From Bacillota bacterium (GTDB lineage Bacteria > Bacillota > Limnochordia > Darwinibacteriales > Darwinibacteriaceae), in the NCBI GenBank assembly GCA_012518735.1, contig JAAYRO010000171.1, positions 1 through 38,881 of the forward strand: a DNA stretch of 38,881 nucleotides, read 5' to 3'. Under the pieces are notes generated by a model. It saw only the letters and a program-made list of their open reading frames with translations. It was not told the origin of the DNA and searched no databases. A program made the translations under genes and the position numbers. Numbering within the stretch: position 1 is the stretch's first letter; the number at the start of each line of letters is the position of its first letter. Below are positions 1 through 38,881 of the stretch, one piece after another.

Positions 1-2
1 GT

Positions 3-1565
3 GCTAGCTACGGAGTAGATCTTTCCCAGCCGGCAAAAAATGGACAAGAAGCTGTTCAGTTCCTCTATCTAGCATATTTAGCTGCGATTAAAGAGCAGAA
101 TGGTGCAGCCATGTCCCTAGGGCGGGTTAGCACATTTCTAGACATTTATCTTGCTCGAGACATAGCTGAGGGAACCTTAACTGAAGAAGGTGCCCAAGAG
201 CTTATTGATGACTTTGTCATCAAACTTCGTTTAACTCGTCAACTCCGGACTAAAGCCTACAACGAGCTGTTCTCCGGTGATCCTAATTGGGTTACAGAGT
301 CCATCGGAGGTATGGGTGAAGACGGGAGAACTTTAGTCACCAAGACATCATTCCGGTTTCTGCACACTCTGCGAAACTTAGGACCAGCACCAGAACCTAA
401 TATGACCGTACTGTGGTCGAAAGACTTACCACAAGGTTTTAAAGAGTTCTGTGCACAGATATCTATTGATACCTCCGCTGTTCAATATGAGAACGACGAT
501 CTTATGCGTCCTATCTACGGCGATGACTACGGTATTGCATGCTGTGTTTCTGCTATGCGGATCGGGAAGGATATTCAGTACTTTGGGGCACGAGCCAATC
601 TGCCAAAGGCACTACTTTTGACTTTAAATGGTGGACGAGACGAGGTTTCTGGAATGCAGGTTGCTCCCAGCTACTATACAGCCAAGCCCGGTGAAGTCCT
701 AGACTACGACACAGTAATGGAGGCCTTTGATTTAACACTCCAATGGCTGGCTGGTCAATACGTAGACACAATGAATATTATCCATCATATGCATGATAAA
801 TACGCCTATGAGAAGCTGCAGATGGGGCTCCATGACCCCATTTATCATCGGTATATGGCGTTTGGTATTGCCGGATTATCAGTACTAGCTGACTCCCTCA
901 GCGCCATTAAGTATGGACAAGTAACACCGATCTTTAATGATGATGGCTTAATCACTGACTATGAAACTGTTGGGGACATTCCATATTTTGGTAACAACGA
1001 CCCTCGTGTAGATACAATAGCAAGTGAGATTGTGAAATCGTTTATTTCCAAACTGAGAGAGCATCCTGCCCACCGCGGTGCAGAACATACCCTGTCCATT
1101 CTTACCATTACCTCTAATGTGGTTTATGGGAAAAAGACGGGCAGTACACCCTGCGGTAGAAAAGCAGGCGAACCCTTTGCGCCAGGTGCTAATCCTCTCC
1201 ACCATCGTGACACAAGCGGTATTCTTGCCTCACTTAGTTCTGTAGCACAGATTGACTATGCCGATGCTAAGGATGGAATCTCATATACCCTTTCTATGAC
1301 CCCCTTTGCACTAGGTAAGGGTGACGAGGCACGACGGAAAAATCTCATCGCTATTCTCGATGGTCAATTTCAAAATGGCGGTCAGCATTTGAATGTCAAT
1401 GTGTTTAACAGAGAAACGCTCATTGATGCTATGGAAAATCCAGAAAAATACCCCCAGCTGACTATTCGAGTATCAGGATATGCAGTCAACTTTATTAAGC
1501 TCACTCGCGAACAGCAGCAGGAAGTCATTGAGAGAACGATTTTCCAAGAGGGGTTGGTTGGATGA
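3..1565 (+). CDS. pflB: Pyruvate formate-lyase (formate C-acetyltransferase), 3' portion; 5' end lies outside the window
   Basis: Open frame continues to the left edge ([49 protein letters not shown]...). C-terminal glycyl-radical motif RVSGYAVNF, and CVSAMR resembling the active-site CC/CVS region. Followed directly by an activase gene. Confidence 0.93.
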
Positions 1566-2284
1566 AAGGTCTAGTCCACTCATTCGAACCCTTTGGCACT
1601 GTGGACGGCCCGGGCATTCGGCTTGTCACATTTTTGACTGGGTGTCCCATGCAGTGTTCGTTCTGCCATAATCCAGAAATAGCTTGGACTTCTGACGGAA
1701 GCTGGCTAACACCTGATGATATTCTTGCCGAGTTTAATAAAAATCGTAATTTCTACACAAATGGCGGCATCACCTTTTCTGGTGGAGAGCCTCTCCGGCA
1801 GGCAGAGTTTGTTTACGAGTGTGCAAAACGCTTTAAAAAAGAAAGAGTCCATACTGCCCTAGATACATCTCTCAGCTGCAGTGAGCAGTGGATTCGACGT
1901 TTGGAAGAATTTGTTGATTTATGGATGATCAGCATTAAAGCCATTACTCCTTCCCTACACCAACAGCTGACAGCTAGGGATAATACTCGAATCCTCAAAA
2001 GGATTCGAGACCTCAACAGTCGAGGCGTTGAAATGGTAATACGTTATGTAATCATCCCAGGCTTAACAGATACAAACGAAGAACTAACCAAACTGGGCGA
2101 GTTTTTAGACAGCTTACCCCATACCCCTTCTGTAGAGCTCTTAGCTTACCATACCATGGGGAGAGTGAAATGGGAAAACATGGGGCTCGATTACAAACTT
2201 GAACATCGGGAAGCAACGGCCCATGATATTAATCGAGCCGTAGAGTTTCTCAAAAAGATCGGTTTTCAGGACGTTGCAGCTTAG
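1562..2284 (+). CDS. pflA: Pyruvate formate-lyase activating enzyme (radical SAM)
   Basis: Radical SAM motif in [24 protein letters not shown]-terminus and TFSGGEPL. Overlaps the end of pflB by 4 bp. Confidence 0.95.
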
Positions 2285-2306
2285 CATCGAATTTCATAGA
2301 ATTTCC

Positions 2307-2341
2307 AAAAAGGCAGAGGTAAGGTTAACCTCTGCCTTTTT
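2307..2341 (+). terminator. Intrinsic terminator after pflBA
   Basis: AAAAAGGCAGAGGT / AAGGTTA loop / ACCTCTGCCTTTTT: perfect 14-bp stem ending in a T-run. Confidence 0.9.
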
Positions 2342-2484
2342 CTTGTTTTGAAATATAATAAACTTGATATAATAAAAGTGTTAAGTTTACAGCCTAAGCC
2401 GGAAGGATTTGCCCTTCACTTGCATAATATCTTAGTATGTTGAAGAAAATTTGTTAACTATGTTAGAAAGGGGGGGCTTCACCT

Positions 2485-2805
2485 ATGATCGCCTTGGATA
2501 AAGACTCTTGGGATGAACATGTAACGCAAAGTCAGGGTTGGGTTCTTGTAGACTTTTGGGGTCCAAGATGTAAACCCTGTCTAGAACTCACTCCTCATGT
2601 AGAAAAGCTGGCCGAAAAGTACGCTGATTATCTGAAATTCTGTTCACTAGATACCTCCAAAGCTATGCGATTAGCCATAGCCCAAGGTGTCATGTCTCTA
2701 CCGGTCATTGCGTTTTACCACAATGGAGAAAAGAAGGACGAGCTCACAGGAAATTTTTCTCCAGAAGAAATTGAGCAGAAAATCAAAGAGATTATCGGTT
2801 CGTGA
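2485..2805 (+). CDS. trxA: Thioredoxin of the glycine reductase operon
   Basis: 106 aa thioredoxin fold with DFWGPRCKPCLELTPHVEKLA and cis-Pro region MSLPVIAFYHNGE. Active site CKPC. Sits immediately upstream of grdE. Confidence 0.88.
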   Translation: MIALDKDSWDEHVTQSQGWVLVDFWGPRCKPCLELTPHVEKLAEKYADYLKFCSLDTSKAMRLAIAQGVMSLPVIAFYHNGEKKDELTGNFSPEEIEQKIKEIIGS

Positions 2806-2835
2806 AATATCAGAGGAGGAGGTGCATTTCTTAAA

Positions 2836-4116
2836 GTGGAGATCGGCAATATCTATATTAAAGATATTCAGTTTGGTGAACAGACCATAATTGAAGACCA
2901 GGTTTTGTTTGTGAATAAGCAGGAATTAGAAGAACTCTTACAAGCCGATGAACACCTCGCTTCGGTAACTCTTGAGATAGCCCGTCCAGGAGACTCTATT
3001 CGCATCATCCCTGTTAAGGATGTCATCGAACCACGGGCTAAAGTGGAAGGTGATGGAGGTATCTTTCCAGGCTTTGTGAGTAAAATGGGGACGGTTGGAA
3101 GAGGACGCACACACGTCTTAAAGGGAGCGGCTGTCGTTACTACGGGAAAGATTGTTGGGTACCAAGAAGGGATCATCGATATGACTGGACCTGGAGCTGA
3201 AATCTGTCCTTTTTCAAAGCTCCACAATTTGGTCATTGTAGCCCAGCCCATTAAGGGAATATCGCCGTATGAACATGAAGGGGCCCTACGTCTTATGGGG
3301 TTGAAAGCAGCTGCCTACTTAGGAGAAGCAGGTCGTACTGTGGAGCCAGATGAACGTTTCCCCTATGAGCTTCCACCCCTTCCTGCCTATGAAACAAAAT
3401 ATCCAAACCTACCAAAAATAGCGTACGTCTATATGCTGCAGAGTCAAGGCCTGCTCCATGATACGTATTACTATGGGGTAGATGTAAAACATATGGTGCC
3501 CACATTCATGCATCCTACAGAAGTCATGGATGGCGCCATTGTAAGCGGCAACTGTGTATCTGCCTGCGACAAAAACACGACATATCATCATCAAAACAAT
3601 CCTGTTATCCACGATCTACTGGCTAGACACGGTAAGGAGCTCTGTTTTGTAGGGTGTATCATAACAAACGAGAACGTAACCTTAATGGACAAACAGCGTT
3701 CATCGGACATGGTGGCCAAACTTGTAGAATTCCTAGATGTAGACGGTGTTATTATATCGGAAGAAGGATTTGGCAACCCTGATACAGATCTGATTATGAA
3801 CTGCACTAAAATTGAAAGCAAGGGCATTAAAACCGTACTTATTACTGACGAGTATGCAGGTCAAGACGGAACGTCTCAATCCTTAGCTGATGGAAGCCCT
3901 CTAGCTAACGCAGTAGTCAGTACAGGAAATGCTAATGCTCTTGTTACTCTCCCGCCATTAGAGAAGGTAATTGGAAACCAAGATATGGCAGATGTAATTG
4001 CTGGTGGTTTCAAAGGAAATATGGAGAGCAGTGGAACCATTACAGTGGAACTGCAGGCAATTATTGGAGCCACCAATGAACTTGGATTTAATAGACTTAC
4101 AGCTAGAGAATATTAG
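2836..4116 (+). CDS. grdE: Glycine reductase component B, proprotein GrdE (cleaved and pyruvoyl-forming)
   Basis: 426 aa, GTG start, GrdE-like throughout. Putative Asn-Cys cleavage/pyruvoyl site in [23 protein letters not shown] (Cys240). Confidence 0.93.
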
Positions 4117-4132
4117 AAGGAGGAATGCTCTT

Positions 4133-4597
4133 ATGGTAGATTTAAAAGGCAAGAATATTGCTGTCATTGGCGATCGTGACGGTATTCCTGGTCCGGCTAT
4201 TGAAGAGTGTATTGAAAAGGCCGGCGGCACCGTCGTCTTTTCAACCACCGAATGCTTTGTTTGAACGGCCGCAGGTGCAATGGATCTGGAAAACCAAACT
4301 CGCATCTTAGAGTTGGTTGAAAAATATGGAAAGGATAACGTCGTGGTCGTACTAGGTGGCGCAGAAGCAGAAGCTTCGGGTTTAGCTGCCGAAACAGTAA
4401 CAACTGGCGATCCAACCTTTGCAGGTCCATTGACAGGAGTTCAGTTGGAACTCCCCGTGTATCACATTTTCGAACTAAAGGATATTATTCCTGATGACGT
4501 TTGGGACGAACAAATCAGCATGATGGAAATGGTCTTAGATGTAGACCATATTATTAAAGAAGTGACCACGTACCGAGAACGGACAAACGGAGGTTAA
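4133..4597 (+). CDS. grdA: Glycine/sarcosine/betaine reductase selenoprotein A; TGA at 4262-4264 read as selenocysteine (Sec44)
   Basis: ATG with RBS AGAAGGAGGAATG. The frame reads [105 protein letters not shown]... to the stop at 4597. The [13 protein letters not shown] context is the diagnostic GrdA Sec site. Confidence 0.96.
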
Positions 4598-4600
4598 GAT

Positions 4601-5908
4601 GTGGAACCAAAACGAGTTGTCTGCTATCTAAATCAGTTCTTTGGTCAAATTGGTGGGGAATCAGAAGCCAATACTCCACCAAAGCAGTTTGATAAACCAG
4701 TTGGTCCTGCCATGGGGCTTCAACAGCTTCTTCCAAAAAACTGCCAAGTTGTAGGGACTGTGGTATGTGGTGACGATTACTTCAATGAACATTTGGACGA
4801 AGCTGGTAGAGCTATAGAGAGCATGTTGAAGAAGCTTGCTCCTGATGTAGTCGTAGCTGGTCCGGCCTTTAATGCTGGCCGATACGGGATGGCATGCGGA
4901 GCCGTGTCTAAAATTGCCCATGAGTTGGGAATTCCTGCCGTATCAGGTATGTACCCTGAGAACCCAGGGGTGGAAAGTTACAGACAATACGCATACATTA
5001 TAGAAACTTCCAACTCGGCAGCAGGTATGCGTCAGGCCCTACCTGCCATGGCAAAACTGACTGCCAAGATTTTGCAAAACGAACCTATTGGGTCACCAAG
5101 AGAAGAAGGATACTTGAGTCGAGGTATTCGAACAAATATTCAGGTAGATAAACGTGGTTCCGAACGAGCTATCGACATGCTCCTTAAAAAGATAGCTGGA
5201 GAAGACTTTGAAACAGAGTATCCTATTCCCCACTTCGATAGAGTGTCTCCTGCTGACCCCTTACAAGATTTAAGCACAGCAACGATTGCTCTCGTTACAA
5301 GTGGAGGAATCGTGCCTAAAGGTAATCCAGATCGAATCGAGTCTTCCAGCGCCTCAAAGTATGGAAAATACGATATCAGCAATATTACCTCCCTTCATTC
5401 TGATGAATTTGAAACAGCCCACGGAGGATATGATCCTGTTTATGCCAATGAATCCCCCAACCGAGTCCTGCCAGTAGATGTACTGAGGGAGCTTGAACAG
5501 GAAGGTAAAATCGGGAGACTCTATCCTTACTTTTATGCTACTGTAGGCAACGGCACCTCTGTAGCTAATGCTGTGAAATATGCTTCAGCGATTGCCCATG
5601 AATTGGTAAATGAAGGAGTTCATGCCGTTGTCCTTACCAGTACCTGAGGGACCTGTACCCGTTGCGGTGCAACGATGGTAAAGGAAATTGAACGAATGGG
5701 TTTGCCTGTAGTTCATATCTGTACTGTTACCCCCATTTCTTTAACAGTTGGAGCCAATCGTATTGTTCCAGCAGTAGCTATTCCTTATCCATTAGGTAAT
5801 CCGAAGCTAGGGGAAGTTGAAGAACGAGGATTAAGAAGAAAAATAGTGGAGAAGGCACTAATGTCTCTCACTAGACCTGTTACGGATCAAACAGTTTTCG
5901 AAGACTGA
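4601..5908 (+). CDS. grdB: Glycine reductase component B selenoprotein GrdB; TGA at 5645-5647 read as selenocysteine (Sec349)
   Basis: GTG start. Single frame 4601-5908 interrupted only by TGA in VVLTST-U-GTCTRCGATMVKEIERMGLPVVHICTVTPISLTVGANRIVPAVAIPYPLGNP, i.e. the UxxCxxC motif of GrdB. Confidence 0.96.
5657..5679 (+). promoter_or_regulatory. Candidate bacterial SECIS hairpin of grdB
   Basis: Starts 9 nt after the TGA: ACC-CGTTGC-GGT-GCAACG-AT-GGT, a 6-bp stem with GGT apical loop plus an outer ACC/GGT stem across a 2-nt bulge. Confidence 0.6.
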
Positions 5909-5955
5909 GGGGCGGTAAAACCGCCCTTTTCTTCCATGCGTGGAGGTGTATTTAT

Positions 5956-8481
5956 TTGACAAATCCAGTTATAAAAGGGGCTAGCTACTGTCTTATTCAT
6001 GCTCCAGATATGGTCTTGACCAATGGAACCACCATTACTATGGAGCGGGCCAAACATCCTGAATCTCAATTTCTAAAGGATGTACAAGAGCAACTCCGTT
6101 CCTATGAGGATGCACTTGCCTACCCACCGAACCAATGCTACATCGGTAACATCACTCCGGAGGAATTAGGTAGTATTCCTCAACCATGGTATGAACATCC
6201 CCTAGAACCTAACCGGACGGGAACCTTTGGCGAAATATTTCCCCTAGATGAATTTATCGCTCTAATGAAGATATCTGATTCGTTCAATCTAGTTTTCTTA
6301 GAGACAACCTTTGCCAATCAAACAGCTGAGAAACTGACCAATCATCCTCTCTTCTCCAAGGAAGAATTGGCAATCGTAAGACAAGGTCATACTAATGAGC
6401 AGATCACTAAACTGCTGAACAGCGAGATGGCAGTTCCCTTAAAGTATAACGGGGAAGTGGTTGGGTGTATCAAACAAGCACATGAATCAGATGCAAACCT
6501 CAGTGCTAACGTAATCTTTGAGAATCTCGTGGCCAAAGCCAGTGCAAGCCTTGGTCTAAAACGCCTCATCTGGCAGACGAAAATCGATCCAGCAGAAATT
6601 GATTACATTATTGAAACATCAGAGGAAGCTTGCGGGGACATGAATCAACGAGGCGGTGGCAACTTTGCCAAAGCAATTGGAGAGGTTTGTGGATGCGTTA
6701 GTGCCACCGGCTCTGATACACGCTCCTTCTGTGCTGGACCTGCCCATGGAATTATTAATGCTGCTGCATTAGTAAAATCAGGTATTTACAAGAACGTGGT
6801 CGTTGTTGGTGGTGGCGCTTCAGCCAAATTGGGCATGAACTCCCGAGATCATGTAAAGAAGAATGTTCCTGTTTTAGAAGATATGTTAGGGACTTTTGCC
6901 ATCCTAATCAGTGAGAACGATAACCGCAGTCCTATTATCCGAACCGATGCTGTGGGACGCCACACTATTGGCACAGGATCTTCACCTCAAGCTGTTACAA
7001 CATCCTTAGTAACAGATCCTCTAAAAGAAGCAGGATTATCCATAAAAGATATTGACAAGTACAGTGTGGAAATGCAGAATCCTGAGATTACTGTTCCTGC
7101 AGGAGCAGGCGATGTTCCCCTGGCAAACTTTAAGATGATTGCTGCTTTAGGAGTAAAGCAGGGTGTTCTAGAACGGTCAGAACTCAACGACTTTGTGGTA
7201 AAACACGGTATGAAGGGCTGGGCCCCAACCCAAGGTCACATCCCTTCAGGAGTTCCTTATATAGGATTTGCCCGTAAAGCTATTCTAAAAGGTGAAATGA
7301 AACGAGCAATGATTATTGGAAAGGGCAGCCTTTTCTTGGCCCGTATGACAAATCTTTTTGACGGTATCTCATTTATTATAGAACCTAATCCTGGCACCAA
7401 CGACGATAGAACTAGTCCACGAGAGCGAAGACGAACCTGGAATATTGGGATTACCCTCCAAGGCAGTGAACACGGTATGGAAGAGGTGCTCCGCGGCGCA
7501 GAACTAGCCCAAAAAATCAGCACAGATATTCGTGTGCTCTGTATCGGTCCAAAAAACAACAGTGACCTTGAAACAATCGAAGCTGCCACAGAAGAGGAAC
7601 AGCGAACGACTATGGAACGTCTCCTTGAAACAGGACAGCTAGATGCTTGTGTTACCATGCACTACAATTTCCCGTTAGGTGTAACCACAATTGGGCGGGT
7701 ATGCGCACCAGGAACGGGTAGTGAAATGCTGATTGCTTCTACCACTGGAATGGCAGCGGCCAATCGCATTGACGCTATGATTAAGAATGCAATCCTCGGG
7801 ATTTCCACTGCCAAAGCGCTGGGTATCTCAAAACCAACAGTAGGCATTTTAAATGTAGATGGAGCTAGAGCGGCAGAACGAGCTTTACTCGACCTTCAGG
7901 TTTCTGGCTATGAAATTCATTGGGCAGAATCGATTAGGGAAGGTGGCGGACTTATTATGCGCGGTAACGATATCCTCCGCGGTGCCTGTCAGGTTCTAGT
8001 TACCGATTCCCTAACAGGAAATATTCTGGTTAAAATGCTGTCATCCCTTACAACTGGAGGAAATTATGAAACATTAGGATACGGTTATGGACCAGGCGTG
8101 GGAGAAGATTATGATAAGATTGTCTGCATCATTTCACGAGCATCTGGTGCCCCCGTTATCGCAAATGCCATAGAATATGCTGCTTCCATGGCTAAAGCAA
8201 ATCTCCACGGAATTGTCCAATCTGAGTTAACTAGAGCTGCCCGAAGTGGACTCGTACTTTCCTCCTCTCAAACTGAGGATCTAAGTCCACCTCCCAAACC
8301 GGTGGATGAGGAGATTTCTGGAATCGATGTTTTAGAGATTGAAGAAGCAGCTCAATTACTGTGGAAATCAGGCATCTACGCTGAGACAGGGATGGGCTGC
8401 ACAGGCCCTGTCGTGCTTGTGGCCAATGAAGATGCTTTAGAAGCTCGAAAACTACTTCTAGACAAAGGGTTTATCCTCTAA
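5956..8481 (+). CDS. Glycine reductase component C, apparent single-chain fusion of beta (GrdC) and alpha (GrdD) subunits
   Basis: 841-aa uninterrupted ORF. About residues 1-475 read as GrdC (KAS III-like: GGNFAKAIGEVCGCVSATGSDTRSFCAGPAHGI...). From about residue 490 on it reads as GrdD (PlsX-like: WNIGITLQGSEHGMEEVLRGAELA...GILNVDGARAAERAL...GMGCTGPVVLVANEDA). Confidence 0.9.
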   Translation: MTNPVIKGASYCLIHAPDMVLTNGTTITMERAKHPESQFLKDVQEQLRSYEDALAYPPNQCYIGNITPEELGSIPQPWYEHPLEPNRTGTFGEIFPLDEFIALMKISDSFNLVFLETTFANQTAEKLTNHPLFSKEELAIVRQGHTNEQITKLLNSEMAVPLKYNGEVVGCIKQAHESDANLSANVIFENLVAKASASLGLKRLIWQTKIDPAEIDYIIETSEEACGDMNQRGGGNFAKAIGEVCGCVSATGSDTRSFCAGPAHGIINAAALVKSGIYKNVVVVGGGASAKLGMNSRDHVKKNVPVLEDMLGTFAILISENDNRSPIIRTDAVGRHTIGTGSSPQAVTTSLVTDPLKEAGLSIKDIDKYSVEMQNPEITVPAGAGDVPLANFKMIAALGVKQGVLERSELNDFVVKHGMKGWAPTQGHIPSGVPYIGFARKAILKGEMKRAMIIGKGSLFLARMTNLFDGISFIIEPNPGTNDDRTSPRERRRTWNIGITLQGSEHGMEEVLRGAELAQKISTDIRVLCIGPKNNSDLETIEAATEEEQRTTMERLLETGQLDACVTMHYNFPLGVTTIGRVCAPGTGSEMLIASTTGMAAANRIDAMIKNAILGISTAKALGISKPTVGILNVDGARAAERALLDLQVSGYEIHWAESIREGGGLIMRGNDILRGACQVLVTDSLTGNILVKMLSSLTTGGNYETLGYGYGPGVGEDYDKIVCIISRASGAPVIANAIEYAASMAKANLHGIVQSELTRAARSGLVLSSSQTEDLSPPPKPVDEEISGIDVLEIEEAAQLLWKSGIYAETGMGCTGPVVLVANEDALEARKLLLDKGFIL

Positions 8482-8486
8482 AAGCC

Positions 8487-8528
8487 AAGTCACCAGTTCT
8501 TTCCTTCAAAAAGTGCTGGTGACTTTTT
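8487..8528 (+). terminator. Intrinsic terminator after the grd operon
   Basis: AAGTCACCAG ... CTGGTGACTTTTT, 10-bp stem plus T-run. Confidence 0.8.
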
Positions 8529-8618
8529 CTATTGTTGACTTTTTTTTATTAATATCTGTTATACTTAATATAGAGGCACAACACAGAGCGCAATGGCGAT
8601 AGAAAGGAGGATGTTGAA

Positions 8619-8981
8619 ATGCTCAAGAAAAGGGAGGTTAACCGCTCTTTACCAGCAGAACAGAAAAAGGCATACTTTCATATCATGTTCTTGGCCATCC
8701 TCTCACTTATTCTTCTCTTGCGATTGGCCTTTCGGGGTTTGTCGAATGACGGGACCGTGTTTCACTGGATAATCGTGATGGCATCTTTTACAGTCGGTAT
8801 GTTCATTCAAGACTATTTGGTTCCCAACTCAAAACTCAGCAGTTTTGCCTTTCGAGGAATTGGTTTGGTCTTATTTGGTATTGCTCTTTTTATGAAGTCA
8901 TGGGCTGTATCTACTAATCCTTTGTTCATACTAAGTCTCTTTTTCATGACCGTTAAAGAGCATGATATCATTGCCTGGTGA
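8619..8981 (+). CDS. Small membrane protein of unknown function
   Basis: 120 aa, several hydrophobic segments, RBS GAAAGGAGGATG upstream. Confidence 0.65.
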   Translation: MLKKREVNRSLPAEQKKAYFHIMFLAILSLILLLRLAFRGLSNDGTVFHWIIVMASFTVGMFIQDYLVPNSKLSSFAFRGIGLVLFGIALFMKSWAVSTNPLFILSLFFMTVKEHDIIAW

Positions 8982-8985
8982 GGCG

Positions 8986-9023
8986 GTCTAAAGGCGCTAG
9001 AGTGATGCCTAGCGCCTTTAGAC
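8986..9023. terminator. Bidirectional terminator between convergent genes
   Basis: GTCTAAAGGCGCTAG-(8 nt)-CTAGCGCCTTTAGAC, perfect 15-bp inverted repeat. Confidence 0.75.
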
Positions 9024-9862
9024 TATTTCACATGAACATGAACTGTTCCAAAACTTGAACGAATCCGAATGGGGAAATTTCCAGCTTGAGTTTTTCCAGC
9101 TGCCCGGATGACATTTCCATCATCTACTTTCTTTTCCAAAGGCATATTGTGATGCAGACTTCCATACTCTAATCGCAGATCAAAACGATAACCCTCCTGT
9201 ACATCCACTAAGTCTAGCTTTACAGTCGAATAAGAGTCATCTAAATCGAAACTCCCTGCAAGATCTTGAATATCTAGAGTTGAAAACTCCGTATCCGCCT
9301 TAAGTATTCCCTTAAATCCATGGACCATGACATCACTGAATGAAGCACTAATCTCCATTTCTCCTTCTACCTCATCAGCTCGAATGGTACCATACTGACT
9401 TCCCACCGAAGCTGCCAAGTTCTTTGGTAAGTCTACCTCGTAATTCACAATCACGCCTCGGATTTCAGGGCCAGCGGGCACATTCGGCAGCATATATTCA
9501 GCTGCTCCCGAATCTTCCTTCGTCTCAATAACTTGTACCGTCTCTAGATACTGTTCAGCATCTTCCTCCGTATCCCCGTATACCGTAATGGTACTAACAA
9601 CCGTCATTTCATCGCCTTCAGTACCCCTTACTGTAATTTCCCCGTACTGGTTTTCAATTTGGATAGAAGTCAAGTCCGAACTCAGCACTGTAAAACGCTG
9701 TTTCTTTACACTACTCGGATAATCACACGAATCTTTGCACTGCAGTTTCACTTCAAAGTGGGGTGGGCCAGAAAATGCTCCCACACCCAGATACCAAATA
9801 TCAGCAACGGCCACTGCTGTGATTAACAGCAGTACGGCTAAGGTCACTCGACGAACTTTCAT
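9023..9862 (-). CDS. DUF4097-like beta-strand repeat protein, N-terminally anchored/secreted
   Basis: N-terminal hydrophobic segment followed by repeated short beta units (IQIENQYGEITVRGTEG, GSQYGTIRADEVEG, RLEYGSLHHNM, IRSSFGTVHVHVK). Confidence 0.7.
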   Translation of the reverse strand: MKVRRVTLAVLLLITAVAVADIWYLGVGAFSGPPHFEVKLQCKDSCDYPSSVKKQRFTVLSSDLTSIQIENQYGEITVRGTEGDEMTVVSTITVYGDTEEDAEQYLETVQVIETKEDSGAAEYMLPNVPAGPEIRGVIVNYEVDLPKNLAASVGSQYGTIRADEVEGEMEISASFSDVMVHGFKGILKADTEFSTLDIQDLAGSFDLDDSYSTVKLDLVDVQEGYRFDLRLEYGSLHHNMPLEKKVDDGNVIRAAGKTQAGNFPIRIRSSFGTVHVHVK

Positions 9863-9874
9863 CAGCTCTACCCC

Positions 9875-10648
9875 CTATTCATTAATCTCCACATACTCTT
9901 CAAGGAGCCAAGCTGTCAAAATAAACAGAGCCAAGACAGCCAACCATATTCCAATCTGTGGAGATAGATTCCAGAGAAATGAGTCATAGGTAACACCAAC
10001 ACGCTCCATATGGAAGAGCCGATCAAGGGAAACAGGGGGTACCCACCGGAATAGTGGCTCAAGCAGAATCCCCATCCGATTAACAAACCAGCTGGCCAAA
10101 GCCAGTACCCATAGGGCAACCAATCCTTGTAAACGACCAACCATTTTACTTACAACGAATGCTAGCTGAATGAAAACAATGGCATAGGTGAAAATGCCTA
10201 AACTAGCCAAATACAGAATAAACATACTGCGGATAAGCCATGAAACAGGCAGTTCCTGCAAGAGTGATCCAAACATTTCTGGCAATTGGGTTCTAAAAAT
10301 GACCAAAATACCACCAATATTTACCGCAAGAAGAAGACTATATTCAACAAACATCGCCAACAGCTTCGAGAGGGTAATATACCAGCCAGGTACGGGTAGA
10401 ACAATGAGAGTGTAAGCCGTATCCTCCCGCCACTCTGTTCGCAGCGTCTGAAAGCTCTCCCATATCAGCCAAAACGGCAGGAACATCAATGGGAACCAAA
10501 GTAGGAACATTACTTGGGAAAGAGACCACGTAGATTCCAACTTGAGGCGTAGAAACAAATACCAAATGAGGCTTACACCAGAAAGCATGGTCACTGGCCA
10601 TTTACTGGCCTCCAAGTCTTTTCGTAACAAGCGTAGAAATTTGCCCAT
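9875..10648 (-). CDS. ABC transporter permease (ABC-2 type)
   Basis: 257 aa, multiple TM segments, adjacent to the ATPase gene. Confidence 0.8.
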   Translation of the reverse strand: MGKFLRLLRKDLEASKWPVTMLSGVSLIWYLFLRLKLESTWSLSQVMFLLWFPLMFLPFWLIWESFQTLRTEWREDTAYTLIVLPVPGWYITLSKLLAMFVEYSLLLAVNIGGILVIFRTQLPEMFGSLLQELPVSWLIRSMFILYLASLGIFTYAIVFIQLAFVVSKMVGRLQGLVALWVLALASWFVNRMGILLEPLFRWVPPVSLDRLFHMERVGVTYDSFLWNLSPQIGIWLAVLALFILTAWLLEEYVEINE

Positions 10649-11355
10649 TAGGCATAAACCTCCTTAAACAGATCGTTAATAGACTTTCCGTACTCCATTC
10701 TCAAATCTTCAGCACTACCAACGAGACGCACTCGCCCTTCTTCAAGAAAGATCACTGAGTCAAACAGCCGCTCTGTTTCGCCAACGGCATGGGTGGAAAG
10801 AACCATCGTTTGTTCCTCACTCTTGAACTGCCGCACAATCCCTTCTACGATACGATCACGAGATGAAGGATCAATCCCACTCAAGGGTTCATCAAGCAGA
10901 ACGAGAGGCGCTTTCCGAGCAAGAGCTAGAGTTAGTTTAAGCCTAGCTTTCATCCCTTTAGACAGAGTGCTTACTTTTGATTTAGGATCAAGGCGCATAA
11001 AGTCTAGTAATTCCTTCGCCCGCTGCGGCTGCCAATCATCATAAAAAGCTGCAATAAAGTCCATCGTTTCCTGGACTGTCATCCATCGATAAAGATTGTC
11101 TACTTCTGGAACAAAAGCTATATTAGCCTTGGCCCTTCTAGAGAAGGGCTCTTGGCAGATCTCAATCCGACCAGCGTCTGGGCGAACCAGCCCTACGAGG
11201 CACTTCAGCAGCGTCGATTTCCCACTGCCATTAGGTCCAAGGAGTCCCCATATTTCTCCCCTTGACAAGGTCAAGTCAATACCGGCTAAGGCATTCACCC
11301 CTGGATACCTTTTCCTGAGTCCCTCTATTACAACAACTCTTTCAGAATCTATCAT
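10648..11355 (-). CDS. ABC transporter ATP-binding protein
   Basis: Walker A GPNGSGKST, signature-like LSKGMKARLKLTLALA, Walker B LVLLDEPLSGIDPSSRD. Confidence 0.95.
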   Translation of the reverse strand: MIDSERVVVIEGLRKRYPGVNALAGIDLTLSRGEIWGLLGPNGSGKSTLLKCLVGLVRPDAGRIEICQEPFSRRAKANIAFVPEVDNLYRWMTVQETMDFIAAFYDDWQPQRAKELLDFMRLDPKSKVSTLSKGMKARLKLTLALARKAPLVLLDEPLSGIDPSSRDRIVEGIVRQFKSEEQTMVLSTHAVGETERLFDSVIFLEEGRVRLVGSAEDLRMEYGKSINDLFKEVYA

Positions 11356-11735
11356 CGATCTTTCACCTCTCTGTCCTCAAAAAGTCCATCTCCCACTCGT
11401 TTGAGTATTTCTTGTTCACTACACCCCAAAGAGCGCATGGACTGAAGAAAATCATTCACTAGATTTGTGAGCATCTCCTTTCGGGTACTCTCCACAATTT
11501 GATGATCGTCACAAACAAATGTGCCCTGACCCCGTAGGGTTTCTACAAGTCCCAGTAATTCCATTTCCCGATATGCCCTCTGGACTGTATTGGCATTCAC
11601 TTTTAGCTCTGCAGCTAAATCTCTTTGGGATGGGAGTTTATCCCCAGGCTGTAGAGTTCCCGTGGCAACCAACCGCTTAATTTCATCAATAATCTGCAGA
11701 TAAATTGGGATTGATTGATCAAAGTTGATTTCCAA
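11352..11735 (-). CDS. GntR family regulator (YtrA type)
   Basis: 127 aa. wHTH: PIYLQIIDEIKRLVATGTLQPGDKLPSQRDLAAELKVNANTVQRAYREMELLGLVETLRGQGTFV. Confidence 0.92.
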   Translation of the reverse strand: MEINFDQSIPIYLQIIDEIKRLVATGTLQPGDKLPSQRDLAAELKVNANTVQRAYREMELLGLVETLRGQGTFVCDDHQIVESTRKEMLTNLVNDFLQSMRSLGCSEQEILKRVGDGLFEDREVKDR

Positions 11736-11758
11736 GCAATCATCACCCCCGCAAAGCC

Positions 11759-11786
11759 ATAGTGCACTAGACAGCTAGTGCACTAT
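11759..11786. promoter_or_regulatory. Operator palindrome for the GntR-type regulator
   Basis: ATAGTGCACTAG-ACAG-CTAGTGCACTAT: perfect 12-bp inverted repeat, each half containing the palindrome TAGTGCACTA. Confidence 0.8.
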
Positions 11787-11787
11787 T

Positions 11788-11816
11788 AGTATATGTCATC
11801 ACCTTCTATTTGTCAA
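11788..11816 (-). promoter_or_regulatory. Sigma-A-type promoter of the GntR/ABC operon
   Basis: Minus strand TTGACA (11816-11811) - 17 nt - TATACT (11793-11788). Confidence 0.8.
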
Positions 11817-11873
11817 CTAGTATTGTTCTTTTATTTCTTGGTTATTACTAACGATAGAGGAAGGATTGATGTT

Positions 11874-12227
11874 ATGAGTAAAACAGCAGGTGCACTACTG
11901 TTCAAGTTTGTAATGACTCTGCTTATCGCTCTACTGACTCTATCACTTTTTGATAGTAATCCATGGCCCATAATAACGCTCTTTGCCCTAGTTGCTGCTG
12001 CAGCCAATTATTTAGTAGGTGATCTCGTTGTTCTACCTGCTGCAGGAAATATTACAGCGTCCATAGGTGACGGAGTGATGGCTGGATTGATTGCCTATAT
12101 CATGGATTTAGCATCTCTCGGTTTTCGAACCACCCTAGGAACATTAGTAGCTCTAGGTTTATTCATAGCTCTCGGAGAGTATCTTTTTCACCAGTACTTA
12201 GAAAACACACCCAAGGTTGCTCCTTAA
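11874..12227 (+). CDS. DUF2512 (YndM-like) membrane protein
   Basis: ATG at 11874 (inside the longer listed ORF) after AGAGGAAGGATTGATGTT. Polytopic MSKTAGALLFKFVMTLLIALLTLSLF...YLVGDLVVLPAAGNITASIGDGVMAGLIAYI. Confidence 0.75.
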   Translation: MSKTAGALLFKFVMTLLIALLTLSLFDSNPWPIITLFALVAAAANYLVGDLVVLPAAGNITASIGDGVMAGLIAYIMDLASLGFRTTLGTLVALGLFIALGEYLFHQYLENTPKVAP

Positions 12228-12259
12228 CAAACCCAAATATAGACTCTGAGGTGATAGTA

Positions 12260-12508
12260 ATGGCAAGAACGATTGCTGTAGATGACAAGTTGGCCAATGT
12301 ACGGCAGGCATTAGAAAACCAAGGATACAATGTGGCAAGCTTAAAAGAAGGACTAGATAAGGCTGCGGTAGTTGTAGTAAGCGGTATGGATGACGATCTC
12401 TTGGGAGATCAATCTATTACGACCAAAGCGGCAGTTATTCAAGCAGCAGGTCTTAGTGCAGAACAAGTTATTAATGAAGTGGAAAAGGCAATACAGCTGA
12501 GATACTAA
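12260..12508 (+). CDS. YkuS/UPF0180 family protein
   Basis: MARTIAVDDKLANVRQALENQGYNV...VVVSGMDDDLLGDQSITTKAAVIQAAGLSAEQV; start at 12260 after TGAGGTGATAGTA. Confidence 0.8.
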   Translation: MARTIAVDDKLANVRQALENQGYNVASLKEGLDKAAVVVVSGMDDDLLGDQSITTKAAVIQAAGLSAEQVINEVEKAIQLRY

Positions 12509-12556
12509 AGTAAATGAAAAAGGAGACCTCGCTGGAGATCTCCTTCAACTTGTTCC

Positions 12557-12946
12557 TTAATCACTGATTGCTTTTACGTAAATCGTTCTAGTGCGAGGTC
12601 CATCAAACTCACATAAGTACAGCCCCTGCCATGTACCCAGTTTCAGCCTACCATTTTCCACTAGAACAGTGATCGACGAGCCCATTAACGAAGCCTTAAT
12701 ATGGGCATGGGAATTACCCTCAAAATGCCTGTAATTCCCCTTTTCTGGAAATGCGTTTTCAAGACTGGTTAAAATATCATGGACCACATCTGGATCCCCA
12801 TTCTCATTGATGGTTATGCCAGCTGTAGTATGAGGAACAAAGACAGTCACCATTCCAGAGACAACCCCTTGTTCTCTAACGACTTCTTCGATTCGCCCTG
12901 TGATTTCAATGAATTCCTGTGGTCGCGTTGTTTTAATTCTAAACAT
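12557..12946 (-). CDS. YjbQ/UPF0047 family protein (secondary thiamine-phosphate synthase-like)
   Basis: VTVFVPHTTAGITINENGDPDVVHDI, HIKASLMGSSITVLVENGRLKLGTWQGLYLCEFDGPRTR. Confidence 0.9.
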   Translation of the reverse strand: MFRIKTTRPQEFIEITGRIEEVVREQGVVSGMVTVFVPHTTAGITINENGDPDVVHDILTSLENAFPEKGNYRHFEGNSHAHIKASLMGSSITVLVENGRLKLGTWQGLYLCEFDGPRTRTIYVKAISD

Positions 12947-13715
12947 ACCAACCCTCCATTGCTTTCTTAATGGACCGGCTCATTTCTCGAGCAAAGTCGG
13001 TCCCGAGCTTTCGAGCATACATAAACTGACCAAAGTTTTCAGCTTCATAAGGATTGCCAGGCATAACTCTGCTCTCCCTTTGGGCAAACATTGCTTTCAA
13101 ATCTACAGGTTCTAGTCTTTGATATCGCTCCTCTGAAACAATATACTTTGTGTCAAAGCGCTCCTTCGGTTGAAGGCGTTTCCCTTTGGGATAATAGCCT
13201 AAACACAACATTGCTATAGGAAAGACATAAGGCGGCAGTGCCAACAAGTCTCTATGAATCTCATAATTCTCCATTATATCCCCTATATAGCACGATCCAA
13301 TTCCTAGGCTCTCAGCAGCTATGACAGCGTTTTGGGCAGCAATTAGGGCGTCACTACATCCTAGAAACAGCTCTGCCACACTGGGACCTGTGAATTCTAG
13401 ACCTCTCTTCTTGCAATATTCACCTACACTGCTTAATTCAAAATAATCATACCAGCGCTGCAGATCAGCTGCGAATATCATTATTAAAGGGGCTTCAGCA
13501 ATAAACGGCTGATTATCACATGTCTTAGAAAGGGTGTCCTTGGTGTCCTGGTTTTCTATTACAATCACAGAATACATCATCATGTTTCCCGCTGTAGGAG
13601 CCCGCATTGCAGCATTGAGAATCATTTCTTTATGTTCTTGAGAGATGGACCGCTCAGCGTATTTGCGCAGCGACACCCGCTGCATCAAGACATCAATGAT
13701 TGGATTTTGGCTCAA
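12939..13715 (-). CDS. Nitroreductase family protein
   Basis: VLMQRVSLRKYAERSISQEHKEMILNAAMRAPTAGNMMMYSVIVI... LGIGSCYIGDIMEN. Confidence 0.88.
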   Translation of the reverse strand: MSQNPIIDVLMQRVSLRKYAERSISQEHKEMILNAAMRAPTAGNMMMYSVIVIENQDTKDTLSKTCDNQPFIAEAPLIMIFAADLQRWYDYFELSSVGEYCKKRGLEFTGPSVAELFLGCSDALIAAQNAVIAAESLGIGSCYIGDIMENYEIHRDLLALPPYVFPIAMLCLGYYPKGKRLQPKERFDTKYIVSEERYQRLEPVDLKAMFAQRESRVMPGNPYEAENFGQFMYARKLGTDFAREMSRSIKKAMEGWYV

Positions 13716-13749
13716 TTTCTAATACACCTCCATCGCTCATATCCCGTCT

Positions 13750-14187
13750 TTACTCTTCATGTGGTTGGATTAACTCAAGCATAATACCATTTGGGTCCAC
13801 GAAGTACACGATCTTAACTCCATGTGGTAAGGTTTGGATTGGAAACAGAAACTTTACCCCCCGCTCTGCTAACCGCTCTACTTCGTGTTCAATGTTTTCC
13901 ACAGAAAATGCAAGATGCTTCCAGCCTAGAGTTTCATAGCTCAGAGATCGACCCTGATCATTAACTGGCCGCGGCGACAGAAGCTGAAAAAACTCAATCA
14001 TCACGCCATACAGCTCGATTCCTGCAACCAGCACTTTAGTTCCCTTAAATCCATAGATTGTATCTGTCTGACTTCCTTGTTGAGGCGTCTCTTCTTTCCA
14101 CAGAATTTTCGCACCCAATATTTCACAGTAGTACTCTAATGTCTCCTCCAAATCATTGACTACAACACCAAGATGGTGCAGATGCAT
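13750..14187 (-). CDS. VOC (glyoxalase/dioxygenase superfamily) protein
   Basis: MHLHHLGVVVNDLEETLEYYCEILGAKILW ... VYFVDPNGIMLELIQPHEE. Confidence 0.88.
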   Translation of the reverse strand: MHLHHLGVVVNDLEETLEYYCEILGAKILWKEETPQQGSQTDTIYGFKGTKVLVAGIELYGVMIEFFQLLSPRPVNDQGRSLSYETLGWKHLAFSVENIEHEVERLAERGVKFLFPIQTLPHGVKIVYFVDPNGIMLELIQPHEE

Positions 14188-14205
14188 ATCCTTTACTCCC
14201 CTCTA

Positions 14206-14919
14206 CTATTCTTTCCCCCGAGACTTCACCGGAGCATCTAATGTCCTTAAAGCGAATGTTTTTAGCCAATCTTGAGTAAACCCTTCCACCGCCTGCTCTG
14301 TTAAGGGATGATAGACAACTTGATTTAGGAAATCGGCCTGTACTGTAATACCTTGAATGCCGCCCTCTATAAGGCCCTTGAGCTGGTAAAGCGTCTTCAC
14401 ACTGGCCGCCAAGATAGTGGCAGGTAGATTATATGTCTCTAAGGCTGCCTTGAGTTCACACGCCATACTAACCCCTGACTGTCCTGTCTGATCAATTCGA
14501 TTGATATACGGAGCGATGTATTGAGCACCACTCTTCGCTGCTGCCAATCCCTGACCCACAGTAAACACCCCTGTAGCCGTTATCTTGTAACCATCCTGCG
14601 CTAACCGCCATATGGCGTGAATACCAGCAGGGGTAACTGGTATTTTAGGAATTATTGTGCCAGGAGACAACCGAATAAGCATTTTCGCTTCTTCCACCAT
14701 TTCCTCTGTTGTATCAGCAAGAACTTGTGCGTGGATCTGAGGAAGCTTGAGATCTATTAACTCCTCCATTAAGGACAAGAAGGGTCGGTTCTCTTTGGCA
14801 ACGATAGTAGGATTAGTAGTTACACCGCGAATAGGGAACCACGACACAGAGCAGATTTCATCCAGATTAGCACTATCCAAATAGAAATCCATGGAGATTC
14901 TCCTTTCTTGTGCCTGCAT
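14206..14919 (-). CDS. Fructose-6-phosphate aldolase / transaldolase-like (FSA/TalC subfamily)
   Basis: MDFYLDSANLDEI...GVTTNPTIVAKENR...KIPVTPAGIHAIWRLAQDGYKITATGVFTVGQGLAAAKSGAQYIAPYINRIDQ. Likely start is the internal MDFYLD; listed coordinates keep the longer ORF. Confidence 0.9.
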   Translation of the reverse strand: MQAQERRISMDFYLDSANLDEICSVSWFPIRGVTTNPTIVAKENRPFLSLMEELIDLKLPQIHAQVLADTTEEMVEEAKMLIRLSPGTIIPKIPVTPAGIHAIWRLAQDGYKITATGVFTVGQGLAAAKSGAQYIAPYINRIDQTGQSGVSMACELKAALETYNLPATILAASVKTLYQLKGLIEGGIQGITVQADFLNQVVYHPLTEQAVEGFTQDWLKTFALRTLDAPVKSRGKE

Positions 14920-15008
14920 TTCTATATTTCAACAAATGGGTTGGAAAACCTACATTCTTAACGTGAAAACCCTCTCCAAAGAAGAGGGTCTCGGTCAAAA
15001 GTCAATTC

Positions 15009-16337
15009 TCAGACATGCTTTTCCATTCCATCTGTTACTTCAATGGGCTGATCATACATAGCCCGAATATTGGTTGATAGTCCCATTGCCGAGCCCAACA
15101 CAATACTGACGAATCCCATAATAAGGAAGAAGTAGAATGGGGCTATTACATCTACTAAAACTCCAAACAAGGCCATTGAAATAGGTACGAGCATCTGTAC
15201 CATACTGTCTAAGAGTCCAAACACCCTTCCTCGGTAATGATTAGGTACCGTTTCCTGCAGCATCACTTGAAATGGGACGTTAACTAAAATATTCAAAACC
15301 CCCAGCATGAAGATGGGTACAACCAGACTAACTAGGACAGCCATAGGACTCATAGTCTGATAAACCGCTGGTAGAGCAATGATACTCATCAGACTAACAA
15401 TAATTCCTTGACCGACTATTCCAACAGCCAATAACCGATCTTTGGGAAACTTCTGAGTAAGCAGTCCAATAATGAAGGTGCCTACAAGCAGTCCTATAGG
15501 TAAGCTTGATTGGGTAAAGCCGTAATGCTGAGGCTCCATCTGCAGTACTTCCTTACCAAAATAAGGGAATATTACGCTAAACACTGGTGAGGCCATAAAG
15601 TTGAGAACAACTGCGAACAGGATAATCGTCCTCAAACCACCGTTACTCCAAATGTAAACAAACCCATCTTTTAAATTGCCCAAAAACTGTCTGCCGATAC
15701 TATGATTCTCGCCCCCAACAGAATCTACCTGCCGTTCTACCTTCGGGAACCGAATGAACATTTCTGACAAAGCAGATAACAAGAATGAGATGCCGTTAAT
15801 TAAGAAAACTCCAAAGTAACCTACTGCTCCTAGCAATAGTGCCCCTGCCACCGGTCCAATAATGCCTGTGGCACTGCGCGAGAGATTATTGAGAGCATTT
15901 GCCCTTACTAGCTCATCTTTTTTTACCATTCCAGGAATAGAAGCAGAAATGGCCGGGCCAAACAAGACACCACATAGGGACGACAGGATTGTAGCAACGT
16001 ATAACACCGGAAGTGTTAAATGACCAGCATAATAGATCCCTGCTAAACTCAGAAGTACTAATCCTCTGATAATGTCCATCCATACTACAATGGTCTTCCT
16101 ATCCCACATATCCGCCAACACGCCTGTAAAAGGAGCCAACAAAATGGCAGGTAAAGAGGAGGCGAAGAGCATCGTACCCAAAGCTGCACCAGAACCTGTT
16201 AAATCTAGGACTAGCCAGGTAAGAGCAAAGTAGTGGACACCATCACCGATCTGAGACACTAGCCGCCCCCAAAACAGCAGAGCATAATCACGATTAATAA
16301 ACAGCCGCTGCCAAAGAGGAATCTTTGGTTGAGTCAT
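15009..16337 (-). CDS. MFS transporter
   Basis: 442 aa polytopic with MFS signature GVLADMWDRKTIVVWMDIIRG. Confidence 0.9.
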   Translation of the reverse strand: MTQPKIPLWQRLFINRDYALLFWGRLVSQIGDGVHYFALTWLVLDLTGSGAALGTMLFASSLPAILLAPFTGVLADMWDRKTIVVWMDIIRGLVLLSLAGIYYAGHLTLPVLYVATILSSLCGVLFGPAISASIPGMVKKDELVRANALNNLSRSATGIIGPVAGALLLGAVGYFGVFLINGISFLLSALSEMFIRFPKVERQVDSVGGENHSIGRQFLGNLKDGFVYIWSNGGLRTIILFAVVLNFMASPVFSVIFPYFGKEVLQMEPQHYGFTQSSLPIGLLVGTFIIGLLTQKFPKDRLLAVGIVGQGIIVSLMSIIALPAVYQTMSPMAVLVSLVVPIFMLGVLNILVNVPFQVMLQETVPNHYRGRVFGLLDSMVQMLVPISMALFGVLVDVIAPFYFFLIMGFVSIVLGSAMGLSTNIRAMYDQPIEVTDGMEKHV

Positions 16338-16352
16338 GTTTCATCAACTCCA

Positions 16353-17573
16353 TTAACAGTATGCTGCATTCATCATACCAACCATTCCCAACTCCAAACA
16401 GCGGCTGAGGTAGGGTAAAAGATCAGTCTTAAGGCTGATCTTCCCCTTAATCAAGAACCTTCCTAAAATACGATCCCCTAACGAACTAGTCTCCTTCTGA
16501 TAACGATCTAGTTGATCATAGAGATAGGGTACAAAATCGCGGAAGGTAGGGTATCTTTCTCTATTTGCCTGATAAAACCGGAGCTGCTCCACAACAAACT
16601 GAGTAAGATAGAAACCAACCCGTTCATGATAGGCCATAACCTGTTCCCTTACTTCCAGCCCGTATAACTCATGGGCGGCCATAACCTCTACGGAACGCAA
16701 TACCTGCTCATTGAGGAATGTATCAATAGTGGTGTACGCCTGCTCATACATGAGTTTTCTTACAGGCCACATCAATGGTTTGAGATTATTGGCACGATCA
16801 GGATAAGCCTCCAAACTGGGATTAACAAAGGAATGACCTAATTCATGTGTCGTTAAATTTTCCAGTGATGTACCTGAAGGGAACTGAGGTTTCGTGCTGC
16901 TTTGACCCTGCTCCCGAATAATCTGGTAGGCAATGAGCCTGTTGTCCTCTGTTGTTATAGTTGCCCCATAGCCTCCGCCAGGGAACATACTGGGAGTTAT
17001 AATTAAATGAAACTCTTGCGCCTCCCAACCAAAGAAATCCATCAGCCAACCTGTAACAACATCAAAACGGAAACCTGTACCTGTCTCCCTTACGATCTCG
17101 TCCAAGAACGGCATCCACTCTTCAAAAAACGCTAGAAACCCTGATGTCTCCGCCAAGTCTCTTAGAGCAATCCGAAAATTCTCCAGCTTCTGCCGTCCTC
17201 CTGCCCTGCCCGCAATGTAGTCACTATATTCATAGACCACTTCCAGCTCAGGTAGGGGACCTAAATGGCATATGAACGCTGGTGGTGCGTCATAAGTAAA
17301 ACCCTTTGTGGTCAGCTCTTGTGCGATCCTAATGGCCTTATGATCTTTATATGGAGTAAAGAAAGTCTTTAGAGCACGATAGTACTCATTACCTTCACCA
17401 GAAGGGCCATGTTGTTCTATCCATGTTGTTTGACTCAATACACCAGCCAGCAGTTCCATTTCTGGCGATATCCTTAATACACCAGCCTCAATCGTTAAGG
17501 AACAAAAGAAAAATACTATACTGAAGAGAGCAGTTATGAACCACGATACTTTGTTTCTTATACGTCCGGTCAT
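16353..17573 (-). CDS. DUF4932-like secreted putative zinc metallopeptidase
   Basis: N-terminal hydrophobic signal segment. HELGHSFVNP zinc-binding-like motif in a DUF4932-like context. Confidence 0.7.
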   Translation of the reverse strand: MTGRIRNKVSWFITALFSIVFFFCSLTIEAGVLRISPEMELLAGVLSQTTWIEQHGPSGEGNEYYRALKTFFTPYKDHKAIRIAQELTTKGFTYDAPPAFICHLGPLPELEVVYEYSDYIAGRAGGRQKLENFRIALRDLAETSGFLAFFEEWMPFLDEIVRETGTGFRFDVVTGWLMDFFGWEAQEFHLIITPSMFPGGGYGATITTEDNRLIAYQIIREQGQSSTKPQFPSGTSLENLTTHELGHSFVNPSLEAYPDRANNLKPLMWPVRKLMYEQAYTTIDTFLNEQVLRSVEVMAAHELYGLEVREQVMAYHERVGFYLTQFVVEQLRFYQANRERYPTFRDFVPYLYDQLDRYQKETSSLGDRILGRFLIKGKISLKTDLLPYLSRCLELGMVGMMNAAYC

Positions 17574-18223
17574 TTTTTTGTCCTGAAAATTTCTTGATGT
17601 AATAAATACAAACGCTTTAATTCTTGAATAGGTTCATGGTGATCGTCTACCCGTAAATCGACTTTTCGATCATTGAACCCGCCGTATCCTGCACCTTCCT
17701 GAACAATCAACAGCGCTGCCGACTGCTGTCCCCGAGAATCACCGCCTGCCTGTTGTCCCGCTTCCAGCGCCTCTAACAGACGGTGAGCCAATTCCCCCTC
17801 TGCTGCCAGAAATGTTTCCACCATGGCCTCAACTGTTTCTTGGCTGACCAAAATGTTTCCCTGGGCTGCAAAGTTTTCGCCAGTAATACCGCCTGCCCAT
17901 TTAAGGCACTTATCACCTGTGTAGGAAGCTGCTCTACCCTGCCCATCTACAATTCCCACCTGTCGTTTCCCACGACCTTCATCCTCACGAATTAGAATAT
18001 CTAGGGCTTCCTGAGCAGTCTTCCCTTCTTCTAGGAGAGCTAAACCTCTTGGTCCAAAGGCGGTGTTGGCAAATGATTGGGTTGCCACAGCGCCCACACC
18101 AGCTTTTGCCCAAGGTACTACCGATCCCACAGCTAAGAAACGAGACTGAACGGCAATTCCCAGTTCTTGAGTTTGTGGATCAAATCCCACAATGGAAAAG
18201 GTCGCTACTGTTTTTTCAGTCAT
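17570..18223 (-). CDS. DUF1028 family (Ntn-hydrolase-like) protein
   Basis: ATFSIVGFDPQTQELGIAVQSRFLAVGSVVPWAKAGVGAVATQSFANTAFGPRGLALLEEGKTAQEALD. Confidence 0.88.
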   Translation of the reverse strand: MTEKTVATFSIVGFDPQTQELGIAVQSRFLAVGSVVPWAKAGVGAVATQSFANTAFGPRGLALLEEGKTAQEALDILIREDEGRGKRQVGIVDGQGRAASYTGDKCLKWAGGITGENFAAQGNILVSQETVEAMVETFLAAEGELAHRLLEALEAGQQAGGDSRGQQSAALLIVQEGAGYGGFNDRKVDLRVDDHHEPIQELKRLYLLHQEIFRTKK

Positions 18224-18311
18224 TCTCTATGCACCTCCACTTTATTCTCACTTGTTTAGTGATTGCTCTCGAGGAAGCGAAGGGACCCTTCGCCCCTATC
18301 TACAGCGTTAA

Positions 18312-19904
18312 TCAAAAGAAAAAGCGAAACCCTATACCACTGTTGGAGCATACAGCTTCAATTTGATCGTGTATCCGCCAGAAGAAACGCCAGTGACTGT
18401 CTGAATTCGGCCGTTTCAGCCATTCAATACTCCAATCACTCAAGAAGGCCTCCACGCGAAACTGTAGATTTAACCGACCATTCGCCACACCTGAACCCAC
18501 CCACAATCGAGTTAGAAAGGAGCTGTACAAGTCCACTTCCAAGAAAGGTTCAATCACCATTTCGGAAAAAACCGCGCCAAACCGCCATCGGTGAGTAGGA
18601 GACAAAACTACGTCAAATTTAGAAGGATGCAAGAGAGTAATACAGTGGTTTTCCCGATAAGGCTGAGCTTGAAAATCGATCATTGACAGGTGAACCGAAT
18701 ACAACTCATGAAGCCAAAACTCCTCAAAAGAATCTAGATCCCGAAACGCTGGCCCAAACAAAAGTAGAGGAACTTGAGTGTCAGTATTTAGCAGACCAGC
18801 ATGATTACCGCGCTGTGCCCTAATAGCATAAGGAATCCGAGGCGGGTTGAGAACTATAACAATGTCACCAGTATTGGGGTTGCTTAGATAAGAAAATATA
18901 TTTGGCGGTACCCCAGGGTACCGATGTTCGCGGGTTAGACTCAGCCAGTCTTCTTTTGACAGGAAAGCACCATCATAATTAAGAGAACTATAGTCAAACA
19001 AATCCTCTTCTTCGTATAGATACTGAAACTCCCCATCCCGCATATTCACTTCAAAAACACCACTATTGTGATAGCCCAACACCTTATTGTGTGCCGGCAT
19101 AGTAAGGGCCAGATCGATCTGGGGATGGGCCCCTACGATTTTAGCCACATCCATTTTCTTCCCAGGATCCACGAGGTAAACATTAGGGTAGGCAAAATAG
19201 AGCAAATGCTCCCCAAGAACTTCGGAAATAATACTGTTGTGATTTATTACTTGCACATCATGTGTTGTCATTCCATGATCCGAATACAGCACCAGATTAA
19301 CATTATTCAACTTGCCTGAATCGAGCAGCAGACCAAAATAGTAGTCAAACCAGTACAGACTCTCCAAATGAGCGTCTTTTCCTAACAGATGCCCCATTAC
19401 ATCTGTATTGAACCAGAAAAACTCAACAACGTCTTGAGTTTCGAGCAATCGAGGAACATTCAGTAACGAAAGACCTGCCAAGTGCCTTAAAACCGGCAGC
19501 CCCAACAAGAACTGATGACGATTTCGCCTAGGAAAACCCCGAAACATCTCAAGAAAGACTTGAATGTCCCCCACTATTTCCCCAGTTTCCCGATTTAGAT
19601 AGCCCCAGCCAACAGTGTGATGGACCGAGTTATCCCAACCAGACTTCAACCTAGGGTAAATGATTTCTGTTCCTCCTGGGTACAAGCTGAGACCATAACG
19701 TACATGATGACCTTCCTCAAAAGCACTGGCAATGTTCGGAATATTTCCCGCCTCTAGTTCCCTAAAGAAATCAAGAGACGACACAGCATCCAAATGAATG
19801 ATGAGAAACTTCTCATTTGCCCGTCCACTCCCGGCAGCAGCTGGACAAAGAACAACCAAAAATACTAGTGCCCAAAACAACGCAATCAACCGCTCCTTAG
19901 GCAC
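18312..19904 (-). CDS. Secreted alkaline phosphatase/phosphodiesterase superfamily protein
   Basis: Signal-like N-terminus, KFLIIHLDAVSSLDFF..., FFWFNTDVMGHLLGKDA, VNLVLYSDHGMTTH, QRGNHAGLLNTDTQVPLLLFGP typical of this fold. Confidence 0.75.
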   Translation of the reverse strand: MPKERLIALFWALVFLVVLCPAAAGSGRANEKFLIIHLDAVSSLDFFRELEAGNIPNIASAFEEGHHVRYGLSLYPGGTEIIYPRLKSGWDNSVHHTVGWGYLNRETGEIVGDIQVFLEMFRGFPRRNRHQFLLGLPVLRHLAGLSLLNVPRLLETQDVVEFFWFNTDVMGHLLGKDAHLESLYWFDYYFGLLLDSGKLNNVNLVLYSDHGMTTHDVQVINHNSIISEVLGEHLLYFAYPNVYLVDPGKKMDVAKIVGAHPQIDLALTMPAHNKVLGYHNSGVFEVNMRDGEFQYLYEEEDLFDYSSLNYDGAFLSKEDWLSLTREHRYPGVPPNIFSYLSNPNTGDIVIVLNPPRIPYAIRAQRGNHAGLLNTDTQVPLLLFGPAFRDLDSFEEFWLHELYSVHLSMIDFQAQPYRENHCITLLHPSKFDVVLSPTHRWRFGAVFSEMVIEPFLEVDLYSSFLTRLWVGSGVANGRLNLQFRVEAFLSDWSIEWLKRPNSDSHWRFFWRIHDQIEAVCSNSGIGFRFFF

Positions 19905-19934
19905 TGTCTTTCACTCCCTCCAAAACTGACGATG

Positions 19935-19961
19935 AAAAAAGGTTAGCGTAGTGTGCTAACC
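19935..19961 (-). terminator. Intrinsic terminator of the 81-aa minus-strand small gene
   Basis: Minus strand GGTTAGC-ACACTAC-GCTAACC followed by TTTTTT. Confidence 0.8.
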
Positions 19962-19966
19962 CCCTA

Positions 19967-20212
19967 TTAGTCTTTTTCTACTGTTGGTTCTCTTTTCCTT
20001 TTTCGTGTCTCTACGCCACTTCTTGTATCCTCCCGATTATCAGGATGGGGAAGTGTCTCCATCTGCACGTCTTGGCTTTGGGATTCTCGTTTTACAGGAC
20101 TCCCTTTCGGTCGATGTCCTTCTTCCATCCGTTCCGGTTCTTTGTAGCCTTTACGTCCCAAAAAATCTCTAGTGTGGGGAATGCTTATCCCTCCTCGCCC
20201 CTTTGTACGCAT
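19967..20212 (-). CDS. Small (81 aa) highly charged, low-complexity hypothetical protein
   Basis: MRTKGRGGISIPHTRDFLGRKGYKEPERMEEGHRPKGSPVKRESQSQDVQMETLPHPDNREDTRSGVETRKRKREPTVEKD. Strong RBS (AAAAGGAGGAGACACTATG) before the internal ATG and a terminator directly after the stop. Confidence 0.65.
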   Translation of the reverse strand: MRTKGRGGISIPHTRDFLGRKGYKEPERMEEGHRPKGSPVKRESQSQDVQMETLPHPDNREDTRSGVETRKRKREPTVEKD

Positions 20213-20374
20213 AGTGTCTCCTCTTTTAGGATTGCTATCCAAAGAGATTTGACAATTCATAAGTCGTACGGTAATATATTCTTAAAGAAGTCATTACGAA
20301 CGGGAAAGCCGACAAATTAGATAACCATTTTGAATCTATATTAAACTCCGTGTTAAAATTCCTTACCCAACCAC

Positions 20375-20403
20375 TTGACAATTATTCACTCTCATGTTAA
20401 AAT
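20375..20403 (+). promoter_or_regulatory. Sigma-A-type promoter driving the c-di-AMP riboswitch transcript
   Basis: TTGACA (20375-20380), 17-nt spacer, TAAAAT (20398-20403). Confidence 0.85.
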
Positions 20404-20410
20404 ATAGATG

Positions 20411-20531
20411 AAATCTCCGAAGACCGTTTAGGGAGTGGGGGAACCAATTTGTTGGGGTGAATCTTGATTTTTTCAGTCAAGAAGGGCGACTTGGGCGTCC
20501 TAACCCGTCAGCTAACCTCACAGGAGTACAC
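20411..20531 (+). ncRNA. Cyclic di-AMP riboswitch (ydaO/yuaA class)
   Basis: GGGAGTGGGGGAACCAATTTGTTGGGGTGAATCTTGATTTTTTCAGTCAAGAAGGGCGACTTGGGCGTCCTAACCCGTCAGCTAACCTCACAGGAG carries the hallmark blocks GGGGGAACC, GGGGTGAATC, AGGGCGA and CCCGTCAGCTAACCTC. Possible closing stem CTCC/GGAG. Boundaries approximate. Confidence 0.92.
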
Positions 20532-20534
20532 CAA

Positions 20535-20574
20535 GCGTATGATAAGCATATGAAAGCTTATTGTGCGCTTTTTG
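20535..20574 (+). terminator. Riboswitch expression-platform terminator
   Basis: GCGTATGATAAGC-ATATGAAA-GCTTATTGTGCGC: 13-bp stem (3 G-U wobbles) followed by TTTTTG. Confidence 0.85.
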
Positions 20575-20615
20575 TTATCTCGTTTTAGCACTTAAACAAG
20601 AAAGGAGATTAAAAA

Positions 20616-20786
20616 ATGAAAAAGAATCTTCTTAATGTCCGCGTTCCGTATTGGGATTTTAAAGGCCTTAATCCAAAATGGAATACCCAAGTAGAAAAGT
20701 ACGTATCAATAGAAAGTCATCCTCGTCAGAAGGTGGATCAATGGCCCAGCATGAGTTGGATACCAGCCACCTACCTAATGTTCTAG
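20616..20786 (+). CDS. 56-aa small protein under the c-di-AMP riboswitch; no recognised family
   Basis: Not in the supplied ORF list (below its size cut-off). RBS AAGAAAGGAGATTAAAAAATG. MKKNLLNVRVPYWDFKGLNPKWNTQVEKYVSIESHPRQKVDQWPSMSWIPATYLMF*. Followed within 15 bp by an intrinsic terminator. Confidence 0.8.
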   Translation: MKKNLLNVRVPYWDFKGLNPKWNTQVEKYVSIESHPRQKVDQWPSMSWIPATYLMF

Positions 20787-20800
20787 CAGTCAATACACTT

Positions 20801-20829
20801 AAGTCTCGGAGCAGCTCCGAGACTTTTTA
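20801..20829 (+). terminator. Intrinsic terminator after the 56-aa ORF
   Basis: AAGTCTCGGAG-CAG-CTCCGAGACTTTTT, 11-bp perfect stem plus T-run. Confidence 0.92.
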
Positions 20830-21088
20830 ATTATCCTATCGTAAATAATAGGAAAGGGACTTCCCTGACAAACAGCCCGCTCCAAGTACCCCGACTGGTA
20901 AAGCTGTTTACCAAATACAACACCCTTTGAACAGTGAACGCCCAATGCATCTAATATGTCGACCATCTTGGATGCTTTCTATCCCATTCAAAAGCGGTCT
21001 GAAGTGCGATCTGAAGACATCCACATTTGTCCCGTCTTCCTCAAACGTACAGAGCTGAGGCAGCAGCCTATTAATACTACTTTCTAAG

Positions 21089-22531
21089 TCACAACAAGAA
21101 ATCAAATATTCCAGAAAATATTCTTAATAGTGAAACCACTGCCCGTTTGGACCATGGTATGGTTGACACAGCCTTGTTTACCCCTTCCCAAGTATCTGAT
21201 TCGCCTTGAATTACTGGTCGACTCTGCTCCATTTTGTTCTTGATGGCTTGACGTAACAGAGTATTGAACTCCTCACTGTGAATGACTAGCATCGTTTCCG
21301 TACTTAAAAAGCTGCTGCGAGCATCAATGTTAAACGAACCTACTGCACTGATGTGGTGATCAAAGACTAAGGCTTTACCATGCAAAGAGCCTGGCCCATT
21401 ATACTCCCAGATCTGCGCAGCCAAATTCTCCATAAGTCCCCTTTTTCGTTCATATCCAGCAATAGCTGATAGGTTGGGGCTGGCTGCAACGGAATTGGTC
21501 AGCAAAACGAGCTCTTTGCCAGCTAGAGAATCCTTGTCTAGATACTTTAACATAGCCTGCGTTGGTACGAGATAGGGGCTCTGTACTAACAAAGAGGCTT
21601 CAGCCTGTTCTGCAAGACGTGTTAATTCAACCCATACCCAAGGTGCCTTATTACCTCGTTGAATGGGGTTATGAATCAAAGTCACTTTCGAGGTTGGGAC
21701 GCTCTTTACCCTCAGCCATTTTTCAGCATCAAAAAGGTATTCGGAGTATTCGTCCCTAAACCAATTAAGTTGATGTGCCAAGTAATCCCTTCGAGCCTCA
21801 GCACGCTGGTTTCTCTTTTTGCTCATTTTGTAGACTGGGTTCACAGTGTAAGGGTGATCCCACAACAAATCGAAATACTCCTTCATTTGGGTTACGCCGC
21901 TTTGTTCCCCTAGACTATGGTCGCATTGAATAACGGCTACATCACGATCAAAAACTACATCTTTGGTCATATAGTCAGGCATGTAAAAACGATTGGCCAT
22001 ATTACGTCCGCTGATAATGCCTACTTTCCCATCAACAATCAGCAGCTTGTCATGTAAAAGATTCTGCCAAGTCCAAGGGCGCAGCAGATCAAAGGGCTCA
22101 TAAAACCTAAACTCGACATTGGGATGTTTCTGCAGGGCATAACGAACATCCCACATACTGCCATATAGTCCGTGAAAAATCCCATCCATTAAGATACGAA
22201 CATGTACACCCCCGTCGGCTGCTTCCAGAAGTGAACCAAGAAACACATCAGCAGCCAGCCCCGAATGAAGACTGTGATAGGCTGTGTCAATCGAATCCTG
22301 CGCGTTGCTGATGAGTCCCAAACGGACCCCGATGGTTTCATCCCACTCTTCGATCAATGCTACCCGATCACTGCCGAGACCTTCTCCCCAAAATCTATCC
22401 ACATTTGTGTTGGCTAAATAAGAATCGGCTGAGCGATAGGTCAAGCCAAAGTAGACGATTCCAGCCACGATTACATATAAAAAGTACAAAAGAACAATAC
22501 GGAAAAACCAACAAATTGAGCGTCTAATCAC
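21089..22531 (-). CDS. Phospholipase D superfamily / cardiolipin synthase-like membrane protein
   Basis: Two HxK(x)4D motifs: LLHDKLLIVDGKVGIISGRNMANRF and LHGKALVFDHHISAVGSFNIDARS. N-terminal TM. Confidence 0.92.
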   Translation of the reverse strand: MIRRSICWFFRIVLLYFLYVIVAGIVYFGLTYRSADSYLANTNVDRFWGEGLGSDRVALIEEWDETIGVRLGLISNAQDSIDTAYHSLHSGLAADVFLGSLLEAADGGVHVRILMDGIFHGLYGSMWDVRYALQKHPNVEFRFYEPFDLLRPWTWQNLLHDKLLIVDGKVGIISGRNMANRFYMPDYMTKDVVFDRDVAVIQCDHSLGEQSGVTQMKEYFDLLWDHPYTVNPVYKMSKKRNQRAEARRDYLAHQLNWFRDEYSEYLFDAEKWLRVKSVPTSKVTLIHNPIQRGNKAPWVWVELTRLAEQAEASLLVQSPYLVPTQAMLKYLDKDSLAGKELVLLTNSVAASPNLSAIAGYERKRGLMENLAAQIWEYNGPGSLHGKALVFDHHISAVGSFNIDARSSFLSTETMLVIHSEEFNTLLRQAIKNKMEQSRPVIQGESDTWEGVNKAVSTIPWSKRAVVSLLRIFSGIFDFLL

Positions 22532-22591
22532 AGCACAATCCCCCTCAACTTAGTATTGCCCAATTGGGAGATCGACAGCAAGCATAAGAAA

Positions 22592-22617
22592 AGACCCTGG
22601 ATTCCTCCAGAGTCTTT
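22592..22617 (-). terminator. Terminator downstream of ribU
   Basis: Minus strand GACTCTGGA-GGAA-TCCAGGGTC followed by TTTTC. Confidence 0.6.
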
Positions 22618-22623
22618 CCCTAC

Positions 22624-23271
22624 TCAGTTCATTTTCCACAAAGGCTGTAAAGCCTTAAACAATCCAAATCCACTCACAGAAACAATGATGGCCTTTAGAA
22701 AATTGAAAGGCATGATGGCAAACAGGATTAACGTTCTCAAGTCTACAACGGACGAGTTAACCTTAGCTGCCATGCTGACAAACGCATCGACCGGATAGCC
22801 TAGCACCACTGCATACGCGGGAATAAAAATGAAGTAGTTCAGAATTCCACCTGCAATGGTCATGGAAAGCGTAGCAAGAATACAGCCAACAGCAACGCCT
22901 TTTCTAGACTGCCACTTCTCATAAGCTAACCCTAAGGGAATTACATAGGCTATACCAACTAAGAAATTAGCAAGCTCTCCAACTCCGCCTGTGTTACTCC
23001 TAACTATAATCTTTAGTACATTCTTAAGTAATTCTATCATTACACCAGCTGCAGGGCCCATGGCAAATGTACCAATAACTGCTGGAGCGTCACTTAGATC
23101 CAGCTTTAGAAATGTAGGGAAAATGGGCAGGGGAAAATCCAACAACATTAAAACCATGCCCAGCCCTGACAGCATTCCTATTTTTACCATTGAACTTGTC
23201 GTGAAAATACTGCTTTTTGCCTTACTTGCGTTTGGAATCATATCTAACCCTCTCTTCGTGATTTTTCCCAC
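22624..23271 (-). CDS. ribU: Riboflavin ECF transporter S component
   Basis: ECF S-component: MVKIGMLSGLGMVLMLLDFPLPIFPTFLKLDLSDAPAVIGTFAMGPAAGVMIELLKNVLKIIV, preceded by an FMN riboswitch. Confidence 0.93.
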   Translation of the reverse strand: MGKITKRGLDMIPNASKAKSSIFTTSSMVKIGMLSGLGMVLMLLDFPLPIFPTFLKLDLSDAPAVIGTFAMGPAAGVMIELLKNVLKIIVRSNTGGVGELANFLVGIAYVIPLGLAYEKWQSRKGVAVGCILATLSMTIAGGILNYFIFIPAYAVVLGYPVDAFVSMAAKVNSSVVDLRTLILFAIMPFNFLKAIIVSVSGFGLFKALQPLWKMN

Positions 23272-23272
23272 G

Positions 23273-23302
23273 AAAAAAGCAACCTGAAATTCTTCAGGTT
23301 GC
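23273..23302 (-). terminator. FMN riboswitch expression-platform terminator
   Basis: Minus strand GCAACCTGAA-GAAT-TTCAGGTTGC followed by TTTTTT, between the FMN aptamer and ribU. Confidence 0.88.
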
Positions 23303-23353
23303 AGATAATCATCAGCGCGTGTAGAGAAATCGAAAGAGCTCTACAGCATTCTA

Positions 23354-23476
23354 CTCTTCTCTCATCCAGACTATACTGTCGGTTTTGGAATTTCACCAAA
23401 TCAACAACCCAAAGGCCGCTCGCGGACTGTCACCGCCGGTAGGGAATTTCACCCTGCCCCGAAGAATTTCTTATGC
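23354..23476 (-). ncRNA. FMN riboswitch (RFN element)
   Basis: Minus strand: TCTTCGGGGCAGGGTGAAATTCCCTACCGGCGGTGACAGTCCGCGAGCGGCC...GATTTGGTGAAATTCCAAAACCGACAGTATAGTCTGGATGAGAGAAG. Confidence 0.97.
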
Positions 23477-23546
23477 ATTTTTCACTTTTATTATAAGATA
23501 CAGCAAATCATTCGTCAAGGATTTTTATGCTTTTCTGTTAAACATT

Positions 23547-24269
23547 TCACACAAAAGGAAGGTTCTCCCCTTCCAGCCAGCCCTTCTTCTGCCAATAAAC
23601 CTTGTCAGCACTATCATCAGAATACGACCCGATCATTCTCCGCATAACAGAAAACATGGCTCTTGTAAAAAGAGGCGTCCTATGCTTCCCACGCCTTTCA
23701 ATAGAATTCAAAAACTGTTTTGCCTTCTTATTTAGAGCCTTTTCATACCGTTTTTGTTTATTTATCGGCATGGTTTCCCAGCTTCCGGCGAAAATGGTTA
23801 GGCCACATTTATAGATTTTAGGTATACCCCAAAACCGCATACAGCGGCTCATATTCTTATTCGTCAGTCCAGTCCCGCCACCAGCCGCCGTAGAAAGGAT
23901 CATGCCTACTTTAGAAAACATCTCTTCCATTGGTCGGTGAGCCATAAAAAGATATCCCAGATGATCAAGGAAAGCTTTCATCCCACCGCTGGCAGCTAAA
24001 ACATATACAGGCGAAGTAAGGACAATTCCATCAGCATCACGCATACTCTCTACAATAGGTTGAACATACGAAACGTGGGGACATCGTTCTTCACCATATT
24101 CGAAACAGTTCGTACAACCTAAGCAAAAATGGGGCAGATCTCTCGGCAAGAAGAACTCCGTAAATTCCACAGTCCCATGATTTCTAAGGGTCTCCATAAA
24201 AATGGAGGTAGCTTTATAGGTATTACCCTTTCTTGGACTTCCGTGAATAATACAGACCTTCATGGTCAT
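23547..24269 (-). CDS. Flavodoxin/NADPH-dependent FMN reductase family protein
   Basis: MKVCIIHGSPRKGNTYKATSIFMETL...CLGCTNCFEYGEERCPH...DADGIVLTSPVYVLAASGGMKAFLDHLGYLFM. Confidence 0.88.
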   Translation of the reverse strand: MTMKVCIIHGSPRKGNTYKATSIFMETLRNHGTVEFTEFFLPRDLPHFCLGCTNCFEYGEERCPHVSYVQPIVESMRDADGIVLTSPVYVLAASGGMKAFLDHLGYLFMAHRPMEEMFSKVGMILSTAAGGGTGLTNKNMSRCMRFWGIPKIYKCGLTIFAGSWETMPINKQKRYEKALNKKAKQFLNSIERRGKHRTPLFTRAMFSVMRRMIGSYSDDSADKVYWQKKGWLEGENLPFV

Positions 24270-24943
24270 CCCTCCCCTTGGGAATTAACCTTTAAATAGT
24301 CCTTCGGTAGTCTGTAGATAAGAAACTTCTCCCGTGCATCGACTGCCCCAGGGACCTTAACTTTATTGATCATTCGAAATGGAGTGTGACGTTTCAGAAC
24401 CCTTTTGTATTCTGGCAGAGGATAATACAGAATAATATCTACAGGTCGTGTATTACGGTTCACCGATTCCATAATGTTTCCAACAACCTTTTTGAAGACC
24501 TTGTGAGAAAAAGGATTAAAAAAATAGAAACAGTTATCTGTTGGTTTCACTTTATAATGCTCGGCCAAGCCATACTTTAAGCGAATAGGAGCTTGAATAT
24601 GCTTCACTTTATGTCGATAGCTGGCTTTGTTATCAAGTGCTTCTTCATATGTTTTATCATGAGCTTCAATGCCGGTTACAGGTACCTGAAATCGATGATG
24701 AATGTAAAAGGCTACTCGCCCTCTTCCACACCCAAAATCTACTACGTGATTTGCCTCCCTAAAACGATATGCTTCAAAAAGCTTGTCTAGCGCTTCGTAA
24801 GGCGTAGCTTCATAACGATTATAGTGCTGATGATCATCCCATTCCCGCAGACCGACTGTTTTGATTCCCAACCGCCGGTCGTATTTTCTCGCACTCATTG
24901 CAATTCTTCCTCTCACTTCCTGTAATGAGCCAAGGGTAACCAC
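24266..24943 (-). CDS. Class I SAM-dependent methyltransferase
   Basis: NHVVDFGCGRGRVAFYIHHRFQVPVTGIEAHDKTYEEA. The true start may be the internal MSARKYDRR. Confidence 0.75.
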   Translation of the reverse strand: MVTLGSLQEVRGRIAMSARKYDRRLGIKTVGLREWDDHQHYNRYEATPYEALDKLFEAYRFREANHVVDFGCGRGRVAFYIHHRFQVPVTGIEAHDKTYEEALDNKASYRHKVKHIQAPIRLKYGLAEHYKVKPTDNCFYFFNPFSHKVFKKVVGNIMESVNRNTRPVDIILYYPLPEYKRVLKRHTPFRMINKVKVPGAVDAREKFLIYRLPKDYLKVNSQGEG

Positions 24944-24997
24944 CTTTATCTTTCTAGCTGATGAACAAGATTCCTTCTATAACACCTATACTGACCC

Positions 24998-26584
24998 TTA
25001 CTTAGCTTCTGCCAAGTTCGCCTCTAGCGGAGATGAGGCTTCTCCACCGGGAACAAATAGAATGTACTGATAATAATCAACAGTAGCTCCTCTCTGAGGC
25101 TTAACATCCCGCACCTTCCAAATAAGTTGTTCGTTAAAAGGGGAACCTGCATTATCTAGCTTCACCAACAGTAGATCACTGCCCGCCAGCTCTCTCAATA
25201 CATTTGTGCCTGTCAAGTACGTATTTAAAGGGGCCACTTCATAGCTGTGATTCTGCAAGAAAGAACTGTCTTGATAGATCATAGCAATACTTAATACTTT
25301 TCCCCTATAGGCAGTCCCTTCACCATTAATAAGGCCTGCGGCCCAATTTACATCTCTTTGGGCACCCTGATACACATGGTTTAGTCCCCACTGTCCAAAG
25401 TACTTCTCTAAACCCGTCAAATCACACTGCTTGAGAAAATTTCTATACATAACCGCATCTCTGCCATTATTCCATAACGCCGGGTCTTGAATAGCGCTGA
25501 GTCTGATTCCATCTAATAGGCTGGATAGTACAAGTTCAAACTCGGCATGATTGGTATCTAGCAGCAATCTTACAGAGTCCTGCGCCAGCGATTCTAGTAA
25601 TTCCTGAATGAAATGACCCACCTGCTCGTTTGGAATAATCAACTCTCCCCGCAGCACTTCTCCAATTTGTCCAAGTTTCGTTTCTGAAAGTGCATTTTTA
25701 TCCACCTCTTGGAGTAAACTCTCTAAATACTGCAGAGCTAATATGGGCTGATGTTCAATATCAATTCCAATGAGTGAAAACTTCTCTTCCTCTGGTAGAG
25801 ACTCCCATAAGGTACGAACGTTTTTCCAGTGTTCGTAGTTCTCTTTTGTCCAAAAGTAAGTCCCTTTCACCGAATCAAACACCCGGTCTAATACTGCCTC
25901 ATTACCCGTTTCAACATATTCTCTAAGATAACCCACAACACTTGGTGAGAGCTCCAGAAGATAATTCCGAACCCCTCCTTGAGTAACAAAAAACTCCAGA
26001 AGAATAGATTCGAGCTGCTGATTTACGGCCACACCGTGGGATTCTCCCACCAAGAAAATGTGATAGTCATTCAATTCCGATTGCAGCGGAAGAGTAATAT
26101 CTGCCAAATTCGCAATTGACCAACTGTTCTTTTCTAAGTAGTTTTTCAACGCAGTGCAGCTTCTACTCTCTGTTTCTTCTGACACAAATTTGAGGAAGGC
26201 GCGACCAACCTCAACGAGGGCAGGATTTTCTGTAACCACTTCTAAAACACGCCGCCCGTTTAGGGCTACCATGCCATCTGCATGAATGCTGCAAAACAAC
26301 CCATATAAAGCTTCCGCCTCCTCAATGGTTTCTGTAACAACGAAATTGACTTGAAACTTGCCTTCAGGGGTCAAAAACACATAGTTCCGCACCAATTCAA
26401 TCGTGGTTCCCAACTGAGCCGAAAACATCTGCACTTCACTGGGCGACGCTAAATAATCCATTTCCAAAATCCAACCTTCTGGCAGTAATTCCCTCACCAA
26501 TACAGTTCCATCACCATTCCACGCTGCCGCTCTGCCTCCCAACAAAACTAAAGTCAGCAGCAGAGTAATCCATACCCGTTTCAT
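24998..26584 (-). CDS. Secreted protein with EreA/ChaN-like (erythromycin esterase / Tiki superfamily) domain
   Basis: Signal peptide MKRVWITLLLTLVLLGGRAAAW; HIFLVGESHGVAVNQQLESILLEFFVTQGGVRNYLLELSPSVVGYL, SLIGIDIEHQPILALQYLESLL. Confidence 0.65.
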   Translation of the reverse strand: MKRVWITLLLTLVLLGGRAAAWNGDGTVLVRELLPEGWILEMDYLASPSEVQMFSAQLGTTIELVRNYVFLTPEGKFQVNFVVTETIEEAEALYGLFCSIHADGMVALNGRRVLEVVTENPALVEVGRAFLKFVSEETESRSCTALKNYLEKNSWSIANLADITLPLQSELNDYHIFLVGESHGVAVNQQLESILLEFFVTQGGVRNYLLELSPSVVGYLREYVETGNEAVLDRVFDSVKGTYFWTKENYEHWKNVRTLWESLPEEEKFSLIGIDIEHQPILALQYLESLLQEVDKNALSETKLGQIGEVLRGELIIPNEQVGHFIQELLESLAQDSVRLLLDTNHAEFELVLSSLLDGIRLSAIQDPALWNNGRDAVMYRNFLKQCDLTGLEKYFGQWGLNHVYQGAQRDVNWAAGLINGEGTAYRGKVLSIAMIYQDSSFLQNHSYEVAPLNTYLTGTNVLRELAGSDLLLVKLDNAGSPFNEQLIWKVRDVKPQRGATVDYYQYILFVPGGEASSPLEANLAEAK

Positions 26585-27183
26585 TAGCTCACCCTACCTC
26601 TCTTAAATGATGACCCATAAGAGTCTGCTCTTTTGAACATTGTCCCCATCACTATGGTTATAGAAATTACGAGAGTAACGATAAGTGCACCAATGCTGAA
26701 TAGAATGGAGCGCCCTAATGACTGCCTAAAATCTTTTCCAACAACCAAGACTGCTTTTGGTCCCTCGCCCAATTCGTAATATCCGCTGATCTCATACATC
26801 CCCGGGGTCTCAATTTCAAGTTCAAATACACTCATGCCTCTGCGTCCACGCCAGGAATAGTTTGTATTGATTCGAGGACTAGACACTTCAACAATTTGAC
26901 CCGTGTCTGAGTTTTTTACCGCACATTTTAGGCCACTCACATTTACCGATTCATAAAGGGTACCATCCATAACTCGCGTTCGCTCTAGGTAAATAGTATA
27001 GATGCCTGTTTCTTCTAGCCTAATTTCTACTGTACCCGGCATTACCATTGGATCACCCAACTGCTCAATGCTGGAGGAGATTCCAGAAAGTAAAAGGAAC
27101 ACAAATAGACCAATTCCAGCTACAAAAATCAGCCCGGCGGCCCCATACCACCGTCTGCTGGGCTGTAGGTTGTTCGCTGCCAT
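26584..27183 (-). CDS. Membrane-anchored hypothetical protein (two TM segments flanking an extracellular beta-rich region)
   Basis: N-terminal TM GAAGLIFVAGIGLFVFLLLSG, C-terminal TM SILFSIGALIVTLVISITIVMGTMF. Confidence 0.6.
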   Translation of the reverse strand: MAANNLQPSRRWYGAAGLIFVAGIGLFVFLLLSGISSSIEQLGDPMVMPGTVEIRLEETGIYTIYLERTRVMDGTLYESVNVSGLKCAVKNSDTGQIVEVSSPRINTNYSWRGRRGMSVFELEIETPGMYEISGYYELGEGPKAVLVVGKDFRQSLGRSILFSIGALIVTLVISITIVMGTMFKRADSYGSSFKRGRVS

Positions 27184-27204
27184 AAGACGTCCTCCTCAGT
27201 CTTT

Positions 27205-27810
27205 TTAGTTATGAATTGCGCATCTTTCTCTCTGTTTACGAATCATCTTTCCCAGAAGTACAGCAAAGTAGAGGCAGTAGAGAAGAAGCAACCCAGGAAG
27301 GATTAAAATCCAAGTGGGATCCTGCAGAACAAAAACAATATACCAAAGAAAGACGGCCAGAAGTGCACTAGTGTATAAATAGGGTTTTTGTCTCTCCTGT
27401 AAGGATTCTAGAACACTTTCTTCATCACTGAACACATCAAAAGGTTTCCCGTCACTTCTTTTCTCTAGGATCATTAATTCTTGACCGATCATGCCAGGGC
27501 TGGTCGCAACTTTCCCCACTCCGCGCGCATAAGGACGCAGCCGCACACTGCCAAAAGCGAACTTCCCTACATTAATTGATACAGTCCAATAATTGAAATC
27601 CAACTGCTGGAGAAACGACTCATATTCCTTACGATCCCAATTAGCCATATATCCTATATACTGAACATCATACTCATAAGGCTCAGCCGATGGTTCAAAG
27701 GTATATAAAAACCGACCGGCATGCTTCAATCGTAATCCTTTGGATGCCTGTTCATTCAGCCACTTTTTTCGACCTTCCACTGGATTGATAAACAAACGGA
27801 ATTTCCTCAT
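27205..27810 (-). CDS. DUF2812 domain protein
   Basis: KKWLNEQASKGLRLKHAGRFLYTFEPSAEPYEYDVQYIGY..., C-terminal TMs, paired with padR. Confidence 0.8.
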   Translation of the reverse strand: MRKFRLFINPVEGRKKWLNEQASKGLRLKHAGRFLYTFEPSAEPYEYDVQYIGYMANWDRKEYESFLQQLDFNYWTVSINVGKFAFGSVRLRPYARGVGKVATSPGMIGQELMILEKRSDGKPFDVFSDEESVLESLQERQKPYLYTSALLAVFLWYIVFVLQDPTWILILPGLLLLYCLYFAVLLGKMIRKQRERCAIHN

Positions 27811-28133
27811 CCCTGTTCCCCTCCCAAGACATCTATGGCGATCTGCTGAATCTCCTTAAGGCGGCGCAATTCCTGCTCCACTTGGGCCATGCCCAGTTCT
27901 GTAATGACATAGTCCTTTTTCCGCTCACCTTTTTCTACGGGCAAGGGCTTGATCCACCCTTTCTTGCGGAGGTTGTTAATGGCACCATACAGGGTTCCAG
28001 GGCCAAAAACAACTCGTCCATTGGTTTTCTCTTCCACAAACTGCATCACGCCATAGCCATGGTTGGGTGTATACATTGCCAAAAGAACTAAAAATGCTGT
28101 TTCTGTTAAAGGGGCTTCCTGCACCTTACTCAT
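27807..28133 (-). CDS. PadR family transcriptional regulator
   Basis: FLVLLAMYTPNHGYGVMQFVEEKTNGRVVFGPGTLYGAINNLRKKGWIKPL. Confidence 0.93.
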   Translation of the reverse strand: MSKVQEAPLTETAFLVLLAMYTPNHGYGVMQFVEEKTNGRVVFGPGTLYGAINNLRKKGWIKPLPVEKGERKKDYVITELGMAQVEQELRRLKEIQQIAIDVLGGEQG

Positions 28134-28148
28134 GTCACGCCTCCTGTT

Positions 28149-28184
28149 ACGTTAGACGTAGTAAGTATATCGCCTAACGTAGTA
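28149..28184. promoter_or_regulatory. Candidate PadR operator (interleaved inverted and direct repeats)
   Basis: ACGTTAG (28149-28155) / CTAACGT (28174-28180) inverted repeat; ACGTAGTA at 28156 and 28177 as a direct repeat with 21-bp period. Overlaps the padR promoter. Confidence 0.65.
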
Positions 28185-28192
28185 CGTGTCAA
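28164..28192 (-). promoter_or_regulatory. Sigma-A-type promoter of the padR operon
   Basis: Minus strand TTGACA (28192-28187) - 17 nt - TATACT (28169-28164). Confidence 0.8.
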
Positions 28193-28244
28193 GTAGTATA
28201 TAGACTGTTTGTCACTGCATCAATGTACAGCGAAAAGGCTGCGA

Positions 28245-28369
28245 TTTTCTGCTGTGTTTTAAGGCATTTTGGATTAGGTTTAGAAAGACGCTCTGCACTC
28301 CATTCTCATCTGCAATTACAAAATATCAGCATCATCTTCTACAACGAGAATATTCGCCTGTCTCTGCAT
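28245..28369 (-). pseudogene. Deletion remnant of a two-component system (response regulator N-terminus joined to a histidine kinase N-box fragment)
   Basis: Minus strand 28369-28316 encodes MQRQANILVVEDDADIL* (receiver-domain start). Minus strand 28313-28245 in another frame encodes ADENGVQSVFLNLIQNALKHSRK (HATPase N-box-like). Confidence 0.65.
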
Positions 28370-28430
28370 AAAATCATCTCACATAAACCTCTTCAGGACT
28401 GCGATTCCTTCATTCATCTGCTCCAAGTGA

Positions 28431-28457
28431 AAAACCCATCCAAAGGGATGGGTTTTT
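28431..28457. terminator. Bidirectional intrinsic terminator
   Basis: AAAACCCATCC-AAAG-GGATGGGTTTTT; A/T tracts on both sides. Confidence 0.85.
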
Positions 28458-28509
28458 GGGAGGACAACCACATGGTAGTCAATAATTGGTTTTTTCGATA
28501 TACTGTTAG

Positions 28510-28764
28510 TTAAACTGTATTGGGTGGAGGCGGCGCCTCAACCAAGGCGACAATTTGATTGCAGAGAACAACTGCACTTTGATAGCCACCAAGATCAACC
28601 ACTGGCCTTCGGAGCACAATATACCGATCCTGCACCTGTCGCAGCTGCCATTGGGTTTCGTAGAGTGCTTCTTGATCATTGACCGTATATACATAGACCC
28701 AGTCATTAACGAAATCTTCCCATGCATCTGGACAGTAGCAGCATTCATTCCTATAGCCCATCAT
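28510..28764 (-). CDS. Small hypothetical protein (84 aa) with Cys-rich N-terminus and Pro-rich C-terminus
   Basis: MMGYRNECCYCPDAWEDFVNDWVYVYTVNDQEALYETQWQLRQVQDRYIVLRRPVVDLGGYQSAVVLCNQIVALVEAPPPPNTV; RBS GAAGGAGGGGATATG; followed by a terminator. Confidence 0.6.
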   Translation of the reverse strand: MMGYRNECCYCPDAWEDFVNDWVYVYTVNDQEALYETQWQLRQVQDRYIVLRRPVVDLGGYQSAVVLCNQIVALVEAPPPPNTV

Positions 28765-28828
28765 ATCCCCTCCTTCGGTTTACTATATGAACCCCGTACC
28801 GAAAGAGCGATAGGTCCGAAAGACCATT

Positions 28829-29164
28829 TTATCTGTGACTTTCTTGAAAGTGGCAGACAAAAAACAGGACACTGATTACTATCAGTGGAAGAGATAGAGT
28901 AGCAAACTCCAGTAAAGAACGGTAGTTTCCAAAAAATACTGTAAATAGAACGCTTAATAGGGCGAACAACCAGCCTCCCATAAATGGCCGATTCCAGGAA
29001 ACTGCCAGCAGCCCTATTATGACAAACGATGGGATAAGATGAATCAAGAACCCGACAAACTCCTGCAGAAACGGCGCCTCACCTGGGAACGAATCTAGAG
29101 CAAAGAGAGAAATAAACAAGATAAACAATATAGCAAGGAATCTTGGTACCTGAATCAACTTCAA
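28829..29164 (-). CDS. Small membrane protein of unknown function (111 aa, TTG start)
   Basis: Several hydrophobic segments; RBS GGGAGGTGAAAAC before the TTG. Confidence 0.55.
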   Translation of the reverse strand: MKLIQVPRFLAILFILFISLFALDSFPGEAPFLQEFVGFLIHLIPSFVIIGLLAVSWNRPFMGGWLFALLSVLFTVFFGNYRSLLEFATLSLPLIVISVLFFVCHFQESHR

Positions 29165-29301
29165 GTTTTCACCTCCCAGTCGAACAAAGCAGTTCTAATC
29201 TCATTCTAACATACTCAAACGGGGAAGACTCATTCATAATAGGATTACTGACCATATAATGATATAATCAAAAAATACAAACACATAAAGGATGAATCTT
29301 C

Positions 29302-30288
29302 TTGGAGCGACTAAGTCAATTAGTGCCTAGCGGCGTAAAAGACCTCCATGCCAAGGATTTGGAGGCAAAAGAAGAAATACTTTCAACGATTAAAGCCTTG
29401 TTTAGAAAACATGGGTACAGACAGGTCCAAACTCCTATTTTCGAGTACTATGATCTATTCACTGAAATCAAAGGAACTATGGAAAAGGATCAAATGATTA
29501 AACTCATTGATAGAGATGGGAAAATCTTGGTGCTCAGACCTGATGCTACGATTCCAATTGCTAGAATGGTGGCTACGGATTATCGAAACGGTAATCCTGT
29601 GCGTAAATTCTCCTATGTAACGAGTATCTTCCGAATGAGCGATGATCCCCAAAACGTTCAGTCACGAGAATTTACCCAGGCAGGAGTCGAGTTGTTTGGC
29701 AAGGACGGTGTAGAAGCTGATGTTGAAGTGATTTCTTTGGGGATTGAATCACTTCTAGAACTGGGAGTAAAGGACTTTACCATTGATTTGGGACAGGCCA
29801 ACTTCTACAAAGTCCTAATTGAGCACATTGATATGGAACCGGAAGAAATGGCTTTTGTCCAAAGATTGATTGAAAACAAGAACTTTGCTGATCTTAAGCG
29901 AGCAGTGGCAGGACTAGAAATGCCTTATACGCTCAAGAACGCGTTACGAACCATTCCCACATTGTATGGAGAACCAAAGGACGTACTAAAAAAGGCCTTC
30001 CGAATCTGTATCAATGAGGAAATGGAAGGGGAAATTCGACAGCTCCAGGCTGTGTACGAAGAGCTTGTCTCCGCCGGCTATGGTCCCTATCTATCACTAG
30101 ACTTAGGTCTAATTAACCATCTTAACTATTATACAAGCATCCTCTTTCAGGGATACGTCCCTGGATTTGGTAAACCCATCCTCCTTGGTGGTCGCTACGA
30201 TAACCTAACCAAACAGTTCGGGTATGATACGAAAGCCACCGGTTTTGCCATTTATATAGACGACTTAATGGTAGCTTTAGAGCAATAG
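29302..30288 (+). CDS. hisZ: ATP phosphoribosyltransferase regulatory subunit
   Basis: HisRS-like: VPSGVKDLHAKDLEAKEEILSTIKALFRKHGYRQVQTPIFEYYDLF...LRPDATIPIARMVAT; upstream of hisG. TTG start. Confidence 0.93.
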   Translation: MERLSQLVPSGVKDLHAKDLEAKEEILSTIKALFRKHGYRQVQTPIFEYYDLFTEIKGTMEKDQMIKLIDRDGKILVLRPDATIPIARMVATDYRNGNPVRKFSYVTSIFRMSDDPQNVQSREFTQAGVELFGKDGVEADVEVISLGIESLLELGVKDFTIDLGQANFYKVLIEHIDMEPEEMAFVQRLIENKNFADLKRAVAGLEMPYTLKNALRTIPTLYGEPKDVLKKAFRICINEEMEGEIRQLQAVYEELVSAGYGPYLSLDLGLINHLNYYTSILFQGYVPGFGKPILLGGRYDNLTKQFGYDTKATGFAIYIDDLMVALEQ

Positions 30289-30306
30289 AAGCGAGTAGGT
30301 GTTTAA

Positions 30307-30948
30307 TTGAACTATGTAACAATAGCCTTAGGGAAAGGCAGATTAGTCGAAGAAACATTATCTATCCTTGAAGAAGCGGGAATTGTGTTCCCAGATTTCT
30401 CCAAAAAAAGCCGCAAACTCATCTTTGAAAACAAGAGACAACAGCTGCGCATGGTCTTAGTTAAGGCCAGTGATGTCCCTACATATGTAGAACGGGGAGC
30501 TGCTGATCTAGGTGTGGTGGGCAAAGACACTTTACTTGAGTCTCAAGCGAAAGTGTACGAAGTTGTAGATCTAGGCTTTGGTATATGTAAGTTTGCTGTA
30601 GCTGGTTTAAATGCCTCATATCAGAACAAAGCGAAGCCCATCATAGCCACAAAATATCCCAATGTAGCGAAAGCGTACTTCCAGGAAAAAGGACAGTCCA
30701 TCGAAACCATTAAGCTGAACGGTTCTGTTGAACTGGCTCCCTTAATTGGATTGTCTGACTGCATTGTAGACATTGTAGAGACGGGCAAAACCTTGAAAGA
30801 AAACGGCTTACAGGTGTACGAGGAGATCTCTTACGTCAGTGCTCGTTTAATTGCGAACCGAGCCAGTTTTAAGACTAAATTTACTCAAATCGGTGAGTTA
30901 ATAAACAGCATCCAGGAAGTTGTGGATCAGAGAGGTGAAAGGTCATGA
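30307..30948 (+). CDS. hisG: ATP phosphoribosyltransferase, short form
   Basis: VTIALGKGRLVEETLSILEEAGI...VPTYVERGAADLGVVGKDTLLE...DCIVDIVETGKTLKENGL. 213 aa, paired with HisZ. Confidence 0.97.
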   Translation: MNYVTIALGKGRLVEETLSILEEAGIVFPDFSKKSRKLIFENKRQQLRMVLVKASDVPTYVERGAADLGVVGKDTLLESQAKVYEVVDLGFGICKFAVAGLNASYQNKAKPIIATKYPNVAKAYFQEKGQSIETIKLNGSVELAPLIGLSDCIVDIVETGKTLKENGLQVYEEISYVSARLIANRASFKTKFTQIGELINSIQEVVDQRGERS

Positions 30949-32231
30949 TTAACGTTACAAGAGTAAAAGGCGACTTTGGATCACTGATTCAAGAGAAACT
31001 CAATCGCCAAGCGGGTTCTCTAGAGGCTGTTGATCGAACCGTGAAGGAAATCATGGAAGAAGTCAAGAAAAACGGAGATCAAGCTCTACTTGATTATACA
31101 GAGAAATTCGATCATGTCCGTCTTACGAACCTAAAAGTTACAAAAGAGGAGATCGAAGCGGCTCTAGATAATGCAGACCCAGAGTTCTTATCGGTCCTGC
31201 AGACTGCCAAGGAAAACATAACCGCTTATCATGAAAAACAGCTGGAAAAGTCGTGGTACAGCACAGATGGAAATGGTATTGTTCTTGGTCAGCAGATCAC
31301 TCCCTTAAAACGGGTAGGAACCTATGTCCCAGGAGGAAAAGCGGCCTATCCTTCGTCTGTGTTGATGAATGTGATTCCAGCAGTGGTAGCGGGCGTATCA
31401 GAAATTGTGATGACAGCACCTCCTAGACCAGACGGTCAAATCGATGCCAACACCTTGACTGCAGCGGCAGTGGCTGGTGTTACAGAAATTTATAAAGTAG
31501 GTGGAGCCCAGGCCATTGCAGCCCTTACGTATGGTACAGAAACTATTCCACCTGTGGATAAAATCGTCGGTCCAGGCAACATCTATGTCGCCCGCGCTAA
31601 GAAATTCGCCTTCGGTCAGGTGGACATTGATATGATCGCCGGCCCTAGTGAAATCTGTGTTATTGCAGATGAGAGTGCCAATCCCTCGTTTGTCGCTGCT
31701 GATCTGCTGTCACAGGCAGAACACGATGAGATGGCGGCCTCTGTTTTGATCACTGATTCAAAGAAGCTGGCAGATAAGGTACAAAAAGAACTTGAGAAAC
31801 AGCTGAACCAGCTAGAACGAGAATCCATTTCCCGAACTGCCCTACAAGATTATGGTCACATCTTCATTGTGGAAAATCTCGAAGATGGTTATGAGTTAGC
31901 TAATGAGCTGGCACCGGAGCACCTAGAGCTAATGGTACCCAATGCTTTTGAACAGCTGGCAAAGGTAAGGAATGCGGGAGCAATATTCTTAGGACCCTTC
32001 TCACCAGAACCCTTGGGAGATTACTTTGCCGGTCCAAACCATACCCTGCCTACAAGCGGTACTGCAAAATTCTCATCACCATTAGGTACCTACGATTTCA
32101 TTAAACGCTCCAGCGTCATTTACTATAATGAGAAAGAACTAGAAAAAGTGAAAGATCAAATTATTACATTTGCGGAGGAAGAGGGGCTTACGGCCCATGC
32201 TAATTCTGTTCGAATTCGATTTGAGAAATAA
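30945..32231 (+). CDS. hisD: Histidinol dehydrogenase
   Basis: RVGTYVPGGKAAYPSSVLMNVIPA...GPGNIYVARAKK...DMIAGPSEICVIADESA...HTLPTSGTAKFSSPLGTYDF. Confidence 0.98.
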   Translation: MINVTRVKGDFGSLIQEKLNRQAGSLEAVDRTVKEIMEEVKKNGDQALLDYTEKFDHVRLTNLKVTKEEIEAALDNADPEFLSVLQTAKENITAYHEKQLEKSWYSTDGNGIVLGQQITPLKRVGTYVPGGKAAYPSSVLMNVIPAVVAGVSEIVMTAPPRPDGQIDANTLTAAAVAGVTEIYKVGGAQAIAALTYGTETIPPVDKIVGPGNIYVARAKKFAFGQVDIDMIAGPSEICVIADESANPSFVAADLLSQAEHDEMAASVLITDSKKLADKVQKELEKQLNQLERESISRTALQDYGHIFIVENLEDGYELANELAPEHLELMVPNAFEQLAKVRNAGAIFLGPFSPEPLGDYFAGPNHTLPTSGTAKFSSPLGTYDFIKRSSVIYYNEKELEKVKDQIITFAEEEGLTAHANSVRIRFEK

Positions 32232-32243
32232 CGAGGTGAAACC

Positions 32244-32828
32244 ATGCGTACAGCCCGAGTTATGAGAGAAACGGAAGAAACCCGGATTAAGCTGGAGTTA
32301 AATCTAGACGGCCAAGGGACTGGTCGGGTTCAGACTGGAGTTGGCTTTCTCGATCATATGCTTGTGTTAATGGCCAAGCACGGTTTTCTTGACTTGACAG
32401 TAAACTGTACAGGTGATCTCCATGTTGATGATCACCATACTGTAGAAGATGTTGGAATTGTATTAGGACAAGCTTTTCAAGAAACCTTAGGGGACAAACA
32501 CGGTATTACACGCTTCGCCACTACTTTTACTCCCATGGATGAGGCGTTGACTATGCTGTCCATAGATATTAGTGGACGACCCTATCTTAAGTTTGATGTA
32601 GAAATTCCTACAGAAAAGGTAGGCCAATTTGATACAGAACTCGTTGAAGAGTTCTTTCGAGCTTTTGTCAATCACGGAAAAGTCACCCTCCATATCAAGC
32701 TCCTTCACGGTACAAACAGCCACCATATTATTGAATCCATTTTCAAAGGGTTTGGAAGAGTACTTGACGAGGCGACCACTCATGATGAGCGCATCGCAGG
32801 AGTCCGCTCGTCAAAAGGAATACTATAA
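32244..32828 (+). CDS. hisB: Imidazoleglycerol-phosphate dehydratase
   Basis: GVGFLDHMLVLMAKHGFLDL, DLHVDDHHTVEDVGIVLGQAF, HIKLLHGTNSHHIIESIFKGFGRVLDEA. Confidence 0.98.
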   Translation: MRTARVMRETEETRIKLELNLDGQGTGRVQTGVGFLDHMLVLMAKHGFLDLTVNCTGDLHVDDHHTVEDVGIVLGQAFQETLGDKHGITRFATTFTPMDEALTMLSIDISGRPYLKFDVEIPTEKVGQFDTELVEEFFRAFVNHGKVTLHIKLLHGTNSHHIIESIFKGFGRVLDEATTHDERIAGVRSSKGIL

Positions 32829-32841
32829 GGAGCTGAGTTGA

Positions 32842-33555
32842 GTGATTCTATTTCCTGCAATTGATATCCGTAACGGTAGATGTGTAAGGCTTGTCCAAGG
32901 AGATTACGATAAAGAAGACTTTTACGGTGATCCTGTTTATATGGCCAAACGATGGGAAGACGCTGGTGCGCAGTATCTCCATATTGTAGATCTTGATGGA
33001 GCCTTAGAGGGTGCGTCGAAAAATCTGTCCGTAATCGCCCGTATTGCAGATACCGTCAAGCTTCCCATTCAAGTAGGCGGTGGAATCCGTTCCATGGTCC
33101 AAGTTGAAAAGCTTCTGGACATTGGAATTGAGCGTGTCATCTTAGGCAGTGCCGCAGTTTACGATGAATCATTCTTAAATTCAGTTTTAGAAAAGTACGG
33201 CAGTACAGTTGCTGTTTCTATAGATGCAATGAATGGGCTTGTAGCTACTGACGGATGGACAAAGATCACATCTATAAAAGCCCTGGACTATGCTAGGAAT
33301 CTGGAAGGAAAAGGCCTTAAAACTATTGTGTATACAGATATAGAAAAGGACGGTATGCTGTCTGGACCGAATTTTGCAGAAATTGATATCATGAATCAAC
33401 AGACCAATATGCAGGTCATTGCTGCCGGCGGAGTGACCTCCCTTGAAGATATAAGAAAACTCCAGAGACTGAATATTTACGGTGCCATTATTGGCAAAGC
33501 GCTGTATACAGGTGAAATCGATTTTCAATCGGCTCTACAGGAAGTGACAAAATGA
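32842..33555 (+). CDS. hisA: ProFAR isomerase
   Basis: [55 protein letters not shown] start. Confidence 0.98.
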
Positions 33556-34325
33556 AACCTAAGCGGATTATTCCTTGTTTAGATGTGCGTAACGGTCGAG
33601 TGGTCAAAGGGGAGCAGTTTCAAAACATTGTAGACGTAGATGATCCTGTAGTGCTTACCCAACGTTATTGTGAGGCAGGCGCTGACGAGCTGGTTCTTTA
33701 TGATATTACTGCTTCTCATGAAGGACGGAGTATCTTATTAGAAATTGTGGAAAAAGTAGCGAAGCATATTTCCATTCCTTTCACCGTAGGTGGAGGCATT
33801 GAAACAATAGACGATTTCGAAAAAGTACTCCACGCAGGGGCAGACAAGGTATCCATTAACAGCTCTGCAGCTGCCAACCCTCAATTAATTAGAGAAGCGT
33901 CCCAAGAATTTGGCAGCCAATGTGTAGTTCTGTCCATCGATGTAAAAAAGACAAGCTGTAGTAAGTGGCATGTGTTTACAAGAGGGGGGCGGCAGGATAC
34001 GGGGATGGATGCAGTAGAGTGGGCCAAGAAAGGTGCCCAATTAGGAGCTGGCGAAATCGTACTTAATGCCATGGATACGGACGGTGTCAAAACTGGCTAC
34101 AGCCTAGAAATTACCCGCACCATCACTGAAGCTGTACCCATTCCAGTCACTGCTTCCGGTGGGGCTGGAACAAAAGAGCACTTTTTAGAGGTCCTAACGG
34201 AAGGAAAAGCAGATGCTGCCTTAGCGGCTTCCGTCTTTCACTTCGGACAAATTCAAATACCAGAATTAAAAAAGTACCTGCTGGAACATGGAGTAGATGT
34301 GAGGAGAGAGCGAAATGGATTATGA
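33552..34325 (+). CDS. hisF: Imidazole glycerol phosphate synthase, cyclase subunit
   Basis: [65 protein letters not shown]. Confidence 0.98.
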
Positions 34326-34965
34326 CTTGACAAACATTCAATTTGATGAGCAGGGCCTGATCCCCGCAGTTGTGCAGGATATTCGCACAGGAAGGGTACT
34401 CACTCTCGCCTATATGAATGAAGAATCACTAGAAAAGACATTAGAGACTGGCCAAACCTGGTTTTACAGCCGAAGACGCCAAGAGCTTTGGCATAAAGGC
34501 GAGACATCGGGGAACATCCAAATCGTCCATCGTATTTCCTTCGATTGTGATGCTGATGCGCTGGTTGTAGAAGTGGAACCGAAAGGGCCTGCATGTCATA
34601 CAGGAGAGAAGAGCTGCTTTTATGAGCAGCTGTACAACGAAGGACCACTAGCTTCTCTAAATCGAGAAATCATTTTTGAACTATATGATGTGATCCAGGA
34701 TCGAAGGGAGAACCCAGTTGAAGGGTCTTATACGAACTACCTGTTTGAAAATGGTCTGGACAAGATCTTAAAGAAAATCGGCGAAGAAGCGACAGAAGTG
34801 GTTATTGCCGCCAAAAACCGCAGTAAAGATGAGTTAGTCTATGAACTGTCGGATCTCGTTTATCACTCATTGGTCTTAATGGCAGCTAAAGATGTGCAGA
34901 TTGAAGAGGTAAAACAGGAACTGGTCAAACGCAGACCAAGTAAGAAGAAGGAGGGATCAGCATGA
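34315..34965 (+). CDS. hisIE: Bifunctional phosphoribosyl-AMP cyclohydrolase / phosphoribosyl-ATP diphosphatase
   Basis: His[40 protein letters not shown]. His[47 protein letters not shown]. Confidence 0.97.
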
Positions 34966-36023
34966 GCAGGTTTTGGAGCACTACCGCAAGCAGCACTGAC
35001 CCATACGTGCCGGGAGAGCAGCCGCAAAAGCAAAATATTATTAAGCTGAATACTAACGAGAACCCCTACCCGCCCTCCCCGAAGGTACTCACTGCCATCC
35101 GCGAAGGAGTCAATGAGAGTCTTCGCCTCTATCCTAGTCCCACAGCCGATGATCTGCGAAGAACTGCTGGAGAGTTCTTCGGTCTTAGTCCGAATCAGGT
35201 ATTTGTGGGAAATGGTTCTGATGAGGTACTGGCCTTTGCCTTCCAGGCCTTCTTCGAACCTGGTGAGACCATTCTGTTCCCAGATATCACTTACAGTTTC
35301 TATCCCGTTTATGCCAAACTGTATGACCTTAATTACGAAACAGTACCCCTTAATGAGGATTTTTCAGTCCCTGTAGAGAAGTTTCTAAATGCTCCAGGTG
35401 GTGTCATTTTCCCTAACCCCAACGCGCCAACAGGCCTCGGCTTAAGTTTGGCTCAAGTAGAGTACATTGTGAATCACAATCGAGATAGAGTAGTGATTGT
35501 AGATGAGGCTTATGTCGATTTTGGGGGACAATCCGCGGTTCCCTTGATTCAGAAATACCAAAACTTACTGGTCATTCAGACATTGTCTAAATCCCGATCC
35601 TTAGCGGGTTTGCGAGTTGGCTTTGCCCTTGGTCAAGAGCACCTTATTGAAGGCCTGAACCGCATTAAGAACTCGTTCAATTCCTATACTTTAGACCGCT
35701 TAGCCCTTATTGGAGCAAAGGCTGCCATTGAAGATGTAGAGTACTTCCAATCCACTACGGAGAAAATCATAACTACACGGAAGCGGATCACTTCAGAACT
35801 TAGAAATCTGGGGTTTTATGTCATTGAATCCCAAGCCAATTTCATATTTATTAATCACCATCAACTGCCTGCCAAAAAGCTCTATGAAGACCTCAAAGAA
35901 CAAGGGATTTATGTGCGCTACTTCAACCAGTCTCGCGTTGAAGATTTTGTCCGCGTAACTATCGGAACAGATGAGGAGATGGATGTCTTTCTAAAGGCAG
36001 TCAGGGAGTTTTTACGTACTTAA
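34962..36023 (+). CDS. hisC: Histidinol-phosphate aminotransferase
   Basis: [16 protein letters not shown]...[17 protein letters not shown]...[12 protein letters not shown]...[18 protein letters not shown]. Confidence 0.97.
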
Positions 36024-36046
36024 GGTACTGAGAACTCCTTCAGCCA

Positions 36047-36685
36047 TCATTTCCTCAAAGACAAGTCCTGTCTCTTCAAGCCATTAGCCTTAATGGACCG
36101 CCGCCAGCCAATTTCTGCAGCTAGTTTATACACGATTCTTGGGAGATTTGCTGTAAAAAAGAGACTCTCACCGGAGGTACGCTCCAAAACATTATGGGCG
36201 AGCTGTGCCAACCCTTTCCCAAGATTTTTCTTTGGACCATGACCAATGGGAACATTCTGCAGCATAGGAAGCATTCCTCCGGCACCGATCCCAATACCCT
36301 GCCCCCACGTAAGTCCCGCTTTTATACACCAGTTTTTCAGCATTTCTACTGCCAATTCATTGTGCTCGCCTTCGTAAAATCCACAGTTCACTATAGAGTA
36401 AACCATGATCTCCTTCTTTGGAATGGCAGCCAAGTACCTTTCTAACTGCACAAGACAGGAGAGCAGATGAGAAGGAATACCATCCACATACAGGGGAAAA
36501 GCAAAAATCAGGACATCACAGTCTCTGATCTCCTCCATTTCTGTTGGACTTAGTGCGGGGTTTCGAAAATGATATTCCAGAACTCTGTTACCATCTTGAG
36601 CTAAGAGCGGCTTCAGTTCCTGGAGAATACAGTTAGAGGCGCTGCCCCTTCCTTTTGGACTGCCGTTAATCAAGGCTATAACCAC
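36047..36685 (-). CDS. Flavodoxin-fold NAD(P)H/FMN-dependent oxidoreductase-like protein
   Basis: MVIALINGSPKGRGSASNCILQELKPLL...CDVLIFAFPLYVDGIPSHLLSCL. Confidence 0.8.
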   Translation of the reverse strand: MVIALINGSPKGRGSASNCILQELKPLLAQDGNRVLEYHFRNPALSPTEMEEIRDCDVLIFAFPLYVDGIPSHLLSCLVQLERYLAAIPKKEIMVYSIVNCGFYEGEHNELAVEMLKNWCIKAGLTWGQGIGIGAGGMLPMLQNVPIGHGPKKNLGKGLAQLAHNVLERTSGESLFFTANLPRIVYKLAAEIGWRRSIKANGLKRQDLSLRK

Positions 36686-37194
36686 AATACTTTCTCCTCC
36701 AATTCGACAATACTGTGAGCAAAGGAGACACTGTAAACATGACAGTCCAAGTTAATCGCGTTAGCCTGGACCAACCTTTGAGCCGTTTGTTTTTCCTTTT
36801 CTGTAATGTTTTCGCCGTAGAACCAAACCTTCAGATCTATTTCGTTGCTGTATCGCCTTTGGTGATGCATTCTACCATTCCGAATCTGAAAGTCAGGATG
36901 GATGTAGGAAATACTGCGGTCAAGTACATTCTTGACAAATGGACTAAATCCACCATAGCAGCATTGGCTCATAATCAGCAGTTGACTGCACCTCGATAAG
37001 TGTTCTCCCATATTACCATATTCATCTCGGATAACGCATTCTCCAGGTGTTTTGATCCAGCAGCCAAAACATCCCAGGCAGTGGTGTATGGTCCCATTAT
37101 CTGAAATAGTCAGTGTTTTATCGAGCGGTTTAGGAAACAAAGCGAGGAAGTCTTTAGTTTCTAGGTCATGTATAAATACTCTCATCCCGATCAT
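36676..37194 (-). CDS. Flavodoxin-like protein, partner of the downstream overlapping gene
   Basis: HHCLGCFGCWIKTPGECVIRDEYGNMGEHLSRCSQLLIMSQCCYGGFSPFVKNVLDRSISYIHP; overlaps the next gene by 10 bp. Confidence 0.8.
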   Translation of the reverse strand: MIGMRVFIHDLETKDFLALFPKPLDKTLTISDNGTIHHCLGCFGCWIKTPGECVIRDEYGNMGEHLSRCSQLLIMSQCCYGGFSPFVKNVLDRSISYIHPDFQIRNGRMHHQRRYSNEIDLKVWFYGENITEKEKQTAQRLVQANAINLDCHVYSVSFAHSIVELEEKVLWL

Positions 37195-37214
37195 CCCTTC
37201 GCCTGTACTGGACT

Positions 37215-37535
37215 CTAGTATTTCACTGCTCGCGTCGCTATAAATGTGTTGATATCCGGGTCTAGTAAATCATCTCCACCAGATGAATCTTCATAAAATC
37301 CACGAACCATAAACCCTGCATCAATTTGACCACCGCCCGATGCGAGACACAAGATCTTCTTCCCACAAAGACTTGGAAACCACTCTAAGGGAACAGGTTT
37401 GGTAGGCGTTAGAAGAACACTCCATTTGCCTTTTCTAGCCTCTTCTATAGTCGCTGTGTCCACAGGCTTTGTCCAAATACTGCCTTTTTCCACTTCCCTA
37501 TTCCATGCCTCACGATTGTGAACGACAAAATCCAT
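37215..37535 (-). pseudogene. Class I SAM-dependent methyltransferase with a large in-frame internal deletion
   Basis: 106 aa: N-terminal MDFVVHNREAWNREVEKGSIWTKPVDTATIEEARKGKWSVLLTPTKPVPLEWFPSLCGKKILCLASGGGQ joins directly to C-terminal IDAGFMVRGFYEDSSGGDDLLDPDINTFIATRAVKY. The central methyltransferase domain is missing. Confidence 0.75.
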
Positions 37536-37551
37536 AACAAGCCGCCTTCAC

Positions 37552-38343
37552 TTATTTTTTATTGAATATGGTCCGGGCCAAATAATCGCCCAGATGAGGG
37601 AAGAGATTGTACATCCGCCCTCCCACTTCCATGATTCTAGGCATATTCACCTCTCTTCTAGAGGTTAGCATCACTTCTACCACCTGCACAGCCACGGTTT
37701 GAGGTTTTAGAACAACGGACCCGACATTTTTCAGATAGTCCCCAGTCTTATCGGCAGCTGCGAAAAAGTCTGTCTTGATTGGACCTGGATTAACGGTGGT
37801 TACAAAAATATGCTGAGGCTTGAGTTCTAATCGCAAGGCGTTGGAGTATCCAATAACAGCAGCCTTGGTTGCTGAGTACACGGCCGATTTAGGAGTAGCT
37901 ATCTTACCACCTTGCGATGCAATATTGATAATATGACCCTGCTTTCTTTCTGCCATTTTCCGGGCCACCAGTTGAGTCATATACATTAACCCAAATACGT
38001 TAACGCGAAACATCTCCTCTGCCAAATCCATATCCATATGAAGAGCTTCCTCAAAACAACCAAAACCTGCGTTATTAACCAAGACGTCAATCTGGCCAAA
38101 TTCATCGTATACTGCATCTAAGACAGATTGGATCTGTGTCTTACTTCTCACATCGAGTTTGTAAGCGGCGACTCGCCGACCTGAATAAGCAGCACAGCGG
38201 TCTCTCACTATTTCTAGTTTATCTAATCTGCGAGCGGAGACAGCAACGGCTGCATCTTGTTTGGCAGATTCATAAGCGATCTGCTCTCCCAAGCCACTGG
38301 AAGCTCCTGTAATAAGAACTACCTTATCCCTTAATCTCCCCAT
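37552..38343 (-). CDS. Short-chain dehydrogenase/reductase
   Basis: VLITGASSGLGEQIA, NNAGFG, YSATKAAV catalytic YxxxK. Confidence 0.95.
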   Translation of the reverse strand: MGRLRDKVVLITGASSGLGEQIAYESAKQDAAVAVSARRLDKLEIVRDRCAAYSGRRVAAYKLDVRSKTQIQSVLDAVYDEFGQIDVLVNNAGFGCFEEALHMDMDLAEEMFRVNVFGLMYMTQLVARKMAERKQGHIINIASQGGKIATPKSAVYSATKAAVIGYSNALRLELKPQHIFVTTVNPGPIKTDFFAAADKTGDYLKNVGSVVLKPQTVAVQVVEVMLTSRREVNMPRIMEVGGRMYNLFPHLGDYLARTIFNKK

Positions 38344-38359
38344 TCTTTCACCTGCTCCA

Positions 38360-38674
38360 TCACAATGCTTCGTGTCGGGTTTGAGCCAGAGCTTTTAGCA
38401 GAATGACTCGGTCTTCCACGATTTGTTTGTGCTCAGCCTCTGTCCATTCTGGACTTTTATTTGCCCAAAACTGCTTACAGGGAATAAGAGAACATTCTCC
38501 ACAGTGTTCTAAAGCTCTTTCTGTAACACAGCATTGGTAAAAATCACAGACTTCTAATCCAACCTCATTGAGCCAACACGCCTTACCCTCAATAGCATAA
38601 CACCCCATACATTCCTTTTCATAAATGCGACAATCACTGCACGAACACCCACAAACACCAGTTACGTTTTCCAC
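38360..38674 (-). CDS. Cys-rich DUF3795-like protein
   Basis: VENVTGVCGCSCSDCRIYEKECMGCYAIEGKACWLNEVGLEVCDFYQCCVTERALEHCGECSLIPCKQFW; GTG start preceded by CAAGGAGAATTACT. Confidence 0.75.
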   Translation of the reverse strand: MENVTGVCGCSCSDCRIYEKECMGCYAIEGKACWLNEVGLEVCDFYQCCVTERALEHCGECSLIPCKQFWANKSPEWTEAEHKQIVEDRVILLKALAQTRHEAL

Positions 38675-38709
38675 AGTAATTCTCCTTGATCTGAAAATGA
38701 TGGTCAAGC

Positions 38710-38880
38710 TCAACGGAAAAAGGAAAAAGGGTCATGATAAGAATCTATGAGACTCTCTTTCTGCTGTTTTTCCAGAATTCGAACCATAGACTTAGCGTGA
38801 ATCCTATCATGCCACAAAAACCGCCGCAGCACTTTTTTGACAGTCCAGTGTTCATTGTCGACATATACCACTCTCTCGTT
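38710..38880 (-). CDS. C-terminal end of an uncharacterised protein (5' part outside the window)
   Basis: Open minus-strand frame from the window edge: NERVVYVDNEHWTVKKVLRRFLWHDRIHAKSMVRILEKQQKESLIDSYHDPFSFFR*. Confidence 0.6.
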   Translation of the reverse strand, partial: NERVVYVDNEHWTVKKVLRRFLWHDRIHAKSMVRILEKQQKESLIDSYHDPFSFFR

Positions 38881-38881
38881 A

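Follow-up and report, generated by a model that had tools for sequence, protein, structure and literature searches.

Within the window (the whole 38,881-nt stretch of Bacillota DNA analysed here), a 56-codon gene lies on the forward strand behind a c-di-AMP riboswitch aptamer. The promoter, aptamer, terminator, ribosome-binding site, ORF and second terminator were all present where an earlier note on this DNA had placed them. The features of the locus are as follows.

20345-20369, + strand: site of a 25-bp element preceding the -35 (consensus TTTACGAAATNNGAATGATTACTAA), whose copy in the window's genome is degenerate
20375-20380, + strand: -35 element TTGACA, read from the sequence
20398-20403, + strand: -10 element TAAAAT, read from the sequence; family consensus TGTTANNAT
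20405-20542, + strand: c-di-AMP riboswitch aptamer, RF00379 (match over the full model, 1-134; 87.7 bits, E 2.5e-19)
20411-20418, + strand: P1 5' strand AAATCTCC, from the RF00379 alignment
20490-20494, + strand: CUUGG, loop of an aptamer hairpin, predicted to pair with CCAAG (20531-20535) after P1
20533-20576, + strand: intrinsic terminator 1, serving as expression platform, with a 15-bp stem and T-run, -19.6 kcal/mol
20604-20610, + strand: Shine-Dalgarno sequence (SD) GGAGATT, read from the sequence
20616-20786, + strand: gene for a 56-aa small protein of the HPRQK family, core QVEKYVSIESHPRQK; ATG at 20616, stop codon ending at 20786
20801-20828, + strand: intrinsic terminator 2, 11-bp stem (20801-20825) and T-run, -16.9 kcal/mol, closing the unit

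The promoter elements are separated by a 17-nt spacer. The aptamer score is far above the 38-bit cut-off of the covariance model, in agreement with the class proposed earlier, and a whole-genome search recovered the match at the same place in the window. Terminator 1 is formed by AAGCGUAUGAUAAGC/GCUUAUUGUGCGCUU (20533-20570) followed by the T-run; a terminator had been predicted here and is present, but its stem comprises 15 bp when G.U pairs are included, not the 13 bp first given. The P1 5' strand AAATCTCC is complementary to two segments: GGAG (20523-20526), which is the P1 3' strand, and GGAGATT, the SD.

Two further RNA elements were found elsewhere in the window. An FMN riboswitch (RF00050, 120.4 bits, 23350-23470, - strand) precedes an ORF for a 215-aa membrane protein (22624-23271, - strand), which is probably a riboflavin transporter. 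A SECIS_4 element (RF01990, 58.4 bits, 5648-5685, + strand) suggests a selenoprotein gene.

A conserved small-protein family behind the aptamer

A protein search of 61 relatives returned weak matches; 13 of the matching loci were checked, and 8 had RF00379 just upstream. These eight homologues and the window protein were used to build a profile (A1). Of the 23 genomes in the window's GTDB family, 17 had a homologue by this profile, and a second profile (A2) returned the same 17 genomes among 73 of the class. Outside the family, profile A1 found no homologue in the order's remaining families, with the exception of one genome that gave two very weak matches (E about 0.04). Across a phylum sample of 398 genomes, profile A2 matched the window's genome alone, no other family member being among the rows listed. 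Scanning GTDB species contigs turned up eight true loci, all in metagenome-assembled Bacillota. A match in an Acidobacteria contig (L115) from the same scan was rejected as chance: its frame is an alternative one that overlaps a 421-aa ORF, and it has no RF00379 aptamer. No homologues were found in viral contigs, and searches of Pfam, NCBIfam and PDB (by sequence) gave no significant match, the best stray being DUF7067 (E 0.024, one member). As judged from these searches, HPRQK is a previously undescribed, lineage-restricted small-protein family of one GTDB family of uncultured anaerobic Bacillota.

The homologues are 47-59 aa long, and M1 and the motif E-x-H-P-R-[QH]-K are invariant, with Q in 16 of 17. 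By the Nei-Gojobori method, dN/dS was 0.13, 0.18, 0.13, 0.20 and 0.25 for the closest pairs with computable dS, and pN was below pS in all 136 of 136 homologue pairs. In divergent pairs dN/dS is biased by the protein-guided alignment, while the closest ungapped pairs are free of this bias. Mismatches in close, equal-length pairs fell mainly at the third codon position (6/3/14, 10/6/19 and 11/5/27 at positions 1/2/3, for example). Because of these ratios, the low pN and the third-position pattern, the ORF is, on substitution evidence, a real protein-coding gene under purifying selection; the synonymous bias that a genuine small gene should show across homologues was found. The earlier note expected routine annotation to miss the gene, though common gene callers do accept genes as short as 56 codons.

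Linkage of ORF and riboswitch is complete in this set: an RF00379 aptamer precedes the ORF in 17 of 17 homologues, so that relatives retain both together. In 16 of the 17 the distance from aptamer to start codon is 70-86 nt, all 17 have a ribosome-binding site, and neighbouring gene families are common to the loci across genera. Terminator 1 is present in the window and in nearly all relatives of the class. The exception in both respects is genome G011, where the start codon lies 24 nt after the aptamer and terminator 1 is missing; since the ORF still stands behind RF00379 there, the pairing of aptamer and ORF appears to have outlived a change of expression platform. Among the 63 RF00379 sites of the 23 family genomes, no HPRQK-type leader lacked the ORF except in G006, where an eighteenth HPRQK-type promoter and aptamer runs into a contig end inside the aptamer. 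At loci L102 and L121 (G006), draft assemblies break inside riboswitches, probably because riboswitch cores are repeated in the genome. That a riboswitch gene is missing from a draft is weak evidence.

Two readings would remove the small protein as the target. That the ORF is a chance frame, and the unit no more than a terminated riboswitch RNA or an sRNA, would fit its small size and its lack of any known family, but the purifying selection, the third-position pattern and the conservation of start, SD and stop in 17 genomes make this extremely improbable. The second reading makes the ORF a leader peptide and a longer gene downstream the real target; it draws on two genomes (G002, G004) with a co-oriented gene within a few hundred bases. 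Against it, a terminator follows the ORF in 17 of 17 homologues, and what comes next in most members is a convergent gene, which in the window encodes a PLD-domain protein (21089-22531, - strand). These two observations together argue that a longer gene is not the target, and we give this reading scarcely any weight. The claim of a complete monocistronic unit with the small ORF as the riboswitch target is thus supported by the layout from promoter to terminator 2 and by the linkage in all homologues.

The promoter is itself a family feature. Other HPRQK promoters have TTGAC[AGT]-N17 and a TGTTANNAT-type -10 element at the matching place, and the 25-bp element TTTACGAAATNNGAATGATTACTAA ends about 5 bp before their -35, conserved across genera. 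With up to three mismatches allowed, 12 of the 23 genomes have TTTACGAAATNNGAATGATTACTAA, as a single site in each plus one extra weak site; in 11 of them it stands at the HPRQK promoter, and in G006 at that of the contig-cut unit. A reversed control pattern gave 0 sites in the 23 genomes, and TTTACGAAATNNGAATGATTACTAA was not found at this threshold in the window's own genome. It looks like the site of a dedicated factor or a strong upstream promoter element. A role as a general regulator site was rejected: at up to three mismatches the element is essentially single-copy and specific to the HPRQK promoter, so no regulon can be read from it. Its Fur/Zur-like look in some members is an impression only.

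The proteins are basic (pI 9.6-11.3) and contain no cysteine, and the C-terminus is hydrophobic in 16 of 17. The earlier description of the window protein as soluble-looking and free of TM segments was borne out, in that no TM-like stretch occurs in the family and the maximum 15-residue mean hydropathy of the window protein is 0.31; its Trp/Tyr richness is no family trait among the homologues. AlphaFold, run on nine homologues, gave one helix (residues 20-33) with low confidence (pLDDT 61, pTM 0.21), so no fold supports any particular function. Like the small-protein genes of bacterial stress regulons, HPRQK is short, forms a single-gene unit under a regulator that answers a stress signal and has no enzymatic domain, but it has no sequence relation to any searched family and no TM segment. 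Many described small regulators of transporters carry a TM segment. These properties hint at a soluble, partner-binding peptide, and the riboswitch class by itself would place its role in osmotic or cell-wall homeostasis.

Sign of regulation and a possible second layer

CUUGG and CCAAG are both kept at most of the 63 RF00379 sites. The c-di-AMP riboswitch RNA of T. tengcongensis has CUCCUUCG:CGAAGGAG at the corresponding pseudoknot place (sequence in PMC5393176), and we infer that CUUGG:CCAAG forms the 3' pseudoknot of the aptamer. One antiporter leader (L095, G007:C101) keeps the aptamer core and has lost the CUUGG loop, the CCAAG tail and the terminator together. The CCAAG segment shares three bases with the beginning of the 15-bp stem of terminator 1. 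The only candidate antiterminator, GCGACUUGG:CCAAGCGU, was about 16 kcal/mol worse than the MFE structure when forced, and the zinc-ribbon and Veg leaders described below do not conserve its outer part; it was rejected, CUUGG:CCAAG being better read as the aptamer pseudoknot.

In the account that we prefer, transcription would start at the aptamer from the sigma-A-type promoter. At high c-di-AMP the aptamer would fold, with P1 and the 3' pseudoknot formed, and the hairpin of terminator 1 would stop transcription. At low c-di-AMP, RNA polymerase would read through and the 56-aa basic, soluble protein would be made. With its central helix, invariant E-x-H-P-R-[QH]-K and hydrophobic C-terminus, this protein may act as a partner-binding peptide in a c-di-AMP-governed K+/osmotic or envelope response. 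The order of aptamer and then terminator fits an OFF switch, and so does the behaviour of c-di-AMP riboswitches that have been tested: those of Dehalobacter (PMC9337991) and B. subtilis lower expression through termination, and the one of C. glutamicum nlpC does so at the level of translation (PMC9960051). Since the pseudoknot overlaps the terminator stem and the candidate antiterminator is costly, we infer the OFF sign, like the ligand, from the riboswitch class. Taken as a whole, a monocistronic c-di-AMP OFF unit for a lineage-restricted small protein, most likely a partner-binding one, is the explanation in which we have good confidence.

The same overlap could be read with the opposite sign. 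A bound aptamer that captures CCAAG would strip the base of the terminator and allow read-through, and closure of P1 would free the SD, giving genetic ON control. The three bases that CCAAG shares with the 15-bp stem, the joint retention of CUUGG and CCAAG at most of the 63 sites and the sign of the SD/P1 complementarity all fit such a switch. On inspection of the sequence, though, a 12-bp terminator stem would be left with the pseudoknot formed, and this reading runs against the behaviour of the tested riboswitches (PMC9337991, PMC9960051). We regard ON control as improbable.

The SD raises a further possibility. It reads GGAGAT in 15 of the 17 HPRQK homologues, against 1 of 63 GGAG-type SDs of long ORFs on the same contigs, and in the RNA its GGAGAUU is complementary to AAAUCUCC, the 5' strand of P1. 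By itself this complementarity predicts the opposite sign for translation. The mean SD/P1 helix was 6.7 bp for HPRQK and 7.8 bp for a second riboswitch-controlled small protein, a zinc ribbon, compared with 4.7 bp for Veg and 5.0 bp for antiporter leaders. Mean pairing probabilities of the SD with the P1 5' strand, from the partition function, were 0.33, 0.73, 0.00 and 0.11, respectively. In the zinc-ribbon class the complementarity reaches 12 bp (G.U included), and the leaders' own SD/P1 pairs beat 5000 of 5000 within-class permutations for a 9-nt segment. The HPRQK strands hardly vary, so the permutation test is uninformative for them at 8-9 nt; at 12 nt the result was marginal (218 of 5000 permutations), and part of that segment may precede the transcription start.

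These data would be accommodated by a two-layer switch, in which the terminator is OFF and the SD of the read-through mRNA is masked by AAAUCUCC unless c-di-AMP closes P1. The P1 5' strand would then double as an anti-Shine-Dalgarno sequence in two unrelated small-protein families, combining termination with an oppositely signed translational gate. The biased SD, the longer helices and higher ensemble pairing in the small-protein classes and the zinc-ribbon permutation result favour it. They are offset by the lack of informative HPRQK covariation, by two genomes (G004, G011) without extended complementarity, by the descent that relates the compared sequences and by the opposite signs of the layers, which would be unusual for a riboswitch. 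We therefore hold the second layer to be a tentative and rather doubtful addition.

Comparison with known riboswitches and other targets

The unit resembles the ydaO/yuaA leaders (RF00379) of Bacillota in its full-length aptamer, its 3' loop pseudoknot and the terminator that follows, and a canonical type of target, a CPA2-type antiporter, is found under RF00379 in the same genomes. It differs in that its sole gene encodes a 56-aa protein and in the complementarity of the SD to the P1 5' strand. Described targets of c-di-AMP riboswitches are transporters, osmolyte enzymes and cell-wall enzymes (PMC7266159, PMC9337991, PMC9960051). The riboswitch of C. glutamicum nlpC controls a peptidase and has no canonical terminator, and its authors propose control of the ribosome-binding site through CUCC/GGAG pairing (PMC9960051). 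In contrast, the window unit has a strong terminator, and its CUCC is the P1 5' strand itself. A search of the open full-text literature, subscription papers apart, found no c-di-AMP riboswitch with a small-protein or microprotein target; a small protein as the target is likely novel.

The 63 RF00379 sites of the family fall into four main classes, preceding a CPA2-type antiporter, Veg, HPRQK or the zinc-ribbon protein. The window's genome has three sites, which precede the HPRQK gene, a cluster of zinc-ribbon, 109-aa and Veg genes (C236) and an antiporter (C149). The zinc-ribbon protein is about 55 aa long with a CxxC...CxxC pattern, and in most leaders it starts about 60-75 nt downstream of the aptamer. 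In the C236 cluster its ORF lies behind RF00379 at L021:286-465, with veg (PF06257) at L021:471-1087 under the same riboswitch class; further loci of the zinc-ribbon protein are L043, L055, L058, L065, L072-L075 and L085-L088. Strong scores for this protein were obtained in 14 family genomes, and only weak matches elsewhere in the class. The veg gene sometimes follows the zinc-ribbon ORF and an ORF of about 100 aa without a Pfam match. In a search of the open literature, no paper mentioned Veg together with a c-di-AMP riboswitch.

If the SD/P1 pairing is functional, a single aptamer would govern transcription and translation together, by a mechanism that would be new. The ligand-free read-through mRNA would be masked, and c-di-AMP would unmask it, giving a pulse or band-pass response. 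The presence of Veg, the zinc-ribbon protein and HPRQK under RF00379 means that c-di-AMP control extends past transport in this lineage.
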